Assembly (NCBI RefSeq): GCF_036429475.1
Contig: NZ_CP144125.1
Coordinates: 744,001-808,000, forward strand
Length of the DNA stretch: 64,000 bases
Reading direction: 5' to 3'
From: Halalkalicoccus sp. CGA53
GTDB taxonomy: Archaea; Halobacteriota; Halobacteria; Halobacteriales; Halalkalicoccaceae
Part shown: one piece after another, positions 1 to 64,000 of the stretch
How positions within the stretch are numbered: position 1 is the stretch's first letter
Layout: each line of letters starts with the position of its first letter
Notes under the pieces: generated by a model
The model's database searches: none
What the model was told of the DNA's origin: nothing
The model's input: only the letters and a program-made list of their open reading frames with translations
Translations under genes and position numbers: made by a program

Positions 1-8
1 CGCGCACC

Positions 9-1394
9 TCAGCCGAACGGCCCCTTGCCCATCCCGCCGGCACCGCCACCGCCGCCCATCTGCTTCATCATCCGCTCCATGTCCATCCCGCCCTGGCCCA
101 TCCCCTGGAACTGCTTGAGCGTCCGCTCCATCATCTTGTGCTGGGTCAGGAGTTCGCGCACCAGCTCCTCGTCGGTGCCCGAGCCGCGTGCGATCCGGCG
201 GACCTGGCTCTGACCGATCGAACGGGGGTTCTCCAGCTCCTCCTCGGTCATCGAGTCCATGACGAACTCGAAGCGGGTCATCCGTTCCTGGGTGACGTCC
301 ATCGCGTCGTCCGGGAGCTGGTCCATGATGCCGCCGCCCAGCCCGGGGATCATGTCGAGCACCTGATCGAGCGGCCCCATCCGGTTCATCGCCTGCATTT
401 GGTGGCGCATGTCGTTCAGCGTGAAGCTCCCGGAGAGGAGGTCCTCGGGATCCCAGTCGTCCTCCTCCTCGGTCTCGACCATCGCCCGCTCGACGCGCTC
501 GGCGAGCTGTTTCAGGTCGCCCATCCCCAGGAGTCTGGACATGAAGCCGTTGGGCTCGAACCGCTCGACGTCCTGGACCTCCTCGCCGGTCCCGAGGAAG
601 GCGATCGACGCGCCGGTTTCGTTCGCCGCGGTGAGCGCCCCGCCACCTTTCGCCGTCCCGTCGAGTTTGGTGATGACGACGCCGTCGATGCCGATCGACT
701 CGTCGAACTGTCGGGCCTGGTCCTTCGCGCCCTGTCCGATCGCCGCGTCGAGCACGAGCAGGTTTGTGTCCGGGTCGACCACCCGCTCGATCTCCTCGAT
801 CTCGTCGATTAGGTCCTCCTCGAGCGCGTGTCGACCCGCCGTGTCGACGATGTGGACGTCCGCCTCGGCGGTCTCCTCGAGCCCCCTGCGTGCGATCTCG
901 ACCGGATCGTCACCGTCGGGGTCGCCGTAGAACTCGACCTCGGCGCGCTCACACATCTGTTTCGCCTGGTCGTAGGCGCCCGGGCGGAACGTGTCGGTCT
1001 GGATCACGGCGGGGCGAAGTCCTTTCGTCGAGAACCACCAGGCCATCTTCGCCGCGCTCGTCGTCTTCCCCGAGCCCTGCAGCCCAGCGAGCAGGATCGT
1101 CTGCTCCTCTAGCGGGAGGTCGGTGCTCTCGCCGATCAGGTCGACGAGTTCCTCGTAGACGATCCGGAGGACGTGATCCCGGGCGGTCGTCCCCGCCGGG
1201 GGTTCCTCCTCGAGAGCGCGGGTCTTGATCGAGTCCGACAGCTCCATCACGAGCGAGACGTCGACGTCGGCCGCCAACAGCGAGCGCTGGATCTCCTTTA
1301 CGATCTCGGCGACGTCCTCCTCGCTGAGCCGGGACTTCCCGCGGAGCCGATCGAGCGTTCCCCTGAGTGAGCTTCCGAGGTCGTCGAGTACCAT
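9..1394 (-). CDS. srp54: Signal recognition particle 54 kDa protein
   Basis: GTPase subunit of the signal recognition particle. It binds signal peptides and, with 7S RNA, delivers ribosome-nascent chain complexes to FtsY at the membrane. At 461 aa it has the usual archaeal length. An N domain (about 1-95) precedes the G domain, with P-loop [11 protein letters not shown] near 104, [15 protein letters not shown] and [11 protein letters not shown]. The C-terminal M domain is rich in Met and ends in a Gly/Met-rich tail. The start is the ATG at 1394, divergent from the methyltransferase at 1474. FtsY is on the same strand but 13.5 kb away. No 7S RNA gene was seen in the window. Confidence 0.97.
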
Positions 1395-1473
1395 TTGCTC
1401 GGGCTATGCGACCCGGTCGGGTAAGCCTTTCTCGCTCCCGAACGCTCATACCCGATCGTGTCGTGTGGTAGCT

Positions 1474-2073
1474 ATGGTCGAGTTTCGGAACACCGAAGAG
1501 CCCGACGCCGACTGGTGGTCGGTGGTCTGGCCCGACCCCGGCGAGACCCTGCGGACGCTCGGAACCGACGGGCGTGCCTCGTTCCTCGACCTCTGCTGTG
1601 GCACGGGCCGGTTCACGCTCGCTGCGCCCGCGCTCGTCGACGGCCCAGTCTACGCCTACGACCTCGATCCGAACGCGCTCGAGGTGCTCTCGGAGCGGGC
1701 GGCAGACGAGAGGATAGAGATCGAGACGATCGAAGGCGACGCGATGGCCGTCTCCGAACTCGTAGAGCCGGTGGAGTACGTCCTCTTCGCGAACACGCTC
1801 CACGGCGTCCCCGAGAAGACGCTGCTCGCCGAACGGGTCCGCGAGGCGATCGTGCCGGGGGGTCGGTTCGTCGTGATCAACTGGATCGCCGCGAGCCCGG
1901 AGGAGACGCCGGTCCTCGGCGAGCCGCGAGGCCCGCCCGAGGAGCTCCGGATGACCCCGGCCGAGACGGTCGCGGCGGTCGAGCCCGCGGGATTCGAGGC
2001 CACGGAGACCGTCTCGGTATCGCCACACCACTACGCGGTCGTCTTCGAGCGGACGACTCCATCGGAACTATGA
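1474..2073 (+). CDS. Class I SAM-dependent methyltransferase
   Basis: Small methyltransferase of 199 aa. Motif I is FLDLCCGTGRFTLA near residue 35, followed by an acidic strand end (YAYDLDPNALE) that should bind the SAM ribose, and EGDAMAV. The second half has the hydrophobic strands and the GGRFVVINW segment of the Rossmann-like fold. The frame stays open upstream, but the ATG at 1474 lies just before the conserved region and gives a normal N-terminus. It is divergent from srp54. The substrate cannot be told from sequence; similar small haloarchaeal proteins are annotated only as class I methyltransferases. Confidence 0.8.
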   Translation: MVEFRNTEEPDADWWSVVWPDPGETLRTLGTDGRASFLDLCCGTGRFTLAAPALVDGPVYAYDLDPNALEVLSERAADERIEIETIEGDAMAVSELVEPVEYVLFANTLHGVPEKTLLAERVREAIVPGGRFVVINWIAASPEETPVLGEPRGPPEELRMTPAETVAAVEPAGFEATETVSVSPHHYAVVFERTTPSEL

Positions 2074-2211
2074 TCGGTGGATACGTTCCAGTCGGCGTGC
2101 CGAACAGAGCGCGCGAGTGCACCACTACTCCGTATTCGAGCGGAACAGCCTCTACCTCCGTCAACGTGACGAGCTATGAACACCTCGGGCCCTCGAACGG
2201 CGACGCCCCTG

Positions 2212-2574
2212 TTACTGCGCGTTTCTGGCTTCTTCGACTTTCGCTTCCAGAAGTTGCTCTAACTCTGTAGTCGGTACCGTTTGGTCGTATCTGATCTGTA
2301 TGGTCTCCTTCCCGGTTTTGTACCCGTTTTCTTCGAGCATTTCGCGGTCTTCACTCCGAAGCGCGTCTGCGCCGATGCCGAAAGTAGCGTGGTTCTTGAA
2401 TGCGCTAAACCCGACGTGAGTGCCGTGAAATGTATAGAACGGAACGTTGTAGCTTATTCCTTCCTCCGCTTCTGGAACAGTCGAGTTGATCATCTCGCGG
2501 AGTTCTTCGAGCGTCGGACGCGCTCTTTCGTCCGCATTGGCAATGTACGAGTCGACGTCTGTTGGCTTTGACAT
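2212..2574 (-). CDS. DUF1801 (YdhG-like) domain protein
   Basis: 120-aa protein of the DUF1801/YdhG family, whose members include a Bacillus frataxin-like iron chaperone. The family pattern is visible: an N-terminal DVDSYIA helix, LRE-I-PEAEEGISYNVPFY, a central G-FSAFKNHATFGIG block, and a C-terminal KETIQIRYDQTVP segment before a charged helix. It is a stand-alone gene. It is less GC-rich than its neighbours and is flanked by a non-coding stretch, which suggests it could have been acquired. The family assignment is good; the cellular role is not established in archaea. Confidence 0.82.
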   Translation of the reverse strand: MSKPTDVDSYIANADERARPTLEELREMINSTVPEAEEGISYNVPFYTFHGTHVGFSAFKNHATFGIGADALRSEDREMLEENGYKTGKETIQIRYDQTVPTTELEQLLEAKVEEARNAQ

Positions 2575-3021
2575 TCCACCGTCACCGTGGTCCGTCTACG
2601 GGTCACTCCTTCTTAGTGAAATCGCCGAGTCCCAGCGATGACCGTCGTACTCCAGACTACCGGAAATCGACCGACCATCCACACCGGTGACTCGATCAAA
2701 AGCGCCTGTAAGACCGCCACCGACCTGTCGAAATCGAGTCGAAACACCACGAGAGGAGGTGTACACCCAAACCTCGAGGAAGCGATCGCATCCACCCGTT
2801 GGAACGTCTGTAGCTAACGATTCGGTGTATAAACCCTCCGTATCCCGCCCGTGGTTCTTCTCACCTGCGTAGAATTTCGATGGACCGAACTACGATACGG
2901 AGGATTCGACCGCACGCGGATCCCGACGACGGCTCGGAGGGCGATGCGAACCGTCGGAGCACTCCAGGACCGATGCATACCGAGAACCCGTTACCGCGGC
3001 AGGTCGCGGCTTCGATTCGAT
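2575..3021. other. Intergenic region without a recognisable gene
   Basis: About 450 bp between the starts of the DUF1801 gene and the end of the F420-type gene. Short open frames exist on both strands but none has a start signal, codon pattern or similarity I recognise. No tRNA or long repeat is visible. A TATA-like GTATAAACC near 2827 has no convincing gene below it. Confidence 0.5.
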
Positions 3022-4629
3022 CTACCCGTCGCTCTCGTGCGGGTTCAGCAGGGTACCGTAGTTCTCGGCGTGCTCGGTGTACTCGATAAAGCGTGGCGCG
3101 TCGGGGTCGAACGGCCGCTGTAGCGACTCGAACGCCTTCTTCTTGTCCCAGCCTTGGAGCTTCCCGACCGCCGAGCGGTCCTCCAGGTCGTGGTAGTCGA
3201 GGTCGGGCTCGGTGAGCTCCCACGCCTCCAGTCCCTTCTCGCTCCGGACGATCACGCTCGAGTACTCGTCGCTCGATCCGACCGAGCCGACGGTGAGGTC
3301 GGCACAGTAGCCCGTGAAGTCCGCACACTCGTCACAGCCCTTCAGCGCGGCGTCGTGGAAGTGCTCGACGTCCTCCTCGAGGAGCAGTTCTCCCTCCCTG
3401 TCCTCGACCATCATCTTCCCGTGGAGGACGTCCATCTTCCCGATCTCGTCCGTACCGATCCCCCGCTTCTCCTCGAGTTGCTCCCCGATGAGCCTGTAGT
3501 AGTTGAAGTTCTTCGTACACATCAGCGCGATCGTGTACTCGATCGCACGGACCCCCTCTTCCTGGGAGCCGTACTCCCACTCGAAGTCCTGGAGCGCGCG
3601 GATCCCCTCGATCTCACACGGCGTGCCGACGACCGCGAGGCTCGCCTCCTCGATCGGTACGTCGAGCTTCTCCTCGTACCGCGAGAGGTCGAGGTGACCG
3701 AGCGCCATCGTCTGGTTGTAGATGGTCCCGGTGTTCTCGATCAGCTCCTCCTCGCTCGTCGCGAGGAACGCCTCGGCCTTCCAGGGCTCCTCGTCGCTCT
3801 CGGTCGCGATCAGCGCGCCGTCGATCTCGCCTTCCTCGAGCAGCCGGAGCAGGATCGCCGTGACGACGCCGCCGTCCTGTGAGCCCTCGCGCCAGCCCTC
3901 TCTCGTCCGCGCGGAGAACTCGGTGATCGGGTCGCCCGCGCCCTTCACGTTGTCCTCGCCGCCGGTGATCTTCCACTGTCGCTCGTAGCGCAGCCCGCCT
4001 CGGGGACAGAAGTCCCAGCAGAGCGAGCAGCCGGTGCACATCTTCACTAATTTGGGGAGATCGTCCTCGCCGATCCCGATCGAGTCGGAGGGACAGGCGG
4101 CGACGCAGGTGCCACACTGGATGCAGCGGCCGTCGTCGATCACCGCCTCCGCCAGCTCGAAGAACCAGGTCTTCTCCGCCGGTGTCTCGATCCCGTTCAT
4201 CTCCGAGCGGATCGCGTGCGTCGGCGTGTCGAGGTCGACACCATCCGGAACCCCGACGCGCTCGGTCGGATCCGCCTCGGGATCGTCGACGTCCTGGCTG
4301 ACGCCCGCCGCGGGCGGCGTGAACTCGATCCCGCCGAGCGAACCGTCCGAACCGACGTTCACGGGCGCGCTGCCCGCCCCGTCGGTGGCGACGCGCTCCG
4401 GGCTCGATCGTTCGCCACAGCTACAGCTGCCCGACTCACACGTTCCGCCACCGGAGCCGGGTGAACCGGACGGGCCGGCCGCACCGCCCGGGTCGGGTAC
4501 GTGCGGAACCGCTTCGGGTCGCGTTCTCCCGCTCTCCTCGACGAGCTCCGGCGCGACGTCCGCCGGCGCCTCGGCTCCATCTCCCTCGCCGCGCTCGCGC
4601 CGATCGTCGCCGCGCCCGTCAGTCCCCAT
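3022..4629 (-). CDS. F420 hydrogenase/dehydrogenase beta-subunit (FrhB-like) iron-sulfur protein
   Basis: 535-aa protein. Residues 1-150 form a low-complexity acidic N-terminus with a small Cys cluster (Cys64, 69, 71). Two ferredoxin-type [4Fe-4S] motifs follow: CIQCGTCVAACP at 169-180 and CTGCSLCWDFCP at 198-209. The rest is the FrhB/FpoF-type F420 and flavin-binding domain (for example VVGTPCEIEGIRAL and the GCDECADFTGYCADLTVG segment). This family passes electrons between F420H2 and iron-sulfur clusters. Its ATG at 4629 lies inside the end of the upstream siroheme reductase gene (stop 4619-4621), so the two are almost certainly co-translated. The inferred role is to feed electrons to that reductase. 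Confidence 0.88.
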   Translation of the reverse strand: MGTDGRGDDRRERGEGDGAEAPADVAPELVEESGRTRPEAVPHVPDPGGAAGPSGSPGSGGGTCESGSCSCGERSSPERVATDGAGSAPVNVGSDGSLGGIEFTPPAAGVSQDVDDPEADPTERVGVPDGVDLDTPTHAIRSEMNGIETPAEKTWFFELAEAVIDDGRCIQCGTCVAACPSDSIGIGEDDLPKLVKMCTGCSLCWDFCPRGGLRYERQWKITGGEDNVKGAGDPITEFSARTREGWREGSQDGGVVTAILLRLLEEGEIDGALIATESDEEPWKAEAFLATSEEELIENTGTIYNQTMALGHLDLSRYEEKLDVPIEEASLAVVGTPCEIEGIRALQDFEWEYGSQEEGVRAIEYTIALMCTKNFNYYRLIGEQLEEKRGIGTDEIGKMDVLHGKMMVEDREGELLLEEDVEHFHDAALKGCDECADFTGYCADLTVGSVGSSDEYSSVIVRSEKGLEAWELTEPDLDYHDLEDRSAVGKLQGWDKKKAFESLQRPFDPDAPRFIEYTEHAENYGTLLNPHESDG

Positions 4630-6466
4630 GAGCGACACCCCCGGAGACGTTCGCGTCCGCCCCGCGCGCGATCGTCCGCAGCCGGTCGTTCTCGACCCGG
4701 CGACACCACTCGTAGAAGCGCTCGTTTTCTCCCCGCTCCTCGGCGTAGATCCCGAACAGCGCTTCGAGGGCGGGAACGACCGCGTCGGCCGGCACGGCGG
4801 TCTCGACCCAGTCGAGGAACTCGTTGTCGAGTCCGAGGCTGCCGCCCAGCCCGAGGTCGACCCCCTCGACGATGTCGTCGCCGGCCGCTCGTCCCGTCTC
4901 CGCCGCGCCGCCGTCTTCCGCACCTGCCTCGGGCGATCGCGACGCCTCGGACTCCCCGGCGAGCACCTTCACCGTCTCCCCGCGGAAGCCGACGTCGGCG
5001 ATCTGGGGCTGCGCGCAGGAGGCCGAACAGCCCGAGAGGTGCACTCTCACGACGTCGATCTCCTCCGGGAGGTCGATCGCCTCGTCGAGTCGCTCGGCCC
5101 ACCGCCTGATCCGCCGCTTCGTCTCGATGATCCCGTAGTTGCAGAACTCGCTTCCCGTACAGCCGACCGCCCCACGGGTGAACGGCCCCGGATCGGGGCT
5201 GTACGCCGCGGCGAACGGCTCGGCGAGTAAGTCCTCGACGTCGTCCTCGGGGACGTGCGTGATCAGGAAGTTCTGGTCCGTCGCGAGCCGGACCGTCGTC
5301 TCTTCGGTCCCGTACCGGCGGGCCGCCTCGGCCGCCTCGACGAACTCCTCGCCACCCATCCGACCGGCGACGACGTTGAATCCGATATACGTCAGCCTCT
5401 CCTCGCGCTGGTCGTGGACGCCGACGTGGTCTCCCCGGTAGCCCTCGGTGAGGCCAGTTCCCCGGGTCGGCAGGTCGACCGTACAGCGGTCGCGAACCGC
5501 TTCCTCGAACCGGTCGGGTCCCATCTGTTCGACGAGGTAGCGCATCCGGCAGAGCCCGCGGTTGGTCCGCTCGCCGAGCTCCTTGAACGTCTGGGCGACA
5601 GCCCTGGTGAACTCGACTGCGTCCTCCGGACGGACGAAGACGTCGAGTTCGGATGCCATCCGTGGCCCGTCGGAGAGCCCGCCGCCGACGCGGGCGTGAA
5701 AGCCGTAGTGGGACTGCCCGTCGATCTCCCTCTCCGCGGGCACCAGGCCGACGTCGTTGATCTGTGACTGTGCGCAGTCCTCCGTACACCCGGTGATCGT
5801 CAGCTTGAACTTCCTCGGTAAGTTCGCGTACTCTCCGTTGCCGGTGAAGAAGTCGCTCACGGCGTCGACGACGGGCTGGGCGTCGAACGCCTCGCGCCCC
5901 GAGAGCCCCGCCGCCGGACAGCCGAGTACGTTCCGGGCGGAGTCGCCACAGCCCTGGATCGTCGTCAGCCCGACCTCGTCGTAGCGCTCCCAGATCTCGG
6001 GGACGTCCTCGAGTTCGATCCAGTGCATCTGGACGTCCTGTCGCGTCGTGATGTCGAGGTAGGCGTCGCCCCAGACGGGGTTCTGAGCCGCCCCACCGTG
6101 CTCGTCGGGCGCGGTCGCGAACTCGCGGGCTACCTCCCCGATGGTGGTCGCCTGCTCGGGCGTGAGGTGGCCGCCAGGGACCTTCGTCCGGAGCATGAAG
6201 TAGTCGTCGTGGGTGCCGTGGGCGTACATCCCCGCCCACTTGAAGCGCTCCCAGGCGCCGCCGCCCTCGCGCGCCTCGAGCTCCTCGAAACTCAGCCCCT
6301 CCTCGGCGTACCGCTCGACGTCCTCGACCAGGTCGAGCGGGTGTTTCTCGCGCTTGTACCGCTCGACCGGGTTCACCGTTCGGCCCTCCCTCCGTCGGAG
6401 CCGGTCGATCGTTTCACTGAAACCTTCTCGGGGACGTGAGACTCGGTGACGCTTCGCATTGACCAC
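4619..6466 (-). CDS. Siroheme nitrite/sulfite reductase
   Basis: 615-aa siroheme and [4Fe-4S] reductase that should carry out the six-electron reduction of nitrite to ammonia or sulfite to sulfide in the cytoplasm. Two ferredoxin-like/siroheme half-domain repeats are seen. The cofactor-binding cysteines are CTGSEFC (436-442, C-x5-C) and CSASC (480-484, C-x3-C). The first half has the degenerate GCGDSARNVLGC and GCTEDCAQ pair. An acidic low-complexity insert lies at about 498-530. Haloarchaeal homologues are usually called ferredoxin-nitrite reductases, but no nitrate reductase or nitrate transporter gene is nearby, so the substrate is open. The downstream FrhB-like gene overlaps it by 11 nt. 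Confidence 0.88.
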   Translation of the reverse strand: MVNAKRHRVSRPREGFSETIDRLRRREGRTVNPVERYKREKHPLDLVEDVERYAEEGLSFEELEAREGGGAWERFKWAGMYAHGTHDDYFMLRTKVPGGHLTPEQATTIGEVAREFATAPDEHGGAAQNPVWGDAYLDITTRQDVQMHWIELEDVPEIWERYDEVGLTTIQGCGDSARNVLGCPAAGLSGREAFDAQPVVDAVSDFFTGNGEYANLPRKFKLTITGCTEDCAQSQINDVGLVPAEREIDGQSHYGFHARVGGGLSDGPRMASELDVFVRPEDAVEFTRAVAQTFKELGERTNRGLCRMRYLVEQMGPDRFEEAVRDRCTVDLPTRGTGLTEGYRGDHVGVHDQREERLTYIGFNVVAGRMGGEEFVEAAEAARRYGTEETTVRLATDQNFLITHVPEDDVEDLLAEPFAAAYSPDPGPFTRGAVGCTGSEFCNYGIIETKRRIRRWAERLDEAIDLPEEIDVVRVHLSGCSASCAQPQIADVGFRGETVKVLAGESEASRSPEAGAEDGGAAETGRAAGDDIVEGVDLGLGGSLGLDNEFLDWVETAVPADAVVPALEALFGIYAEERGENERFYEWCRRVENDRLRTIARGADANVSGGVAHGD

Positions 6467-6707
6467 CGCAGGAGACGGACGGTAAAGACCGACAGCCTCC
6501 CGGCGAACCCTGTCGGTGCGACCCGTTCCCGGCGAATTTCTCGCCGGTCTACGACGCTCGCCCGGCCGAGACGGGGGGCGTCACGGACCGTCGGAGCGGG
6601 ATCGACGCCGCGTCCGTGGAGATCCAGCAATCTCTGCCTCTATCGTGGTCCTCGTGTCGGCTCCGCGCGGTGGAGGAGTTTTTCCATCCCGCGTGCGACC
6701 GGGTCGT

Positions 6708-7256
6708 ATGGAGCGACTGCGACGGACGCTGCGAGAGGCGCCCGTGATCGACCGTGGCGAGTACCAGTACTTCGTCCACCCGGTCACCGACTGCTACCCG
6801 CAGGTCGATGCGGAGTTACTGCGCGAGATCGCCGCGGAGATCGCCGAGAGAGTCGACCTCTCGGGGGTCGACAAGCTCCTCACCGCGGAGGCGATGGGCA
6901 TCCACCACGCGACGGCGCTCACCCTCGAGACCGAGATCCCGTTCGTCTGCGCGCGAAAGCGCTCCTACGGGTTCGAGGACGAGGTGGCGGTCCACCAGAC
7001 GACCGCCTACGCCGAGGACGAGCTCTACCTGAACGGGGTCGACCCGGGCGACCGGCTGCTCCTCGTCGACGACGTCGTCTCCTCGGGCGGGACCCTGCGA
7101 GCGCTCTGTGACGCCGCAGCGGAGGCGGGCGGCGAACCGGTCGGCGCGGTCGCCGTGATCCGCCGAGCCGGCGGCGAGAGCGTCGACCTCCCGGTCGGGG
7201 TGACGAGCCTCGTCGAGGTCGACGTGGTGGACGGCTCGGTCGTGATCCTCGACTGA
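6708..7256 (+). CDS. hpt: Hypoxanthine/guanine phosphoribosyltransferase family protein
   Basis: 182-aa purine salvage type phosphoribosyltransferase of the archaeal HGPRTase group. Landmarks are LLTAEAMGIHHATALTLE near 60, the VCARKRSYG segment, and the PRPP-binding loop LLVDDVVSSGGTLRAL near 120. Length and motif order match the archaeal family. The frame extends upstream, but the ATG at 6708 gives the conserved N-terminus (MERLRRTLREAP). It is divergent from the siroheme reductase gene. Some haloarchaeal members are annotated as HGPRTase-like because purine specificity is unproven. Confidence 0.87.
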   Translation: MERLRRTLREAPVIDRGEYQYFVHPVTDCYPQVDAELLREIAAEIAERVDLSGVDKLLTAEAMGIHHATALTLETEIPFVCARKRSYGFEDEVAVHQTTAYAEDELYLNGVDPGDRLLLVDDVVSSGGTLRALCDAAAEAGGEPVGAVAVIRRAGGESVDLPVGVTSLVEVDVVDGSVVILD

Positions 7257-7338
7257 ACCGGGGGCTACCGCCGACCTCCCGAACCACCGGGTCGAGGAGG
7301 GGTGCGACGAACGTGGACGCGCCTCGCTCTCCACAACC

Positions 7339-7344
7339 CTTATC
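7339..7344 (+). promoter_or_regulatory. TATA-like box of the zinc dehydrogenase gene
   Basis: CTTATC centred about 26 nt upstream of the ATG at 7368. This is the usual haloarchaeal spacing for a leaderless transcript and supports that start over the in-frame upstream codons. Confidence 0.5.
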
Positions 7345-7367
7345 GCGACCACGCGTGCACGTCGGGT

Positions 7368-8471
7368 ATGGCAGCGAGACCCACGGGCAGGCTGGTCTAC
7401 CTGGCGTCGCCGGAGCAGCTCGAGATGAAGGAGTACGAGGTCCCGGAGCCCGAACCCGGGGCGCTGATCACCGAGATCGAGCAAGCGAACGTCTGTGGCT
7501 CCGAACTCCACATCTGGCGGGGGCACCACCCGGAGGTCAAAGAGGGTGTCCTCGGCCACGAGGCGCTCTGTCGGGTGAGCGAACTGGGCGAGGGCGTCGA
7601 GACGGACTACGCCGGCGAGCCGATCGAGGAGGGTGACCTGATCGCGCCGGTCTACTACATCACCTGCCAGCGGTGTTCGTCGTGTCTTGAGGGGCAGTTC
7701 AACCTCTGTCAGAACGCGTACCGACACTGGTCGAAACCCCCGGAGGAGCCGCCGCACTTCCACGGGACGTTCTCGACGCACTACTACGTCCACCCGAACC
7801 AGTACTTCTACACGGTCCCCGACGGGGTCGACCCCCGCGTCGCGGCCGGCGCGAACTGCGCGCTCTCGCAGATGCTGTTCGGCCTCGACCGGGTCGGCGT
7901 CGAGTTGGGCGAGACCGTCGTCGTCCAGGGAGCGGGCGGTCTCGGGCTAAACTCGATCGCCATCGCGAAGGAGCGAGGCGCACGGACGATCGCGATCGAG
8001 GGCGTCGACGGCCGGATCGAGCGGGCCCGCGAGTTCGGCGTCGACCACGTGATCGACTTCCGGGAGTACGAGAGCGTCGAGGAGCGCGCGGAACGGGTCA
8101 GGGAACTCACCGACGGGGTCGGCGCGGACGTCGGCGTCGAGGTCGCGGGCGTCCCCGACGCGTTCGCCGAGGGCCCACACCTGCTGCGCGACGGCGGGCG
8201 GTACCTCGAGGTCGGAAACGTCAATCCCGGCTACACGACGGCGTTCGATCCCGGTCAGCTCACGCGGTCGGGGATCGAGATCGTCTCGGCGATCCGGTAC
8301 GACCCGTGGTACCTGAAGCGCGCGCTCGACTTCCTCGCGGAGAACGGCGAGCGCTACCCCTACGAGGACCTCATCGACGCGGAGTTCGACCTCGTCGACG
8401 TCGACGAGGCGCTGGCGCAGTCGGACTCCCGCGAGATCACCCGCGCGGCGTTGCGCCCGCACGCCGACTGA
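7368..8471 (+). CDS. Zinc-binding medium-chain alcohol dehydrogenase-type protein
   Basis: 367-aa medium-chain dehydrogenase. It has a catalytic-zinc region (NVCGSELHIWRGHHPE, then GHEALCRV) and a structural zinc motif C-x2-C-x2-C-x7-C at CQRCSSCLEGQFNLC near 104. The Rossmann nucleotide site is VVVQGAGGLGLNSIAIA near 185, followed by an acidic IAIEG strand end that suggests NAD over NADP. A gap of 92 nt separates it from an aldehyde dehydrogenase on the same strand, so the two may oxidise an alcohol stepwise to an acid. The substrate cannot be read from the sequence. Confidence 0.85.
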   Translation: MAARPTGRLVYLASPEQLEMKEYEVPEPEPGALITEIEQANVCGSELHIWRGHHPEVKEGVLGHEALCRVSELGEGVETDYAGEPIEEGDLIAPVYYITCQRCSSCLEGQFNLCQNAYRHWSKPPEEPPHFHGTFSTHYYVHPNQYFYTVPDGVDPRVAAGANCALSQMLFGLDRVGVELGETVVVQGAGGLGLNSIAIAKERGARTIAIEGVDGRIERAREFGVDHVIDFREYESVEERAERVRELTDGVGADVGVEVAGVPDAFAEGPHLLRDGGRYLEVGNVNPGYTTAFDPGQLTRSGIEIVSAIRYDPWYLKRALDFLAENGERYPYEDLIDAEFDLVDVDEALAQSDSREITRAALRPHAD

Positions 8472-8563
8472 CTCCGGACCGGTCGCGGTTCGGTCCGGTT
8501 CAGGTGGTGAGATTCGCTCCGGGAGAAGAGTTAACCGAGGCCCACGCCGACCTTCGGGAACTC

Positions 8564-10060
8564 ATGTCACACACGACCGAACGGCGATCGGTCGACGCGC
8601 TCCTCGAACGGCTGTCGAGCACCGACCTGCTCGTCGGCGGCGAGCGCGTCGCGGCAACGGGCGGCGAGACGCTCACGACCGTCGATCCGGCGACGGGGAA
8701 ACCGATCGCGACGGTGGCCGCCGCGGGACCCTCCGACGTGGACAGCGCGGTGGCGGCCGCGCGGGAGGCGTTCCCGGAGTGGCGCGCCGTGGCACCCGAC
8801 GAGCGCGGCCGGGTCGTCTATCGCGTCGGTCAGCTCGTCAGGGAGCACGCCGACGACCTCGCGGCGCTCGAGAGCCTCGACCAGGGGAAGCCGATCTCGC
8901 AGGCGCGGAGCGACATGCTCGGCGCGGCGCGCTACTTCGAGTACTACGCCGGCGCGGCCGACAAGTTGGAGGGCCGGAGTGTCCCGGTCGGCCGCGAACA
9001 GATCGACTACACCCTTCGGGAGCCGTACGGCGTCAGCGCGCAGGTCACGCCCTGGAACTTCCCCGGGAACCTCTTCGCCCGGGGGATCGCCCCGGCGCTG
9101 GTCGCGGGGAACACGACCGTGGTCAAGCCGGCCGAGGGGACGCCGCTGTCGTCGTTGCGCCTCGCGGAGCTCTGTGCGGAGGCCGGCGTCCCCGACGGGG
9201 TCGTCAACGTCGTCCCGGGCTACGGCGACCCCGCCGGTCGGGCGCTCACCGAACACCCCGACGTCGATCAGATCACGTTCACCGGGAGCGTCCCGACGGG
9301 CCAAGCGATCATGCGCGCGGCGGCCGAGACCGTCACGCCGGTGACGCTCGAACTCGGCGGGAAGAACCCGGCGGTCGTCCTCCCCGACGCGGACCTCGAC
9401 GCCGCGGCGGAGTGGATCTCGACCGCGATCTTCACGAACGCCGGACAGGTCTGCTCGGCGGCCGACCGGGTGGTCGTTCACGAGTCGGTCCACGACGCGC
9501 TCGTCGCGCGGATCGTCGACGCCGCCGAATCGCTCTCGATCGGCCCCGGCCACGAGGACCCCGACGTGGGTCCGCTCGCCTCCGAGGAACAGCTCGAGAA
9601 GGTTCGGCGGTACATCGAGGTGGGGATCGACGAGGGTGCGACCGTCGCGACCGGCGGCGAGCTCCCCAACCGCCCGGGCTACTTCGCCGAACCGACGGTG
9701 TTCACCGACGTCAGTCCCGATATGCGGATCGCCCGCGAGGAGGTCTTCGGGCCGGTCCTCGCCGTGCTCTCGGTCGCCGACGAGACCGAGGCACTCTCCG
9801 TCGCGAACGACTCGGAGTACGGCCTGGTCGCCGGCGTCTTCACGGCCGACGTCGGGCGTGCACACCGCTTCGCCCGCGATCTCGAGGCCGGGAACGTCTA
9901 CGTCAACAAGTGGTTCGGGGACACGAACCAGACGCCGTTCGGCGGCTACAAACGGAGCGGCATCGGCCGGGAGAAGGGCCTCGAAGCGCTCGACTCCTAC
10001 CTCCAGACGAAGAACGTCGCGATCGACCTCGGCGGGAGCGCGGACCTCCCCGGTTCGTGA
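8564..10060 (+). CDS. NAD(P)-dependent aldehyde dehydrogenase
   Basis: 498-aa ALDH superfamily enzyme with full length and all landmarks: QVTPWNFPGNLFARGIAPAL (about 162-181), the TFTGSVPTG cofactor loop, the general base Glu in VTLELGGKNPAVV, the catalytic Cys in FTNAGQVCSAADRVVV, and EEVFGPVLAVL near the end. The ATG at 8564 is chosen because the frame above it overlaps the dehydrogenase gene. It probably acts after the dehydrogenase at 7368-8471 and before the symporter genes. Sequence alone cannot separate succinate-semialdehyde, betaine-aldehyde or lactaldehyde types. Confidence 0.92.
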   Translation: MSHTTERRSVDALLERLSSTDLLVGGERVAATGGETLTTVDPATGKPIATVAAAGPSDVDSAVAAAREAFPEWRAVAPDERGRVVYRVGQLVREHADDLAALESLDQGKPISQARSDMLGAARYFEYYAGAADKLEGRSVPVGREQIDYTLREPYGVSAQVTPWNFPGNLFARGIAPALVAGNTTVVKPAEGTPLSSLRLAELCAEAGVPDGVVNVVPGYGDPAGRALTEHPDVDQITFTGSVPTGQAIMRAAAETVTPVTLELGGKNPAVVLPDADLDAAAEWISTAIFTNAGQVCSAADRVVVHESVHDALVARIVDAAESLSIGPGHEDPDVGPLASEEQLEKVRRYIEVGIDEGATVATGGELPNRPGYFAEPTVFTDVSPDMRIAREEVFGPVLAVLSVADETEALSVANDSEYGLVAGVFTADVGRAHRFARDLEAGNVYVNKWFGDTNQTPFGGYKRSGIGREKGLEALDSYLQTKNVAIDLGGSADLPGS

Positions 10061-10167
10061 GACGGGCGCTGTTGGGTGGGAAGCCGGCGCGATCGAACCG
10101 TGCTCCGTCACGGAAAATGATTATGCAGTACGATAACCGTTAAGTGAGGCTCCGGAGATGCGAATCC

Positions 10168-10299
10168 ATGAACGTACTGCAGGTGCTCGCGACGACCTCG
10201 ATCCTGTTCGTCCTGTTCGCGCTCGTCTGGGTGTTCTTCGTCGAGGACTGGCTCGAGGGACGCGAACTGAGCGGGATGTTCGACGACGGTGATCGGTGA
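10168..10299 (+). CDS. 43-residue single-span membrane peptide upstream of symporter
   Basis: Short gene read directly from the sequence. ATG at 10168 and TGA at 10297-10299 give 43 aa: one hydrophobic helix (about residues 5-25, rich in Leu, Val and Phe) followed by an acidic tail (VEDWLEGRELSGMFDDGDR). Its stop codon overlaps the start of the sodium:solute symporter gene in a TGATG arrangement, so translation is probably coupled. Several symporters of this family have small membrane partner subunits, though usually with two spans. This peptide may be a minimal partner. I do not recognise a named family. Confidence 0.65.
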   Translation: MNVLQVLATTSILFVLFALVWVFFVEDWLEGRELSGMFDDGDR

Positions 10300-11969
10300 T
10301 GGCCCTCGACCTCCTCGCGGCCGGGATGCCGCTACAGGCCGGGGCGGACGGGATCGCGGAGCAGACGGTGGTGACCTGGGGGTGGATCTTCCTGGCCGCG
10401 TACATGGTCCTGATCCTCGCGCTCGGCTTCGTCGGCTACCGGCGCGTCGAGAGCGGTAGCGGCGGCGGGACGAGCGCACAGGACGAGTACGCGACCGCGA
10501 GGGGTGGCTACGGCTTTTTGGCGCTCTCGCTCGCGTACGCGGCGACGGTCGCGAGCGGGGCGACGTTCATGAGCATCCCGGGGATGGGCTACGACATGGG
10601 GTTCATGGCCGGGTACTACGCGATGATCTACCCCATCGGCATCTTCGGGGGGATGCTGATCGTCGCCCGGGTGAGCAAGAAGGTCAGCGACCGGTTCAAC
10701 TCCCAATCCGTTCCCGACTACATCGGCGATCGGTTCCAGAGTCCGGGGCTCAGGATCGTCACGGCGCTGCTCTCGCTCTTCCTGATCTTCTACGCGATGG
10801 CGCAGATCTCCGCCGCGGGCTGGATGTTCGAGGTGATCCTCGGGATCGAGTACGTCATCGGCATCTGGGTGGCCGGCCTGTTGCTGCTCGTCTACCTCGC
10901 CGCCGGCGGCTCACACGCCGATATCCTCACGGACGCGATCCAGGGGGCGATCATGATCGGGATCACGCTCCTGATCGTCTTCATGTTCGCGACCGGGTGG
11001 GGCATCGACGGCGGCATCGAGTCGGTGAACGCGGCGCTCGAGAGCGACCAGCAGTGGGACCAGCACACCGACCCGGAGAACCCGATCTTCACCGGCTGGT
11101 GGGCGATCGTCCTGCTGATGATCGCACACATCGGGTTCACCGCACAGCCCCACCTCGGGAACAAGTTCTTCGCGATCAAGAGCAACCGGTACATCCGCCG
11201 GTTCATGCTCGCGGCGTCGCTCGTGGGCATCCTCCTCCCGCTCATGTATCTCGGCGGTGTCCTCGGGGCCGCCCAGGGGATCGAGGTTCAGGACCCCGAC
11301 GCGATCATCCCGACGCTGTTCGTCGAGAACATCCACCCGATCATGGCGGCCTTTCTCGGCATCGCGATCCTCAGCGCGATCATCTCCACCTCCGACGGCA
11401 TCGTCATCGCCGTCTCACAGATCTTCGCGAACGACCTCTACCGAAAGTCCTACGTCCCGTGGAAGGGCGGCGATCCGGAGGCCGAAGCGGTCCAGCAACG
11501 CTCGCTCCTCATCTCCCGGATATCGACCGTCTTCATCGTCTTCGTCGCCGTCGCGGCGGTGATAACGCCACCGCAGTACCTCGTGGTGTTCATGTGGACG
11601 GGGATCGGCGGGATCATCGCCTCGTTCGGCGGCCCCTATATCGTGGGGACCGTCTGGCGGCGGACGACGAAGGTCGCCGCGTACGCCGCGATCGCCGTCG
11701 GCTTCGGCGTCTACTTCTTCATCCACCTCGGCCCGCAGTTCGGCCTTCTTGGTGGCGTCTGGCCGCTCAACGAGAACCCGTTCGCCTCGACCGGGATCGG
11801 CTTCATCGTCAGCGTCGCCACGACGGTCGCGGTGAGCCTGTTCACCGAGCCGCCGACCGACGAGCACCTCGACGAGGTGTTCTCGGCCGAGAGCCGTCTC
11901 CTCGACGACGAGGGGGCCGAGCGATCTGGCCCGACCGGTCCGACGGATCCGGCGCGGGGAGACGACTGA
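10299..11969 (+). CDS. Sodium:solute symporter family (SSS) permease
   Basis: 556-aa membrane protein with about 13 hydrophobic segments, typical of the SSS family, which uses a sodium gradient to import organic solutes. The family core is visible as ASGATFMSIPGMGYDMGF near 90-107, and GIAILSAIISTSDGIVIAVSQ near 350 carries the conserved Ser/Thr of the sodium site. The acidic C-terminal tail lies in the cytoplasm. The ATG at 10299 overlaps the stop of the small membrane peptide. Its place after an alcohol and an aldehyde dehydrogenase suggests it imports their substrate; the identity is not visible. The TGA stop runs into a long palindrome. Confidence 0.9.
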   Translation: MALDLLAAGMPLQAGADGIAEQTVVTWGWIFLAAYMVLILALGFVGYRRVESGSGGGTSAQDEYATARGGYGFLALSLAYAATVASGATFMSIPGMGYDMGFMAGYYAMIYPIGIFGGMLIVARVSKKVSDRFNSQSVPDYIGDRFQSPGLRIVTALLSLFLIFYAMAQISAAGWMFEVILGIEYVIGIWVAGLLLLVYLAAGGSHADILTDAIQGAIMIGITLLIVFMFATGWGIDGGIESVNAALESDQQWDQHTDPENPIFTGWWAIVLLMIAHIGFTAQPHLGNKFFAIKSNRYIRRFMLAASLVGILLPLMYLGGVLGAAQGIEVQDPDAIIPTLFVENIHPIMAAFLGIAILSAIISTSDGIVIAVSQIFANDLYRKSYVPWKGGDPEAEAVQQRSLLISRISTVFIVFVAVAAVITPPQYLVVFMWTGIGGIIASFGGPYIVGTVWRRTTKVAAYAAIAVGFGVYFFIHLGPQFGLLGGVWPLNENPFASTGIGFIVSVATTVAVSLFTEPPTDEHLDEVFSAESRLLDDEGAERSGPTGPTDPARGDD

Positions 11970-12046
11970 TACTGTCGGCTGTACCTACGTGAGGATTCTC
12001 TCCACTCCGTAGCGGCGAGAATCTACTGACGTACAGCCGACAGTAT
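11969..12046. repeat. 78-bp palindromic element, copy 1
   Basis: A perfect 16-bp inverted repeat, ATACTGTCGGCTGTAC (11969-11984) and GTACAGCCGACAGTAT (12031-12046), encloses a nested stem GATTCTC/GAGAATC (11994-12000 and 12017-12023). It begins in the stop codon of the symporter gene. A second element of the same build lies at 48631-48709. It could be a terminator or a small non-autonomous mobile element. No clear target duplication is seen. Confidence 0.75.
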
Positions 12047-12067
12047 GACCCCGCGAGCGACGAGACG

Positions 12068-12073
12068 TTTATT
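12068..12073 (+). promoter_or_regulatory. TATA-like box of the 12097 gene
   Basis: TTTATT lies 24-29 nt upstream of the ATG at 12097, the spacing expected for a leaderless haloarchaeal transcript. It lies just outside the palindromic element. Confidence 0.55.
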
Positions 12074-12096
12074 CCCCTCCCGGATAGCTACCCGAC

Positions 12097-12684
12097 ATGG
12101 AGATCACCGCGTTCGAGGCGACGCTCGACGAGGACTCGGCGGTCGAGCGGACGCGGAACCTGAGCGCCGTCGAGTACGCGCGTCGGTGGGTCGGTGACCT
12201 CCTCGGGAGGCGAGCACGGGCGAGCCCCGACGTGCGCGTCGTCTACTACCCGGACTACATCGCATACACATCCGCGTCGATCAGGCGGCTGATCCGCGAC
12301 GAGAAGTCGCTGAAGTTCCTCGCGGGGATCGACGCCGTCACCGGTCGGGCCGGCGAGGTCGACGTGAGCCTGCCCTCGCGACGAACGATCGACGTCGACC
12401 GGGCGTTCGTGATCCACCCGCAGGTGGACGCGGCAGAGGCCGAGGCGATCTGGCGGGAGTGGCTGTTCTCCTACGTCGGCCGGTACCACCGCGCCGTCGA
12501 GATGCCCGAGTACTCGCTGGACGACCTCGAGCTCGTCTACACGCCCTACTGGGTGATCGACTACGGCTCGGCCGAAGAGAGCCTGGCGGTCAGCGACCTG
12601 ACGCGCCGGACGGCGACGGTCGAGGAGATAGAGGTTCTAGAGGAGTTCTACGAGCGGTTCATGCGCGACGACGCCCGGGCGTGA
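12097..12684 (+). CDS. Conserved haloarchaeal protein of unknown function
   Basis: 195-aa soluble, acidic protein that I do not recognise as a named family. It has an alternating strand/helix pattern with aromatic-rich strands (VRVVYYPDYIAYTSA near 48-62, and LELVYTPYWVIDYG near 147-160) and a C-terminal charged helix. No signal peptide or membrane segment is seen. The TATA-like box 25 nt upstream and the strong GC bias at third codon positions support a real gene. It stands alone between the symporter and the universal stress protein on the same strand. Confidence 0.7.
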   Translation: MEITAFEATLDEDSAVERTRNLSAVEYARRWVGDLLGRRARASPDVRVVYYPDYIAYTSASIRRLIRDEKSLKFLAGIDAVTGRAGEVDVSLPSRRTIDVDRAFVIHPQVDAAEAEAIWREWLFSYVGRYHRAVEMPEYSLDDLELVYTPYWVIDYGSAEESLAVSDLTRRTATVEEIEVLEEFYERFMRDDARA

Positions 12685-12815
12685 TCCGGCCGGTCGCCCC
12701 GGCACCGACGATCGCCGATCCACGACGACGAGCCGGCGGGCGACGACTGATACTCCGTACGCGAGTGAGACCGAGGGCCACCTCTATGTAGATCCCTCGC
12801 GTCTCCCCGAGGGAG

Positions 12816-13253
12816 ATGTACGACGCGATACTCTTTCCCACGGATGGGAGCGAGCGATCGACGCGGAGCCTCGACCACGCCGTGAGCCTCGCGACCGCCT
12901 ACGACGCGACGCTCTACGCGCTGTACGTCGTCGACCAGAGCACGTACGCGGGCCTCCCGAGCGACGTCGACCGAGAGACGATACGGGAGCGCCAGGAGGC
13001 GGTCGGATCCGAGACGGTGCGGGCGATCGAGGACGTCGCCCGGGAGGCCGGCATCGAACTCGTGACGGAGATCCGGTCGGGTCTCCCACACGAACGGATC
13101 GTCGAGGTCGTCGAGGAGTACGGCATCGACCTCGTCGTGATGGGGACCCAGGGCCGGTCCGGGCTCGGCCGTCTCCTCCTCGGAAGCACAACCGAGCGGG
13201 TGCTCCGGTCGAGTCCGGTCGCCGTCCACGCCGTTCCGACGGGCGAGACGTGA
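12816..13253 (+). CDS. Universal stress protein (UspA family)
   Basis: 145-aa single-domain UspA protein. It begins with the typical YDAILFPTDGS strand and loop. It ends with the ATP-binding signature MGTQGRSGLGRLLLGSTTER (G-x2-G-x9-G-S/T) followed by a VLRSSPVAVHAV strand, so this is probably an ATP-binding member that forms dimers. Haloarchaea carry many paralogues, so a specific role cannot be assigned. It is convergent with the flippase gene that ends at 13300. Confidence 0.93.
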   Translation: MYDAILFPTDGSERSTRSLDHAVSLATAYDATLYALYVVDQSTYAGLPSDVDRETIRERQEAVGSETVRAIEDVAREAGIELVTEIRSGLPHERIVEVVEEYGIDLVVMGTQGRSGLGRLLLGSTTERVLRSSPVAVHAVPTGET

Positions 13254-13299
13254 CCCGGTGACCGACGCGATCGCCGACACCGGACTTTCATCGGCCGGT

Positions 13300-14826
13300 T
13301 CACATGAAGCGCTCCGCGAGCCGTTTCACCGGCCCGAGGTCCACCCCGGTCTGTTCCTCGATGCTCACGAGCAGCATCATCTCCTCGCGTTCGACCCCGC
13401 CGAGTACGAGCACGATCACGGCGTAGACGAGGACGAACAGCGCGGCGAGCGCGACGAACAGCGGGATCGTCACGTCGACGGTGAGCGTGAGGGCGAAGAG
13501 CACGCCGACGGCGAGAAGCGAGGCGGTCGCCGGCCGGACGAGCGCCGAGGTGAACGGGTGGATCCCGGTCCGCGTGTAGAGCTGGTACGAGAAGGTGGCG
13601 TTGACCGCGACGTACGAGAGCACGGTCGCGACCGCCGCCCCGACGAACGAGTACCGGGGGATCAGAAGCAGGTTGAGCGCGACGTTGAGGACTGCCGCGC
13701 CGATGTTGTCGTACATCACGAGCCGCGTCTCGCCGATCGCCGTGAGCGTCTTGTAGTTCGGCCCCGCGACCGCGTGGGTCATGAAGCCGAGCGCGAGGAT
13801 CGAGAGCGCGATCGCGCCGGGGGCGTACTCGGGCGCGATGAACTCGATGATGACGTCCGAGAAGACGAACAGCACCGCGAACAGCGGCAGCGTGATGACG
13901 AAAATCCACTTCGTGACGATCTGGTAGAGCCGCTTCATCTCGCTGGTGTCGTCGTCGGAGTGACGCTCGGAGAGCATCGGCATGAAGAGGAACGCGAAGG
14001 AGGTCAGCACGATCGTGATCGTCGTCGCGATCGGGTAGATGAAGTAGTAGATCCCCACGTCGCCGGTCGACGCGAAGTAGCCCAACAGGAGCGTATCGAG
14101 GTCGTGAAGCACCTTCACCATCACCGCGCTGATGACGAGCGGGGTGGAGAAGGCGAGCAGCTCCTTTCGCATCGTGATCGCGGGGACGCGCTCGAACAGC
14201 GACGTGTACTTCCACATGTAGTAGAGCCCGAGCGCAGCGGCGGCGCCGTGGCCGAGCATGTAGGCGAAGGAGACGCCGACGACGCCGTAGCCCGCGAGCA
14301 GGATCGCCACCGCGAGGATCAACCTGACCGAGTGCGCGGTGAGGTCCTCGACGTACACCTTCGGGAGCGTCCGTTTCACGCCCTGGATCCCGCCGACCGA
14401 GAGCTTCTCGATGGAGGCCAGCGGCAGGGCGAGCGCGAACACCTGGATCACCGGGGCAACGGCCGGATCGTTGAACGCGTGGGTCGCGATCTCGTCGGCG
14501 AAGAAGATCATGATCGCCGCCGAGAGGACCGACAGCGGCAGCACCATCTGGAAACCCGAGACGAGCACTCCGCGACGACGCTGTGGGTCGTCGTACCGCG
14601 GGAGGTATCGCCCGATACCGGTGTTCATCCCGAGGAGGACGAGCGTCGAGACCGCCGTGAGGAGCGTCGAGCCCAGCCCGATCGCGCCGTAGCCGGTCGG
14701 ACCGAGCAGCCGGCCGATGACGATCACCGAGACGAACGAGATGACCATCCCGACGAGCGAGCCGATGAAGACGACGCTCCCACCTTTGAACAGCGCACGG
14801 ATCGACGAGTCGGAGGACTCACTCAT
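13300..14826 (-). CDS. Polysaccharide/oligosaccharide flippase (Wzx/MATE-like)
   Basis: 508-aa integral membrane protein with 12-14 predicted spans. The N-terminus is typical of the polysaccharide biosynthesis exporters (LFKGGSVVFIGSLVGMVISF, and GRLLGPTGYGAIGL near 38). These flip lipid-linked sugars across the membrane, in haloarchaea for surface-layer glycosylation or exopolysaccharide. No glycosyltransferases are adjacent, so the link to a pathway is inferred from the family only. The soluble C-terminal tail is short. The ATG start at 14826 is well placed. Confidence 0.88.
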   Translation of the reverse strand: MSESSDSSIRALFKGGSVVFIGSLVGMVISFVSVIVIGRLLGPTGYGAIGLGSTLLTAVSTLVLLGMNTGIGRYLPRYDDPQRRRGVLVSGFQMVLPLSVLSAAIMIFFADEIATHAFNDPAVAPVIQVFALALPLASIEKLSVGGIQGVKRTLPKVYVEDLTAHSVRLILAVAILLAGYGVVGVSFAYMLGHGAAAALGLYYMWKYTSLFERVPAITMRKELLAFSTPLVISAVMVKVLHDLDTLLLGYFASTGDVGIYYFIYPIATTITIVLTSFAFLFMPMLSERHSDDDTSEMKRLYQIVTKWIFVITLPLFAVLFVFSDVIIEFIAPEYAPGAIALSILALGFMTHAVAGPNYKTLTAIGETRLVMYDNIGAAVLNVALNLLLIPRYSFVGAAVATVLSYVAVNATFSYQLYTRTGIHPFTSALVRPATASLLAVGVLFALTLTVDVTIPLFVALAALFVLVYAVIVLVLGGVEREEMMLLVSIEEQTGVDLGPVKRLAERFM

Positions 14827-14915
14827 CCGCTCACGCTACGACGGGTGGGGCGGTGTGATTTGTGGCTCGTCTCTGGTACCCGATGGCACGAAACACGCGC
14901 GGGGACCACCGGGCG

Positions 14916-16310
14916 TCAGGGCTCCTCTCCCAGCAGCCGATCGACCATCTCCTCCGGGTCGAACCGGACGAGGTCGTCGTAGCCCTGGCCGGTGCCGAGA
15001 AAGAGGATCGGCTTGCCGGTCACGTGTGCGATCGAGATCGCCGCCCCGCCCTGCGAGTCGGCGTCGGCCTTCGAGAGGATCGCCCCGTCGATCGCCGACG
15101 CCTCGTTGAACTCGCGTGCGCGCGAGACGGCGTCCTGGCCCGCGACCGCTTCGTCGACGAACAAGACCATGTCGGGGCCGACCACCCGGTCGATCTTCGC
15201 GAGCTGGTCCATGAGCCCCCGGTCGGTGTGGAGCCGTCCCGCCGTGTCACCGAGCACGACGTCGATCCCGTTCGCCTTCGCGTACTCGACGGCGTCGTAG
15301 ATCACCGCCGTCGGATCGCTGCCCTGCTCGTGGGCGATGAGCTTTCGATCGAGGCGCCTTGCGTGTTCTCTGATCTGCTCGTTGGCCCCTGCCCGGTAGG
15401 TGTCGCCGTTCGCGAGCACCGAGGAGTAGCCCCGTTCCTCCAGGTAGCGAGAGAGCTTCGCGATCGAGGTGGTCTTGCCGACGCCGTTCACCCCGGTGAA
15501 GACGATCACGACGGGTTTCTCGGCCTCCGCGATCCGCTCGTCGAAGTCGAACTGGCCGACACCGATCACCTCGTGGATGGCGTCGGCCAGCGCCTCCTCG
15601 ACCACCTCTCCGGTGCTCGAGAGCATCGTCCGTGTCTCGCCGATCAGCTCCTCTCGCACGCGATCGAGGATCTCCTCGGCGACGCCCATCTCGACGTCGC
15701 TCTCGAGCAGCGCCATCTCCAGCTCCCAGAGCGGCTCCTCCAACCGTTCCTCGTCGATGACGACCCGACCGAGCGCCGCGGCCTTCGCCCGCCGGGTGAA
15801 CCCGGGACCGCCGTCTCGCTGCTCGCCGTCGTCGGATCCGGTCTCGTCGGCATCCGTTCCCTCGGGAACCTCGGCCTCGGATTCGTCCGGTTTCTCGCTC
15901 TCGCCGGCGTCCTCCTCGGTGCGGTCGGGCTCCGTCTCGTCGTCTCGAACCGGTTCGTCGAACCGCTCGACGCTCCCCTCGTCGTCGCCTTCGGCCTCGG
16001 CGGCCGGCCGGCCCGCCTCCGGGGCCGGTTCGGTCGCCGAGGCCGCCGGCTCCCCCTCGAACTCCGGCTCCTCGGATCCGTCGTCCTCGACGTCCGCGAC
16101 CGGCTCGCGTTCCGCGTCCTCGACACTCGGGTCGATCGGCGCCCACTCCTCGTCTTCGCGCTCCCCTTCCGTCGCGTCGTCGTTCGCGAGATCGGCGGCA
16201 TCCTCGCCGTCTCCCTCCGCTCGCTCGTTCTCGTCGAGTTCCTCGACCTCGGCGGCCTCCTCGACGTCCTTCGTGAAGTTCCCGAGTTTCTCTCGCAACC
16301 CGTCGAACAT
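14916..16310 (-). CDS. ftsY: Signal recognition particle receptor FtsY
   Basis: 464-aa SRP receptor GTPase. Residues about 15-165 form a very acidic, Glu/Asp-rich A domain, longer than in many archaea. The NG domain follows, with P-loop GVNGVGKTTSIAKL near 270, DTYRAGANEQIREHA, GDTAGRLHTD and SKADADSQGGAAIS. Together with SRP54 it forms the GTPase pair that hands nascent membrane proteins to the translocon. Its start is 3 nt after the stop of pfdA, so rpl18a-pfdA-ftsY form one operon. Confidence 0.97.
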   Translation of the reverse strand: MFDGLREKLGNFTKDVEEAAEVEELDENERAEGDGEDAADLANDDATEGEREDEEWAPIDPSVEDAEREPVADVEDDGSEEPEFEGEPAASATEPAPEAGRPAAEAEGDDEGSVERFDEPVRDDETEPDRTEEDAGESEKPDESEAEVPEGTDADETGSDDGEQRDGGPGFTRRAKAAALGRVVIDEERLEEPLWELEMALLESDVEMGVAEEILDRVREELIGETRTMLSSTGEVVEEALADAIHEVIGVGQFDFDERIAEAEKPVVIVFTGVNGVGKTTSIAKLSRYLEERGYSSVLANGDTYRAGANEQIREHARRLDRKLIAHEQGSDPTAVIYDAVEYAKANGIDVVLGDTAGRLHTDRGLMDQLAKIDRVVGPDMVLFVDEAVAGQDAVSRAREFNEASAIDGAILSKADADSQGGAAISIAHVTGKPILFLGTGQGYDDLVRFDPEEMVDRLLGEEP

Positions 16311-16313
16311 GCG

Positions 16314-16769
16314 CTACTGATCCGGCTCTCCGCCCTGCATCCCCTGCATCTGCTGTTGCATCTGCTGCTGGGCCTGCTGCTGGAGCTGGCTCGCCTGCGC
16401 CTCCAGCGCGTCGATGTCCTCTTCGACCGCCTCGATCTCCTCGTCGAGCTCCTCGATCTGGCCGTCGAGCGCCTCCTTTCGCGTCTCGAGCGTCTCGATC
16501 GCCGCCTCCCGCCCGCGTTCGGCGGCGTAGCCCGCACCGACGCCGACGATCACCTCGTCGATCTCCTCGACCGTCGCCCGGACGTACGCGTCGCCGCCGA
16601 GCGGCACCTGCACCGTCGAGCCGCTCTCGAGGGTCCCGATCGCGTCGATCGCCTCGTCGATCTCGCCCTGCTCGGATCGCAGCTCTTCGATCTCTGCCTC
16701 GACGCTCTCCTTGTGGGCGTCGAGCGCCTGGAGCTGCTCGGAGAGCTCCTGGAGCTGTGGCGAGCTCAT
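16314..16769 (-). CDS. pfdA: Prefoldin subunit alpha
   Basis: 151-aa alpha subunit of the archaeal prefoldin co-chaperone, which captures unfolded proteins and hands them to the thermosome. Two long coiled-coil helices (about 1-50 and 90-140) flank the beta-hairpin region with GSTVQVPLGGDAYVRATV and IVGVGAGYAAER. The C-terminus is a Gln/Met-rich stretch. Its ATG overlaps the TGA stop of rpl18a in an ATGA arrangement, and ftsY follows after 3 nt. The length is normal for the family. Confidence 0.95.
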   Translation of the reverse strand: MSSPQLQELSEQLQALDAHKESVEAEIEELRSEQGEIDEAIDAIGTLESGSTVQVPLGGDAYVRATVEEIDEVIVGVGAGYAAERGREAAIETLETRKEALDGQIEELDEEIEAVEEDIDALEAQASQLQQQAQQQMQQQMQGMQGGEPDQ

Positions 16770-16942
16770 CGTTCTCGCACCTCGCCGATCTCGATCTGAC
16801 GGCGTGCGAGGTTGTGTCGGCTCCCGAACGAGGCGTAGACGTGCTCTTCGGCCACCGCCTCGTTCGTCGCCTCCAGCTCCGTCTCGAACTCGCGCCAGCC
16901 GTCGCGTCCCTCGAATCGTCCGCTCACCGTGAAGATGCTCAT
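16766..16942 (-). CDS. rpl18a: Large-subunit ribosomal protein eL20 (L18Ae/LX)
   Basis: 58-aa ribosomal protein read directly from the sequence because it is short. ATG at 16942, TGA at 16766-16768. It begins MSIFTVSGRF, continues with a W-REFE segment, then EHVYASFGSRHNLARRQIEI, the conserved core of the archaeal LX protein. It is the first gene of the rpl18a-pfdA-ftsY operon, with a 4-nt overlap to pfdA. In many archaea this gene directly follows eif6, which here lies about 9.4 kb away on the same strand. Confidence 0.92.
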   Translation of the reverse strand: MSIFTVSGRFEGRDGWREFETELEATNEAVAEEHVYASFGSRHNLARRQIEIGEVRER

Positions 16943-17250
16943 ACGTGTGAGACGCGCTCGGAGTCGGAAGTATCTTCCTATAGACGGGGCGCGTTTCGAT
17001 ACGACGACCGAGAGCGTCCAGAGGTCCGATCCCGTCGTCAGCGCGTGCCAGCGATGGTGATGTAGGAAACGCGTGTTCCCCGTTCAGGAGCGTTCACGCT
17101 TACGTCGCAGGTCGTCGCTCGATCGGATCGTCGCCGACGCCGAACTGATCGGCAAGCAATCGTACCGACAGCCCCGGACGCAGCGCTGGGAGTAGGGATA
17201 CACACGGGCAACAGTGTCTTTACGGTGGTCCTGGGAGAACGGCCACTCGG
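16943..17250. other. Divergent promoter region between rpl18a and a wHTH gene
   Basis: 308 bp between two divergently transcribed genes. It holds a TATA-like box for rpl18a at 16977-16983 and a CTTTACG box at 17218-17224 about 30 nt above the ATG at 17251. No small gene or RNA is recognised in the middle. Confidence 0.55.
16977..16983 (-). promoter_or_regulatory. TATA-like box upstream of rpl18a-pfdA-ftsY
   Basis: CTATAGG on the minus strand about 35-40 nt above the rpl18a start. It would give this operon its own promoter now that it is separated from eif6. Confidence 0.4.
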
Positions 17251-17541
17251 ATGGAAGGCGTCCTCTGGTACGTTCTGGCCAGCTCTCGGGGCGGACCCAC
17301 ACGGGTTCGGATACTCAGAGCGCTGGACGAACGGCCACGAAACGCCAACCAGCTCGCGAACGAGCTCGACCTCGATTACACGACCGTTCGCCACCACCTC
17401 GACGTGTTGATGAAGAACAACATCATGAAACGAAGCGGGGACGACTACGCGGCCGTCTACCTGTTCACCGATCAGACCGAAGCGAACTGGGAGACGGTCG
17501 AGGAAATCCTCGAGGCGGTCGACCCGGGAACCGATGAGTAG
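17251..17541 (+). CDS. ArsR-like winged-helix transcriptional regulator
   Basis: 96-aa DNA-binding protein made of a single winged-helix domain. RVRILRALDERPRNANQLANELDLDYTTVRHHLDVLMKNN is split over residues about 18-58 and includes the recognition helix TTVRHHLDVL. The wing carries a DDYAAVYLF strand. The next gene, 50 nt downstream on the same strand, is a small membrane protein, and such pairs are common in haloarchaea. No metal-binding Cys motif is present, so it is not a classic metal sensor. The effector is unknown. Confidence 0.85.
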   Translation: MEGVLWYVLASSRGGPTRVRILRALDERPRNANQLANELDLDYTTVRHHLDVLMKNNIMKRSGDDYAAVYLFTDQTEANWETVEEILEAVDPGTDE

Positions 17542-17591
17542 GGACGAACTTTGGACAACAGCCATAACCGTCGCACGGCAACGGAGAACCG

Positions 17592-17894
17592 ATGAGCGTC
17601 TGGCTTAGCGTGGCCCTGGCCGCGGCGGGGGTGAACGTCATCCTGTTGCTGGTCTTGGGCTCGATCTGGCTCCGGAACTACCGCCGGCACGGCGCCAACC
17701 ACACGCTCGGCCTGCTCGTGTTCGCGATGTTCCTCCTCGTGCAGAACCTCCTCTGGCTCTACTTCTATTCGCTTCACCCGGCGTTCATCGGGTGGTTCGT
17801 CAATGCGGGTACTGACGTGCAGATCGGCCTGACGCTTCTCTGTGGGTTAGAAACACTCGCGCTCCTCATCCTCTTCAAAATCACGTGGGCTTAG
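17592..17894 (+). CDS. Small membrane protein (three spans) paired with wHTH gene
   Basis: 100-aa hydrophobic protein with three predicted membrane helices at about 5-25, 38-62 and 75-98, and a short basic loop (RNYRRHGANH) after the first. I do not recognise a named family. It lies 50 nt after a winged-helix regulator on the same strand and is probably its partner or target. Its base composition is typical of the core genome. Composition drops in GC right after its stop codon. Confidence 0.72.
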   Translation: MSVWLSVALAAAGVNVILLLVLGSIWLRNYRRHGANHTLGLLVFAMFLLVQNLLWLYFYSLHPAFIGWFVNAGTDVQIGLTLLCGLETLALLILFKITWA

Positions 17895-17904
17895 TAGAGC
17901 TTCG

Positions 17905-17956
17905 GGTCTCGACTTGTGAGTTCACCCCCTCGGTTGGCCGTGGGGAAGTCAGCAGT
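17905..17956. mobile_element. Possible relic of an IS200/IS605-type element end
   Basis: The stretch contains TCTCGACTTGTGAGTTCACC, a CCCCC...GGGG foldback and GGGGAAGTCAGC. From memory this resembles the end sequence and guide-RNA region next to haloarchaeal tnpB genes. No tnpA or tnpB reading frame is present. This is a recollection-based call, not a database match. Confidence 0.3.
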
Positions 17957-18331
17957 CTAATAGGAATAGCGTGCAACACTCAGAGCGTGTATGCAGCAAT
18001 CTGCTACCACTTGTTTCCCGCTGCCGCTGATGAACTAGATGCTCGCTAAACCCGCAAACTACACAGTGGTATTCTTATCAGATAATATTGATATTGTTCA
18101 GCCCTTGATGTGTAAAGGGGTATATACATTTGAAGGAAGGTATGACTAAATTGAAACATTGGTCGCGCGCCATAAAGAAGCGCTTATATCGGAAGTAGAA
18201 TACATTCAGTATTTGGTACATTGATTGTGCGAGTTAACGTCGGTGGATGCCGTAAGAGGTCATCGCAACCACGGGTTGCACAGTACATATCGGAATTCGG
18301 CACCAACGTAAGGGGTGTGATCGGCAACCAG
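17957..18331. other. AT-rich intergenic region
   Basis: About 375 bp, clearly richer in A and T than the flanks (for example the stretch near 18075-18135). It has no convincing gene. It holds a short inverted repeat GCAACC/GGTTGC at 18265-18279 above the promoter of the next regulator. It probably marks the start of acquired DNA. Confidence 0.5.
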
Positions 18332-18339
18332 CCTATAGG
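18332..18339 (+). promoter_or_regulatory. TATA-like box of the FilR1-type regulator gene
   Basis: CCTATAGG lies 24-31 nt upstream of the ATG at 18363. It supports that start rather than the GTG at 18348 and suggests a leaderless transcript. Confidence 0.5.
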
Positions 18340-18362
18340 ATTATTGTGTGTCAAGGTATATC

Positions 18363-19187
18363 ATGAGTATGAATTTGGTACTCGACGATGTCAAGTTCCT
18401 CGTCAGTTCGAAACACCGCATCGGGGTAATGCAAGCCCTGGCCGAGCAACCGGGTGACCGGAATGATCTGCGCACCGCCACGGGAGCGTCATCGCCGACG
18501 ATGGGACGGATTCTCTCCGACTTCGAGGATCGCCACTGGATCGAACGGGAATCACGAACGTATCGGCTGACCGGTATGGGTGATTTCGTTGCCAATCAGT
18601 TGGACGGATTTCTTGAGGCTATGGCGGCGGAGCGCGATCTCCGTGACGTCTCCCCATGGCTACCGTACGAACTCGACGGATTCTCTGTAAACTTCCTCAC
18701 TGACGCCGTGATCTCGTATCCAGGCCCAGGATACCCATACAAACCTCTTGAGCGCCACGTCCAATTGATGGAAGAAACCGAGACCATTCGTGGATTCGGG
18801 ATGGTCCTATTGAAGGCAAGCGTTGTTGAGGCCTTTTTTGACAGTGTATTTGAGGGGTTGGAAGTCGAGATGATTTATCCACCTGATGTGTTCGAGGCAA
18901 TGCTGTCGTGGGATCCGGAAACCGTCGCGGAGGCAGTGAACCTGGACCACCACACGGTCTACCTGCATGACAACCTTCCGAATAGTGAATGGTGCGGGAT
19001 CTGTGTCTCCGATGATCGCCTCAGTATCTGTTGCTACGACCCGGAAACGGGTATGTTACAGGCGCTCGTGGACACAGCTAACCAGCAGGCCTACGCATGG
19101 GGAGAGTCGATTGTTGAACAATACCGAGCGGAGGCACACCGATTAGACGAAGCGGGAGACCTCCTCACAGTGGCTGTACTCCAGTGA
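18363..19187 (+). CDS. Winged-helix regulator with FilR1-type sensor domain
   Basis: 274-aa transcriptional regulator. An N-terminal winged helix (about 5-75, with SSKHRIGVMQALAEQPGDRN and a recognition helix around SPTMGRILSDFE) precedes a larger C-terminal domain of the type found in FilR1/methanogenesis-regulator proteins, which are widespread in haloarchaea and probably sense small ligands. The ATG at 18363 fits the TATA-like box 25 nt above it; another ATG at 18369 is possible. Codon choice is less GC-biased than in the core genes. A nitroreductase and a methyltransferase lie downstream on the same strand and may be its targets. Confidence 0.82.
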   Translation: MSMNLVLDDVKFLVSSKHRIGVMQALAEQPGDRNDLRTATGASSPTMGRILSDFEDRHWIERESRTYRLTGMGDFVANQLDGFLEAMAAERDLRDVSPWLPYELDGFSVNFLTDAVISYPGPGYPYKPLERHVQLMEETETIRGFGMVLLKASVVEAFFDSVFEGLEVEMIYPPDVFEAMLSWDPETVAEAVNLDHHTVYLHDNLPNSEWCGICVSDDRLSICCYDPETGMLQALVDTANQQAYAWGESIVEQYRAEAHRLDEAGDLLTVAVLQ

Positions 19188-19226
19188 TCCGTTACCGCTG
19201 AGTCGGATTGGCGTCGGTAACTCGGG

Positions 19227-19263
19227 CTTTCACGCCGTGAAAGGGTTTCACGCGGAATATATA
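19227..19263 (+). promoter_or_regulatory. Palindromic operator and TATA box upstream of nitroreductase
   Basis: CTTTCACGCCGTGAAAG (19227-19243) is an 8-bp perfect inverted repeat around one base. A further half-site TTTCACG follows, then a TATA box AATATATAC (19257 on). The palindrome lies where an activator or the BRE-region factors would bind, about 55-70 nt above the ATG at 19299. Confidence 0.55.
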
Positions 19264-19298
19264 CTCAAGTTCGAGGAGTAGGGTTCCCAGAAAGGACG

Positions 19299-20054
19299 AT
19301 GACAGAACTTGCCAGGCGAACGGACGACGGTCCGATCCGGATCGATGACCTGGATCGGCGTAGCATCGATCACGTGCTGACGACGACGCGGGCGGTTCGA
19401 CGTCGGCTTGATCTCGACCGACCGGTCCCCGTGGATGTCATCAACGAGTGTCTTGACATCGCGCTGCAGGCACCGACCGGATTCAACATGCAGAACTGGC
19501 GATGGCTAGTGATTACCGACTCAGAAACACGCCAGGCCCTCGCTGAGATTTACCGCCGAACACTTGATCCGTTTATCGAGATGATGGAACAAGAGCTCCC
19601 CGCCGACGACGAACAGACTCACCGGGTTGCTGCATCCTCCCGGTTTTTAGCTGAGAATCTTGAGGAAGTGCCAGTCCATGTCATTCCTTGTACGGTCGAA
19701 CCGGTTGCAGAGGTCCACGAACTGTGGAAGGCCCTGGGATACGAGACGGACTTGTGGAATATGGCCGCATCTGCAGTCTACGGCGAACTGTGGCCTGCTG
19801 CCTGGAGCTTCATGTTAGCGCTACGTAGTCGCGGCCTGGGATCGTCACTGACCATGATCCACCTCGGAGCCGAACCGGAAGCAGCCGAACTCCTCGACAT
19901 CCCGGACGATGTCTCTCAAGCCGGGGTTATCCCAGTTGCGTACTTTCGCGGAGAGGACTTCAAACGCGGGCCACGGCGTCCCCAGGAGGAGGTGACGTTC
20001 TACGACCGATGGGGACAGACCGGTGACGAACGTCCAAAGAACCATGATCAATAG
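19299..20054 (+). CDS. Nitroreductase family flavoprotein
   Basis: 251-aa FMN-dependent nitroreductase-fold protein. The N-terminal TRAVRRRLDLDRPVPVDVIN (R-x-R-R FMN contact near 33) and ALQAPTGFNMQNWRWLVI are diagnostic. The C-terminal half has the second flavin site (AWSFMLALRSRGLGSSLTMI near 168). Such enzymes reduce nitro groups, quinones or flavins with NAD(P)H, and the true substrate is unknown. It has its own palindromic operator upstream and a SAM methyltransferase 83 nt downstream. Composition is slightly less GC-biased than in core genes, consistent with an accessory region. Confidence 0.88.
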   Translation: MTELARRTDDGPIRIDDLDRRSIDHVLTTTRAVRRRLDLDRPVPVDVINECLDIALQAPTGFNMQNWRWLVITDSETRQALAEIYRRTLDPFIEMMEQELPADDEQTHRVAASSRFLAENLEEVPVHVIPCTVEPVAEVHELWKALGYETDLWNMAASAVYGELWPAAWSFMLALRSRGLGSSLTMIHLGAEPEAAELLDIPDDVSQAGVIPVAYFRGEDFKRGPRRPQEEVTFYDRWGQTGDERPKNHDQ

Positions 20055-20137
20055 CGCTTGTACCGGGACTCATAGAGGGGGCCCCATCGTAGCGAATTCA
20101 GAGAACTGTGCGGCGTCTCCGAAGGGGGAGGGGTAGC

Positions 20138-20941
20138 ATGAGTGACGAGATTACCGAGATCGCTCGCCAGCAAGGCGAGCTGTGGAGCGAGGGAGGCCGG
20201 AACTGGGCGGAGCTCGCCGCTCCCCTCCTGACCCCTGTCTGGAGTGCGTGCCTCAACTGCGCCCGGATTACCAGGGGATGCCGGATATTGGACATCGGCT
20301 GTGGCTCGGGTGAGGCTCTCACCCTGGCTCGACTTCGAGGTGCGGAGGTAGCTGGGATTGATCCGGCCTCCGACCTTCTGGGAATCGCGCAGGAGCGTGT
20401 GCCTGACGCGGATCTCCGGCGCGGAGATATGGTCGATCTCCCGTATGAAGACGATGCCTTCGACGCAGCCCTCATCATCAACAGCCTCATGTTTGCAGGC
20501 GACCGGATCAAGGCGATCCGTGAGGCCCGACGGGTGTTAACTCCGGACGGCCGGCTCGGAGTTGCGGTCTGGGGGGAGCCGGACGCCTGTGAGTTCCGCC
20601 ACGTTATGAAGAGCATGGTGGACGTTTTACCGGAGCCACCGGCCGGTGACGGCCCCTTCGCGCTTTCAGCACCAGGTGTTTTAAAGAAGGTACTCGAAAG
20701 GGCCGAGGTCGAACCAGTCGAGGAGCGAGAAATTCCAACACGGTTCACATGCATGGATGAGGAACACTACCTGCAGTCTGCACTAAGTGGGGGGCCAGGA
20801 CAGACCGTCCTTCGACAAGTGGACAAAGAGACCGTCGTAGATGCGCTGCTGGAGGCGGGCGAGAAGTTCGTCCAAGAGGATGGTGCGTACCATTTCGAGA
20901 ATACGTTCCGAGTCATCGCCGCGATCCCCGAGGACAATTGA
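20138..20941 (+). CDS. Class I SAM-dependent methyltransferase
   Basis: 267-aa methyltransferase. SAM-binding motif I is ILDIGCGSGEALTLARLRG near 50, with VAGIDPASDLLGIA and a motif-II-like GDMVDLPYEDDAFDAALIIN. The first 40 residues form an amphipathic cap with a QQGELWSEGGRNWAELA helix seen in small-molecule and ubiquinone-type methyltransferases. The ATG at 20138 is preceded by a purine-rich GGGGGAGGGG that can serve as a ribosome-binding site. It probably belongs with the nitroreductase gene upstream. The substrate is unknown. Confidence 0.82.
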   Translation: MSDEITEIARQQGELWSEGGRNWAELAAPLLTPVWSACLNCARITRGCRILDIGCGSGEALTLARLRGAEVAGIDPASDLLGIAQERVPDADLRRGDMVDLPYEDDAFDAALIINSLMFAGDRIKAIREARRVLTPDGRLGVAVWGEPDACEFRHVMKSMVDVLPEPPAGDGPFALSAPGVLKKVLERAEVEPVEEREIPTRFTCMDEEHYLQSALSGGPGQTVLRQVDKETVVDALLEAGEKFVQEDGAYHFENTFRVIAAIPEDN

Positions 20942-21357
20942 CTCCGACGGTGAGAGACCGCCGTTCGACCAACCAGGTCTGGTGGTCGTACAGATTGGGG
21001 GTTCTATTGAGCGAAGCAGAACTGGTCGGCTTCTGTCAGGTGTGCTGTGACTGACTCAGCGTGTCAGAGGCCGAGTTCAGCAGTTGGCCACTGTTGCGTT
21101 CACACCGTTATGGATGAATCGGCCGGTCAGTAGCAATGTGTTGTTACCGCCGATTGCAGCGAGAATCCGTCTGCAAGATACGCGCTGTGTATCTTGCACG
21201 CCTCAAGAGACATACCTGCCACTCGATAGTAGATAGACTGGATTGAGACTCACAACTCCACGGTTGAAGCACCACTTAGGTCAAGTAGCACCAAATAGGG
21301 ACGGATTTCGGACGAAATCCGGAAAATCCTCATAGCCGGTTCGATCGACGGGAAACT
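20942..21357. other. Intergenic region with a strong hairpin
   Basis: About 415 bp without a recognisable gene, moderately AT-rich. The main visible structure is the 10-bp hairpin at 21172-21198. The region may contain the eroded remains of an insertion sequence, but no transposase fragment could be read in any frame. Confidence 0.45.
21172..21198. repeat. Perfect 10-bp hairpin
   Basis: TGCAAGATAC (21172-21181) and GTATCTTGCA (21189-21198) form a perfect inverted repeat around a 7-nt loop. It lies well after the methyltransferase stop and before the halocyanin gene. It has no T-run, so it is not a typical archaeal terminator. It may be an insertion-sequence relic. Confidence 0.6.
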
Positions 21358-21966
21358 ATGTGGCTCACACGACGCACTGTCCTGGCTACGGGTGGGATGA
21401 CCATTGCGGGCCTCGCGAGCGGATGTATCGGTTCGGACGAACCGACCGACGCTGCCGACGATCCAGAATTGGATGACGATACTAACCCAGAGGAACCGGC
21501 CGAAGACGAGGATTCGGACGGGCCGGAACCGGACGACGATGTCGGCGATTCGGAGCCCGAAGTGGACGACGACTCGGCGGAAGAAACGAACGATGAGGAC
21601 GATACGAATGGAGAACCGGATGACGAGTCGACGGTGACCGTCGGTGCCGGGGATGACCTTCACTTCGATCCCGAGACACTCGAGATCGAGCAGGGCGAGA
21701 CGGTCGAATTCGTTTGGGAGGCCGACGGTCACAACGTCGTCGTCACAGACCAGCCCGACGAAGGGACGTGGGACGGGGTCGGCGAGATCCAGGACGAGGG
21801 TTACACTCACAGCAATACGTTCGATGTTGAAGGTCGATACGAGTACGTCTGCGAGCCACACGAGGACGCCGGGATGGAGGGGAGTGTCCTCGTCGGGGAC
21901 GTCGCATCGGGTGTGGACGACGACCCCGACGAGGACGACGACAGCGGCTCCGGCTCCGGCTACTGA
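21358..21966 (+). CDS. Halocyanin-like blue copper lipoprotein
   Basis: 202-aa type I copper protein, probably an electron carrier anchored outside the membrane. The N-terminus has twin arginines (TRRTVLATGG) and a lipobox-like LASGC at about residues 18-22. A very acidic low-complexity linker follows (about 25-95). The cupredoxin domain from about 98 carries the copper ligands: His in ADGHNVVV, then Cys, His and Met in YVCEPHEDAGMEGSV. A short acidic tail ends the protein. A second cupredoxin gene lies convergently just downstream. The respiratory partner is unknown. Confidence 0.9.
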   Translation: MWLTRRTVLATGGMTIAGLASGCIGSDEPTDAADDPELDDDTNPEEPAEDEDSDGPEPDDDVGDSEPEVDDDSAEETNDEDDTNGEPDDESTVTVGAGDDLHFDPETLEIEQGETVEFVWEADGHNVVVTDQPDEGTWDGVGEIQDEGYTHSNTFDVEGRYEYVCEPHEDAGMEGSVLVGDVASGVDDDPDEDDDSGSGSGY

Positions 21967-22149
21967 CGAGCGTCACGTCTTCGACATCGGCTGGAGTTCT
22001 ACCGGCCGGGAGCGATACACGGCGATGTCGGGAATCGAAGCGATTACTTCAGAAATTCACCGACGTTCTACACCCGCAAGGAGGGCCGAACCGTTCGAGG
22101 GCGTGATCTGAGTACTGGTCTCGGTGCTCGGACTCTGAACGGTCTCCGA

Positions 22150-23151
22150 TCAGCCGGCGGGTTCGATCTGACCGCGGATCTCTCCGCCAGGGTGCGCTTC
22201 GGTGTGGACGTTGACGTACGCGTCCCCTTCCTCGAACGTCGCTATCACATCAGCGAAGTCGACGCCCTCCCACTCACCGACGAGGTCGTCCTCGGTGATG
22301 GTTCCCTCGGCGAGTACTCCCGTGACAAGCCCCTCCCTCAGTTCTGGCTCCATACCCTCCTCCGGATAGAGCCAGACGACGACGGGTCCCTCCTCGCCTC
22401 CCGCTCCGAGGTGGATGTGCGCCTGTGTCACGTCACAGATCTGCTCGACGGCTACCGTGTAGCGAGCGCTCGTCTCATCGTCCTCGACTTCGAACGTCGT
22501 GTGACCAGAGGCGTCCGTCTCGACGCCGTGGGCCTCGCCCGTCAGGACCGCCTCGAACTCCCTCGAGACGTCGGTTTCGATCTCTTCATCCTCCTCTTCT
22601 TCCTCAGGCTCCTCTTCTTCGGGTTCGTCTTCCTCTTCGACTTCCTCCGGTTCCGCTTCGGGTTCCTCCTCTTCCTCCTCGGTGTCGTCGACCTCGATGG
22701 CCCCGACCATGGTACCGGGATGGACGGAACAGAAGTACTCGACGAAGTCCGCCTCAGCGGTGAACCCGACGGACTGTGTCGCTCCCTCCTCATCCATCAG
22801 GTCGGTATCGACGATACGATCGCCGGCTTCGTTCTCGATGACGAAATCGTGGGGCTGTCCGTCGCCGTTTTCCCACACGACCTCGTACTCCTGTCCCTCC
22901 GTCAGTTGCAGTGTCGGGTTGGTCTCTCCCGCGATAGCCTCCGGCGCGACCCCCTCCCAGCCGCCTGCAGTGCCCACCAGTTCGATCCGTTGCGGATCGT
23001 CTTGAGCGGTCGTCACACTGCCGAGACCGAGGGCGATCCCTCCAACTGCTACGACCTTTACGAACGTTCGCCGCGTCGGTGCTTCCCTGTCCTCGTTGGT
23101 CCTGCGTGTCATACCTGTCGTTCTCGCGTTTCCGGTGCGATCCTCTCGCAT
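22150..23151 (-). CDS. Cupredoxin-CHRD domain fusion protein, Tat-exported
   Basis: 333 aa from the first ATG; a start at 23112 (320 aa) is also possible. A twin-arginine signal (TRRTFVKVVAVGG) is followed by a plastocyanin-like domain (about 50-150) with a complete copper site: His in GQPHDFVIE and Cys, His, Met in YFCSVHPGTMVGAI. A Glu-rich linker of about 45 residues leads to a C-terminal CHRD domain (about 200-333, with ICDVTQAHIHLGAGGEEGPV and AHPGGEIRGQI). CHRD domains occur in chordin and in many secreted prokaryotic proteins. It probably sits outside the membrane. It is convergent with the halocyanin gene. Confidence 0.87.
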   Translation of the reverse strand: MREDRTGNARTTGMTRRTNEDREAPTRRTFVKVVAVGGIALGLGSVTTAQDDPQRIELVGTAGGWEGVAPEAIAGETNPTLQLTEGQEYEVVWENGDGQPHDFVIENEAGDRIVDTDLMDEEGATQSVGFTAEADFVEYFCSVHPGTMVGAIEVDDTEEEEEEPEAEPEEVEEEDEPEEEEPEEEEEDEEIETDVSREFEAVLTGEAHGVETDASGHTTFEVEDDETSARYTVAVEQICDVTQAHIHLGAGGEEGPVVVWLYPEEGMEPELREGLVTGVLAEGTITEDDLVGEWEGVDFADVIATFEEGDAYVNVHTEAHPGGEIRGQIEPAG

Positions 23152-23389
23152 TCGGTCCGAAGGACGCGGTCTGTCCCCGAACGACTGTCTATCCGTCGCT
23201 ATCTATAATCACGATTTTCCATACTCCGTCCAAAATTTAGATAATATACTTAACCTTTATACCATCGGCCAAATAGTGATTTCCACACCCTGTTCCGCTC
23301 GGGCGTATCAGCCCGATCGATCGAACTCCGTCGAGAACGTGCCGAAAGACAAGAGTAACGTGATGCAGTAGGGACTATCGAGCCGACCG

Positions 23390-24217
23390 TCATTTTCGCA
23401 AGCGTGCGCTCGTGTTCCCGACGGAGACCGAACGGAGCCAGTAGCTCAGCTCATCGATGACGATCACAACCACGAACACGAGCCCGAGTAGGACGATAAC
23501 CCTATCGTAGGCGAAAAACTCCAGGTATCCCATGATGTAGTATCCGATACCGCCAGCACCGACGAGCCCGATCGCGCTGGCGTGGCGCACGTTGTACTCG
23601 AAGGTGAACAACGCCTGGCTGATCAGGGCGTTAGCAGCCTGGGGAAGCACGACGAACCGAAGCACCTGGAACCGACTCGCGCCGAGGGAGCTCACCGCCT
23701 CCATCGGTTCCGAATCGAGTCCCTCGAACGCCTCGTACTCGAGCTTGCCGACGAACCCGATCGTGTAGAGGCTGATCGCGAGGACGCCCGCCGGCGGCCC
23801 CGTACCGACGAGGATCACGAAGATGACCGCCCAGAGGATGCTCGGGAGGACCCGAAGCCCCGCCAGAAACCACCGCGCGGGCAGATTCGCGTATCGAGGG
23901 AAGAGGTTCCGACTGGCCAGTAGACTCACGGGTACGCTCAGGGTGATGCCAACGAGCGTGCCGAGATACGCGATGTACAGCGTCTCCAGGAGTCCCCGGA
24001 GACCTACCTCGAGTACGCTCATCTCCGGCGGAATCGATGCGTCGAAAAGGAATCCAACACCTGCCCATGCCCTCGAGAAGTTCACCTGGTGAAGGCTCAA
24101 CGCCCAGAAGCTCCACGCTGCTACGAGAAGGACGAGGAGCAAGAGGCCTACCCCAGTGCCGGCATCGAGGCGATCCCATACGGAGGGAATGCGCTCGGGG
24201 GACTCCGTTTCAGTCAT
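23390..24217 (-). CDS. phnE: Phosphonate-type ABC transporter permease
   Basis: 275-aa permease of the PhnE family, with about six membrane spans and the binding-protein-dependent permease loop near EAVSSLGASRFQVLRFVVLP (about 190). It should form the channel for phosphonate, phosphite or a related oxyanion with the ATPase at 24210-24941 and the binding protein at 25014-26039. The ATG at 24217 overlaps the TGA of the ATPase gene by 8 nt, so the longer upstream frame was not used. No C-P lyase or phosphonatase genes are near. Confidence 0.88.
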   Translation of the reverse strand: MTETESPERIPSVWDRLDAGTGVGLLLLVLLVAAWSFWALSLHQVNFSRAWAGVGFLFDASIPPEMSVLEVGLRGLLETLYIAYLGTLVGITLSVPVSLLASRNLFPRYANLPARWFLAGLRVLPSILWAVIFVILVGTGPPAGVLAISLYTIGFVGKLEYEAFEGLDSEPMEAVSSLGASRFQVLRFVVLPQAANALISQALFTFEYNVRHASAIGLVGAGGIGYYIMGYLEFFAYDRVIVLLGLVFVVVIVIDELSYWLRSVSVGNTSARLRK

Positions 24218-24941
24218 ACATCCGTTGTGCTCCTTCGTGGACCACGTTTGTGGGCTCAATCCGTTCCGAGATGCTCCCGTCCTCTACCCGGAGGAGCTGA
24301 TCCGAAATCTCCCGGGCGATGCCGAGGTTGTGTTCGACGATGACGACGGTCATTCCCATCTCTGCTTGCAGCGAGCGGACGCAGTCCACGATCGACTGGG
24401 CCGTCTCCTCGTCGAGCTCGGAGAGGATCTCGTCGGCAAAGAGCACACGTGGCTCTTGGACGAGTGCTCGGGCGATGGCCACCCGTCGGCGTTGGCCACC
24501 GGAGAGCTCCTTCACCCGACTGTGTTCCTTACCGGCGAGGCCGACCGCCTCGATGGCAGTCCGTGCCTCTCGCTGGGACTGTTCAGGGAATCGTCCCAGA
24601 AGGCTCCTCGTCCTGCTGAGGTCTGCGAGTGTCCCGTGGAGCACGTTCCGGAGCACCGTACCGTGCATCACTAACCCCAGGCCCTGTGGGATGTATCCCA
24701 GCGTCCCCGATGGGGGTAATTGCGGGAGCTGGGTGCCCAGTACGGTCGCTTCGCCCGCCAACGGCACGAGGATGCCTGCGAGTGTCTTCAGGAGCGTGGT
24801 CTTTCCGCACCCGCTGCGACCCACGAGGGCCAACGTGGAGCTTTCCTCCACCACGAAGGAGAGACCCTCGAGTACCGGATTCCCGTCGTAGCCGACCGAG
24901 AGGTCGTGACACCGTATCGGAGGCGATGCGAACTCGTTCAT
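24210..24941 (-). CDS. phnC: Phosphonate-type ABC transporter ATP-binding protein
   Basis: 243-aa ATPase of the PhnC group. It has Walker A GRSGCGKTTL near 37, the Q-loop region GYIPQGLGLV, the ABC signature LSGGQRRRVAIARAL near 140, and Walker B VLFADEILSELDEE with the catalytic Glu, followed by the H-loop VIVEHN. It powers uptake through the permease encoded by the overlapping downstream gene. Gene order is binding protein, ATPase, permease on one strand. Confidence 0.92.
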   Translation of the reverse strand: MNEFASPPIRCHDLSVGYDGNPVLEGLSFVVEESSTLALVGRSGCGKTTLLKTLAGILVPLAGEATVLGTQLPQLPPSGTLGYIPQGLGLVMHGTVLRNVLHGTLADLSRTRSLLGRFPEQSQREARTAIEAVGLAGKEHSRVKELSGGQRRRVAIARALVQEPRVLFADEILSELDEETAQSIVDCVRSLQAEMGMTVVIVEHNLGIAREISDQLLRVEDGSISERIEPTNVVHEGAQRMYD

Positions 24942-25013
24942 GGATACTCTCTCCCCCTGCTCGTCTCGCCCCCGGCGTTCCGATCGATCGTCGTGAGTTC
25001 ACCCGTCATCTCG

Positions 25014-26039
25014 TCACTCGAGTAAGTGGTCCTCGATGCCGGGCAAAATCTCGATCAACTCCCCGTAGGCACCGAGGTGTTCTTCGGACGTTGCGGTCGT
25101 CAGTCGGTACACGCCCAGGACGTCCGCAAGGATCTCCTGGCCCTCCGGATCGTCGTTGAGCGCGAGGAGTGCCTCTTGGAGCAGTTCTCGCTCAGCATCG
25201 CTCGCCTCCGGGCTGGCCATGATCGGGTGGCTTGGAACCTCCGCGAACTCCGCTAACAGTTCGTACTCGTTCATGTTCAGGCACCATCCCTCCGCATCGT
25301 CCCCTCCACAGTACTCCTCCGGCGTGCTCTTTCGCACGAACGCCACGTCCCCGTGCCCTTCGGAGAGACACTGCAGCGCCCCGACGTAGCCCCCGCCGAC
25401 GACGGGGTCGCCGAAGAACTCCTCGACGGCTGTCCGGATGGCCGTGACGTCGTCGTCCTCCTCGAAAGAGACCAGACCCTCGTGAGCGAGATGGGCCATC
25501 GGGATCAGCATTCCCGCCCCGGTCAGGTCTCCCGTGTGACAGCTGTCGACGCCCTCCAGGTCTTCGATTGTCTCGATCCCCCCGTCAGACCGGACCCAGG
25601 CCGCGGCCACGTAGTACGTATCGCCCTCCTCGTCGGCTTCGACGGCGAGCGGCTCTAGGCCGTACTCTTGCCAGCCGACCCAGGAGGGGCCACCGCTCAG
25701 ATACGCCACGTGGGCCTGTCCCGTGGCCAGGGCGGTGATCGCGGTGCTGTCGTTCTGGACGGGATCTATCCGCGTCGGAACGCCGGTTTCGGAGCCCATC
25801 CAGTCGGCGAGGGGTGCGTACTCCCGTTCGACGTCGTCCGGGTCATCGCGCACCGTAGCCGCGAAGACGAACTCCCCGGCCACATCCCGATCACCGTCCC
25901 CGGGATCGGCCTCGTCGTCTCCCGGCTCGTCTCCATCACCGAGGCAGCCGGCCACTCCCGTCGCGGTGACGCAAGCAGACGTCCTCAGCAGTGTCCGCCT
26001 CGAAATCCCGATCGTATCCCGACGGGAATCGGAGTCCAT
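25014..26039 (-). CDS. phnD: Phosphonate/phosphite-type ABC transporter substrate-binding lipoprotein
   Basis: 341-aa PhnD-family binding protein. The N-terminus carries twin arginines (SRRTLLRTSACV) and a lipobox VAGC near residue 31, followed by an acidic linker, so it is probably a Tat-exported lipoprotein. The mature part has the family pattern FVFAATVRDDPDDVEREYAP, then YLSGGPSWVGW and a central SCHTGDLTGAGMLIP ligand-binding turn. It is first in a phnD-phnC-phnE operon with a palindrome over its promoter. The ligand could also be phosphite or phosphate. Confidence 0.88.
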   Translation of the reverse strand: MDSDSRRDTIGISRRTLLRTSACVTATGVAGCLGDGDEPGDDEADPGDGDRDVAGEFVFAATVRDDPDDVEREYAPLADWMGSETGVPTRIDPVQNDSTAITALATGQAHVAYLSGGPSWVGWQEYGLEPLAVEADEEGDTYYVAAAWVRSDGGIETIEDLEGVDSCHTGDLTGAGMLIPMAHLAHEGLVSFEEDDDVTAIRTAVEEFFGDPVVGGGYVGALQCLSEGHGDVAFVRKSTPEEYCGGDDAEGWCLNMNEYELLAEFAEVPSHPIMASPEASDAERELLQEALLALNDDPEGQEILADVLGVYRLTTATSEEHLGAYGELIEILPGIEDHLLE

Positions 26040-26046
26040 GAAGGGG

Positions 26047-26070
26047 ATTTAGATCTATCTAAATAAAAAG
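26047..26070 (-). promoter_or_regulatory. Palindromic operator overlapping the phnDCE promoter
   Basis: ATTTAGATCTATCTAAAT (26047-26064) is an 8-bp perfect inverted repeat around CT. On the minus strand the TATA-like CTTTTTATTT (26061-26070) overlaps its distal end, 22-32 nt above the phnD ATG. A protein bound here would block transcription. The TTAG-N6-CTAA form recalls DtxR/MntR-type sites, but the regulator is unknown. Confidence 0.6.
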
Positions 26071-26296
26071 TTTGCCAGTACACTCCCCACCCTCGGCCTG
26101 AATTAAACAATCTTCGAGCATGGTCTAAAGAACCTCTTCCGAACTCCGCTACGAGGCCGGGGCATGCTGGGGAGGTACCCAGCCGATGCGTCCGGGATAG
26201 CTCGATCCACGCGAGCGATCGAAGACGAGCCGGTCGAAGGCTGTGGCTGTCGCTCACCGGGAGATAATCGAGTGGGAGGTGGATCTCGCTAGCTGC

Positions 26297-26959
26297 TCAG
26301 TCGATGTAACCCAGCGCGTCGTCGATCCGGCCGAGTTCGGGGCCAGTCGTCTCGTTCCCGACGACGTAGCCGTTCTCGTTGGCGACCAGCCCGGAACCGA
26401 CCAGCGGCGCGCCGTAGTTGATCGTGCCGATGTCAGCCGGAACCCCGAGTAGCTCTTCGAGGAAGTCGAGTTCGGCGTCCGTGGCCTTCGGGTGACAGAG
26501 CACGCCACGGTTCGTCGCCACGGCTGCGGCACCCACCGTCCGGAGCGTCGCGAGGTCACCGCGTTCGACGGGCACGTCGAGTCCGTTCTCGACGGCCTCG
26601 ACCGCACCCTCGGGAAGTTCGGGGTGGACGTAGGCGCCTGTATCGTTCGCCAGAACGACGTTGCCCGCCGCGTTGATCTTCCCCGGGAGCTCGGTGACAG
26701 AGAGGCCGGCCCCCTCCAGTGCCTCGCGCTCGACGTCGGTGACCTGGCTGCTCACGACGAGGCCGTTGCCGTTGCCGGCGGCGAGCGCGCCAACGGTCGA
26801 GGCACCGCCGATCGTCGTCGGGATCACGGGGACGCCGAGCTCTGACTCGATCCCCTCGCAGGTGTCCTCCTCGGCGTCGCGTCGGACGAGCACACAGCTG
26901 TCGGTCGCACGTGCGAAGACGCCGACGGCCGACGAGCCGGAGAAAGTCGTCCGAAGCAC
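26297..26959 (-). CDS. eif6: Translation initiation factor aIF6
   Basis: 220-aa anti-association factor that binds the large ribosomal subunit and keeps it from joining the small subunit too early. The five-fold pentein repeat is visible as recurring [50 protein letters not shown] and [14 protein letters not shown] blocks. The start is a GTG at 26959, one base after the rpl31e stop, giving a [10 protein letters not shown]-type N-terminus like other archaeal aIF6 proteins. It is the last gene of rpl39e-rpl31e-eif6. Confidence 0.95.
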
Positions 26960-26960
26960 G

Positions 26961-27239
26961 CTACTCCGCGAGTTCGGCCTCGACGATCGACTCGCCGGCC
27001 TCTTGGAACCGGGCCGCCCGGACGCGGAGTTTGCGCGGGGGACGTTTCGACCCACGGGCCCAGACGGCCTCGTTGATCGAGCCGTCGAGGCGCACGTCGC
27101 TCTCCTCGACCTTGAAGTGCTGTGCGAGGTGCGATCGCACCAACGACATCGCCTTCTTCGCGCGCTTGTGCTTCGCCTCGGCGTTCGCCTTCCGCAGGGG
27201 AACGGTCATCACCCGTTCCTCGAAGTCGCTCGCGCTCAT
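26961..27239 (-). CDS. rpl31e: Large-subunit ribosomal protein eL31
   Basis: 92-aa ribosomal protein of the archaeal/eukaryotic L31e family, located near the polypeptide exit tunnel. It starts [16 protein letters not shown] and carries the conserved [17 protein letters not shown] helix and the [13 protein letters not shown] strand. The ATG at 27239 overlaps the rpl39e stop (TGATG); a GTG one codon upstream is less likely. The gap to the GTG of eif6 is 1 nt, so translation is probably coupled through the operon. Confidence 0.97.
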
Positions 27240-27391
27240 CACTCGTCGGTGTCGCTACGCCGCCAGTTTCGGCGCTTGGGGTTTCGCATCACGTCGCGGT
27301 CGGTTCGGATCATCACCCACGCCGGGACGCGCGCGTTCTGGCGCTCCAGTTTGGCGAGGCGCTTTTTCTTCGCCTTCGTCTTCTTACCCAT
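27239..27391 (-). CDS. rpl39e: Large-subunit ribosomal protein eL39
   Basis: 50-aa basic ribosomal protein read directly from the sequence because it is short. ATG at 27391 and TGA at 27239-27241. It starts [19 protein letters not shown] and ends with [15 protein letters not shown], the classic L39e pattern that lines the exit tunnel. It opens the rpl39e-rpl31e-eif6 operon, with its stop overlapping the next start. A TATA-like box lies about 27-33 nt upstream. Confidence 0.95.
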
Positions 27392-27416
27392 AGTGCGCGC
27401 TCCTACCCGTCGGGCG

Positions 27417-27424
27417 CTTAAAAT
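27417..27424 (-). promoter_or_regulatory. TATA-like box of the rpl39e operon
   Basis: TTTTAAGC on the minus strand lies about 26-33 nt upstream of the rpl39e ATG at 27391, consistent with a leaderless ribosomal-protein transcript. Confidence 0.5.
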
Positions 27425-27500
27425 CCTGTCCTTTTAGCGGTGTTCCCCCGCTATCGCATGGCAGGGCTATACCCGTCAGTTCGCCGTAGCGACAGCCGGC

Positions 27501-27737
27501 ATGCGAACCACGTTCACCGACGACGACGAGGGTAAAGCGGTCGTAAACGAGAGCGGCGACGAGATCGGCGTGGTCGAGGCCGTCGAGGACGGCTCCGCAC
27601 ACGTCAACCCGAATCCGAACCTCACCGACAGTATCTCCTCGAAACTCGGCTGGGGCGAGGCCGACGAGGACACCTACCGGCTCGACGACGGCCGCGTCGA
27701 GCGGATCACCGAGAACCAGGTCGTCGTCCGGGACTGA
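27501..27737 (+). CDS. Small PRC-barrel-like protein
   Basis: 78-aa acidic protein with the short beta-rich pattern of PRC-barrel-type domains: GKAVVNESGDEIGVVEAVEDGS at the N-terminus and TYRLDDGRVERITENQVVVRD at the end, with a central NPNPNLTDSISSKLGWGE segment seen in haloarchaeal homologues. No signal or membrane segment is present. It stands alone, divergent from the rpl39e operon. The role is unknown. Confidence 0.75.
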   Translation: MRTTFTDDDEGKAVVNESGDEIGVVEAVEDGSAHVNPNPNLTDSISSKLGWGEADEDTYRLDDGRVERITENQVVVRD

Positions 27738-27776
27738 ACCGGCAGATCGGCCGGCGACATCCAGCGACGTCCACTT

Positions 27777-28331
27777 TCATAGCGGGAACCGTTCGACGGT
27801 GCTGTAGGCAGGCCCTTCCGGAGTGAGTTCGCTCTCGGTGAGTCGGACCTCCTCGACGTGCATCTCGCCCACGACCGGCGCACGGCTCGTGACGACCTCC
27901 TGTACCACCTCCTTCCCGCCAGCGTGGTCCATCCGCGCGAGCGTGACGTGCGGGGTGAACTCGTGGTCCTCCGGGTCGAAGCCGATCCCCACCGTTCGAG
28001 CTTCGATCGCCCCCTGGAGCCGGGTCAGGTCTTCGGTACCCTCCTCGACGCCGAGCCAGACGACGCTGATGTACTCGAGCGAGGGGAAGACGCCGAGGCC
28101 GCCGAACTGTGCGACGAACGGCGAGACCTCGCTCTCCTCGACGCCGCGTTCGATCGCGCTCGAGAGCTCGTTCACCCGACTCCCGTCCGTCTCGCCGAGG
28201 AACTTCAGCGTGAGGTGGGCCTGTTCCGGGTCGGTGAACCGGAGGCCGTCCGCACGGGCGAAGTCCTCCTGCAGGTCGGTGATCGGGTCGGCGAGGTCCT
28301 CGGGGAGGTCGACGCTGACGAACAGTCGCAT
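27777..28331 (-). CDS. thpR: RNA 2',3'-cyclic phosphodiesterase
   Basis: 184-aa two-histidine phosphoesterase of the LigT/ThpR family, which opens 2',3'-cyclic phosphates at RNA ends, for example on tRNA halves. Both catalytic motifs are present: HLTLKFLG near 44 and HVTLARM near 128, each of the H-x-T/S-x type. It starts MRLFVSVDLPED, typical for the family, at the ATG at 28331; the longer upstream frame has no good start. It is convergent with the PRC-barrel-like gene. Confidence 0.92.
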   Translation of the reverse strand: MRLFVSVDLPEDLADPITDLQEDFARADGLRFTDPEQAHLTLKFLGETDGSRVNELSSAIERGVEESEVSPFVAQFGGLGVFPSLEYISVVWLGVEEGTEDLTRLQGAIEARTVGIGFDPEDHEFTPHVTLARMDHAGGKEVVQEVVTSRAPVVGEMHVEEVRLTESELTPEGPAYSTVERFPL

Positions 28332-28403
28332 GGGACGGCTTCGCGGGGCAGGGGTTTGAGCGTTGTCGCGACTCCGGAGGAGATGACGCGGTGGTGCCGT
28401 GGC

Positions 28404-28439
28404 CTCGGTTCGCGGGCGCACGGCGCCACGCGAACCGAG
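28404..28439. repeat. 11-bp inverted repeat between divergent genes
   Basis: CTCGGTTCGCG (28404-28414) and CGCGAACCGAG (28429-28439) are perfect complements around a 14-nt GC-rich loop. The site lies between two divergent genes, so it is not a terminator. It may be an operator or a mobile repeat. Confidence 0.6.
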
Positions 28440-28507
28440 CGGGGGAGGCTGGTGCGGTCTAACGGGCGTCGGAGCCTGCACGAAGCCCACGAACTCTCCA
28501 TCGACCC

Positions 28508-28528
28508 GTGTCAGTTCTTTCCTGACAC
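28508..28528. repeat. GTGTCAG/CTGACAC hairpin upstream of PH-domain gene
   Basis: GTGTCAG and CTGACAC form a 7-bp perfect stem around TTCTTTC, about 40-60 nt above the GTG start at 28569. It could be an operator for that gene or a hairpin in its 5' leader. Confidence 0.5.
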
Positions 28529-28568
28529 CAGAGCTTTGTATCGGCCCCCAGTAGCGAGAATACGAGCC

Positions 28569-29570
28569 GTGTCCCCCTCGCTCCCCGACGACCTCGACAC
28601 CCCCGACGTGGGCTTCGTCGCCGCGTTCGGTGTGTACACCGCGGCGACGCTCACCTTCGCGTTCCTCACCGCGGCGGCAGCGACCGGCGCGGCGGTCTCG
28701 ACGCTCGTCGGTGGGATCACCTCCACCGTGACCGTGGGTCTCGTCATCGGTTCCCTGCTCGCGAGTCGACGTGAGGGACTGGCCGAACGACTCGGGCGCG
28801 ACCTCCGATCACGCCTGCTCCCCTTTTCTGTACCCGCTGGCTTCGGTGCGCTCTCGCTCGGCGCGTTCGTCTCCCCGTTCCCGGTCGGGGCGGCCGTCGG
28901 TGCCGGCCTCGGGACGCTCGTCACGGGACTCTGTGGGTGGGGAATCTCCTCGATGGGGCGCTCGCGCTACGCCCGTGCGGTCGTCTCGGACGACCCGATC
29001 CTCACCGTCTCCCATCTCGATCCGAGACAGCACTGGTGGATGGCCGCCATCGGCCTCTTCTCTCTCTCGTTCGGCGGGGCGTCCCTCGCGATGGGGGGCG
29101 GTTTCCCCGGGTTTTGGCTGACGGCGATGGGGGTCATGTTCCTGCTCTTCACCGCCGTCGTGTTCTACAACCAGAACCGCGACGAGGACTCGCGGCGAAG
29201 AATGCGGCTTCCCAGCCGCTTCGGCAGCGGGCGGTCGTACGACCTGGGCGATCCGCTCGACCCCGAGTACCTCCCGGAGCTCCGAATCCACGAGGAGGGG
29301 ATCGTTGCACACCAGTCGTGGACGAGCGAGCGGTTCGTCCCGTGGGAGCGGATTTCAGGGGTCGACCTCACCGACGACGAACTTCGGATCGGGATCCGCC
29401 GGGGGCTCGATCTTCGTTGCAAACGAGACGTTGTCGACGACCCCGAGGAGGCCGTCGAGACGATCGAACGGGTGCGTGCGGAGGCGGAGCGGGGACCCGT
29501 CGAGGACGTACGGGAGCGGTACGGCTCCCCGGAAACGGGTACGCTAGAGTTCAAGACCGAGGTCGAGTAG
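28569..29570 (+). CDS. Membrane protein with C-terminal PH-like domain
   Basis: 333-aa haloarchaeal membrane protein. About six hydrophobic spans are grouped as four between residues 15 and 120 and two between 155 and 200. A soluble part from about 230 follows, resembling a bacterial PH-like domain (LRIHEEGIVAHQSWTSERFV, then PWERISGVDLTDDELRIGI). The start is taken as GTG at 28569 because no ATG precedes the first span. The stop is 2 nt from the convergent stop of the SHOCT gene. The function is not known. Confidence 0.72.
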   Translation: MSPSLPDDLDTPDVGFVAAFGVYTAATLTFAFLTAAAATGAAVSTLVGGITSTVTVGLVIGSLLASRREGLAERLGRDLRSRLLPFSVPAGFGALSLGAFVSPFPVGAAVGAGLGTLVTGLCGWGISSMGRSRYARAVVSDDPILTVSHLDPRQHWWMAAIGLFSLSFGGASLAMGGGFPGFWLTAMGVMFLLFTAVVFYNQNRDEDSRRRMRLPSRFGSGRSYDLGDPLDPEYLPELRIHEEGIVAHQSWTSERFVPWERISGVDLTDDELRIGIRRGLDLRCKRDVVDDPEEAVETIERVRAEAERGPVEDVRERYGSPETGTLEFKTEVE

Positions 29571-29572
29571 GT

Positions 29573-29929
29573 TCAGTCCGCCCGATCGAGCGAGAGCTCC
29601 TCGGTCTCGACGCCCGCCCGCTCGGCGCGTTCGTTCGCGTCGATCAGTCTGTCCAGCCGTTCTTCGAACTCCCGCTCGGTGAGGTCGCCCGCGGCGTAGC
29701 GCGCCTGCAATCGTGTCACGGGATCGGGTTCCCTCGCGCTCTCTTCGTCGCCTCCGGTGCGCTCCATCAGGTACCAGACGAGGAAGACGCTCACGACGAG
29801 CAGCGCGGTGATCGCGACGGCGTAGATCGGTCCGGCGAACAGCAGGGCCGCGATGATGACGATGTCGGCGAGGACGAACTTGACGACGAAGATCTCGGTG
29901 AGATCGTACTTCCCGCCGCTGTCTCCCAT
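29573..29929 (-). CDS. SHOCT-domain membrane protein
   Basis: 118-aa protein with two membrane spans (about 12-30 and 36-56) and a C-terminal SHOCT motif, RLQARYAAGDLTEREFEERL near 76-95. SHOCT segments are short helical motifs found at the ends of many prokaryotic membrane proteins, thought to mediate oligomerisation. The ATG at 29929 gives the normal architecture; the longer frame above it is antisense to the TPR gene. It is convergent with the PH-domain protein. Confidence 0.82.
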   Translation of the reverse strand: MGDSGGKYDLTEIFVVKFVLADIVIIAALLFAGPIYAVAITALLVVSVFLVWYLMERTGGDEESAREPDPVTRLQARYAAGDLTEREFEERLDRLIDANERAERAGVETEELSLDRAD

Positions 29930-30034
29930 ATCGGGAATTTCGAGTGGGTGGGAATAAGCGCTGGGGACGGCCCGGACCTCGGGACGGAACGCTCGTGCGC
30001 AGGCGTTAAACCCGCTGGTCGCCAATCCAGACCT

Positions 30035-30769
30035 ATGACCGACGACGAGGACAGAGACCACCGCTACTCCGAGGGGCGCGGCTTCGAGGACCCCTACGGC
30101 GCGTTCGACCTGGAGCCGCCGGAGTTCCGGGTCGACCCCGACGAGGTCGACCCCGTCGACTCCCACGTCGTCTCCGACCTGCTCGACGAGCGCCAGATCG
30201 CGAAGGAGGACGTCGACGTGGAGTCGCTGATCGACGTCGGCCTCAGTTACATGGAGATCAACCGCCACGAGCAGGCGACCGAGGCGTTCGCCCGTGCCGC
30301 GATGTTCGCCGAGGAGGACAGCCCACTGGAAGCCGAGGCCTGGGTGAACAAGGGCGTCGCCCACGCCGAACTCGAGGAGTACGACGAGGCGGCCGGCTCC
30401 CACCGCGAGGCGCTCCGGGCCGACGACCGTGGCGAACACGCCGCGCTCGCGGAGACGAACCTCTCGTACGCGCTCTGGGAACTCGGCGAGGACGACGAGG
30501 CGTTCTACCACGCCGAACGCTCGGTCGAACTCGACGACCACTTCCCGCAGGGCTGGTACAACCGCGGATTCATGCAGCTCGAACGAGGCCTGGCCGAGGA
30601 GGCGCTCCGGAGCTTCGACAACGCGATGAAACTCGGCATGCGATCGGTCGACGTCTACGAGGAGAAGGCGCGCGCACTGGAGATGCTCGGGCGCGACGAG
30701 GAGGCCGAGGAGGTGGCCGCCCACGCCGAGGAGCTCCGCGAGCACGCCGAAGAACGACTGATCGAATGA
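30035..30769 (+). CDS. Tetratricopeptide repeat protein
   Basis: 244-aa acidic protein. After a disordered acidic N-terminus (1-65), at least four TPR units cover about 70-235, with signatures such as GLSYMEINRHEQATEAFARA, WVNKGVAHAELEEYDEAAGS and WYNRGFMQLERGLAEEALRS. TPR arrays bind other proteins, and the partner is unknown. The ATG at 30035 is about 27 nt below a TTAAA box. Its stop overlaps the start of the DUF424 gene by 4 nt, so the two are co-translated. Confidence 0.88.
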   Translation: MTDDEDRDHRYSEGRGFEDPYGAFDLEPPEFRVDPDEVDPVDSHVVSDLLDERQIAKEDVDVESLIDVGLSYMEINRHEQATEAFARAAMFAEEDSPLEAEAWVNKGVAHAELEEYDEAAGSHREALRADDRGEHAALAETNLSYALWELGEDDEAFYHAERSVELDDHFPQGWYNRGFMQLERGLAEEALRSFDNAMKLGMRSVDVYEEKARALEMLGRDEEAEEVAAHAEELREHAEERLIE

Positions 30770-31065
30770 TCATCCGCGAGCGCGAGACGCCGAAGGGACT
30801 GCTGGTCTCGGTCTGTGATTCCGAGGTCCTCGGCGAGACCTTCGAGGACGGCGAGGTGTCGCTCACCGTCACCGAGGAGTTCTACGCCGGCGAGGAGGCC
30901 GACGAGGAGCGGGTCGTCGACGGGCTCGCCCGGGCGACCGTCGCGAACCTCGTCGGCGAACGGTGTGTCGCGCTCGCGATCGACCACGGCTTCGTCGAGG
31001 AGGGAAACGTCCTCGAGGTCGGCGGGACGGTCCACGCGCAGCTGCTCTGGTTGAACCGGTTCTGA
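30766..31065 (+). CDS. DUF424 family protein
   Basis: 99-aa archaeal protein of the DUF424 family. It has KGLLVSVCDSEVLGETFEDG near the N-terminus, a central ERVVDGLARATVANLVGERCV helix and a C-terminal HAQLLWLNRF. The family is widespread in archaea and often lies near translation genes, but its function is unsettled. The ATGA overlap with the TPR gene upstream shows coupling. The length matches the family. Confidence 0.85.
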   Translation: MIIRERETPKGLLVSVCDSEVLGETFEDGEVSLTVTEEFYAGEEADEERVVDGLARATVANLVGERCVALAIDHGFVEEGNVLEVGGTVHAQLLWLNRF

Positions 31066-31165
31066 TCGCTCACGTCCCCGCGGGCCGACGAACGGAACCG
31101 CTCGCGGTTTCCAGGGGGCCGTCGGACCGAAGGAGTGTTTTCGTTCCGGCCCGTTTCCCTCCTCA

Positions 31166-32413
31166 ATGGGAATTCAGGAGTCCGCACCGCTCGACGTCGA
31201 CCGGCTCAGGGAGGACTTCCCGATCCTCGATCGGGAGTTCAACGGCCGGCGGCTGGTCTACCTCGACAACGCGGCGACGACGCAGACGCCGAACCAGGTG
31301 ATCGACTCGATCAGCGAGTACTATCGCACCTACAACGCGAACGTCCACCGGGGGATCCACCAGCTGAGCCAGGAGGCCTCCATCGCGTACGAGGAGGCCC
31401 ACGACCGGGTCGCCGAGTTCATCGGCGCCTCGGGGGGCCGCGAGGAGGTCGTCTTCACGAAGAACACGACCGAGGCGGAGAACCTCGTCGCCTACGCCTG
31501 GGGCCTAGAGGAGCTCGGCCCGGGTGACGAGATCGTCCTCACGGAGATGGAACACCACGCCTCGCTGGTCACCTGGCAGCAGATCGGAGCGAAGACCGGT
31601 GCGGACGTGAAGTACGTTCGGATCACCGACGAGGGCGAACTCGACATGGACCACGCCCGAGAGCTGATCACCGATAGTACCGAGATGGTCTCGGTGGTTC
31701 ACACCTCGAACGCGCTCGGGACGATCAACCCCGTCTCGGAGCTCGCCGACCTCGCCCACGATCACGGGTCGCTGATCTTCGTCGACGGCGCGCAGGCGGT
31801 GCCGAACATGCCGGTCGACGTCGAGGAGATCGACGCCGACCTCTACGCCTTCTCGGGGCACAAGATGGCCGGCCCGACGGGGATCGGCTGTCTCTACGGG
31901 AAGAAGCGGGTGCTGGAGGAGATGCAGCCCTACCTCTTCGGCGGCGAGATGATCACGAAGGTCACCTTCGACGAGGCGACCTGGAACGAACTGCCCTGGA
32001 AGTTCGAGGCGGGCACGCCGCCGATCGCCCAGGGCGTCGGTCTCGCGGCGGCGATCGATTATTTAGAGGAGATCGGCATGGAACGGATCCGCGCCCACGA
32101 GGAGTGGCTGACCGAGTACGCCCTCGATCGGCTCTCGGAGTACGACGACGTGGAGGTCTACGGGCCGACGGAGGCCGAAAAGCGGGGCGGACTCGTCGCG
32201 TTCAACCTCGGATCGGTCCACGCCCACGACCTCGCATCGATCACGAACGACTACGCGGTGGCGATCCGCGCTGGCGACCACTGCACCCAGCCGCTGCACG
32301 ACGTACTGGGGGTGGCCGCATCCGCCCGCGCTTCCTTCTACCTCTACAACACGCGCGAGGAGATCGACAGGCTGGTCGAGGCGATCGACGGGGCGCGCGA
32401 ACTGTTCGCCTGA
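31166..32413 (+). CDS. sufS: Cysteine desulfurase SufS
   Basis: 415-aa PLP enzyme that takes sulfur from cysteine for iron-sulfur cluster assembly. It has YLDNAATTQTP at the N-terminus, the PLP-binding Lys in FSGHKMAGPTGIGCLYG near 228, and the catalytic loop AIRAGDHCTQPLH near 367, where the usual second residue is His and here is Asp (GDHC). Length and motif order match the group II SufS type. SufU lies 3.5 kb downstream on the same strand with unrelated genes between. Confidence 0.95.
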   Translation: MGIQESAPLDVDRLREDFPILDREFNGRRLVYLDNAATTQTPNQVIDSISEYYRTYNANVHRGIHQLSQEASIAYEEAHDRVAEFIGASGGREEVVFTKNTTEAENLVAYAWGLEELGPGDEIVLTEMEHHASLVTWQQIGAKTGADVKYVRITDEGELDMDHARELITDSTEMVSVVHTSNALGTINPVSELADLAHDHGSLIFVDGAQAVPNMPVDVEEIDADLYAFSGHKMAGPTGIGCLYGKKRVLEEMQPYLFGGEMITKVTFDEATWNELPWKFEAGTPPIAQGVGLAAAIDYLEEIGMERIRAHEEWLTEYALDRLSEYDDVEVYGPTEAEKRGGLVAFNLGSVHAHDLASITNDYAVAIRAGDHCTQPLHDVLGVAASARASFYLYNTREEIDRLVEAIDGARELFA

Positions 32414-32424
32414 GTACCTCGGCG

Positions 32425-32811
32425 TTCATCTCCCAGTGTCCGATCCCGCTCCCCACGGTGTCCTCGACGAACGCGAAACGAGCGACAGCGTTCACCCGCA
32501 GTCTCCCGACCAGGACGGTCCAACCGGCCGGTTCGACTCACGAAAGCGCCTCCTCTGGCCCGTCGGGAACGGTCAGGTAGACCCCGACGCCACCCTCGCC
32601 CGGCTCGTACGGGACGGTCGTCCCGTCGGGAGAGACGTAATCGTCGAGGCGGTGATTCCGCCGACCTCGTTCCCTCCCTCCGAGATGACCCGTAGCGGGT
32701 ATCGTTCCCCGTCGTCGTCGCTATCTCGTACTCGATCACGGTTCCGTAGAACTCGACTGCTCGCTCGACCTCGGCCGATGGGATCCCGAACCATCCGATC
32801 GCGTCACTCAT
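32425..32811 (-). pseudogene. Decayed VOC (glyoxalase-like) family gene
   Basis: Remains of a vicinal-oxygen-chelate protein. The frame from the ATG at 32811 reads SDAIGWFGIPSAEVERAVEF, the usual N-terminus of haloarchaeal VOC proteins. Similarity then moves to a second frame (ERYPLRVISEGGNEVGGITA), to a third (DDYVSPDGTTVPYEPGEG, then VYLTVPDGPEEALS and stop), and again to another (ARFAFVEDTVGSGIGHWEMN). At least three frameshifts and probably small deletions are needed to explain this. It lies between sufS and a winged-helix gene and should not make a functional enzyme. Confidence 0.8.
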
Positions 32812-33070
32812 GGCGCTCTCCGGGGGGTCGTCCCCACACCGCGAGAGGAGCGCGACCGACCTAGAGCTGCGGCGAGCGGACCGAAACTGGACCATTCGGT
32901 GACCGACGACGACGTTCACTTTCGCTTCGCTTGGATCGTGGCTTTTAGTCCGGCCCGCCTCTCGTTCGCATGGTCGTCGTGAGTGTACGCTCCCGCCCTC
33001 CGGTCCCCGACTTCGACGGTGCGAGCGGGGTCCGGTGGCGAGTCGTGATCGATCCGGGATCGGTGTGTCG

Positions 33071-33343
33071 GTGATCACCGTCGGTTCCGTGTCCGAAGAC
33101 GTCCCGCCCGAGGAGACGTACGCGCTGCTCGCGGACGGGACGCGCGTCGCGATCGTTCGGGCGCTCGGCGAGAGCGATGGACCCCGGTCGTTCACGGCGC
33201 TCAGGGAACGGGTCGGTGTCCGTGACAGCGGGCGGTTCAACTACCACCTCCAGCGACTCGTCGGGACGTTCGTCGAGCGAACCGAGTGCGGGTACGTCCT
33301 GACTGACGACGGGGAGCGGGTCGCCGAGTCGCTCGACGGCTGA
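33071..33343 (+). CDS. Short winged-helix protein, partial paralogue of the next gene
   Basis: About 90 aa made only of a winged-helix domain, with ETYALLADGTRVAIVRALGE, RERVGVRDSGRFNYHLQRL and VGTFVERTECGYVLTDDGER. It closely resembles the N-terminal domain of the protein at 33462-34325 but lacks that protein's zinc-ribbon sensor part. There is no ATG; GTG codons at 33065, 33071 and 33089 are candidate starts, so the 5' end is uncertain. It may be a working small regulator or the broken copy of a tandem duplication. Confidence 0.55.
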   Translation: MITVGSVSEDVPPEETYALLADGTRVAIVRALGESDGPRSFTALRERVGVRDSGRFNYHLQRLVGTFVERTECGYVLTDDGERVAESLDG

Positions 33344-33432
33344 CTCCGGGGGTTTCGGGACGCCCGATACGTTCGACCGTCGCGGGTTCGTCGAGCGGAC
33401 GGATGAGGGAGCGAGGCGGCCCGGCGAAGCGG

Positions 33433-33438
33433 TTATCA
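33433..33438 (+). promoter_or_regulatory. TATA-like box of the 33462 regulator gene
   Basis: TTATCA about 24-29 nt upstream of the ATG at 33462, matching leaderless spacing. Confidence 0.45.
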
Positions 33439-33461
33439 GGCGATCGTGTGTCTCGAGGAGT

Positions 33462-34325
33462 ATGACCGATCAGGTGGCCGACGACCGCGACCTCTCGCCC
33501 GAGGCGGCGTTCGCCTTGCTCGGCGACGAGACACGGATCACCACGATCCGGGTCCTGGGCGACGCCGGCGGCGGGCCGCTCACCTTTTCGGAGCTCAGAG
33601 AGCGCGTCGGCGCCCGCGACTCGGGTCGGTTCAACTACCACCTCGGGAAGCTCGTCGGGACGTTCCTCAGACGGGTCGAAGGTGGCTACGAACTCACCTA
33701 CGCCGGCCATCGGATCGTCGGCGCCATCCTCTCTGGCGAGTACACACAGCATGCGAGCGGCGAGACGTTCGTCATCGACTCGGCCTGCTACCGCTGCGGT
33801 GAGCCCCTCTCGGCGACGTACGAGGACGAACGCGTGACGATCCGCTGTCCGGACTGTGACGACCAGCGCGCCTCCTTCGGCTTCCCGCCCGGCGGGTTCG
33901 AGGGCCGGTCGATCGAGGAGCTGACGCGGGCGTTCGACGACTGGGTGATGGGCGTCCTCCGGATGATCTCCGCCGGGATCTGTTTCAACTGCGCGGGGAA
34001 GATGACGGGCACGCTCACCGACGAGTCGCCGTATCTCGACGACGACGAGGCCGTCGGCGTCGAGTTCACCTGCGATCGCTGTGGCGACAACGCGACGCTC
34101 TCGGTGAACTCGTTCCTGCTGTTCGAGCCCGCCGTCGTCGCCTTCCACTACGACCACGGGATCGACGTCGACGAGGTCGACACCTGGAACGTCTCGTTTC
34201 ACGACGACGGTGTCGAGGTCCTCTCGGACGACCCCTGGCGCGTCCGATCGACCCTCTCGCTCGACAGCGACTCGCTCTCGATCCTCGTCGACGAGGAGCT
34301 CTCGGTGACCGTCGAGAGCCGATAG
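33462..34325 (+). CDS. Winged-helix regulator with zinc-ribbon-like sensor domain
   Basis: 287-aa haloarchaeal transcriptional regulator. Its N-terminal winged helix (about 12-85) has ALLGDETRITTIRVLGDAGG and RERVGARDSGRFNYHLGKL. The C-terminal part holds two treble-clef-like pairs: CYRCGEPL with CPDC near 108-130, and CFNCAGKM with CDRC near 172-207, which could bind zinc. The first residues (MTDQVADDRDLSPEAA) and the TATA-like box support the ATG at 33462. A shorter paralogue precedes it. The ligand and targets are unknown. Confidence 0.85.
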   Translation: MTDQVADDRDLSPEAAFALLGDETRITTIRVLGDAGGGPLTFSELRERVGARDSGRFNYHLGKLVGTFLRRVEGGYELTYAGHRIVGAILSGEYTQHASGETFVIDSACYRCGEPLSATYEDERVTIRCPDCDDQRASFGFPPGGFEGRSIEELTRAFDDWVMGVLRMISAGICFNCAGKMTGTLTDESPYLDDDEAVGVEFTCDRCGDNATLSVNSFLLFEPAVVAFHYDHGIDVDEVDTWNVSFHDDGVEVLSDDPWRVRSTLSLDSDSLSILVDEELSVTVESR

Positions 34326-34395
34326 AACGGCGCTTCGGTTCGTCACCGAAGGGGTATCCCACCACTCGCGTCCGTCCCCGGGACGGGCCGAGAGG

Positions 34396-34587
34396 TCACC
34401 GCACGAGCAGCCAGGCGGCGACGACGAACGCGGCGATGCCCGCGACCATGACTAGTAGCCCGACGTCGGGGAGGCCGGCGAAGACGGCACTGGTCCCGAC
34501 GGCGACGGCGAGGATCCCCCCGACGACGAGGCCGACGAACAGCCGCGCGCTCACGCCCGATCCCTCCTGCTTCGGCCGGTCGTCCAT
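34396..34587 (-). CDS. Small two-span membrane protein
   Basis: 63-aa hydrophobic protein. After a short hydrophilic start (MDDRPKQEGSGVSA), two membrane helices cover about 15-35 and 41-62, ending LLVR. I do not recognise a family. The start at 34587 is divergent from the propeller lipoprotein gene. Codon third positions are strongly GC-biased, as expected for a real gene here. The function is unknown. Confidence 0.6.
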   Translation of the reverse strand: MDDRPKQEGSGVSARLFVGLVVGGILAVAVGTSAVFAGLPDVGLLVMVAGIAAFVVAAWLLVR

Positions 34588-34668
34588 GGCTCGAGTACCG
34601 TGCTCGTGGATTTAGCGCTGTGGATCGACAACGAAACGCTCAATCGCCGCGCCCGAGAGGCCACCCGT

Positions 34669-35907
34669 ATGACCGATCGCAGCGCGCGGACACGCCGGGG
34701 TCTCCTGCGAGGCGTCGGCACGCTCGCCCTCGTCGGCCTCGCGGGCTGTTCCGAGGACGACGAGGACGACCCGACGGAGACGCCCGCGGACGACGCCGAG
34801 CCCCCGGCGGACGACACCGACGCTGACGAGGGTGAGGCCGAAGGCGACGAGGATGAGGACGACGGCTCCGAGGACGGGGGCGAGGGAACGGGGGAGGCCT
34901 GGCCGATGTTCCGGTACGACGCCGCGAACACCGGCGTCGGGGACGGATCGGGACCGACCGGTGAGGGCTCCGACCTGTGGACGGTCGAGACGGGCGGCTC
35001 GGTCTACGGCTCGCCGACGATCGTCGACGGTGTGGTGTTCGTCGGGAGCTACGACGAGAGCCTCTACGCGATCGGTGTCGAGGAGGGCGATGTTCTCTGG
35101 GAGCTCGACCTCGGCGGGGACGTCTTCTCCTCACCGGCGGTGCTCGACGGGTTCGCCTACGTGGGCAGTTTCGACGGGAACCTCTACGTGGTCGACGTCG
35201 AGGCGGGTGAGATCGAGAGCCAGCGCTCGCTCGGCGACGCGGTCGGCGCCTCGCCCACCATCTCGGAGGGGACGATCTACGTCGGGACCGACTCGGGGGA
35301 GGTCCACGCGCTCGGTGCGAACGAGTGGACCGCCGAGACCGACGGGCCGGTCGTCGCCACGCCCGCCGTCGCGGACGGTCGCGTGTTCGTCGGGAGCTTC
35401 GGCGGGATCCTCTCGGCCCACGACGCCGAAACCGGCGAGGTCGAGTGGGCTCTCGACGACGGCTCGACGTTCGAGGCGACGCCGACCGTCTCGGACGGGG
35501 TCGTCTACGCCGGGACGGAGGACGGACGGTTCTACGCGCTCGCCGCCGACGACGGCGACCTGGTGTGGGGCGTCGAGGGTGGCGACTGGACCGCATCGGG
35601 TGCCGCGGCCTTCGACGGCGTCGTCTACGCCGGAAACGCGAACGGCGCGCTCGCCGCCTTCGACGCGACGGACGGGTCGGAGGTATGGACCGTCGACACC
35701 GGCGGGGCGGTCTGGTCGTCGCCGACGGTCGCCGACGGGGTCGTCTACGTCGCCAACCGGGAGGGGGCCGTCCTCGGATACGATGCCGGTGACGGCGAGG
35801 AGGTGTACGGGACGGGGATCGGCGAGGTCGTCTTCTCCTCGCCGACCCCGGTCGGCGGCCGGCTCTACGTCGGGACCGCCGACGGCGCGATCCACGCGCT
35901 CGAGTGA
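34669..35907 (+). CDS. PQQ-type beta-propeller lipoprotein (BamB-like)
   Basis: 412-aa exported protein. The N-terminus has a twin-arginine pattern (TRRGLLRGVG) and lipobox VGLAGC near 23-28. An acidic linker of about 55 residues follows, then a seven- or eight-bladed propeller with repeats of the form SPTIVDGVVFVGSYDESLYA, and S-T-V-DGVVYAGTEDGRFYAL. Such WD-like PQQ repeats occur in dehydrogenases and in BamB, but the cofactor residues cannot be judged here. It probably sits on the outer face of the membrane. It is divergent from a small membrane protein gene. Confidence 0.88.
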   Translation: MTDRSARTRRGLLRGVGTLALVGLAGCSEDDEDDPTETPADDAEPPADDTDADEGEAEGDEDEDDGSEDGGEGTGEAWPMFRYDAANTGVGDGSGPTGEGSDLWTVETGGSVYGSPTIVDGVVFVGSYDESLYAIGVEEGDVLWELDLGGDVFSSPAVLDGFAYVGSFDGNLYVVDVEAGEIESQRSLGDAVGASPTISEGTIYVGTDSGEVHALGANEWTAETDGPVVATPAVADGRVFVGSFGGILSAHDAETGEVEWALDDGSTFEATPTVSDGVVYAGTEDGRFYALAADDGDLVWGVEGGDWTASGAAAFDGVVYAGNANGALAAFDATDGSEVWTVDTGGAVWSSPTVADGVVYVANREGAVLGYDAGDGEEVYGTGIGEVVFSSPTPVGGRLYVGTADGAIHALE

Positions 35908-35962
35908 CTGGATCCCCCGCTGCGGAACCCTTTTGCGCCGCCTGCCCGTAGCTCGCACAACT

Positions 35963-36376
35963 ATGAGCATGGGCTCGGACATGTATCGCGAGCAGATCCT
36001 CGATCACTACAAGAACCCCCGCAACTACGGTGAACTCGAGGAACACACCTTCTCACACCTCGGCGAGAACCCGATGTGCGGCGACGAGATCGAGGTGTTC
36101 GTTCGCCTCGACGACGAGGACCGGATCGAGTACGCCTCGTTTCGCGGCGACGGCTGTGCGATCAGCCAGGCGAGCGCGAGCATGCTCACCTCCCACATCC
36201 GCGGAATGACGATGGCAGAGCTCCACGACCTCGACACCGACGATGTCCTCGACCTGCTGGGGATCGAGGTGACGCCGATGCGAGTGAAGTGTGCGGTGCT
36301 CGCCGAGAAGGTCGCCCAGGACGGCGCGGAGATCTACGAGGGCGAGCGCGAGGCCGAGAAGACGACGACCGAGTAG
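35963..36376 (+). CDS. sufU: Iron-sulfur cluster assembly scaffold SufU/IscU-like
   Basis: 137-aa scaffold or sulfur-relay protein working with SufS. It starts near DMYREQILDHYKNPRNYGEL, and has conserved Cys in ENPMCGDEIEV (near 39), GDGCAISQASASML (near 67) and RVKCAVLAE (near 115). The Cys-x-Asp pattern (CGDE) fits the zinc- or cluster-binding SufU group. The ATG at 35963 was chosen; the internal ATGs at 35969 and 35981 are alternatives. The stop TAG directly abuts the ATG of the next small gene. Confidence 0.92.
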   Translation: MSMGSDMYREQILDHYKNPRNYGELEEHTFSHLGENPMCGDEIEVFVRLDDEDRIEYASFRGDGCAISQASASMLTSHIRGMTMAELHDLDTDDVLDLLGIEVTPMRVKCAVLAEKVAQDGAEIYEGEREAEKTTTE

Positions 36377-36649
36377 ATGTCTCGGGACAGGGTCGCCGAA
36401 CTCCTCTCGCACCTCGAAGCTACCGAGGAACTCCCACTCAGAGAGGAGGCAAACCGCTGGATCGGCGAGGCCGAGGCGGTCGCCGCCGACCTCGTGGACG
36501 CGCCGGACGACGTCGTCGGGAGACGGATCGAACACGTCTCCGAACTGCTCTCACACGTCGAGGAGACCGGTCACCCGGCGGCCGACGAGCACGTCGTCGA
36601 CGCCAGGGCGCTCGCCGAACGGCTCTCGAACGAAGACGGTCCCGCCTAG
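36377..36649 (+). CDS. Small helical protein directly after sufU
   Basis: 90-aa acidic, helix-rich protein. Two similar halves can be seen: RVAELLSHLEATEELPLREE and HVSELLSHVEETGHPAADEH, which suggests an internal duplication of a helix pair. No metal-binding motif or membrane segment is present. The ATG directly follows the sufU stop with no spacer, so the two are probably co-translated and may work together. I do not recognise the family. Confidence 0.68.
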   Translation: MSRDRVAELLSHLEATEELPLREEANRWIGEAEAVAADLVDAPDDVVGRRIEHVSELLSHVEETGHPAADEHVVDARALAERLSNEDGPA

Positions 36650-36656
36650 TCCGACC

Positions 36657-38624
36657 CTACCCACCGTTCTCGACGCGGTGTTCGCTGATCAGTCGGTCGA
36701 CCATCGCCGTGTTCTGCTCGCGCCGGCGTTCGGCCGCCCGCTCGTGCCAGTCCTCGATCACCGCCTCCACGTCACGTTCGCGGGCGACCGCGAGTTCGTC
36801 GACCTCCTGGATCCGCACCTCGCTCGCCGGTCCGACGGGGATCGAGTGCTCGAAGAGCACCTCCTCCGCGACGTCCGAGAGGCCGCCGTGTTTCAGTACG
36901 ACCCGCGGCGCGGTCTCCGCGAGCCGTTCGGCGGTCTTCCTGCCGGCGCCGCTCGCGTCGCGGAGGAGGAGGACGTCGCCTTCGATCAGACCGTACTCCT
37001 CGTCGGCGTTCTCGATCGCGGCCAGCGTGAACTTCTCGATCGGCTTCACCGAGACGAGCCCCTGGCGCTTCTCGCTCACGTCCGCGAAGTTCGAGTGATC
37101 GAGCTTCCAGAGCTCCTTCAGCCGTTCGAGTTTCTCACTGAGCCCGTCGCGTTCCTCGCGAGCCTCGTCGCGTTCGTCCCTCAGGCGGTCGGCCTCGCGC
37201 TCCAAACGGCGCACCTCGCGGCGCTCTCGCGCCCGGCGGCGCTCGTCGCTCCGGGCGGCCTCGAGGTCGCTCTCTAGGGCATGAATCACCTCGTCGCGCT
37301 CGTCGATCGTCCCGCGGAGCTCCTCGGTGTGCGAGCGGAGCCGCTCGACCTGCCGCTCGAGGTCGCGGATCCGCCGCTCCTCCTCGCTGAGCTCGCGGGG
37401 GGTGTGTTCCGGCTCCTCCTCCTCCTCGGACTCCTCGTCCGAGAGCGACGTCAGCACCGCCTCGACCGACTCGCCGTCGCCGACGACCCGGGCGATCACC
37501 TCCTCGCGGTCGATCCGCGCGGGCACCTTCCGGGCGATCCGGGCGAACTGGTCGGCGCGGTCGTCGTGGGCGAACAGCGCCGCCGCGAGCGCGTCGCGCT
37601 CGTGGTCGTTGTCGTAGCTCTCCTCGCGGGTGCGGTGCAGTTTCCTGTCGACCGCGAGGTCGCGCTCGGGCGTCCAGCCCGCGGCGTCGAAGCTCCGCCG
37701 GAACGACTCTACGGTTCCCGGCATCGGCGTGACGTCGGCCGCGATCAGGAACGGGCGACCCCGCTGGATCAGCCACTCGATCACCTCCGCGGTGTCCGCC
37801 GTGCGCGTACTCCAGACATCGAGCACCTCGCCGTCGATGCCGACGACCGCCACCGCCGTCGTGGTCCCCGGGTCGATCCCGACGATCACGTAGTCCCGTC
37901 GCTTCGCCAGCGAGTGGAACTCGATGCCGTCGGTGCGCTCGCGTTCGATCTCGACCCGGATGTCGCCCACTCGCGTCGCGGAGAACGGGATCTCGTCGGG
38001 CGTCGCCTCGACGGTGAAGACGGCGTTCGCGTAGCCGCCGTACTTCTCGGTTACCTCGACCTCGTACTCGAGGGCCTCGCCGTCCAGCGTCGACTCGATC
38101 TCGCGCGCCCTGCGTCTGACCGCACCGTGGATCCGCCGCGTAAAGCGGTCCGCGCTCCAGCCGCCCTTCCCGGTCGACCGTCCCCGCGAGACCTTCACCC
38201 GGGTCGTGTTCGTGAAGGCCGTCACCTCCGAGCCGACGTTGCTCGCGGCGAGGCGGGCGGCCGCCTCCGCCTCCTCCATCGGCTCTTTCCCGTAGGGGAT
38301 GCCGTGACGGGAGGCCACTCTCGAGAGCGGTTCGGGACGCTCCGCGCCCGTCACCTGGACGAGCGTCGTCTCAGCCGGTAGATCGCGGAGGAACCCGACG
38401 AGGGCGTCCTTGTCGGCGGCGAGTTCGTAGACGTTGTCGGTCGCGACGATCGCCGGCCCCTCTCGCTCGATCAGCCGTCTGAGCTTCCGGTAGGAGACGA
38501 CGTCCCGATCCGTGTTCTCCCCGTCGAAGGCGACGACGGCGTAAGAGGGCGCGTCGCCGCGGATGTTCCCGCTGTGGACGTCCACGCCGAAGATCACCCT
38601 GTCGAGGGCTCGCAGCGTGCTCAC
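36657..38624 (-). CDS. DUF460 family RNase H-like protein with coiled coil
   Basis: 655-aa archaeal protein. The N-terminal part begins FGVDVHSGN and the central part has an RNase H-like nuclease/ATPase fold (VIVGIDPGTTTAVAVVGIDG near 265, a second acidic block with ESYDNDHERDALAAALFAH near 350). From about 420 a long charged coiled coil (Glu/Arg-rich) follows, then a small C-terminal domain. This is the DUF460 family, linked by fold to RNA or DNA processing but not characterised. The start is GTG at 38624. It lies 46 nt after the RNase Z gene on the same strand. Confidence 0.85.
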   Translation of the reverse strand: MSTLRALDRVIFGVDVHSGNIRGDAPSYAVVAFDGENTDRDVVSYRKLRRLIEREGPAIVATDNVYELAADKDALVGFLRDLPAETTLVQVTGAERPEPLSRVASRHGIPYGKEPMEEAEAAARLAASNVGSEVTAFTNTTRVKVSRGRSTGKGGWSADRFTRRIHGAVRRRAREIESTLDGEALEYEVEVTEKYGGYANAVFTVEATPDEIPFSATRVGDIRVEIERERTDGIEFHSLAKRRDYVIVGIDPGTTTAVAVVGIDGEVLDVWSTRTADTAEVIEWLIQRGRPFLIAADVTPMPGTVESFRRSFDAAGWTPERDLAVDRKLHRTREESYDNDHERDALAAALFAHDDRADQFARIARKVPARIDREEVIARVVGDGESVEAVLTSLSDEESEEEEEPEHTPRELSEEERRIRDLERQVERLRSHTEELRGTIDERDEVIHALESDLEAARSDERRRARERREVRRLEREADRLRDERDEAREERDGLSEKLERLKELWKLDHSNFADVSEKRQGLVSVKPIEKFTLAAIENADEEYGLIEGDVLLLRDASGAGRKTAERLAETAPRVVLKHGGLSDVAEEVLFEHSIPVGPASEVRIQEVDELAVARERDVEAVIEDWHERAAERRREQNTAMVDRLISEHRVENGG

Positions 38625-38670
38625 GGCTCCACTAGCGTCCCTCGAAACAAATACCCCACGGCAGTCGGTG

Positions 38671-39591
38671 TCACTCGGGGTAGGGCACGTCGATCCGCTG
38701 GCCGTCCTCGGCGACGAACGCCCCCTCGAACACGTCCACTGCCTCGGTCGCGAGCGCGGAGACGTTCCCGGCGTAGCGCGAGGAGACGTGCGTGAGCGCG
38801 AGCCGCTTCGCACCCGCCCGCTCCGCGACCTCCGCCGCCTCCCTCGCCGTGGCGTGGCCCGTCTCGCGCGCCCTCGTCGCCGCCTCCTCGACGAACGTCG
38901 CGTCGTGGATCAGCAGGTCGGCGTCCCGGGCGGCCTCGACCACCGTCTCCGCCGGTCTGGTGTCGCCGGTGTAGACCAGCCGCCGGCCGGGCCGTGGCGG
39001 GCCGACGATCTCGCCAGGTTCGACGAGCGTACCGTCCTCCAGCTCGACCGTCTCGCCCTCGTGCAGCCGGGAGAAGAGCGGTCCCTCCGGGACGCCGAGT
39101 TCCTCCGCGCGCTCGCGGTCGAACCGTCCCTTCCGATCGTCCTCGACCAGCGCGTAACCCACCGACCGGGTACGGTGGTCCGTTTCGAAGGTCCGGACGT
39201 CGTAGCCCTCGCCGGAGAACGCGGTCTCGCCCGCCCGTACCTCGTGGATGTCGACCCGGAACGAGGGTCCGTCGTCGATCGCGGTCAGGAGCGTCCGGAC
39301 GCGACCTCCGGTCCCTGCAGGCGTGGTGATCGACAGCGGGGCGGTCCGTTCGTTGAACGCCATCGTCTGACAGAGCCCCGGGAGACCGAGGACGTGATCG
39401 CCGTGGACGTGTGTGAGGAAGATCGCCGAGATCGAGAAGCCGGTCCCGAATCGCATCATCTGTCGCTGTGTCCCCTCGGCAACATCGAATAGGAACTCCT
39501 CGCCCTCGCGGTTGACGTGGACCGAACTCGGGTTCCGCCCCGCGGTCGGCACCGCCCCACTCGTCCCGAGGAACGTCACGCGGAGGGTCAT
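38671..39591 (-). CDS. rnz: Ribonuclease Z
   Basis: 306-aa tRNA 3'-processing endonuclease of the metallo-beta-lactamase fold. The zinc site is seen in THVHGDHVLGLPG (H-x-H-x-D-H near 60), VYTGDTRPAE, LIHDATF and the late LTHVSSRY. The N-terminal LRVTFLGTSGAVPTAGRNPSS is typical. It cuts tRNA precursors after the discriminator base. The length is normal. The DUF460 gene follows on the same strand. Confidence 0.95.
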   Translation of the reverse strand: MTLRVTFLGTSGAVPTAGRNPSSVHVNREGEEFLFDVAEGTQRQMMRFGTGFSISAIFLTHVHGDHVLGLPGLCQTMAFNERTAPLSITTPAGTGGRVRTLLTAIDDGPSFRVDIHEVRAGETAFSGEGYDVRTFETDHRTRSVGYALVEDDRKGRFDRERAEELGVPEGPLFSRLHEGETVELEDGTLVEPGEIVGPPRPGRRLVYTGDTRPAETVVEAARDADLLIHDATFVEEAATRARETGHATAREAAEVAERAGAKRLALTHVSSRYAGNVSALATEAVDVFEGAFVAEDGQRIDVPYPE

Positions 39592-39672
39592 CGCAGGTGA
39601 TGAGCGGGGGCGACGTAAACGGGCTTCGCTTTCCGGTCCGTTCTCCCCCCGTTCGTGGGCGATCGAGGCCGA

Positions 39673-40146
39673 TCAGGCCCCTGCGGCGACCAGGTCCGAC
39701 GCGCTGTGCCGGTCGACCTCGTCGAGGCCGTCGGCGACCGTCCGCGTCGATCCGTCGCGGTGGGGGTAGACCGCGGTCAGCCTCTCCCCCTCGTACACCG
39801 CGAGACAGACCATCGGGAGGCGGATCACGTCGTGGGTCTCCTCGGAGACGAGCGAGCAGACTTGGCCCCGCGAGAACGCCGGCTCGAGCGAACAGTCCCG
39901 GCGCTCGGCCCACCGCTCGAACCGCTCGACCGTCTCACAGAGGTGTTTCCCGGCCGGATAGGTTGGGTCGCACGCGATCGCGTCACCCCAGAGTTCGACC
40001 TCGTAGGCGTCGAGTGTACCTTCCTCGACGAACCGATCGAGCCGCGAGAGGTGCTCTCTCGTCTCGTCGATCACCGACGGGGCGAGCGACCGAAGGTAGA
40101 CGACGGCGTGCGTCCGCGACCGTTCCGTAGCGTGCGTTGTAATCAT
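39673..40146 (-). CDS. Conserved haloarchaeal protein of unknown function
   Basis: 157-aa soluble protein, probably MITTHATERSRTHAVVYLRS at the start (ATG at 40146); another ATG seven codons up is less likely. It has an alpha/beta pattern with ALAPS-type N-terminal helix (SLAPSVIDETREHLSRLDRF), a central CDPTYPAGKHLCETVERFER segment and a strand pair LPMVCLAVYEGERLTAVYPH. Similar proteins are common in haloarchaea without known function. The upstream region is AT-rich, fitting a promoter. Confidence 0.7.
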   Translation of the reverse strand: MITTHATERSRTHAVVYLRSLAPSVIDETREHLSRLDRFVEEGTLDAYEVELWGDAIACDPTYPAGKHLCETVERFERWAERRDCSLEPAFSRGQVCSLVSEETHDVIRLPMVCLAVYEGERLTAVYPHRDGSTRTVADGLDEVDRHSASDLVAAGA

Positions 40147-40386
40147 GATCCACCAGTACCACGACACCGATTTCGATCCGGCGACCCGTGACCCTGTTGG
40201 GGGCTGTATGATTAATAATGATAAAAACCGATCGGTTCTGGCAAGCCCCTCCCGGGATTCGTCACGGGGAGGAGGGGAGACCGACCGCCTCCTCCGGTCG
40301 TCGTGCGCTCGCTCTACGGATGGAAGACGATGTAGGGGTCGGACTGGCGTCGGAGCGGCGTCGCGGATAGGGGAACGGTTTGCCGG

Positions 40387-41523
40387 CTACCGCTCGTCGA
40401 GCGGGACGAACTCCAAGTCGCGCTCACCGACGTATCGGGATCGGGGGCGCATGATCCGGTTGTCCTCGTACTGTTCCGCGATGTGGGCGACCCAGCCGCC
40501 GACGCGCGAGACGGCGAAGATCGGTGTGAAGAGGTCGATCGGGATCCCCATCTGGTAGTAGGTCGTCGCGGAGTAGAAGTCGACGTTCGGGGCGATGCCC
40601 TTCTCCTCGGTCATGAACTCCTCGACGGCGATGCTGTAGTCGTACCACTTCATCTCGCCGGCAGCTTCGGCGAGGTCTTCGGACATCTCGCCGAGGATGT
40701 ACGCTCGGGGGTCTTTCACGTTGTAGACGCGGTGGCCGAAGCCGGGGATGCGTCGGCCCTCGTCGAGGGCCTTTTTCGCCCAGTCGGTGGGCTCCTTGCT
40801 GCTCTCGTCGACCTCCAGGAGCATCTCCATCACGTCCTGGTTCGCCCCGCCGTGGAGCGGGCCGGCGAGCGTCCCGATCGCCGACGTCGTCGCGGCGTGG
40901 ACGTCCGAGAGCGTGCTCGCGGTGACCATCCCGGAGAACGTCGAGGCGTTCAGCCCGTGGTCCGCGTGGAGGACGAGCGCCGCGTCGAGCGTCTCCGCGA
41001 GGACGTCGTCGGGCTCCTCGCCGTTGAGCATCGTGAGGAAGCTCGCGGCGTGAGTCAGGTCCTCTCGTGGCTCGACCGGCTCCTCGCCTTCGCGGTAGCG
41101 GTGGAAGGCAGCGAGGATCGTGGGCAGCTTCGCGGTGATCCGACGGCCCTTCGCGAGCGTCGCCTCCCGGTCCGTGGGATCGGTCTCTCCCGCCGGATCG
41201 GTCGCCGCGAGCTGGGAGACGACCGTCCGGATCGCGGCCATCGGCTCGGCGTCCTGCTCGGCGAGTTCCCGGGCGGTGTCGAGGATCCCGTCGTCGACCG
41301 CCCGCTCTGCGACCATCTCGTCGGCGAACGCGTCGAGCTCCTCGCGGGTCGGGAGCTCCCCGTGCCAGAGCAGGTAGAGCACCTCCTCGTAGCTCGCGTG
41401 GCGCGCGAGGTCCTCGATGGCGTACCCGCGGTAGACGAGCTCCCCCTCGTCCCCGTCGATGAAGCTGAGTTCGGACTCGGCGACGAGCACTCCCTCGAGA
41501 CCTCGTTTCAGGTCGTCGGTCAT
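40387..41523 (-). CDS. gltA: Citrate synthase
   Basis: 378-aa TCA-cycle enzyme joining acetyl-CoA and oxaloacetate. Active-site parts are visible: the His in HADHGLNASTF near 190, GPLHGGANQDVMEML near 220, PGFGHRVYNVKDPRA near 262, and the final Arg/Asp regions. The start LKRGLEGVLVAESELSFIDG is typical of archaeal citrate synthases. The ATG at 41523 is preceded by a short non-coding gap to a small membrane protein gene on the same strand. Confidence 0.95.
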   Translation of the reverse strand: MTDDLKRGLEGVLVAESELSFIDGDEGELVYRGYAIEDLARHASYEEVLYLLWHGELPTREELDAFADEMVAERAVDDGILDTARELAEQDAEPMAAIRTVVSQLAATDPAGETDPTDREATLAKGRRITAKLPTILAAFHRYREGEEPVEPREDLTHAASFLTMLNGEEPDDVLAETLDAALVLHADHGLNASTFSGMVTASTLSDVHAATTSAIGTLAGPLHGGANQDVMEMLLEVDESSKEPTDWAKKALDEGRRIPGFGHRVYNVKDPRAYILGEMSEDLAEAAGEMKWYDYSIAVEEFMTEEKGIAPNVDFYSATTYYQMGIPIDLFTPIFAVSRVGGWVAHIAEQYEDNRIMRPRSRYVGERDLEFVPLDER

Positions 41524-41555
41524 GACCGGAGCTTTCGTACCCGCCTGAATAAGGA

Positions 41556-41849
41556 TTACCGTTGCGGCGTCTCGTTCGCCGAGCGGGTGTAGCGGATCGC
41601 CGAACGTATCGTGAGGACGATGGCGACGAGCGAGCCGACGGTCACCGCGAGGACGAACGCGAGCGCGGCGAAGAGCAGCGGCGAGGTCTCGGCGGTCGGC
41701 GAGAGCGGCTGGACGAGGAAGACGCGGTAGACGTAGAGCACGAGCGAGAAGACGACGCCGATAGCGAGTCCGACCGCGAAGTGTCGCGGGGCGTCGAGTT
41801 CGACCAGCACGGCGCCGAGTGACGGGCGCTCCGGAACGTCGTCGGTCAT
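41556..41849 (-). CDS. Small two-span membrane protein
   Basis: 97-aa protein with an N-terminal soluble part (MTDDVPERPSLGAVLVELDA), two membrane helices (about 23-45 and 56-80) and a basic tail (RYTRSANETPQR). I do not recognise a named family. It lies 32 nt upstream of citrate synthase on the same strand and may share its transcript. Confidence 0.68.
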   Translation of the reverse strand: MTDDVPERPSLGAVLVELDAPRHFAVGLAIGVVFSLVLYVYRVFLVQPLSPTAETSPLLFAALAFVLAVTVGSLVAIVLTIRSAIRYTRSANETPQR

Positions 41850-41941
41850 ACGTGGAGAGAGGGGTCGGCCCCTCAAAATCGCGTCGAAGCCCGGCGGGCG
41901 GACCGAACCGCTCAAGGGTGTGGACGGGCCGTCTAGCGGTA

Positions 41942-42898
41942 ATGACAGCACTCGGAACGGCGCGGGCCGATCCCGGGGAGGTAGGGGTCGGACGGCTCGT
42001 CGTCGGCGAGACGCGCGACGGGGCCGAGTTCGGCCTCCCGGTCGCGGTGATCAACGGTGCGGACGACGGGAAGACGCTCTACGTGCAGGCGGCGAGCGAC
42101 GGCGACGAACTGAACGGCGTCGGCGTCGTGAGCCGGTTCGTCCCGCAGATCGATCCGACCGAGCTCTCGGGAACGATCCTCCTCGTCGGCATCGTCAACT
42201 ACCACGGCTTCCAGGTCGCGGAACACCGGAACCCGATCGACGACACGAAGACCAACCGGACGTACCCCGGCGACGAGAACGGCACCTCCTCAGAACGGAT
42301 CGCGCACGCGACGTTCTCGGCCGCGAAACGCGCGGACTACGTCCTCGACCTCCACCAGGGCTCGACCAGCCGGATGCTGAACGAGGTCCGTGTGCGCTGT
42401 GGCCGCCGCCACCGGCTCCACGAGGAGTGTCTGGAACTCGCGACGGTCTTCGGCTGTGGCTACGTCCTCGACCAGAAGGGACCGGACGGCCAGCTCGCCC
42501 GGGTCGCCCCCGACGAGGGGATTCCCACGGTCGACCCGGAACTCGGGGGCTGCGTCGGCTGGGACGAGGAGTCGATCGAACTCGGCGTACAGGGGATCTT
42601 CAACGTGCTCACCCACTACGGCTTTCTCGAGGGCGAGATCACACAGAACCCCCAGACGCGAGCGACGGGCTTCGACCAGCACGGCTCGCCGGTCGGCGGG
42701 CTGGTTCACTGGCAGCGGGAACTCGGCGACCGCGTGAGCCCCGGTGACCCGCTCTTTACGGTTTCGGACGTCTTCGGCACCGAGAAGGAGACGATCACCG
42801 CCGATTCTGCCGGAATCCTCTGGCGCTCGCGGCGGCTGCCGCAGGTAGCCACCGGGGAGTACGTCTGCTCGGTCGCAACCGGCGTGGACACCTGCTAA
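41942..42898 (+). CDS. Succinylglutamate desuccinylase/aspartoacylase family protein
   Basis: 318-aa zinc-carboxypeptidase-like enzyme. It has NGADDGKTLYVQAASDGDELNG (near 39, the H-x-x-E region appears here with Asp/Glu and no clear His), NYHGFQVAEHRNPID and DLHQGSTSR (near 141), which carry likely zinc ligands, and a late C-terminal barrel-like domain (GDRVSPGDPLFTVSDVFG). The family removes acyl groups from amino acids. The TAATG overlap with the next gene, a threonine-synthase-like enzyme, suggests a joint pathway. Confidence 0.82.
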   Translation: MTALGTARADPGEVGVGRLVVGETRDGAEFGLPVAVINGADDGKTLYVQAASDGDELNGVGVVSRFVPQIDPTELSGTILLVGIVNYHGFQVAEHRNPIDDTKTNRTYPGDENGTSSERIAHATFSAAKRADYVLDLHQGSTSRMLNEVRVRCGRRHRLHEECLELATVFGCGYVLDQKGPDGQLARVAPDEGIPTVDPELGGCVGWDEESIELGVQGIFNVLTHYGFLEGEITQNPQTRATGFDQHGSPVGGLVHWQRELGDRVSPGDPLFTVSDVFGTEKETITADSAGILWRSRRLPQVATGEYVCSVATGVDTC

Positions 42899-44043
42899 TG
42901 AGCGGGAGAGGAGTCGCGGACCTCGTCTGCTCTGTCTGTTCCCGGACGTTCCCCGCGAGCCCCGACGAACCCTGGCGCTGTTCGTGCGGCGGACCGCTCG
43001 AACTCGCGGCGAACGATACCGTCCCCGGCAAACCACCGCGGAACCCCGACCGTGACGCCGGTCTCTGGACGTTTTCGGACCTCGTTTCGACCCCTCACCG
43101 GACGACACTCGGCGAGGGGTGGACGCCGCTGATCGAGGCTCCCGAGTGGGACTGCTCGTTCAAACTGGAGTACGTCTTCCCGACCGGGAGCTTCAAGGAT
43201 CGGGGGGCGGCGACGACCCTCTCCCGGGCGGCGGCGCTCGGCGTCGAGCGCGTCGTCGAGGACTCCTCGGGCAACGCGGGCGCTGCGATCGCCACCTACG
43301 CCGCCCGGGCGGGAATCGACACGGCGATCTACGTCCCCGCCGATGTGAAGGAGTCGAAACTGACGGCGATCGAGCGTGCCGGTGCCCGGGCGGTCCGGGT
43401 CGAGGGGTCGCGGGCGGACGTCACGGAGGCGTGTCTCGAAGCGGTAGAAGGGGCGGAACCACGCTCCGCCGAGACGAGGAGCGGGCGGAGCCCGCGACGG
43501 GAGAGTGACGCCTGGTACGCGAGCCACGCGTGGAACCCCGCGTTCTTCGACGGGACCCAGACCGTCGCGTTCGAGGTCTGCGCCCAGCGGGACTGGGAGG
43601 CCCCCGACGCGTTCGTGAGCCCGCTCGGCCACGGGACGCTCTTTCTGGGCGCGTATCGCGGGTTCCGTGCGCTCTTCGAGGCGGGATGGATCGACCGGAT
43701 ACCGAGACTGCTCGGCGCACAGGCGGCCGGCTACGCCCCGATCGCGGAGACGCTCCACGGCGAAAGCGAGGGCCGGAACGAGGCCGCCGACGGCATCCAG
43801 ATCGAAGCGCCGGTTCGGAGAGACCAGATTCTCGCGGCGATCGAAGGGACCGGTGGCGACGCCATCGCGCTCTCCGAGGAGGCGGTGAGGACCGAACTCG
43901 ATCGGCTGCACCGAAACGGGTTCTACACCGAGCCGACCTGTGCGGTCGCGCCCGCGGCGCTCTCTCTGTACCGAGAGCGAGGCGTGATCGAACCGGACGA
44001 CGACGTGGTCGTGGCGCTCACCGGGAGCGGGCTGAAGACGTAG
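42898..44043 (+). CDS. Threonine synthase-like PLP enzyme
   Basis: 381-aa fold-type II PLP enzyme. A zinc-ribbon-like N-terminus (CSVCSRTF, then CSCGGPLEL) precedes the core with PLP Lys in FPTGSFKDRGAATTL near 103 and the phosphate loop region SSGNAGAAIATYAARAG near 127. The C-terminal GSG loop is ALTGSGLKT. It lies directly after the aspartoacylase-like gene with overlapping codons (TAATG). A 15-17 residue Arg/Ser-rich stretch around 187-201 is unlike the rest and corresponds to a GC-rich hairpin insert. Substrate may be homoserine phosphate or another amino acid. Confidence 0.85.
   Translation: MSGRGVADLVCSVCSRTFPASPDEPWRCSCGGPLELAANDTVPGKPPRNPDRDAGLWTFSDLVSTPHRTTLGEGWTPLIEAPEWDCSFKLEYVFPTGSFKDRGAATTLSRAAALGVERVVEDSSGNAGAAIATYAARAGIDTAIYVPADVKESKLTAIERAGARAVRVEGSRADVTEACLEAVEGAEPRSAETRSGRSPRRESDAWYASHAWNPAFFDGTQTVAFEVCAQRDWEAPDAFVSPLGHGTLFLGAYRGFRALFEAGWIDRIPRLLGAQAAGYAPIAETLHGESEGRNEAADGIQIEAPVRRDQILAAIEGTGGDAIALSEEAVRTELDRLHRNGFYTEPTCAVAPAALSLYRERGVIEPDDDVVVALTGSGLKT
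43452..43495. repeat. In-frame hairpin insert in threonine synthase-like gene
   Basis: Two stems stand next to each other, GGCGGA/TCCGCC (43452-43457 and 43465-43470) and GCGGGC/GCCCGC (43481-43486 and 43490-43495). They encode a charged linker between the catalytic segments. The pattern resembles small GC-rich repeats scattered in haloarchaeal genomes. Confidence 0.5.
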
Positions 44044-44044
44044 T

Positions 44045-44878
44045 TCACAGGTCGCTTCGTTCGAAGATGAGCAGGCCGACCCCGAGCGGGACGACGATCC
44101 AGAGCAGCAGGACGAACGCGCCGAAGGTGGGCGAGAGGAACACCGAGAGTTCGCCCGCCGCCTCGAAGCCGGCCTCGCTGGGGAGGAGCGCGGAGCCGAC
44201 GAGGCCGTAGGCGCTCCCGGGTGGGATCGCACTGAAGAGCGCGTACCACCCGGGGATCGGCTCTCCCGTCATGTCCAGACTGTCCGTCGCGTAGAGCAGC
44301 GCGAGGCCGACGAAGTCCCAGAGGATCCAGAACAGGAGCAGGAGTCCGAAACCGACGATCCCTGCCCGGGTCGGCGAGCGCGTCACCGAGGAGCAGCCGA
44401 CGCCGATCGAGACCCAGACCAGCCCGAGCAGTACCGTCACGAGCGTGAACCCGAGGTAGGCCGCGGGATCGAACGAGCCGATCAACGCGACGATCGCGAC
44501 GATGCCGACGCCGAAGCCGACGAGGATCGCGACCGAGACGACGCCGGTTCGACCGAGCACCTTCCCGAGGACGACGTCCCGGCGGGCGTGTGGCAGTCCG
44601 AGGAGGTACTTCACGCTCCCCGACTCGCGCTCGCCCACGATCGACCGGTAGCTGACGACGAGCGAGATCAGCGGGACGAGGACGCTCGCGGGCGTCTGGA
44701 GCGCGAGGATCACCCCGATGATCCCGGCCTCCTCGCCGAGACCGAACAGTTCGCCGACCTGTGAGACGAGCACGGCCCCACCGAGCGTGAACAGCGAGAA
44801 GACGGCGATCAGCACGAGCAGGAGCCTCGAACGGACGGCGTCGCGGAACTCCTTCTTCGCGACGACGGTGACGCTCAT
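44045..44878 (-). CDS. ABC-2 type transporter permease
   Basis: 277-aa membrane subunit with six spans. It starts SVTVVAKKEFRDAVRSRLLL, the elbow helix typical of NosY-like ABC-2 permeases, and has the conserved ERESGSVKYLLGLPHARRDV segment near 82-101. It works with the ATPase encoded directly upstream, whose stop codon overlaps this start (ATGA). The cargo is not known; this class exports drugs, lipids or copper-related substrates. Confidence 0.88.
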   Translation of the reverse strand: MSVTVVAKKEFRDAVRSRLLLVLIAVFSLFTLGGAVLVSQVGELFGLGEEAGIIGVILALQTPASVLVPLISLVVSYRSIVGERESGSVKYLLGLPHARRDVVLGKVLGRTGVVSVAILVGFGVGIVAIVALIGSFDPAAYLGFTLVTVLLGLVWVSIGVGCSSVTRSPTRAGIVGFGLLLLFWILWDFVGLALLYATDSLDMTGEPIPGWYALFSAIPPGSAYGLVGSALLPSEAGFEAAGELSVFLSPTFGAFVLLLWIVVPLGVGLLIFERSDL

Positions 44879-45786
44879 GCGCTCGCCTCCCCGGTGTAGG
44901 TCGCGAACACCTCGTCGAGCGACGCCTCCGAGAGCGAGAAGTCCTTGACGCGCGCGCCCTCGCGCTCGACGGTCCGGAACACCTCGGGCTTGGCGTCGCT
45001 CGCACAGGTGACGACCAGCGAGGAGTTCTCCATCGCGACGGTCGAGACGCCGGAGAGCGCCTCGACCGGTCCGACGATCGCTTCGCTCGGCTCGTCGAGG
45101 TGGAGCCGGAACGTCTCCTCGGTCCGCAGGGCGTCCCTGAGCGCGTCGATCGAGTCCTCCGCGACGAGTTCGCCGCCCCGGAGGATCCCCACCCGGTCGC
45201 AGACCGCCTCGACCTGTCCGAGGATGTGAGACGAGAAGAAGACGGTCGCCCCGCACCCGGCCTCCTCGCGAACGATCTCGCGCATCTCACGCGCGCCGTT
45301 CGGGTCGAGCCCAGTCGAGGGCTCGTCGAGGACGAGGAGGTCGGGTTCGCCGACGAGCGCGCTCGCGAGGCCGAGTCGCTGGGTCATCCCCTTCGAGTAG
45401 CCGCCCACCTTCCGGTCGAGCGCGTCAGGGACCCCGACCCGTTCCGCGAGTTCGTCGGGATCGTCGTCGGCTACTTTCGACTCGATGGAGAACTCGAGGT
45501 GCTGGCGACCGGTCAGCCGGTCGTAGAGGTCGAATCCCTCGGGCAGGACGCCGGTGCGCTCGCGGATCGCGATGCTCTCGCTCCCGGCGTCCATCCCGAG
45601 GACGGTGATCTCCCCCGCCGTGGGTCGGGAGAAGTCGAGCAGCGTGTCGATCGTCGTCGTCTTGCCCGGGCCGTTCGGCCCCAGGAAGCCGTAGACCTCG
45701 CCCGAGCGGACCGCGAGGTCGAGATCCGAGAGCGCGACGGTGTCGTCGAAGCGTTTCGTCACCCCCTGGAGTTCGATCGCTGTCAT
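44875..45786 (-). CDS. ABC transporter ATP-binding protein (ABC-2 partner)
   Basis: 303-aa ATPase. Walker A reads LGPNGPGKTTT near 37, with Pro where the family normally has Ala, Ser or Cys. The signature is GYSKGMTQRLGLASAL near 130, Walker B LLVLDEPSTGLDP near 152, and the H-loop FFSSHILGQVE. A C-terminal extension of about 80 residues is typical of this exporter class. The ATG at 45786 was chosen over the long upstream frame. It forms a two-gene operon with the permease at 44045-44878. Confidence 0.9.
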   Translation of the reverse strand: MTAIELQGVTKRFDDTVALSDLDLAVRSGEVYGFLGPNGPGKTTTIDTLLDFSRPTAGEITVLGMDAGSESIAIRERTGVLPEGFDLYDRLTGRQHLEFSIESKVADDDPDELAERVGVPDALDRKVGGYSKGMTQRLGLASALVGEPDLLVLDEPSTGLDPNGAREMREIVREEAGCGATVFFSSHILGQVEAVCDRVGILRGGELVAEDSIDALRDALRTEETFRLHLDEPSEAIVGPVEALSGVSTVAMENSSLVVTCASDAKPEVFRTVEREGARVKDFSLSEASLDEVFATYTGEASA

Positions 45787-45851
45787 CGCACGACCCTTCG
45801 GTGATCCGATACATAAACCCCGAAGCCGGGTTTCCGGCCCCGAGAATCGGC

Positions 45852-46058
45852 TCACGGACCGGCATCGAGCGCCATTCCGTAGCGAACCACGACGAGGCCG
45901 GCGAACGCGCCGACGAACAGCACGAGCCCCACCGTGACTGGCGAGAGTCCCTCGGTCCCGGGAATCTCGCGGGCGGTGACGAGCCAGGTCCCGAGGAGGG
46001 CTATCGCGAGCGAGAGGACGCCCGAGAGCGCGAGGTCCGCGGTGTCCGGCGCTTCCAT
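45852..46058 (-). CDS. Small two-span membrane protein
   Basis: 68-aa hydrophobic protein with helices at about 8-28 and 40-60 and a short loop between (TAREIPGTEGLSP). It lies on the same strand between tiaS and the ABC exporter genes. I do not recognise a family. Confidence 0.6.
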   Translation of the reverse strand: MEAPDTADLALSGVLSLAIALLGTWLVTAREIPGTEGLSPVTVGLVLFVGAFAGLVVVRYGMALDAGP

Positions 46059-46096
46059 GTGCGGCCGTCACCCTCGCCGGTCGAAAGCCCGTCGGT

Positions 46097-47368
46097 TCAC
46101 CGTTCGGGGTGGACCTGCGCGTCGAACCCACCCCTGACGAGCGGTTTCGCGACGTGTCTCCGTGCGGTGGGCGGCACCTCGTACCAGCCGATCTCGAGAT
46201 CGCGGTCGACCTCCACCCGTTCCTTCCCGGGCGCACTCGTCCGACACTCCCGGCACCGGTAGCCCTGGTCACGGCCCGCGCTCTCCATCGACCGGCCGCA
46301 GTCCGGACAGCGCGGATTTCGGCACCTGAACCGGTTCAGCCCCCGCGACGCGAACTTCTCGAGTTTGAGGGTCCCACCGGAGACCTCCCCGCAGACGGCG
46401 AGTCGGTCGCCCGGACGGAGCGCGCGGACCCGGTCGCGAAAGCGCTTCGTGGGTTCGAACGCCGCACATCGGATCTCGGTCTCGCCGTCGTCCGACTCGA
46501 GCGTGAAGAAGACGTGGCCGCCCGCGCGCGTCTCCGGGTCGCTCGCGACGGTACCGGAGCTCCGGTAGCAGTAGCCCGATTCGAGGCCCGAGAGCGGCGC
46601 CTCGCGGAGGTGGGCGTCGGTGCCCTGGTTCGTCACGAACGTCTCCGCCCGTTCGACGGCCTCGCTCTCGATCAGTTCCGCGACTTCCAGTACGGCATCG
46701 GTGTCGTCCCCACGGATCCCGTAGAGCACCGGACAGGGCGTGTTCGGCACGCAAACGACGTCACCCGTCGCCCTGTCGACTGTGTCCCAGACGCGCGGGT
46801 AGGACGCGTCGGCCGCCGCGAAGACCGACTCCGGATCGACCTCGCGATCGGTTCCCCACCGCTCGCGCTCGCGATAGACGATCCGTTCGTAGGTCGGGTC
46901 GGGGAGCGGCCAGGAGCCGACGGCCGCGAGCGAACCGATCAGTCCCCGGCCGTTCTCCCATCCTCTGAACCGGTACCCGTGAGCGGAGCAGAGGACCCGC
47001 GCCTCTTCCCTACCCAGGTGATCGGTGACCGCCCGGTGGGCGAACTCCGCGACCGGCTCCGGAACCGCGTCGGAACCGTGGGATGTTACGACCAAGCCGG
47101 GATTCGTCTTCGGGTCGTCGACGATCGCGTACTCGCCGATCAGTCCCTCCGCAAGCGAGAACGCCCTCTCTGGGTCGCAGTCGGTGTGGAGCGCCACCGC
47201 GGCGTTCCCCCGTGTCTTGTGCGGGACCGCCGGGTTACATCGGACGAGGAGGAGTCGGTCGACGGTCGCACCCTCGGCTCGCAGCGCGTCGGCGAGCAGC
47301 GCGCCGAGGTAGGTCGTACACATCCCCCCCGTTCTGGAGTCGGTGTCGTCGATCCCGACGACGGTCAT
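46097..47368 (-). CDS. tiaS: tRNA(Ile2) 2-agmatinylcytidine synthetase TiaS
   Basis: 423-aa enzyme that attaches agmatine to C34 of tRNA(Ile2), so that the CAU anticodon reads AUA. This modification is archaeal. It starts with the family mark MTVVGIDDTDSRTGGMCTTY. The catalytic region and an FRGWENGRGLIGSLAAVGSW block follow. An OB-fold part lies near 280-340 (GGHVFFTLESDDGETEIRCA), and a C-terminal zinc ribbon has CRNPRCPDCG and CRECR. The ATG at 47368 removes an upstream frame with no similarity. The length is normal. Confidence 0.94.
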   Translation of the reverse strand: MTVVGIDDTDSRTGGMCTTYLGALLADALRAEGATVDRLLLVRCNPAVPHKTRGNAAVALHTDCDPERAFSLAEGLIGEYAIVDDPKTNPGLVVTSHGSDAVPEPVAEFAHRAVTDHLGREEARVLCSAHGYRFRGWENGRGLIGSLAAVGSWPLPDPTYERIVYRERERWGTDREVDPESVFAAADASYPRVWDTVDRATGDVVCVPNTPCPVLYGIRGDDTDAVLEVAELIESEAVERAETFVTNQGTDAHLREAPLSGLESGYCYRSSGTVASDPETRAGGHVFFTLESDDGETEIRCAAFEPTKRFRDRVRALRPGDRLAVCGEVSGGTLKLEKFASRGLNRFRCRNPRCPDCGRSMESAGRDQGYRCRECRTSAPGKERVEVDRDLEIGWYEVPPTARRHVAKPLVRGGFDAQVHPER

Positions 47369-47518
47369 CACGCTGGCTACTCGTCGCGAGCCCGTACCGG
47401 TTTCGCCTGGGCAGCGTGACCCCTCGTAGCGTGTTATGTACACCCTGTACGCGAGGTAAATTCCCACGGAGGACCCTGACAGAATCGCCAGAGGGCGTCC
47501 ATTCGGCGTGCAAAACAC

Positions 47519-47525
47519 CTATATG
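47519..47525 (+). promoter_or_regulatory. TATA-like box of the archaeal HTH regulator gene
   Basis: CTATATG lies 24-30 nt upstream of the ATG at 47549, consistent with a leaderless transcript. Confidence 0.6.
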
Positions 47526-47548
47526 TACCGAACGACTTATGTAGCAGT

Positions 47549-48520
47549 ATGTCACGATCCGCGCTGGTCGGCAACGTGATCGCGATGCTCCGCGACGCGG
47601 GCTTCGCCGTGAGCGACCGGTGTGCGATCCGACCCAAGAGCTTCGACGTCGCGGCGCGGCGCGGCGAGGACCTCGTCCTCTTGAAGATTCTCGGCAACAT
47701 CGACGGCCTCGACGCCGAAACGGGCGTCGAGATGCGCCGCCTCGGCGAGTACCTCGGCGCGACGCCGTTCGTCATCGGGCTCCGGACCCGCGACGAGGAG
47801 CTGAAACCGGGCGTCGTCTACTTCCGTCACGGCGTTCCGGTACTGAGCCCCGACACCGTCTACGACCTCGTCATCGAGGAGGTGCCGCCGCTGATCTACG
47901 CCGCCCCCGGCGGGCTCTACGTCAACATCGACGAGGAGATCCTCGCGGACGAGCGCCGCCAGCAGAACATGAGCCTGGGCCAGCTCGCGAGCGAACTCGG
48001 CGTCTCCCGACGAACCGTCTCGAAGTACGAGGACGGCATGAACGCCTCCATCGAGGTCGCGATGCGTCTGGAGGAGCTGTTCGACGCCCCCCTCACGAGC
48101 CCCGTCGACGTACTCGCCGGGGCGGGCGAGGTCCGAGAGTCCGAACCGACGCCCGGCGCGCTCTCGGTCGATCCGGACGACGAACACATCGTCACCGTGC
48201 TCACCCGCGCGGGGTTCACCGTCCACCCGACCGCACGCGCGCCGTTCAAGGCGGTGAGCGAGGACGCCGACGAAGACGACGAGAACGTCCTCACCGGCCA
48301 CTCCCAACTCTCGAAGACCGCCCAGAAACGGGCGCGCATCATGGCTTCTATTGGAAAAGTGACGCTCACCCGCTCGGTCTACTTCGTCGACGAGACTCCC
48401 AAAGAGGAGGTCGAAGGAACCGCGTTCATCGAGTGCGCGGAGGCCGAGAGCCTCTCCGACGCGGACGAACTGAAGGAGCTGATCCACGAGCGGACCGACC
48501 CGCCCGAAGAGGTCGCGTAG
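47549..48520 (+). CDS. Archaeal HTH-type (Cro/C1) transcriptional regulator
   Basis: 323-aa protein of a family conserved across archaea and annotated as putative HTH-type transcriptional regulatory protein. The N-terminal 120 residues form an alpha/beta nuclease-like domain ([20 protein letters not shown] and [20 protein letters not shown]). A Cro/C1 HTH lies near 132-186 ([20 protein letters not shown], then [20 protein letters not shown]). A C-terminal domain of about 130 residues follows. Targets are unknown. It is followed by a palindromic element and a convergent gene. Confidence 0.92.
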
Positions 48521-48630
48521 GTCGGGTTCGAGACGTCGCGGTCTTCGGTACGGCTCACCGATCCAGCCGGGAGTTCGTCCCTCGAGCTCGACCGTCTTCG
48601 ACGGATACGTGCGGCCACGGCAGTCGTCGT

Positions 48631-48709
48631 TACGGACTGCTGTACCGGTATACCGCTCGGACCGAGCGGCGGGGACCGGTCTGACCGGTACGGACTACAG
48701 CAGTCCGTA
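48631..48709. repeat. 79-bp palindromic element, copy 2
   Basis: A perfect 14-bp inverted repeat, TACGGACTGCTGTA (48631-48644) and TACAGCAGTCCGTA (48696-48709), encloses an inner hairpin CCGCTCGG/CCGAGCGG (48653-48660 and 48662-48669). It lies between two convergent genes. Its outer arms match those of copy 1 at 11969-12046 in 12 of 15 positions, and the differences are compensated in the opposite arm. Confidence 0.75.
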
Positions 48710-48769
48710 GTGGGGATCTCCTCGGAGGTCGAGCGCCGACAGAAAGACGGTAGCAGGATCGGATTCGGC

Positions 48770-50116
48770 TCAACGACCCGGTTTGAGTACTCGCCACGCG
48801 ATCCCCGGACGAAACAGCGAGGTTGGCCGGTTCTCCATCGTGACGACGCGATTGAAGGATTCGGCCAGGCTTCCGTCGGTCTGGGCCTTACGATGCAGTC
48901 TGGCGACGTACCCGTTCACGAGGTCCGTCCCGAACGGTTTGGGACCGGTCGTCCGTTGGAACTGGAAGTCGGAGCCGACCGCGAGCCTCCACGCGTCGTC
49001 GACGACGTCTGCGGCACGCTCGAAGAACCCGAGTGCGACCTCGTCACTGCGCTCGGTCGCCAGCGTGTGGTGTAGCTGGAGAGCCTCGAGCGCGGCCACG
49101 GTCATGCCCTGGCCGTAGATCGGATTGAAGCTGGCGATCGCGTCACCGACGACGACCAGACCCACGGGGAACCGGTCGAGGTCCTCGTAGCGGCGTCTGA
49201 CGTTCGCCGGGAACGGGTAGTGCGCGATCTCCTCCGAGACCAGCGCGTGCTCCTCGAGGAGGCGTTCTATATCGGGGATCGGGAGACTGGCTGCGTACTC
49301 GACGAACCCCTCCGGATCCGTCGGCGGCCGGTCGCCGTGGACGCCGACCAGCGTCAGCAGCCGCCGTCCGTGTTCGATCGGAAACGTTCCACAGCCCCGC
49401 GTTCGCGGCGGGTTCGGCATCAGGAAGAACGACCGGCGGCTCTCGGCGGGTCGTTCGATGACGGCCGTGCTGTACGCCAGGTCGATGTACACCTCGTCGG
49501 TCGTGGGCGAGGGAAAGCCGTGTCTCTCGAGCCAGGCAGGCGTCCGGGAGGTTCGTCCGGTGGCGTCGACGACCAGCTCGGCCTCGATCTCCCGTTCGCC
49601 ACCCCCGGTTCGGACGATCACCCCCTCGACGGTCGTACCCTCGTCGACGAGGTAGTCGACGAACTGACACTCGTCCCGTATCGTGACACGATCGAGTGCG
49701 GCGACCCGTCGTCGGGTGATTCGCTCGAACAGCGGCCGACTCGCACAGTACATCGGCATCCGGGTCGGCCCGTCCGCGAGGAAGTCCCCCTCCTCGTATA
49801 TTGCCAGGTCGCTGGCGAGGTCGATCACCAGCGCGCCGGCCCCGATCACCTCCTCGCCGTAGCCGGGAAAGATGTCCTCTAGCGTCGCCTGTCCTGCCGT
49901 CTGCATCACGTGGATGTGGCGTGCCTGGGGGGTCCCCGGACGGGCGACCGCGTCCTCCGGAAGTGGGTCTCGTTCGACGAGTGTGACCGTTTCGAACCGA
50001 TCGACCAGCACACGGGTCGCGACCAGTCCGGCCATGCTCGCCCCGACGACCACCGCGTGCCCACCCCTCTCGGCGATCCGATCGGGATCGTATCGGGAAA
50101 CGGTTGCCAGGGCCAT
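48770..50116 (-). CDS. FAD-dependent oxidoreductase (monooxygenase/geranylgeranyl reductase type)
   Basis: 448-aa flavoprotein. The FAD dinucleotide fold is AVVVGASMAGLVATRVLVDR near 21, with a second glycine strand DATGRTSRTPAWLE and the late GDAIASFNPIYGQGMTVAAL motif near 340. This is the group that includes aromatic hydroxylases, epoxidases and geranylgeranyl reductases. The ATG at 50116 was chosen; a very long in-frame extension above it reads other genes in the wrong frame. It lies downstream of a zinc-ribbon peptide gene and a quinone reductase/UbiA fusion gene on the same strand, so a role in isoprenoid or quinone chemistry is likely but inferred. Confidence 0.87.
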   Translation of the reverse strand: MALATVSRYDPDRIAERGGHAVVVGASMAGLVATRVLVDRFETVTLVERDPLPEDAVARPGTPQARHIHVMQTAGQATLEDIFPGYGEEVIGAGALVIDLASDLAIYEEGDFLADGPTRMPMYCASRPLFERITRRRVAALDRVTIRDECQFVDYLVDEGTTVEGVIVRTGGGEREIEAELVVDATGRTSRTPAWLERHGFPSPTTDEVYIDLAYSTAVIERPAESRRSFFLMPNPPRTRGCGTFPIEHGRRLLTLVGVHGDRPPTDPEGFVEYAASLPIPDIERLLEEHALVSEEIAHYPFPANVRRRYEDLDRFPVGLVVVGDAIASFNPIYGQGMTVAALEALQLHHTLATERSDEVALGFFERAADVVDDAWRLAVGSDFQFQRTTGPKPFGTDLVNGYVARLHRKAQTDGSLAESFNRVVTMENRPTSLFRPGIAWRVLKPGR

Positions 50117-50307
50117 CCGTCGACCTCTCGACTCTCCCTCGAGCCGAGAGTAAATAACGCTACTCCGTGACACTCGCCCAGGGTGCGACGTCTCGTCAGC
50201 CGGTGACCCCGCTCCGCCCCGTCCTCGACAGGACGGCTCCGACGGACTCCCCGGACCGACTCGACCACGCCGCACTGCGTCGCCGATCGGTGGAGACGGC
50301 TCCCGAC

Positions 50308-50412
50308 TCAGGGGGCCACCAGGGTCCCGCGTTCCGCGACGTGCCCGCACTCCGGACAGGCCTCGTAGCCCTGAACGATCGCCAGCCTCGTCTCGCAGTC
50401 GGGACAGTCCAT
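50308..50412 (-). CDS. 34-residue zinc-ribbon microprotein
   Basis: Short gene read directly from the sequence. ATG at 50412 and TGA at 50308-50310 give 34 aa with two CPxC-type knuckles, MDCPDCETRL and ACPECGHVAERG, joined by a short hydrophobic linker. This matches the small CPxCG-type zinc-finger proteins known in haloarchaea, several of which have regulatory effects. It lies between the NQO-UbiA fusion gene (54 nt upstream) and the FAD oxidoreductase gene (191 nt downstream), all on the minus strand. Its partner or target is unknown. Confidence 0.75.
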   Translation of the reverse strand: MDCPDCETRLAIVQGYEACPECGHVAERGTLVAP

Positions 50413-50466
50413 AGCACCCCTCTGCTTTCGACGATTCATAAGTGTATATACGACGATCGACGAAGG

Positions 50467-51981
50467 TCAGAGGAGCGCGACGAGCGGTGCGAGCGCGAAC
50501 CAGGTGAGATAGCTCAGCGCAGCGATCATGGGGCCGTCGATGCGACGCGGCTCGTCCGGTACACGGAGCTCGAGCAGCCAGGCGAGCCCGAGCGCGTGCG
50601 GGACCGAGAGGAGGACCAGGGCGTTGTAGGCACCCGGTACGAGCTCCGAGACGTACAGGGCGACCCCCGCGAGGGAGGCGAGGAGCGCCGTCACCTGTGC
50701 GAACCGAACCCCCCCATCGATGCCGAATCGGACGGCGATCGTCCGTTTTCCGGCCGCCCGGTCCGCGTCGTGGTCGGGGATCGCGGAGAGGGTGATCGAG
50801 GGGAGGATCGCGAGGAGATAGGGCAGGCCGACCAGCCACGGCAGCGGATCGAGCGGATCGCCGCCCAGAACGACGAACCCGGGGAGCAGGACGCCGAGGC
50901 TGTGCGTGACGGCGACGTCGAGTTCGCCGAGGGTGCGGTAGGAGAGTTTCAGCGGGGCGAGCGTGTAGCCGAGCGCGAGGACGGCGAGGAGGAGCATCGA
51001 GCCGGCCATCACGGGGAGCGGACCGGTGCCGGTCGCCAGCACGCCGATCCCCGAGAGCCCGGCGAGGGAAAGCGCGATGAGGATCCCGATCTCGATCTGA
51101 CGGAAGCCGAGCGCGCCGTCGACGAGCACCTGGGAGCCGCCGGTGAACGGCCCGGCGAAGGTGTTCCTCCTGTCCGTCTCGTAGTCGGCGTACTCGTTGC
51201 TCAGGACGGTCGCGGCCTCGAGGAAGAAGAGAAAGGAGAGCCCGAGCCAGTAGGCGAGCGAGGTGAACGCGTCGGAACCGACGGCCCCGAGCGCGCCGAT
51301 CGTGTACGCCACCCAGGCCATCGGGTAGAACTGGAGTCTGAGCGCCCGGAGCCACGCGGAGACCGAGTAGCGGATCCGCGACCACCGGGTGTCGGGACCG
51401 CCCGCGAGCGATCGGCCGAGCGCCTCGGCCTCCGCCAGCCACCCTGCGCGTTCCTCCGGCTCGGACCCCTCGACGGGTCCGAGATGTGTCACCCGGGTCG
51501 TCCGTATCCCGGCGAAGTCGAGCGTCGCACCCTTCACCGCGTTCGTCCCCGGCTGGCGCTGGATCAGCCGGTAGACCAGCGGCGGGACGTCCATCGTCAC
51601 GAGGAGTTCCGCGGTCTTCTCCGAGAGCAGTTCCTCGTGGCCCGCGCCTTCGCCCTCGTCGTAGAACGAGAAGGCGAAGCCGGGGGCGAAGGTCCGGTCG
51701 AAGAAGCCCTTGAGCAGTGCTGGCATCGTCCCCCACCAGTTCGGGTAGACGAAGACGAGGTGGTCCGCCCACTCGATCTCCCTCCTCGCCGCCGCTACGT
51801 CCGGTTCGGTGTGCTGGTCGGTCGGTTCTTCGGTTCTGACGTTCGGGTCGAACTCCAGATCTGTGACGGCGAGCGAGCGGACGTTCACCCCCGTCTCGGC
51901 CGCCCCGCGCTCGTAGGCCCGGGCGAGCGCGCCGCAGAGACTCTCGCGTCGCGGGTGACCGAGAACGATCAGGACGTTCAC
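50467..51981 (-). CDS. Fusion of NQO-type quinone reductase and UbiA prenyltransferase
   Basis: 504-aa two-domain protein. Residues about 1-195 are an NAD(P)H:quinone reductase flavodoxin fold, with MNVLIVLGHPRRES at the start and the flavin site FVYPNWWGTMPALLKGFFDR near 78-97. Residues about 205-504 are a UbiA-family prenyltransferase with about nine membrane spans, and both Asp-rich motifs are intact: NEYADYETD (262-270) and DHDAD (403-407), followed by GKRT. UbiA enzymes join a prenyl chain to an aromatic or other acceptor in the membrane. There is no frameshift or internal stop. The substrate is unknown; a quinone or carotenoid-like product is plausible. Confidence 0.9.
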   Translation of the reverse strand: MNVLIVLGHPRRESLCGALARAYERGAAETGVNVRSLAVTDLEFDPNVRTEEPTDQHTEPDVAAARREIEWADHLVFVYPNWWGTMPALLKGFFDRTFAPGFAFSFYDEGEGAGHEELLSEKTAELLVTMDVPPLVYRLIQRQPGTNAVKGATLDFAGIRTTRVTHLGPVEGSEPEERAGWLAEAEALGRSLAGGPDTRWSRIRYSVSAWLRALRLQFYPMAWVAYTIGALGAVGSDAFTSLAYWLGLSFLFFLEAATVLSNEYADYETDRRNTFAGPFTGGSQVLVDGALGFRQIEIGILIALSLAGLSGIGVLATGTGPLPVMAGSMLLLAVLALGYTLAPLKLSYRTLGELDVAVTHSLGVLLPGFVVLGGDPLDPLPWLVGLPYLLAILPSITLSAIPDHDADRAAGKRTIAVRFGIDGGVRFAQVTALLASLAGVALYVSELVPGAYNALVLLSVPHALGLAWLLELRVPDEPRRIDGPMIAALSYLTWFALAPLVALL

Positions 51982-52084
51982 GCACGCTCGCTCGTCGCCC
52001 TCCGGGTTCGGTGTTCGACCTGCACCTGCCGCTCTGGGCTCGGCCGCTACGCGCTCTCGCGAGGGATCGGAGACGGCCGAGGGG

Positions 52085-52333
52085 TTAGTTCCCGTACGTC
52101 TCGTCGAGGTAGGCGACGATGTCGGCGCTCTCGGACATCCCGTCGACCCCGTTCGCGCGATCGACGAGGACGGGGACCTCGGTCTGGCCCGTGATCTCTT
52201 TCACCTCGGTCCGGTCGGCGTGCGAGCGGGGCACCTCGTGGCTCTCGTACTCGAGTCCGAGCTCGTCGAGTTTCGTCTTCACCGTCGCACAGAACGGACA
52301 GCCCGGCAGTTCGTACAGTTCGAGTTCGCTCAT
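52085..52333 (-). CDS. Glutaredoxin-like/GST N-terminal domain protein
   Basis: 82-aa thioredoxin-fold protein with the redox motif CPFC at 12-15 (LYELPGCPFCATVKTKLDEL), the cis-proline segment TEVPVLVDRANG near 51-62, and a final ESADIVAYLDETYG helix. It matches the short haloarchaeal glutaredoxin or glutathione S-transferase N-terminal proteins. As haloarchaea mostly use gamma-glutamylcysteine rather than glutathione, the natural partner is probably not glutathione. It lies 103 nt upstream of the quinone reductase/UbiA fusion gene. Confidence 0.88.
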   Translation of the reverse strand: MSELELYELPGCPFCATVKTKLDELGLEYESHEVPRSHADRTEVKEITGQTEVPVLVDRANGVDGMSESADIVAYLDETYGN

Positions 52334-52375
52334 TCGCGAGCGAGTAGTGCGCCGAGCGGCAAAACGGCCGTGGTA

Positions 52376-53842
52376 TCAGCCGAGCATGCCGCTGGTCGTG
52401 ACGTAGAAGTAGCCGACGAGCGCGAGCGCGGTCACCCACTGGCCGAGACGGACCTCCCGGCCCTCGCCAGTCGCGAGTTTGATCAGCGGGTAGGCGATGA
52501 TCCCCGCCGCGAGTCCGTTCGCGATCGAGGCCGTGAGCGGCATCACGGTGATCGTGAGTCCCGCCGAGACCGCCCAGGCGGGGTCGCCCCAGTCGATGTC
52601 CAGCACCCCCTGGAGCATGATGATCCCGACGACGACGAGCGCGATGTAGGAGGCGTAGGTGGGGATGGCAGCGACGAGCGGGACGGCGACGAGGGAGACG
52701 GCGAAGAGGAGGGCGACGACGAGCGCGGTCAGCCCGGTCCGGCCTCCCTCCTCGATCCCCGTCGAGGACTCGATGTACGTCGTCACCGTGGAGGTGCCGA
52801 CCATCGCGCCGAACGTCGTCCCGACGGCGTCTGCCATCAACGGCTTCTCCATCTCCGGGAGGTCGCCCTCCTCGTCGAGGAAGCCGCCGAACTGGGAGAC
52901 GCCGATCAGCGTCCCTGCGGTGTCGAAGAAGTCGACGAAGAAGAACGTGAAGACGACGAGCGCGAACGTGAACGCGTCGGCCTGTGAGAGCCCCTCGACG
53001 AACGCGCCCGCCAGCGGCGTGATGTCGTACTGCGGCGAGAGGACGGTCTCGAAGCTCAGCTGGCCGGTCTCCTCGTCGACGAGCGCCGCGGGTCCCAGGA
53101 CCGCCTCGTCGACGACGTTCGCCAGGATCAGCGCCCAGCCGGCGAGCGTGGTGGTGAGAATGCCGATGATGAGCGAGCCGGTGATCCCGCGCGCCCAGAG
53201 CATGAGCGTGAGCACGAGCCCAGCGAGGCCCAGCAGGGCGACCGGGTTCTGGGCGATCATCCCGAGCTCGACGAGCGTGCCCTCGGGGTAGGGGACGACC
53301 ACCTCCATCTCCTGCAACCCGAGGAAGAGCAGGAAGACGCCGATGCCGGCGCCGACGGAGAACTTCACCGGCTCGGGAAACAGCTCGATGACGTACTCCC
53401 GCACCCCGAGCGCGGTGATCGCGATGAAGATCACCCCCTCGACGAACACCGCCGCGAGCGCGACCTGCCAGGGGATACCCATCGCGAGGACGACGGTGAA
53501 CGCGAAGAAGGCGTTGAGCCCCATCCCCGGCGCGAGACCGAACGGGCGACGGGCATAGAGCGCCATCACGAGCGTCGCGACCACGCTCGCGAGGATCGTC
53601 GCGATGGCGAGCATCTGAAACACCTCGCCCGCGGTGTACGTCGCCCCGTCGATGGTCGTCTCGGGGTTCAGCCCGCCGTCCTCGCCGAACCCGACGATCG
53701 CCCCCAGCAGGATCGAGGGGTTGACGACGATGATGTACGCCATCGCGAGGAACGTCGTCGTCCCCGCGATCACCTCCGTCCTGATCGAACTCCCCTCCCC
53801 GCGTACCCCGAAGAACTCGTCCAGCCTGTCAGCGGCGCCCAT
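52376..53842 (-). CDS. NCS2-type purine permease (AzgA-like)
   Basis: 488-aa transporter with 12-14 spans. The start SSIRTEVIAGTTTFLAMAYI (near 18-37) and VNPSILLG are diagnostic of the AzgA group of the NCS2 family, which imports adenine, guanine or hypoxanthine with protons. The core motif GTSTVTTYIESSTGIEEGGR (near 346-365) is present. The phosphoribosyltransferase-type regulator and PyrE nearby fit nucleobase salvage. The ATG at 53842 is a good start. Confidence 0.9.
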   Translation of the reverse strand: MGAADRLDEFFGVRGEGSSIRTEVIAGTTTFLAMAYIIVVNPSILLGAIVGFGEDGGLNPETTIDGATYTAGEVFQMLAIATILASVVATLVMALYARRPFGLAPGMGLNAFFAFTVVLAMGIPWQVALAAVFVEGVIFIAITALGVREYVIELFPEPVKFSVGAGIGVFLLFLGLQEMEVVVPYPEGTLVELGMIAQNPVALLGLAGLVLTLMLWARGITGSLIIGILTTTLAGWALILANVVDEAVLGPAALVDEETGQLSFETVLSPQYDITPLAGAFVEGLSQADAFTFALVVFTFFFVDFFDTAGTLIGVSQFGGFLDEEGDLPEMEKPLMADAVGTTFGAMVGTSTVTTYIESSTGIEEGGRTGLTALVVALLFAVSLVAVPLVAAIPTYASYIALVVVGIIMLQGVLDIDWGDPAWAVSAGLTITVMPLTASIANGLAAGIIAYPLIKLATGEGREVRLGQWVTALALVGYFYVTTSGMLG

Positions 53843-54110
53843 GTTGCACGTTCAAGCATACTCAGCATTCGCTACTTAACGATTTCCGTCGAGAGATCGC
53901 CGGGTGATGCACATATGTGCGTATTGTGGGTGCCCACGTCCCCCGTGCGAACCGCTCCGGCCGAACGGTGGCTCTCGTGGCGTCCGTAACGGACGTACTA
54001 CTCCTGGAGGATGTGTGGCGACCGAGGAGGACTTCACCGTACGCTCACCCAGCGCGTCCTGGATGGAATTCGAGGGGACGACGGTGTGATCACCCGCCGT
54101 CGTCGGGTCT

Positions 54111-54284
54111 CTACACGACCTGCAGGTGTTCCTCCCGAAGCTCCTCGTTCGTCAACTCCCGCCCGTGGACCTCCTTCATGTGGTTCTTCGCCAGTTCGAT
54201 CGCCTCCGATTCGTTCTCCGATTGGACGATGAACCGACACTCGTCCGATACCGCCTCACAGTCGAGTTTGTGTGCTCGTGCCAT
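54111..54284 (-). CDS. DUF1059 family protein
   Basis: 57-aa small protein of the DUF1059 family. It starts MARAHKLDCEAVSDECRFIV, continues QSENESEAIELAKNHMKEVH and ends REEHLQVV. It has two Cys and three His residues but no clear zinc pattern. The ATG at 54284 gives the family start; the frame above is not conserved. It stands alone, upstream and divergent from the cupin gene. The function is unknown. Confidence 0.82.
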   Translation of the reverse strand: MARAHKLDCEAVSDECRFIVQSENESEAIELAKNHMKEVHGRELTNEELREEHLQVV

Positions 54285-54516
54285 CGTGGTTCGACCCCCA
54301 TTCCCGTTCGGGACGCGATCACATAGAGTCATCCCGTGCACCGTTCCCACCGTCTGAACGGGAAACGATGCTCCTCCTCCCGGGTACTCCGTGTCCGCGG
54401 ATCGTGACCCCGTCCGGGGAGGGTACCGGCTGCGAGGGATCCGGGTACGGGGTCGCCGTGGAGCCGCCCGGGACGGACCGCCGATCCCGCCGGACGTGGA
54501 GTCGAACCCGATGAGC

Positions 54517-54524
54517 CTATAGGG
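54517..54524 (+). promoter_or_regulatory. TATA-like box of the cupin dioxygenase gene
   Basis: CCTATAGG lies 22-29 nt upstream of the ATG at 54546, fitting a leaderless transcript. Confidence 0.5.
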
Positions 54525-54545
54525 TGTGCTAACGGAGATCACCCC

Positions 54546-55226
54546 ATGGTCGACGCAGAAGAGGAGTACTACCTCGACAACGATCGGCTCCGACGGTTCA
54601 TCGAACGGGTAAAACGGACCGCGGACGAGCACGAGGAGGTCCCGTCGCTGCTCTCGGCGCTGCACGAACCGTTCGAGGAGCTGCTCGAGGAGGACGACTG
54701 GCTGCCGGAACTGTATCGTGACCTGCCGCCGGAGGACTACGACAACAAGAGCGAGATGGGTGGGGAGATCGCGCAGTGGCTACTCTACCGGCAGGAGGGG
54801 AAGCTGTCGCTCTCGAGCCTCGTCGTCCCACCGGGTGTCGAGACACCCGTCCACGACCACCTCGCCTGGGGACTCGTGGGGCTCTGTCAGGGCACCCAGG
54901 AGGAGACCTTCTTCCGGCGCGTCGATTCCTCCGGACACGACGAGGGCGAGGCCGAACTCGAACTCGTCGAGCGCCAGCAGGCCGGTCCCGGCGACTTCTA
55001 CGAGCTGATCCCGCCGGAAGGCGACATCCACTCGGTCAAGACCACCTCGGAGGTGCCGAGCGTGAGCCTCCACCTGCTGGGCGCCGACATCGGCTGCATC
55101 CCCAGACACGCCTTCGACCCCGACGCGGACCTCGTGAAGCTGTTCCAGTCGGGGTACACGAACGTCGAGTGCGACGACGCGCTGGAGGGCGACGCCAACG
55201 CCCACACGCACGATCAGCTCCACTGA
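54546..55226 (+). CDS. Cupin protein of the cysteine dioxygenase-like group
   Basis: 226-aa double-stranded beta-helix protein. After an acidic helical N-terminus the cupin has the metal site TPVHDHLAWGLVGLCQGTQE near 100-119 (His-x-His) and a later IHSVKTTSEVPSVSLHLLG that supplies the third His. This pattern fits cysteine dioxygenase-like and related thiol dioxygenases of prokaryotes. The protein ends in a His-rich tail (NAHTHDQLH). It is convergent with the regulator gene. The substrate is not proven. Confidence 0.78.
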   Translation: MVDAEEEYYLDNDRLRRFIERVKRTADEHEEVPSLLSALHEPFEELLEEDDWLPELYRDLPPEDYDNKSEMGGEIAQWLLYRQEGKLSLSSLVVPPGVETPVHDHLAWGLVGLCQGTQEETFFRRVDSSGHDEGEAELELVERQQAGPGDFYELIPPEGDIHSVKTTSEVPSVSLHLLGADIGCIPRHAFDPDADLVKLFQSGYTNVECDDALEGDANAHTHDQLH

Positions 55227-55237
55227 CCGCCGGAGAT

Positions 55238-55954
55238 CTATCGCTCCATCTCGACCAGGGCAGCCACCGGCGCGTCGATTCGTTCTCGCGCTCGACCGAG
55301 ACCCTCGTCGCCGACGGCGATCAGCGCGAAGACGCCACGGACCTCCGTCCCCGCCTCCTCGGCGATGTCGAGCAGCAGCTCCTGGGTCTCGCCGGAGCGG
55401 ATCAGGTCGTCCACGACGAGGACGCTTTCACCCACCGAGAGCGCCGACGCCGGGAGGTAGTAGGTGAGTTCGATCCCGGAGTCGAGACGCGCTCTCGCCT
55501 CGACGAACCGCTCGACGGCGGTCTCCTTCGACTTCTTCGCGTAGACACAGCGGGCGTCGGTCGCGCCCGCTATCGCCGCAGCGAGCGTGATGCCGTCGGT
55601 CGCCGCCGTGAGCACGGCGTCCGGACGGTCGAAGCCGAACGCCGTCGTGACGACCGGGGCGATCGAGGCGAGAAAGGGCTGGTCGAACACGACGCCCGAG
55701 TTGTCGACGTACCCCTCCTCGTCGCGCTCGATCCGCGCCTCGAGCTCCCGGGTCACCGCCTCCCTCCCGACGCCCTCGACCACCCGTCGGGCGCGCTCGG
55801 CTCCGGGGAGGACGTGGCCGTTGACGTACCGGTTCAGGTCGCCGGCGGGCAGGCCGGTGAGCTCCGCGAGTTCGTCGTACGTCCGGGTGCGTTTGAGGCT
55901 CCCGAGCACCGAGACGGCCTGCAACTGCACCGTTGCCTTCTGGGCCCTGTTCAT
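55238..55954 (-). CDS. HTH-phosphoribosyltransferase regulator (PurR/GfcR-like architecture)
   Basis: 238-aa protein with an N-terminal HTH (about 15-65, with TYDELAELTGLPAGDLNRYV) joined to a type I phosphoribosyltransferase domain whose PRPP loop is SVLVVDDLIRSGETQELLLD near 178. The same plan is seen in Bacillus PurR and haloarchaeal GfcR, which use the domain to sense PRPP and nucleobases rather than to catalyse. It lies near an AzgA-type purine permease and is 75 nt downstream of pyrE on the same strand. Its gene is sometimes called an adenine-type phosphoribosyltransferase in databases, so the role is not certain. Confidence 0.82.
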   Translation of the reverse strand: MNRAQKATVQLQAVSVLGSLKRTRTYDELAELTGLPAGDLNRYVNGHVLPGAERARRVVEGVGREAVTRELEARIERDEEGYVDNSGVVFDQPFLASIAPVVTTAFGFDRPDAVLTAATDGITLAAAIAGATDARCVYAKKSKETAVERFVEARARLDSGIELTYYLPASALSVGESVLVVDDLIRSGETQELLLDIAEEAGTEVRGVFALIAVGDEGLGRARERIDAPVAALVEMER

Positions 55955-56029
55955 GTCCTCATCGTTTACTACACGGATATGTGCGTACCGATCGAAAACC
56001 TCCGCCGAGTATCCACGACGATGGGTTAC

Positions 56030-56581
56030 TCACCGGGCTGCGGACTCGCGACCCGCCTCGTCTGCGAGCAGTTCCGAGGCGGTGACGAGCGCCTCGAGGT
56101 CGACGTCGTAGCCAGCGAGCGTCGACCGTGCGCCCTCCTCGCGGTCGACGACGACGAGCACGCGGTTCACGATCGCACCGGCCTCGCGCAGCGCGCTCAC
56201 GGCATCGGCGGCGCTCTGGCCCGTCGTCGCGATGTCCTCGAGTACGACAACCTCCTCGCCCTCCTCTAATCGGCCTTCGATCAGGTTTCCGGTCCCGTAC
56301 TCCTTCTTCTGTTTCCGGGCGATCACGTACGGGAGGCCGGTCTCGACGCTCGTCACCGCGACGAGCGGAACGGCGCCCAGCGCGACACCCGCGAGCTTCG
56401 GCTCCCGGATCCGGCCGGCGAAGGCGCGTGCGATCAGTTCCAGACACCGTGGATCGGTCTCGAAGAGGTACTTGTCGACGTAGTACTCGCTCGTGCCGCC
56501 GTGTGAGAGCTCGAACTCGCCGAAGCGCACCGACTCGGCCTCGCGAAGCGCGGCGATGAGTTCGCCTGTCTCGCCTGCCAT
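56030..56581 (-). CDS. pyrE: Orotate phosphoribosyltransferase
   Basis: 183-aa pyrimidine biosynthesis enzyme that joins orotate to PRPP. It has [20 protein letters not shown] near 23-42 with the orotate-binding region, [39 protein letters not shown] with the dimer-arm lysines, and PRPP loop [18 protein letters not shown] near 120. Length and motif order are typical of archaeal PyrE. The regulator gene at 55238-55954 follows on the same strand. Confidence 0.93.
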
Positions 56582-56605
56582 GCCCGAGGGTGGACGGTGA
56601 GTGAC

Positions 56606-57346
56606 CTAAACCTCCCGTTCGCCGCTACGACCCCCCACCTCGTCCTCGTGGTCGATCTCGACCGACTTCGCCTCGAGCATCTGCGTGACGATCCGGCCGT
56701 GTGCCCGCCGGAGTCGTTCCGAGAGCGACTGGTGTGAGACGTCCATCTCCTCGGCGATCTCGACGAGCGTCACGCCGCGGGGGATCTCGTAGTAGCCGAG
56801 TTCGAGCGCCCGTTTGACCGTCTCGGTCTGGACGTCGGTCATGCGACAGGGGTTCTCCGCCGAGATCTCGGCCGGGGTGAGCTTGTCCAGCAGGAGCCGG
56901 ACGTCGATCCGGTCACAGGAGTCGGCCGTCCGCGAGAGCCCCTCCCGATCGGGGAACATCACCGTGACGTGCCACGCCCCCTGCGAGGTCGACGCCCGAA
57001 GCGGGGTCCCCCCGTTCTCCAGCAGGAGGTCGATCGCCGGTGGCCGTCCCGACCACCTGACGAGATAGAGATGAGACTCCTCGGAACTGAGCTGCCGATC
57101 GTAGCCATCCACCGACGGGTCCGCCTCGAACGCCGCCTCGAGCGCCCGGACGTCGTCGGTGAGGACGTGGAGCTGAGACGTGAGACCCGCTCCCTCGACG
57201 GCGAGCGACGGCTTCAGGTCGAACTCCACGCCGTCGAGACGGTCGAGCGTCTCCTCCAGCACGACGACGTCGGCCGGAAAGATCACCTTCGCGAGCACCG
57301 CGTCGGTCGCGGCCACCTCGCCGCCTGTCGTCTCTGTTACTGCCAT
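56606..57346 (-). CDS. Bacterioopsin-activator-type HTH regulator
   Basis: 246-aa haloarchaeal regulator of the Bat/HTH-10 group. The N-terminal 165 residues form a sensor-like alpha/beta domain of the bacterioopsin-activator family. The C-terminal HTH has LTPAEISAENPCRMTDVQTE, a KRALELGYYEIPRGVTLVEI segment and the recognition region EMDVSHQSLSERLRRAHGRI. Haloarchaea have many paralogues, which control light, oxygen and metabolic responses. The upstream region at 57380-57420 is AT-rich with TATA-like sequences. The targets are unknown. It ends 24 nt before the pyrE start. Confidence 0.9.
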   Translation of the reverse strand: MAVTETTGGEVAATDAVLAKVIFPADVVVLEETLDRLDGVEFDLKPSLAVEGAGLTSQLHVLTDDVRALEAAFEADPSVDGYDRQLSSEESHLYLVRWSGRPPAIDLLLENGGTPLRASTSQGAWHVTVMFPDREGLSRTADSCDRIDVRLLLDKLTPAEISAENPCRMTDVQTETVKRALELGYYEIPRGVTLVEIAEEMDVSHQSLSERLRRAHGRIVTQMLEAKSVEIDHEDEVGGRSGEREV

Positions 57347-57689
57347 GATCCATCCACCGGGCGAGACTACGGATCGCGGAGCCTTACTTAATTATCACGT
57401 AACAGATTTATAAAATACGATTTACATGAAACTGAGACAGGTTCCGCCACACCGTCCGTCTACCTGTTACGATCCGGGTGACAGCGCTCGTAGATATAAA
57501 CCGAGTACTTTCGTTCGTCGAGCCGTCAGGTCGAACGCGAGGCGTCGACGACGACTCCCGTCCTGTCTTTCCGTCGGAGGGAGCGGACTCGTCTCCGATC
57601 CCGGACAGTATTAACCGCGCCGTAACGCGGGTCTCGAACCCCTCTGGCCGGCCGTGGGGGGTTCGGCGACCGTCGCCCTCGTATCGACT
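57347..57689. other. Intergenic region upstream of the Bat-type regulator
   Basis: 343 bp without a recognisable gene. The part next to the regulator is AT-rich (57385-57425) and probably holds its promoter. Around 57617-57660 a GC-rich stretch with GCGCC-GTAAC-GCG-type complementarity lies below carS. No tRNA can be folded here despite a superficial GGTCTCGAACCC string. Confidence 0.5.
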
Positions 57690-58229
57690 CTACCACGGCT
57701 CGTTCTTCAGCCCGAGCAGGTAGGCGATCCCGTTGGTCGTGAGGTGGAGCAGCGGCGTGATCACCAGTACGACGAGGATCACGGGGAGAGTGAACCAGGT
57801 GAGGAACCAGTCGAACGCGAGCAGTGCGGTGAGTGGCAGTGCCGTGACGACGAAGTCGAGCTGGTCGACGCCGGGGAACATCGCGCCGCGCTCGCGTCCG
57901 GTCCGGCGTTTGAGGAAGGAGGCGAGGATGTCGCCGAGCATCGCGCCGAAGGCCAGACCGACCGCCGCGAGGATCGGGAAGGTGGGGAGGTCGAAGCCGA
58001 GCGTTCCCGTCATCGTCGGCGCGAGCGCGTTCAGGACGAGCGCGAGGGCGACGCCAGCGAGCGTCCCCGCCGCCGTCCCCCGCCAGGTCTTCCCGTCGCC
58101 GAGGACGCGCTTTCCGTCCCAGGTCCGGCCCCCGTCGATCGGTGCACCCCCGCCGAGGAGGACGGCGGCGTTGTTGGGGACGTAGGCGGGCAGCATCAGC
58201 CAGAGCGCGAGGACGAGGAGTTCGAACAT
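57690..58229 (-). CDS. carS: CDP-2,3-bis-(O-geranylgeranyl)-sn-glycerol synthase
   Basis: 179-aa membrane enzyme that activates archaeal ether-lipid precursor with CTP to make CDP-archaeol. It has five spans and the family residues [19 protein letters not shown] near 10-28, [13 protein letters not shown] near 40-52, and [20 protein letters not shown] near 98-117 with the catalytic Asp and basic residues. The start [11 protein letters not shown] at 58229 matches archaeal CarS; the frame above is not conserved. It is divergent from the proline dehydrogenase gene. Confidence 0.93.
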
Positions 58230-58318
58230 ATCCCTCTCCGCGCGGGCCGATCGTATAAGGTCCGGGGTTCGGTCGTGAGGTATTATCACTTATCCTGACC
58301 GGGGTCGTAGACGCGACC

Positions 58319-59155
58319 ATGATCCCGCCGATCGCGGACCGGTTCGTCGCCGGCGAGAGCCCGGCCACGGCGCTCGACCACGCCCGCCGGTGGAACCAGA
58401 AGGACGTGAACGTGATCCTCAACCTGCTCGGCGAGCACTACGACGACTCCGAGGACGCGGCGGCGGACACCGAGGAGTACCGGACGCTGCTCTCGGACAT
58501 CGCTGCGGCCGGCCTCGACGCCTGCATCTCGGTGAAACCCTCGCAGATCGGCCTCGACCTCGGTACCGAGGTGTTCGAGGAGAACCTCGCGAGCATCGTC
58601 GAGGCCGCCGACGAGGAGGGGGAGTTCGTCTGGATCGACATGGAGGACCACACGACGACCGACGCGACGCTCGACGCGTTCGAGCGGTTCGTCACGGAGC
58701 GCGGCGGCGGGATGGGCGTCTGCCTCCAGGCGAACCTCCGTCGGACGAAGGGCGACGTCGAGCGCTTCGCCGACCTCCCGGGGAAGATCCGGCTCGTGAA
58801 GGGCGCCTACGAGGAGCCCGAGGAGATCGCCTACACCGAGAAGGAACGGATCAACACCGCGTACCGGGAGCTGCTCACGACGATGTTCGAGACGTACGAC
58901 GACGGTATCGCGATCGGGAGCCACGACCCCGCGATGGTCGACCTGGGCCGCGACCTCCACGACCGGTGGGGGACCCCGTTCGAGGTGCAGATGCTGATGG
59001 GCGTCCGCGAGGACGCCCAGATCTCGCTCGCGCGCGAGTACGAGGTCTGGCAGTACACCCCCTACGGCTCGCGCTGGGCGTCGTACTTCTACAGGCGAGT
59101 GATGGAGCGAAAGGGCAACGCGCTGTTCGCGGCCAGGGCGATCGTCGGGCGATGA
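58319..59155 (+). CDS. Proline dehydrogenase family protein
   Basis: 278-aa flavin enzyme with a TIM-barrel fold, which oxidises proline to pyrroline-5-carboxylate and passes electrons to the membrane quinone pool. It starts IPPIADRFVAGESPATALDH and has CISVKPSQIGLDL near 67-79, FVWIDMEDHTTTDATLDAFE and the conserved active-site end YTPYGSRWASYFYRRVMERK near 248-267 (Y-R-R segment). The length fits the archaeal PutA-like proline dehydrogenases. The next pathway enzyme is not adjacent. It is divergent from carS. Confidence 0.92.
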   Translation: MIPPIADRFVAGESPATALDHARRWNQKDVNVILNLLGEHYDDSEDAAADTEEYRTLLSDIAAAGLDACISVKPSQIGLDLGTEVFEENLASIVEAADEEGEFVWIDMEDHTTTDATLDAFERFVTERGGGMGVCLQANLRRTKGDVERFADLPGKIRLVKGAYEEPEEIAYTEKERINTAYRELLTTMFETYDDGIAIGSHDPAMVDLGRDLHDRWGTPFEVQMLMGVREDAQISLAREYEVWQYTPYGSRWASYFYRRVMERKGNALFAARAIVGR

Positions 59156-59169
59156 ACAGAGCCAAAGCA

Positions 59170-59175
59170 CTTAAC
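59170..59175 (+). promoter_or_regulatory. TATA-like box of the DUF502 gene
   Basis: CTTAAC lies about 24-29 nt upstream of the ATG at 59199, fitting a leaderless transcript. Confidence 0.45.
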
Positions 59176-59198
59176 CACCCCCGACATATCCCGCGCTG

Positions 59199-59867
59199 AT
59201 GTCGACGTGGAAGCGGGACGCGGCGAGCGGACTCGTCGTCCTCGTCCCGATCATCGTGACGATCTGGGTGGTCTGGTGGCTCTTTCGGTTCATCGCGAAC
59301 CTGCCGTTGATAGAGAACCAGATCACCAACCCCGGTCTCCGCGTCGCGCTCACGCTCGTGCTGTTCGCGCTGCTCGTCCTCGCGGTCGGCTACCTGATGC
59401 GGACGGCGCTGGGATCGATCGTCGAGGCGGCGATCGACGACGTGATGAACCAGGTCCCCGGTCTGCGCGTCGTCTACAACGCCTCGAAGATGGGGGTCGA
59501 GACGGCGCTCACCGGGACGACCGAACTCCAGGAGCCGGTGAAGGTCTTCACCTGGGACGGCATCCGTATGACCGCGTTCAAGACCGGCCGCGAGGCGCCC
59601 GACGGCCGGAAGCTGCTCTTTCTGCCCACCGCACCGAACATCACGAGCGGGTTCGTCATCGAGGTCGAAGCGGAGGACCTGATCGAGACCGACGAGACCG
59701 TCGAGGAGGCGCTCACGCGGATCCTCAGCGCGGGGTTCGGCGAGCGCGACAGGACCGAGAAGGGGATCCCGATCGACGTGATCGGCGACGACGGGTCGCG
59801 GAGCCCCGCGACCGGGGTGGTCGGCGATCGATCCCCGGCGGCCGACGGCGGCGACCGTCCGGACTGA
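59199..59867 (+). CDS. DUF502 family membrane protein
   Basis: 222-aa protein with two membrane spans (about 10-32 and 45-68) and a conserved soluble core. It has LVVLVPIIVTIWVVWWLFRF at the start, TALGSIVEAAIDDVMNQVPG, LRVVYNASKM near 88-97 and LFLPTAPNITSGFVIEVE near 139-156, the DUF502 pattern. A charged low-complexity tail ends the protein. The family is found in bacteria and haloarchaea without a firm function. It stands alone on its strand after the proline dehydrogenase gene. Confidence 0.86.
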   Translation: MSTWKRDAASGLVVLVPIIVTIWVVWWLFRFIANLPLIENQITNPGLRVALTLVLFALLVLAVGYLMRTALGSIVEAAIDDVMNQVPGLRVVYNASKMGVETALTGTTELQEPVKVFTWDGIRMTAFKTGREAPDGRKLLFLPTAPNITSGFVIEVEAEDLIETDETVEEALTRILSAGFGERDRTEKGIPIDVIGDDGSRSPATGVVGDRSPAADGGDRPD

Positions 59868-59962
59868 CGGAGATCGTCGACGGTGTCTCTCACTCCGATC
59901 GAGAACGGAACCGCCACGGTGAGGCTTCGGCCGGGGGCTCGGGGTGGCGACGACGATCCCGC

Positions 59963-60802
59963 TCACTCGCCGGTCGGATAGCTCGCGTCGAGCAGCGACG
60001 CCTCGCCCTCGGGGCTCACGCTCCCCGTACTGTAGCCCCCGAGGTCGAGCGTGACGTGGTCGAAGCCGATCGCCGTGAGGTGGTCTTCCGCCGCCGTCGC
60101 GAACGCGGGGTCGAGCGCTCGCTCCAACTCCTCTGGCGCGACCTCGATCCGAGCGAGGCCGTCGTGATCGCGGACGCGGAACTGCGAGAAGCCCCAGGAG
60201 CGAAGCAGGCTCTCCGCCCGCTCGACCCGGGTGAGCCGTTCTTCGGTCACCTCCAACCCCGTCGGGATGCGCGAGGAGAGACACGCCATCGAGGGTTTCT
60301 CGGCGACCGAGAGCCCGTAGTGGCGGGCGATCTCCCTCACGCCCTCCTTCTCGACACCGTGGGAGAGAAGCGGGGAGTAGGCGTCGAGTTCGTCGACCGC
60401 GCGGAGGCCGGGACGGTGTCCGGACGTGTCGGAGGCGTTCGTCCCGTCACAGACCACGTCGATACCCAGCTCGCGCGCCTTCTCGAACATCGCGCCCAGA
60501 CGCATCGTTCGGCAGTGATAGCACCGCTCGCCGTCGTTGCGCCTGAACTCCTCGCTGTCGAGTTCGCTGAAGCTCACGACCTCGTGACGGATCCCGATCT
60601 CCTCGGCGACCCGATTCGCGTCCACGAGTTCTGCCTCCGGGAGCGTCTCCGACTTCGCGGTGCAGGCGACGGCCCGGTCGCCGAGCGCGTCGTGGGCGAC
60701 CGCGGCGACCACCGACGAGTCCACCCCACCGGAGAAGGCGACGAGCACCCCCTCGCGCTCCGCGAGGTCCGTACGCATCGCCGACAGCGTCTCCTCGACC
60801 AT
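59963..60802 (-). CDS. larE: Sulfur transferase LarE-like protein
   Basis: 279-aa PP-loop ATPase of the LarE family, which supplies sulfur for the nickel-pincer cofactor of lactate racemase, either from its own Cys or through an iron-sulfur cluster. The PP-loop is VLVAFSGGVDSSVVAAVAHD near 19-38. A CYHC motif (about 94-97) and a Cys in PSMACLSSRIPTG near 172 are candidates for sulfur or cluster binding. No larA, larB or larC lies in the window, so the end product here is unclear. The ATG at 60802 was chosen; the frame above reads another gene. Confidence 0.88.
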   Translation of the reverse strand: MVEETLSAMRTDLAEREGVLVAFSGGVDSSVVAAVAHDALGDRAVACTAKSETLPEAELVDANRVAEEIGIRHEVVSFSELDSEEFRRNDGERCYHCRTMRLGAMFEKARELGIDVVCDGTNASDTSGHRPGLRAVDELDAYSPLLSHGVEKEGVREIARHYGLSVAEKPSMACLSSRIPTGLEVTEERLTRVERAESLLRSWGFSQFRVRDHDGLARIEVAPEELERALDPAFATAAEDHLTAIGFDHVTLDLGGYSTGSVSPEGEASLLDASYPTGE

Positions 60803-60882
60803 ACTCGGGCGTGTACGGGGACGGGCAAAAGCGCGTCGTCGTGCCGCGAAGCTTTTTTCGGTCGGGGTACACGGCACGGTCG

Positions 60883-62856
60883 ATGGAGTTCGAGTCGATT
60901 CCGGGCGTGGGGGAGAAGACCGCCGCCTCGCTCGCGCGCCTCGACGGCGCGGAACGCGCGCTGGCCGAGGGCGACGTCGCCGCGCTCGCCGCCGCGCCCG
61001 GCATCTCGACCGGACAGGCAGCGCGGATCGCCCGCGGCGCGATCCGCGCCCGCCACGACGACGACTCACGGTTTCTCGCGACCGACCGGGCGAGAGAACT
61101 GCACCGCGACCTGCTCGCGCTCGTCCAGGAGCGCGCAGTCACCGACTACGCGAAACGCCGGTTGGAGACGTTCTACCCGAGCGCGTGCGAGGAGCGGATC
61201 GAGGAGGCTCGGGCGTTCACCGAGCGGGCGATAGAGCGCGAGCCCGACCCCGCGATCACGGACGCACTCGCCGAGGTCGAACCGCTCTCGACTCCCTCCG
61301 AGATTCGGATCAGAGAGCGCTGTCTCGCGACGACCGACGCAGAACGCTACGCCGCAGCGCGCGATGCGGTACCCGAACTCACAGTGGAGATCGTGGAGGA
61401 CGCACGGGGGCTCGCCGAACTCGCCCGGGGCTACGCGACGGTGGTCGCCATCGACGAGGCCTTCTCGGGGGTGGACGTCCACGGCGACGTACGCGTCGAG
61501 CCGAACGCGCTCGACTCACCGGAGGAGATCGTCCCCGAACGAGTCCTCGACTTCTTCGCGAGCAATCGCGAGTCGATCCGGGCGGCCGCGCGGGTCCACC
61601 GGAACGCCGGGATCGAGCCCCCCTGCGACCTGGACGCGCTCTCCGGCGCGCTCTCTCGTCTCTCCGACGACGGAACGGTCGAGGGTGACGCGGAGCTCGA
61701 CCGGCTGACGGCGGCGGTCTCGGACCTCGACGTGGCGGTGAGCACCGCCGAGAGCGTCGCGGACGACGCGCTGAGCGAGGCGATCCGCGAGCGGGACGTC
61801 ACGATCGAGGGTGCGGACCTCCTCTCGCTGGTCGAGCGAGGCGCGGGGATCGACTCGCTGCTCTCGCGCGAACTCGCCGACGAGTACGCGAGGGCGGTCG
61901 AGCAGGCGAGAGCACAGCTCGTGGACGCGCTGTCTCTCGATCCGGGCGAGGCGGAGCTGGCACGGGCGGCGTTCTCGGACGAGCCGAGCTACCCCGTCGA
62001 GGCGGACGAGAGCGTGGTCGGCAAGCTGGAAGAGGAGCTGACGGCTGCACGCGACCGCCGGGCGATCACCGGAAAGCGAGAGCTCGCGGCGACGCTCTCG
62101 GGGTTCCGGGAGGAGGCGGCGACGCTCGTCGCGACGGCGCTCGACCTCGACGTTGAGCTCGCGGTCGCCCGCTTCGCCCGCGAGTTCGAGTGTACGATGC
62201 CGTCGTTCGACGGCGAGGGGATCGCGATCGAGGGGGGTCGATCGCCGCTACTCGTCGAACCGTGGGAGGAGATCGAACCGGTCGACTATGTCGTCTCGGG
62301 GGTGACGCTGCTCTCCGGGGTGAACTCCGGGGGCAAGACCTCGACGCTCGACCTGCTCGCGAGCGTGGCTATCCTCGCACACATGGGGTTCCCAGTGCCC
62401 GCCGAACGCGCCTCTCTGCGGCGGTTCGGGGCGTGTCACTACCACGCGAAGACGCAGGGGACGCTCGACGCGGGGGCGTTCGAGAGCACCCTCCGGGAGT
62501 TCGCCTCGCTCGCCGAGTCGCCGGAGGATGCGCTGGTGCTCGTCGACGAACTCGAGAGCATCACCGAACCCGGCGCGAGCGCGAAGATCATCGCCGGTAT
62601 CCTCGAGGAGTTAGCGGAGGCGGAGACGACGGCGGTGTTCGTCTCGCACCTCGCAGGTGAGATCAGGGAGGCAGCGGCGTGTGCGGTCCCCGTCGACGGC
62701 ATCGAGGCGGTCGGGCTGATCGACGGCGAACTCGTCGTCGAGCGCTCGCCGGTGCCAGACCACCTCGCACGGTCGACGCCGGAGTTGATCGTCGAGAAGC
62801 TCGCGGGCGAGCGCGACTCCCCGGTCTACGACCGGCTACTCGCGAAGTTCGACTGA
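60883..62856 (+). CDS. MutS-like ATPase with N-terminal helix-hairpin-helix
   Basis: 657-aa protein of an archaeal MutS-related family. The first 60 residues form a helix-hairpin-helix region (FESIPGVGEKTAASLARLDG). The middle is helical and acidic like the clamp and lever of MutS. The ATPase near 475-657 has Walker A GVNSGGKTSTLDLLASVA, Walker B ALVLVDELESITEPG with the catalytic Glu, and the FVSHLAGEI H-loop. No mismatch-binding domain I is seen, so it resembles MutS2-like or structure-specific proteins. The start at 60883 lies below a T-rich box. It is divergent from larE. Confidence 0.87.
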   Translation: MEFESIPGVGEKTAASLARLDGAERALAEGDVAALAAAPGISTGQAARIARGAIRARHDDDSRFLATDRARELHRDLLALVQERAVTDYAKRRLETFYPSACEERIEEARAFTERAIEREPDPAITDALAEVEPLSTPSEIRIRERCLATTDAERYAAARDAVPELTVEIVEDARGLAELARGYATVVAIDEAFSGVDVHGDVRVEPNALDSPEEIVPERVLDFFASNRESIRAAARVHRNAGIEPPCDLDALSGALSRLSDDGTVEGDAELDRLTAAVSDLDVAVSTAESVADDALSEAIRERDVTIEGADLLSLVERGAGIDSLLSRELADEYARAVEQARAQLVDALSLDPGEAELARAAFSDEPSYPVEADESVVGKLEEELTAARDRRAITGKRELAATLSGFREEAATLVATALDLDVELAVARFAREFECTMPSFDGEGIAIEGGRSPLLVEPWEEIEPVDYVVSGVTLLSGVNSGGKTSTLDLLASVAILAHMGFPVPAERASLRRFGACHYHAKTQGTLDAGAFESTLREFASLAESPEDALVLVDELESITEPGASAKIIAGILEELAEAETTAVFVSHLAGEIREAAACAVPVDGIEAVGLIDGELVVERSPVPDHLARSTPELIVEKLAGERDSPVYDRLLAKFD

Positions 62857-62861
62857 AACGG

Positions 62862-62867
62862 CTATAC
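62862..62867 (+). promoter_or_regulatory. TATA-like box of the 62890 gene
   Basis: CTATAC lies 23-28 nt upstream of the ATG at 62890, fitting a leaderless transcript. Confidence 0.45.
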
Positions 62868-62889
62868 GGTCCGGGGGGAACGAGGACGT

Positions 62890-63105
62890 ATGGCGCTGGC
62901 GTACGAACTGCTCCACTACGTCCTCATCGTCGCGGTCGCGTGGGGCGTCTACATCCTCGTCGGCGAGTTCGCCCCGGGGCTCGCACAGTGGCAGGAGATG
63001 GTGATCATGCTGATGGTCGCGGTGTCGTACGTCTGGGCGGTCGTCACGCTCGGTCTCGCCCCGGCGTCGTGGTTCGGACGGAACCCCCCTCCCGAGGCGG
63101 AGTGA
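62890..63105 (+). CDS. Small two-span membrane protein
   Basis: 71-aa protein with hydrophobic helices at about 4-26 and 36-58, then a short polar tail (FGRNPPPEAE). I do not recognise a family. The TATA-like box 25 nt above the ATG and codon bias support a real gene. It lies 33 nt after the MutS-like gene on the same strand. Confidence 0.65.
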   Translation: MALAYELLHYVLIVAVAWGVYILVGEFAPGLAQWQEMVIMLMVAVSYVWAVVTLGLAPASWFGRNPPPEAE

Positions 63106-63266
63106 GCCGGTGGCCGGGCTCCGGCCGGTACACCGCACTATGGAGTGATTAAACACCCTCGAACGGCTAGAAACGGTGGGAAAGCGTCGAGAAGTTTATG
63201 AGTGTCACTCCCCTCCTCACGAGACATGATCGGTGTGGGCCGGGGTACGGGGGGACGGAGGGGGTC

Positions 63267-63692
63267 GTGACGGCCGACGTCCTGCTGGTCGAGGACGATC
63301 CGGGGATCGCACGGCTCGTCCGCGAGGCGTTCTCGGAGGTCGACGTCGACGCGACCGTGCGGGTGATCGACGACGGCACCGACGCCCTCTCCGCGCTCAG
63401 GTCTGGTCCACGCCCCGACCTCGTCCTGCTCGACCGCGACCTCCCCGGGACGACCGGGCCGGCGATCCTCGCCGCGCTCGACGCCGACTCCGCGATCCGT
63501 AGGCTCCCCATCATCGTCCTCACCGGCTCCGACGACGACCGCGACGTCGCCGAGGCGTACGACCGCGGTGCGAACGCCTACGTGACGAAACCCGAGGAGT
63601 TCGAGGGGTTCGTCGGACTGGTCTCCGCGCTCGACCGGTTCTGGCTCCGGTACGTCAGGATCCCGCCCGACCGCGAGCCCCCGAAGGGTTAA
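63267..63692 (+). CDS. Single-domain response regulator
   Basis: 141-aa receiver-domain protein. Its start ADVLLVEDDPGIARLVREAF, the phosphoacceptor Asp in LVLLDRDLPG, the IVLTGSDDDR segment with Thr, and the Lys in YVTKPEEFEGF complete the receiver set. There is no output domain, so it may act in a phosphorelay or through protein contact. GTG at 63267 was chosen because a GGAGG-type ribosome-binding site stands just upstream; an in-frame ATG at 63198 lies in the presumed promoter. It precedes the orc1/cdc6 gene on the same strand. Confidence 0.88.
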   Translation: MTADVLLVEDDPGIARLVREAFSEVDVDATVRVIDDGTDALSALRSGPRPDLVLLDRDLPGTTGPAILAALDADSAIRRLPIIVLTGSDDDRDVAEAYDRGANAYVTKPEEFEGFVGLVSALDRFWLRYVRIPPDREPPKG

Positions 63693-63718
63693 GTAGCCGC
63701 CGCAGCGTGGTGAAAGTG

Positions 63719-64000
63719 ATGGCCCCGGACCCCGAGGAGGGGATGCTCTCGTGGGACGAGACGGTGTTTCGGAACGAACGCGTCTTCGAGATCGACTACC
63801 TCCCCGAGACGTTCGAACACCGCGAGAGCCAGACCCAGAGTCTCACGTACGCGATCCGACCGGCGGTCCGGGGCTCGCGGCCGCTCAACGCGCTCGTTCA
63901 GGGGCCGCCGGGGACCGGCAAGACGACGGCCGTGCTCAAGCTGTTCGACCAGCTCACCGCCGAGACCACGGTTCGAACCGTCCACGTCAACTGCCAGGTC
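63719..64000 (+). CDS. cdc6: Orc1/Cdc6 replication initiator, N-terminal part (cut by window end)
   Basis: First 94 residues of an AAA+ origin-recognition protein, cut by the window end. It begins after a short leader with VFRNERVFEIDYLPETFEHR, the usual N-terminus of haloarchaeal Orc1/Cdc6 proteins, and has Walker A QGPPGTGKTTAVLKLF near 64. These proteins bind origin repeats and load the MCM helicase. Haloarchaea have several paralogues, only some tied to an active origin. No origin repeat was seen upstream in this window. Confidence 0.9.
   Translation, partial: MAPDPEEGMLSWDETVFRNERVFEIDYLPETFEHRESQTQSLTYAIRPAVRGSRPLNALVQGPPGTGKTTAVLKLFDQLTAETTVRTVHVNCQV

Follow-up and report, generated by a model that had tools for sequence, protein, structure and literature searches.

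Probable miniature mobile elements behind a family of stop-codon-associated palindromes in Halobacteriales

Two palindromes in a Halalkalicoccus locus

The window analyzed here, meaning the whole 64,000-nucleotide stretch, comes from Halalkalicoccus sp. CGA53 (contig NZ_CP144125.1, positions 744,001 to 808,000). It holds only two clear copies of the palindrome described below, one directly behind a sodium:solute symporter gene and the other between two convergent genes; a third covariance-model match (E 0.22) was not significant. The features are as follows, with the evidence for each in parentheses.

10296 to 11969, plus strand: sodium:solute symporter gene, its stop codon being the insertion target (ORF; PF00474, E 3e-41)
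11967 to 11969, plus strand: TGA, the symporter stop codon and at once the left-hand repeat of the 3-bp target duplication (ORF end; the G009 orthologue stops there too but lacks the element)
11970 to 12045, no strand: copy 1, probably mobile palindrome, subfamily A, 76 bp (sequence; relatives in its own genome; covariance-model match; empty site in G009 and G004)
11970 to 11983, plus strand: left terminal inverted repeat of copy 1, TACTGTCGGCTGTA (sequence; family consensus TACnGnCnGnTGTA)
12032 to 12045, minus strand: right terminal inverted repeat of copy 1, TACTGTCGGCTGTA on the minus strand (sequence)
12046 to 12048, plus strand: TGA, the right-hand repeat of the 3-bp target duplication (sequence; duplication pattern across the family)
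12097 to 12684, plus strand: gene downstream of copy 1, with no Pfam match, syntenic in G009 (ORF; synteny)
47549 to 48520, plus strand: helix-turn-helix gene left of copy 2, with its stop 110 bp before the element (ORF; PF01381)
48631 to 48709, no strand: copy 2, probably mobile palindrome of subfamily B, length 79 bp, located between convergent genes (sequence; relatives; G002 orthologue; covariance-model match)
48631 to 48644, plus strand: left terminal inverted repeat of copy 2, TACGGACTGCTGTA (sequence)
48653 to 48669, no strand: first inner hairpin of copy 2, CCGCTCGGACCGAGCGG (sequence; DNA fold centroid)
48675 to 48689, no strand: second inner hairpin of copy 2, ACCGGTCTGACCGGT (sequence; DNA fold centroid)
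48696 to 48709, minus strand: right terminal inverted repeat of copy 2 (sequence)
48770 to 51985, minus strand: convergent gene with an FAD-binding domain right of copy 2, with its stop 60 bp past the element and a true start possibly later (ORF; PF01494)

The outer arms of the two copies, TACTGTCGGCTGTAC and TACGGACTGCTGTAC, are equal at 12 of 15 positions. They differ at positions 4, 6, and 8, and at all three the opposite arm has changed to match, as the first-pass annotation had reported. Its count of 14 of 14 outer pairs in copy 2 was likewise confirmed. For copy 1, the count of 16 of 16 outer pairs was right, but the outermost pair, A11969-T12046, is flanking target DNA, because the A belongs to the upstream stop codon and the T duplicates the T of that codon. 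Copy 1 proper therefore measures 76 bp; copy 2 measures 79 bp. The inner sequences had been called unrelated, which is not wholly correct, since CTGTGT-like and GACGTACA-like segments lie beside the arms in both subfamilies. When folded as single strands, both copies beat 200 of 200 dinucleotide shuffles (z of -7.2 and -6.0).

Copy 2 is an older insertion. It is common to the congener G002 at the same locus, and its target duplication is gone. Its arms are 93% identical to those in G002, compared with 63 to 80% in the flanking intergenic DNA; this better conservation could point to a retained function.

Spread and anatomy of the family

In the source genome (two contigs, 4.04 Mb in total), BLAST matched copy 1 at about 10 other places and copy 2 at about 35, and the existence of these copies excludes chance as the origin of the palindromes in the window. 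In all, 114 distinct copies were gathered across the order Halobacteriales, and a covariance model was made from 32 copies. The search of haloarchaeal genomes with such a model, as proposed in the first-pass annotation, detected the family in 196 of 392 genomes of the Halobacteriales, belonging to 58 of 95 genera; many of these genomes had at least 11 matches. The distribution was patchy, with element-free species beside element-rich ones. The proposal of one family kept as a palindrome is thus upheld by the additional copies in the same genome and by the matches across the order; the arm changes in these copies mostly preserve pairing.

An exact-arm pattern matched 22 stretches among 84,980 species genomes, 21 of them in Halobacteria. 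The single bacterial match had no inner similarity to the family and looks like chance. Further arm types came from the arm pattern scan (TACGGACGGTTGTA, TACGGTCGGTTGTA, and TACGGTCTGCTGTA), and those of Halorhabdus G270 (TACGGATTGCTCT and TACGGATTATTGT) are unlike the types found in Halalkalicoccus. Spread by phages or viruses was considered and rejected, with 0 matches among 50,697 phage records and one chance-like match in IMG/VR. In the source genome, 63 of 63 arm matches (at most one mismatch) lay on the 3.76-Mb contig and none on the contig of 279,642 bases; in other haloarchaea, unlike on this empty contig, plasmid-borne copies occur. No Rfam family passed its gathering threshold in the window, and at four loci the element itself drew no Rfam match with an E of 1 or less. 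Searches of the openly accessible literature returned the SMRs, PATEs, and MITEs of Haloquadratum as well as surveys of REPs; the palindrome family was described neither there nor in Rfam.

The element is non-coding and 76 to 80 bp long in nearly all of the 114 copies, and it contains no T run. Its ends are inverted repeats with the consensus TACnGnCnGnTGTA and its complement, and the terminal 14 to 15 bp are paired in nearly all copies. The best-preserved copies carry a second stem, CCGGTGCAACCGC...GCGGTTGCACCGG, inside the outer one; a conserved internal loop of slight asymmetry (ACGATTTA / AAATGACT) lies between the two. In subfamily B of the source genus, two small inner hairpins take the place of the one inner stem. 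Paired changes were common in both stems, with 12 of 28 pairs changed on both sides. Both-sided changes numbered 51 cells, compared with 12.6 by shuffling, a difference that cannot be read as a probability because the sequences are related.

Two neighbors of family copies were recorded separately. Near one member, a different 78-bp inverted repeat with CGTCTCCGTCTCGT...ACGAGACGGAGACG-like ends is preceded by TTA (L115 671-748, at about 42,570 on C2 of the source genome), and its sequence is unrelated to the family. An archaeal SRP RNA gene (RF01857, L003 319-629) lies about 0.9 kb from the copy at L003 1513.

When copies were oriented by the neighboring gene, arm mismatches were about equally G-U (30) and A-C (25), and folding did not differ between the sense and antisense strands (n = 72, p = 0.92). 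Selection at the RNA level, in the direction of the gene, was rejected on these results. Orientation by the inner asymmetry gave a G-T excess of 25 to 3 over A-C and an advantage of 2.85 kcal/mol, in a set of mostly covariance-model-picked copies. Strand-specific folding was also rejected, because that model favors G-U pairs and the excess was gone in the 36 BLAST-ascertained copies (G-T to A-C of 15 to 12, p = 0.70). A small energy difference between the strands persisted among closely related copies (2.0 kcal/mol, p = 0.01). With no strand bias by gene orientation or in BLAST-found copies, the compensating changes are best explained by the symmetry of a DNA palindrome, whose two ends may be read by one protein or whose arms may correct each other. 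A terminator or structured RNA, which the first-pass annotation had also offered, thus finds no backing as the primary nature of the element. A secondary effect on mRNA 3' ends could nevertheless exist.

Target duplication, empty sites, and stop codons

Of 114 copies, 75 had identical triplets on the two sides of the element, compared with 32 on average and 44 at most in shuffles, although copies found with the covariance model may favor intact flanks, because the flank columns are part of the model. Among the 36 BLAST-found Natrialba copies, 30 had identical triplets. The middle base was equal in 105 of 114 copies. Duplicated triplets were mostly TGA or TCA, with a few TTA or TAA, and C before and G after were preferred, giving CTNAG. 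In the Natrialba copies L252-L291, oriented by the inner asymmetry, TGA duplications numbered 24 and TCA duplications 6.

Empty sites in relatives, another check that had been suggested, were found for copy 1 and for one Natrialba copy. In Natrialba G278 the locus reads CTC-TGA-[79 bp]-TGA-GTCC, compared with CTC-TGA-GTCC in the 94%-identical species G245; in the 96%-identical G370, only the left part of the element remains. For copy 1, the symporter of the sister-genus genome G009 ends in GACGACTGA without the element, only a short spacer separating it from the orthologue of the downstream gene, and the syntenic locus in G004 also lacks the copy. When a 17-kb region was compared with congeners, most matches were paralogous. 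One 80-bp element of Halorhabdus G270 is nested in another and flanked by TGA duplicates (L202 548-710, C9:8147-8309), and an intact sibling of the outer element is present in the same genome (L202, L208). Nesting was seen in this one case. The suggestion of a non-autonomous mobile element, also made from the first reading, is supported by the 3-bp target duplications, the two empty sites, and the nested insertion.

In 72 of 114 copies (63%), a frame of coding appearance has the flanking triplet as its in-frame stop codon. By comparison, stop codons made up 18% of non-coding target sites in 143 kb of the source genome, weighted by the observed target preference, a background that rests on heuristic gene calls and is that of one genome applied to copies from many. 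Public records of Natrialba magadii, Natrinema thermotolerans, Haloterrigena, and Natronorubrum likewise have coding sequences that end at the element's edge. Where the duplicated triplet is the stop codon of the neighboring gene, insertion restores the stop. The simplest reading is that duplication of TGA rebuilds the stop codon and lets such insertions survive. We infer that the excess of stop codons reflects this survival of harmless insertions; perhaps a preference for inserting at gene 3' ends is present besides.

In 22 of the 114 copies, nearly all from the source genus, TGA stands on one side and CGA on the other (e.g., L020 1501-1579, L060 1001-1079, and L115 1046-1123). The change was always T to C at the base touching the element, and the TGA side was the stop codon in most of these copies. 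Outside the source genus the pattern was nearly absent, with one case in the 36-copy Natrialba set. Plain duplication does not explain these copies. As a speculation, an error in gap repair together with selection for keeping the stop codon would fit.

Origin of the elements and known systems

Taken together, the palindromes are very probably copies of one order-wide family of short (76- to 80-bp), non-coding, non-autonomous DNA transposable elements. The element inserts at CTNAG and duplicates the 3-bp TNA; where the target is a TGA stop codon, the duplication rebuilds the codon and leaves the host protein unchanged. A transposase supplied in trans would bind the two nearly identical ends and join the element to target strands cut 3 nt apart, which is the mode of DDE transposases; staggered insertion of this kind at a palindromic target would be a DDE-transposase outcome. 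The need for one protein to fit both ends would keep the element palindromic, as would mutual correction of the arms in the course of replication or repair, and either or both may be at work.

The mobilizing enzyme was sought in element-rich genomes. Two such genomes with near-identical copies, G270 and G278, yielded no autonomous element bearing these ends; all near-exact arms in G270 and 38 of 38 in G278 pair at about 80 bp. Two transposase families were surveyed: none of about 50 DDE_Tnp_1 regions had the element's ends, several of these loci carrying clear 8-bp duplications instead, and DDE_Tnp_4 was found in none of ten element-rich genomes. When the 1024 proteins predicted at the loci were compared all against all by BLAST, the largest clusters included no transposase that recurs beside the copies. 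Thus, an autonomous parent has so far been rejected on the arm searches, the DDE_Tnp_1 ends, and DDE_Tnp_4 alike. We tentatively suggest, at somewhat less than even chances, that the mover is an undescribed or domesticated haloarchaeal enzyme without an IS of its own bearing these ends; it might recognize the near-complete palindrome and CTNAG, and could thus, through insertions at stop codons that do no harm, have brought a single 80-bp element to half of the order.

A miniature derivative of a specific known IS is rather unlikely on the present evidence. The IS1031 and ISL2 groups of the IS5 family and Harbinger-like transposons make a 3-bp TNA-type target duplication, and the palindrome family does so too; the length of the duplication and its motif fit such a derivative, the parent having been lost or differing save for the outermost bases. 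MITEs may indeed have just a few terminal bases in common with the mobilizing transposon (PMC3119063). However, none of these elements with TAC... ends was found in the genomes examined, and the uniform pairing at about 80 bp in G270 and G278, the other ends and 8-bp duplications of the DDE_Tnp_1 loci, and the missing DDE_Tnp_4 all count against it. Integration of a circle through a 3-bp crossover, as in a site-specific recombination cassette, would account for the TGA/CGA copies, which resemble a heteroduplex crossover, and for the 24-to-6 bias of Natrialba orientation towards TGA; yet one inner orientation occurs with both TGA and TCA duplications (e.g., in Halorhabdus), which a fixed core would not give, and we lend this model hardly any credence.

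The remaining alternatives start from the hairpin itself. A bidirectional terminator or mRNA 3'-end stabilizer conserved by the host, that is, an RNA hairpin kept for its function right after the stop, could draw on the strength of the hairpins, on the exact abutment of stop codons in 63% of copies against 18% expected, and on the well-kept arms of the shared copy 2, and hairpins are able to terminate transcription in Haloferax volcanii (PMC7237163). It is nonetheless improbable given the target duplications, empty sites, and nested copy, the equality of sense and antisense folding and of G-U and A-C mismatches, the missing T run, and the element-free sister species. Movement of a REP-like repeat as a folded single strand by a Y1 transposase of the IS200/RAYT type appears very improbable. 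Many-copy, non-coding extragenic palindromes that often stand beside stop codons and form stable single-strand folds are what it would predict, but genuine duplication of a 3-bp target whose middle base varies, a length of 76 to 80 bp compared with 20 to 40 bp for REPs (PMC3733652), and the balance of G-T and A-C in unbiased copies (15 and 12) argue against it.

With the mobile family as the preferred reading, scattered and unannotated haloarchaeal palindromes are joined into one family whose unit, target (CTNAG), and duplication (TNA) are defined, so that the question of which enzyme moves them becomes testable. The family also illustrates a form of coexistence with the host, in that insertion into a stop codon leaves the protein unchanged when TGA is duplicated. 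A hairpin is thereby placed at many mRNA 3' ends, where it could be recruited for termination or stability. The family is also a source of strain markers and a caution for genome annotators.

Among known systems, MITEs share with the palindromes a short non-coding body, terminal inverted repeats, a short target duplication of fixed length (3 bp in the palindromes), and a high copy number (dozens per genome in the palindromes). In contrast to them, the two genomes and two transposase families examined yielded no parent IS whose ends match, and the palindrome family is almost palindromic over its whole length, spans an order, and is strongly placed at stop codons. The SMR-A and SMR-B elements of Haloquadratum walsbyi, of 80 to 110 bp (e.g., HqIRS41, 80 bp), are also haloarchaeal, non-coding, and present in many copies, with inverted ends unlike those of known transposons and a mobilizer likewise not identified (PMC3119063). 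They were reported to make no duplication of the target and to have other mobile elements as insertion sites (PMC3119063), a description that would set apart the present family, which duplicates TNA and prefers stop codons (72 of 114). PATEs of Haloquadratum resemble it in being haloarchaeal, mobile, non-coding, and palindrome-containing but have neither terminal inverted repeats nor target duplications and derive from IS605-type elements (PMC3119063). REPs, mobilized in REP/RAYT systems, are many-copy extragenic palindromes often near stop codons as well; their length is 20 to 40 bp, and GTAG or CGTC tags are present in most (PMC3733652, PMC12306157), whereas the palindrome family measures 76 to 80 bp, ends in TACnGnC, and makes a 3-bp target duplication. 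On the tests applied here, the palindrome is not a REP, a PATE, or a terminator. Working like a MITE, resembling the SMRs, and fitting none of these three, the palindrome is therefore most probably a non-autonomous miniature transposable element.
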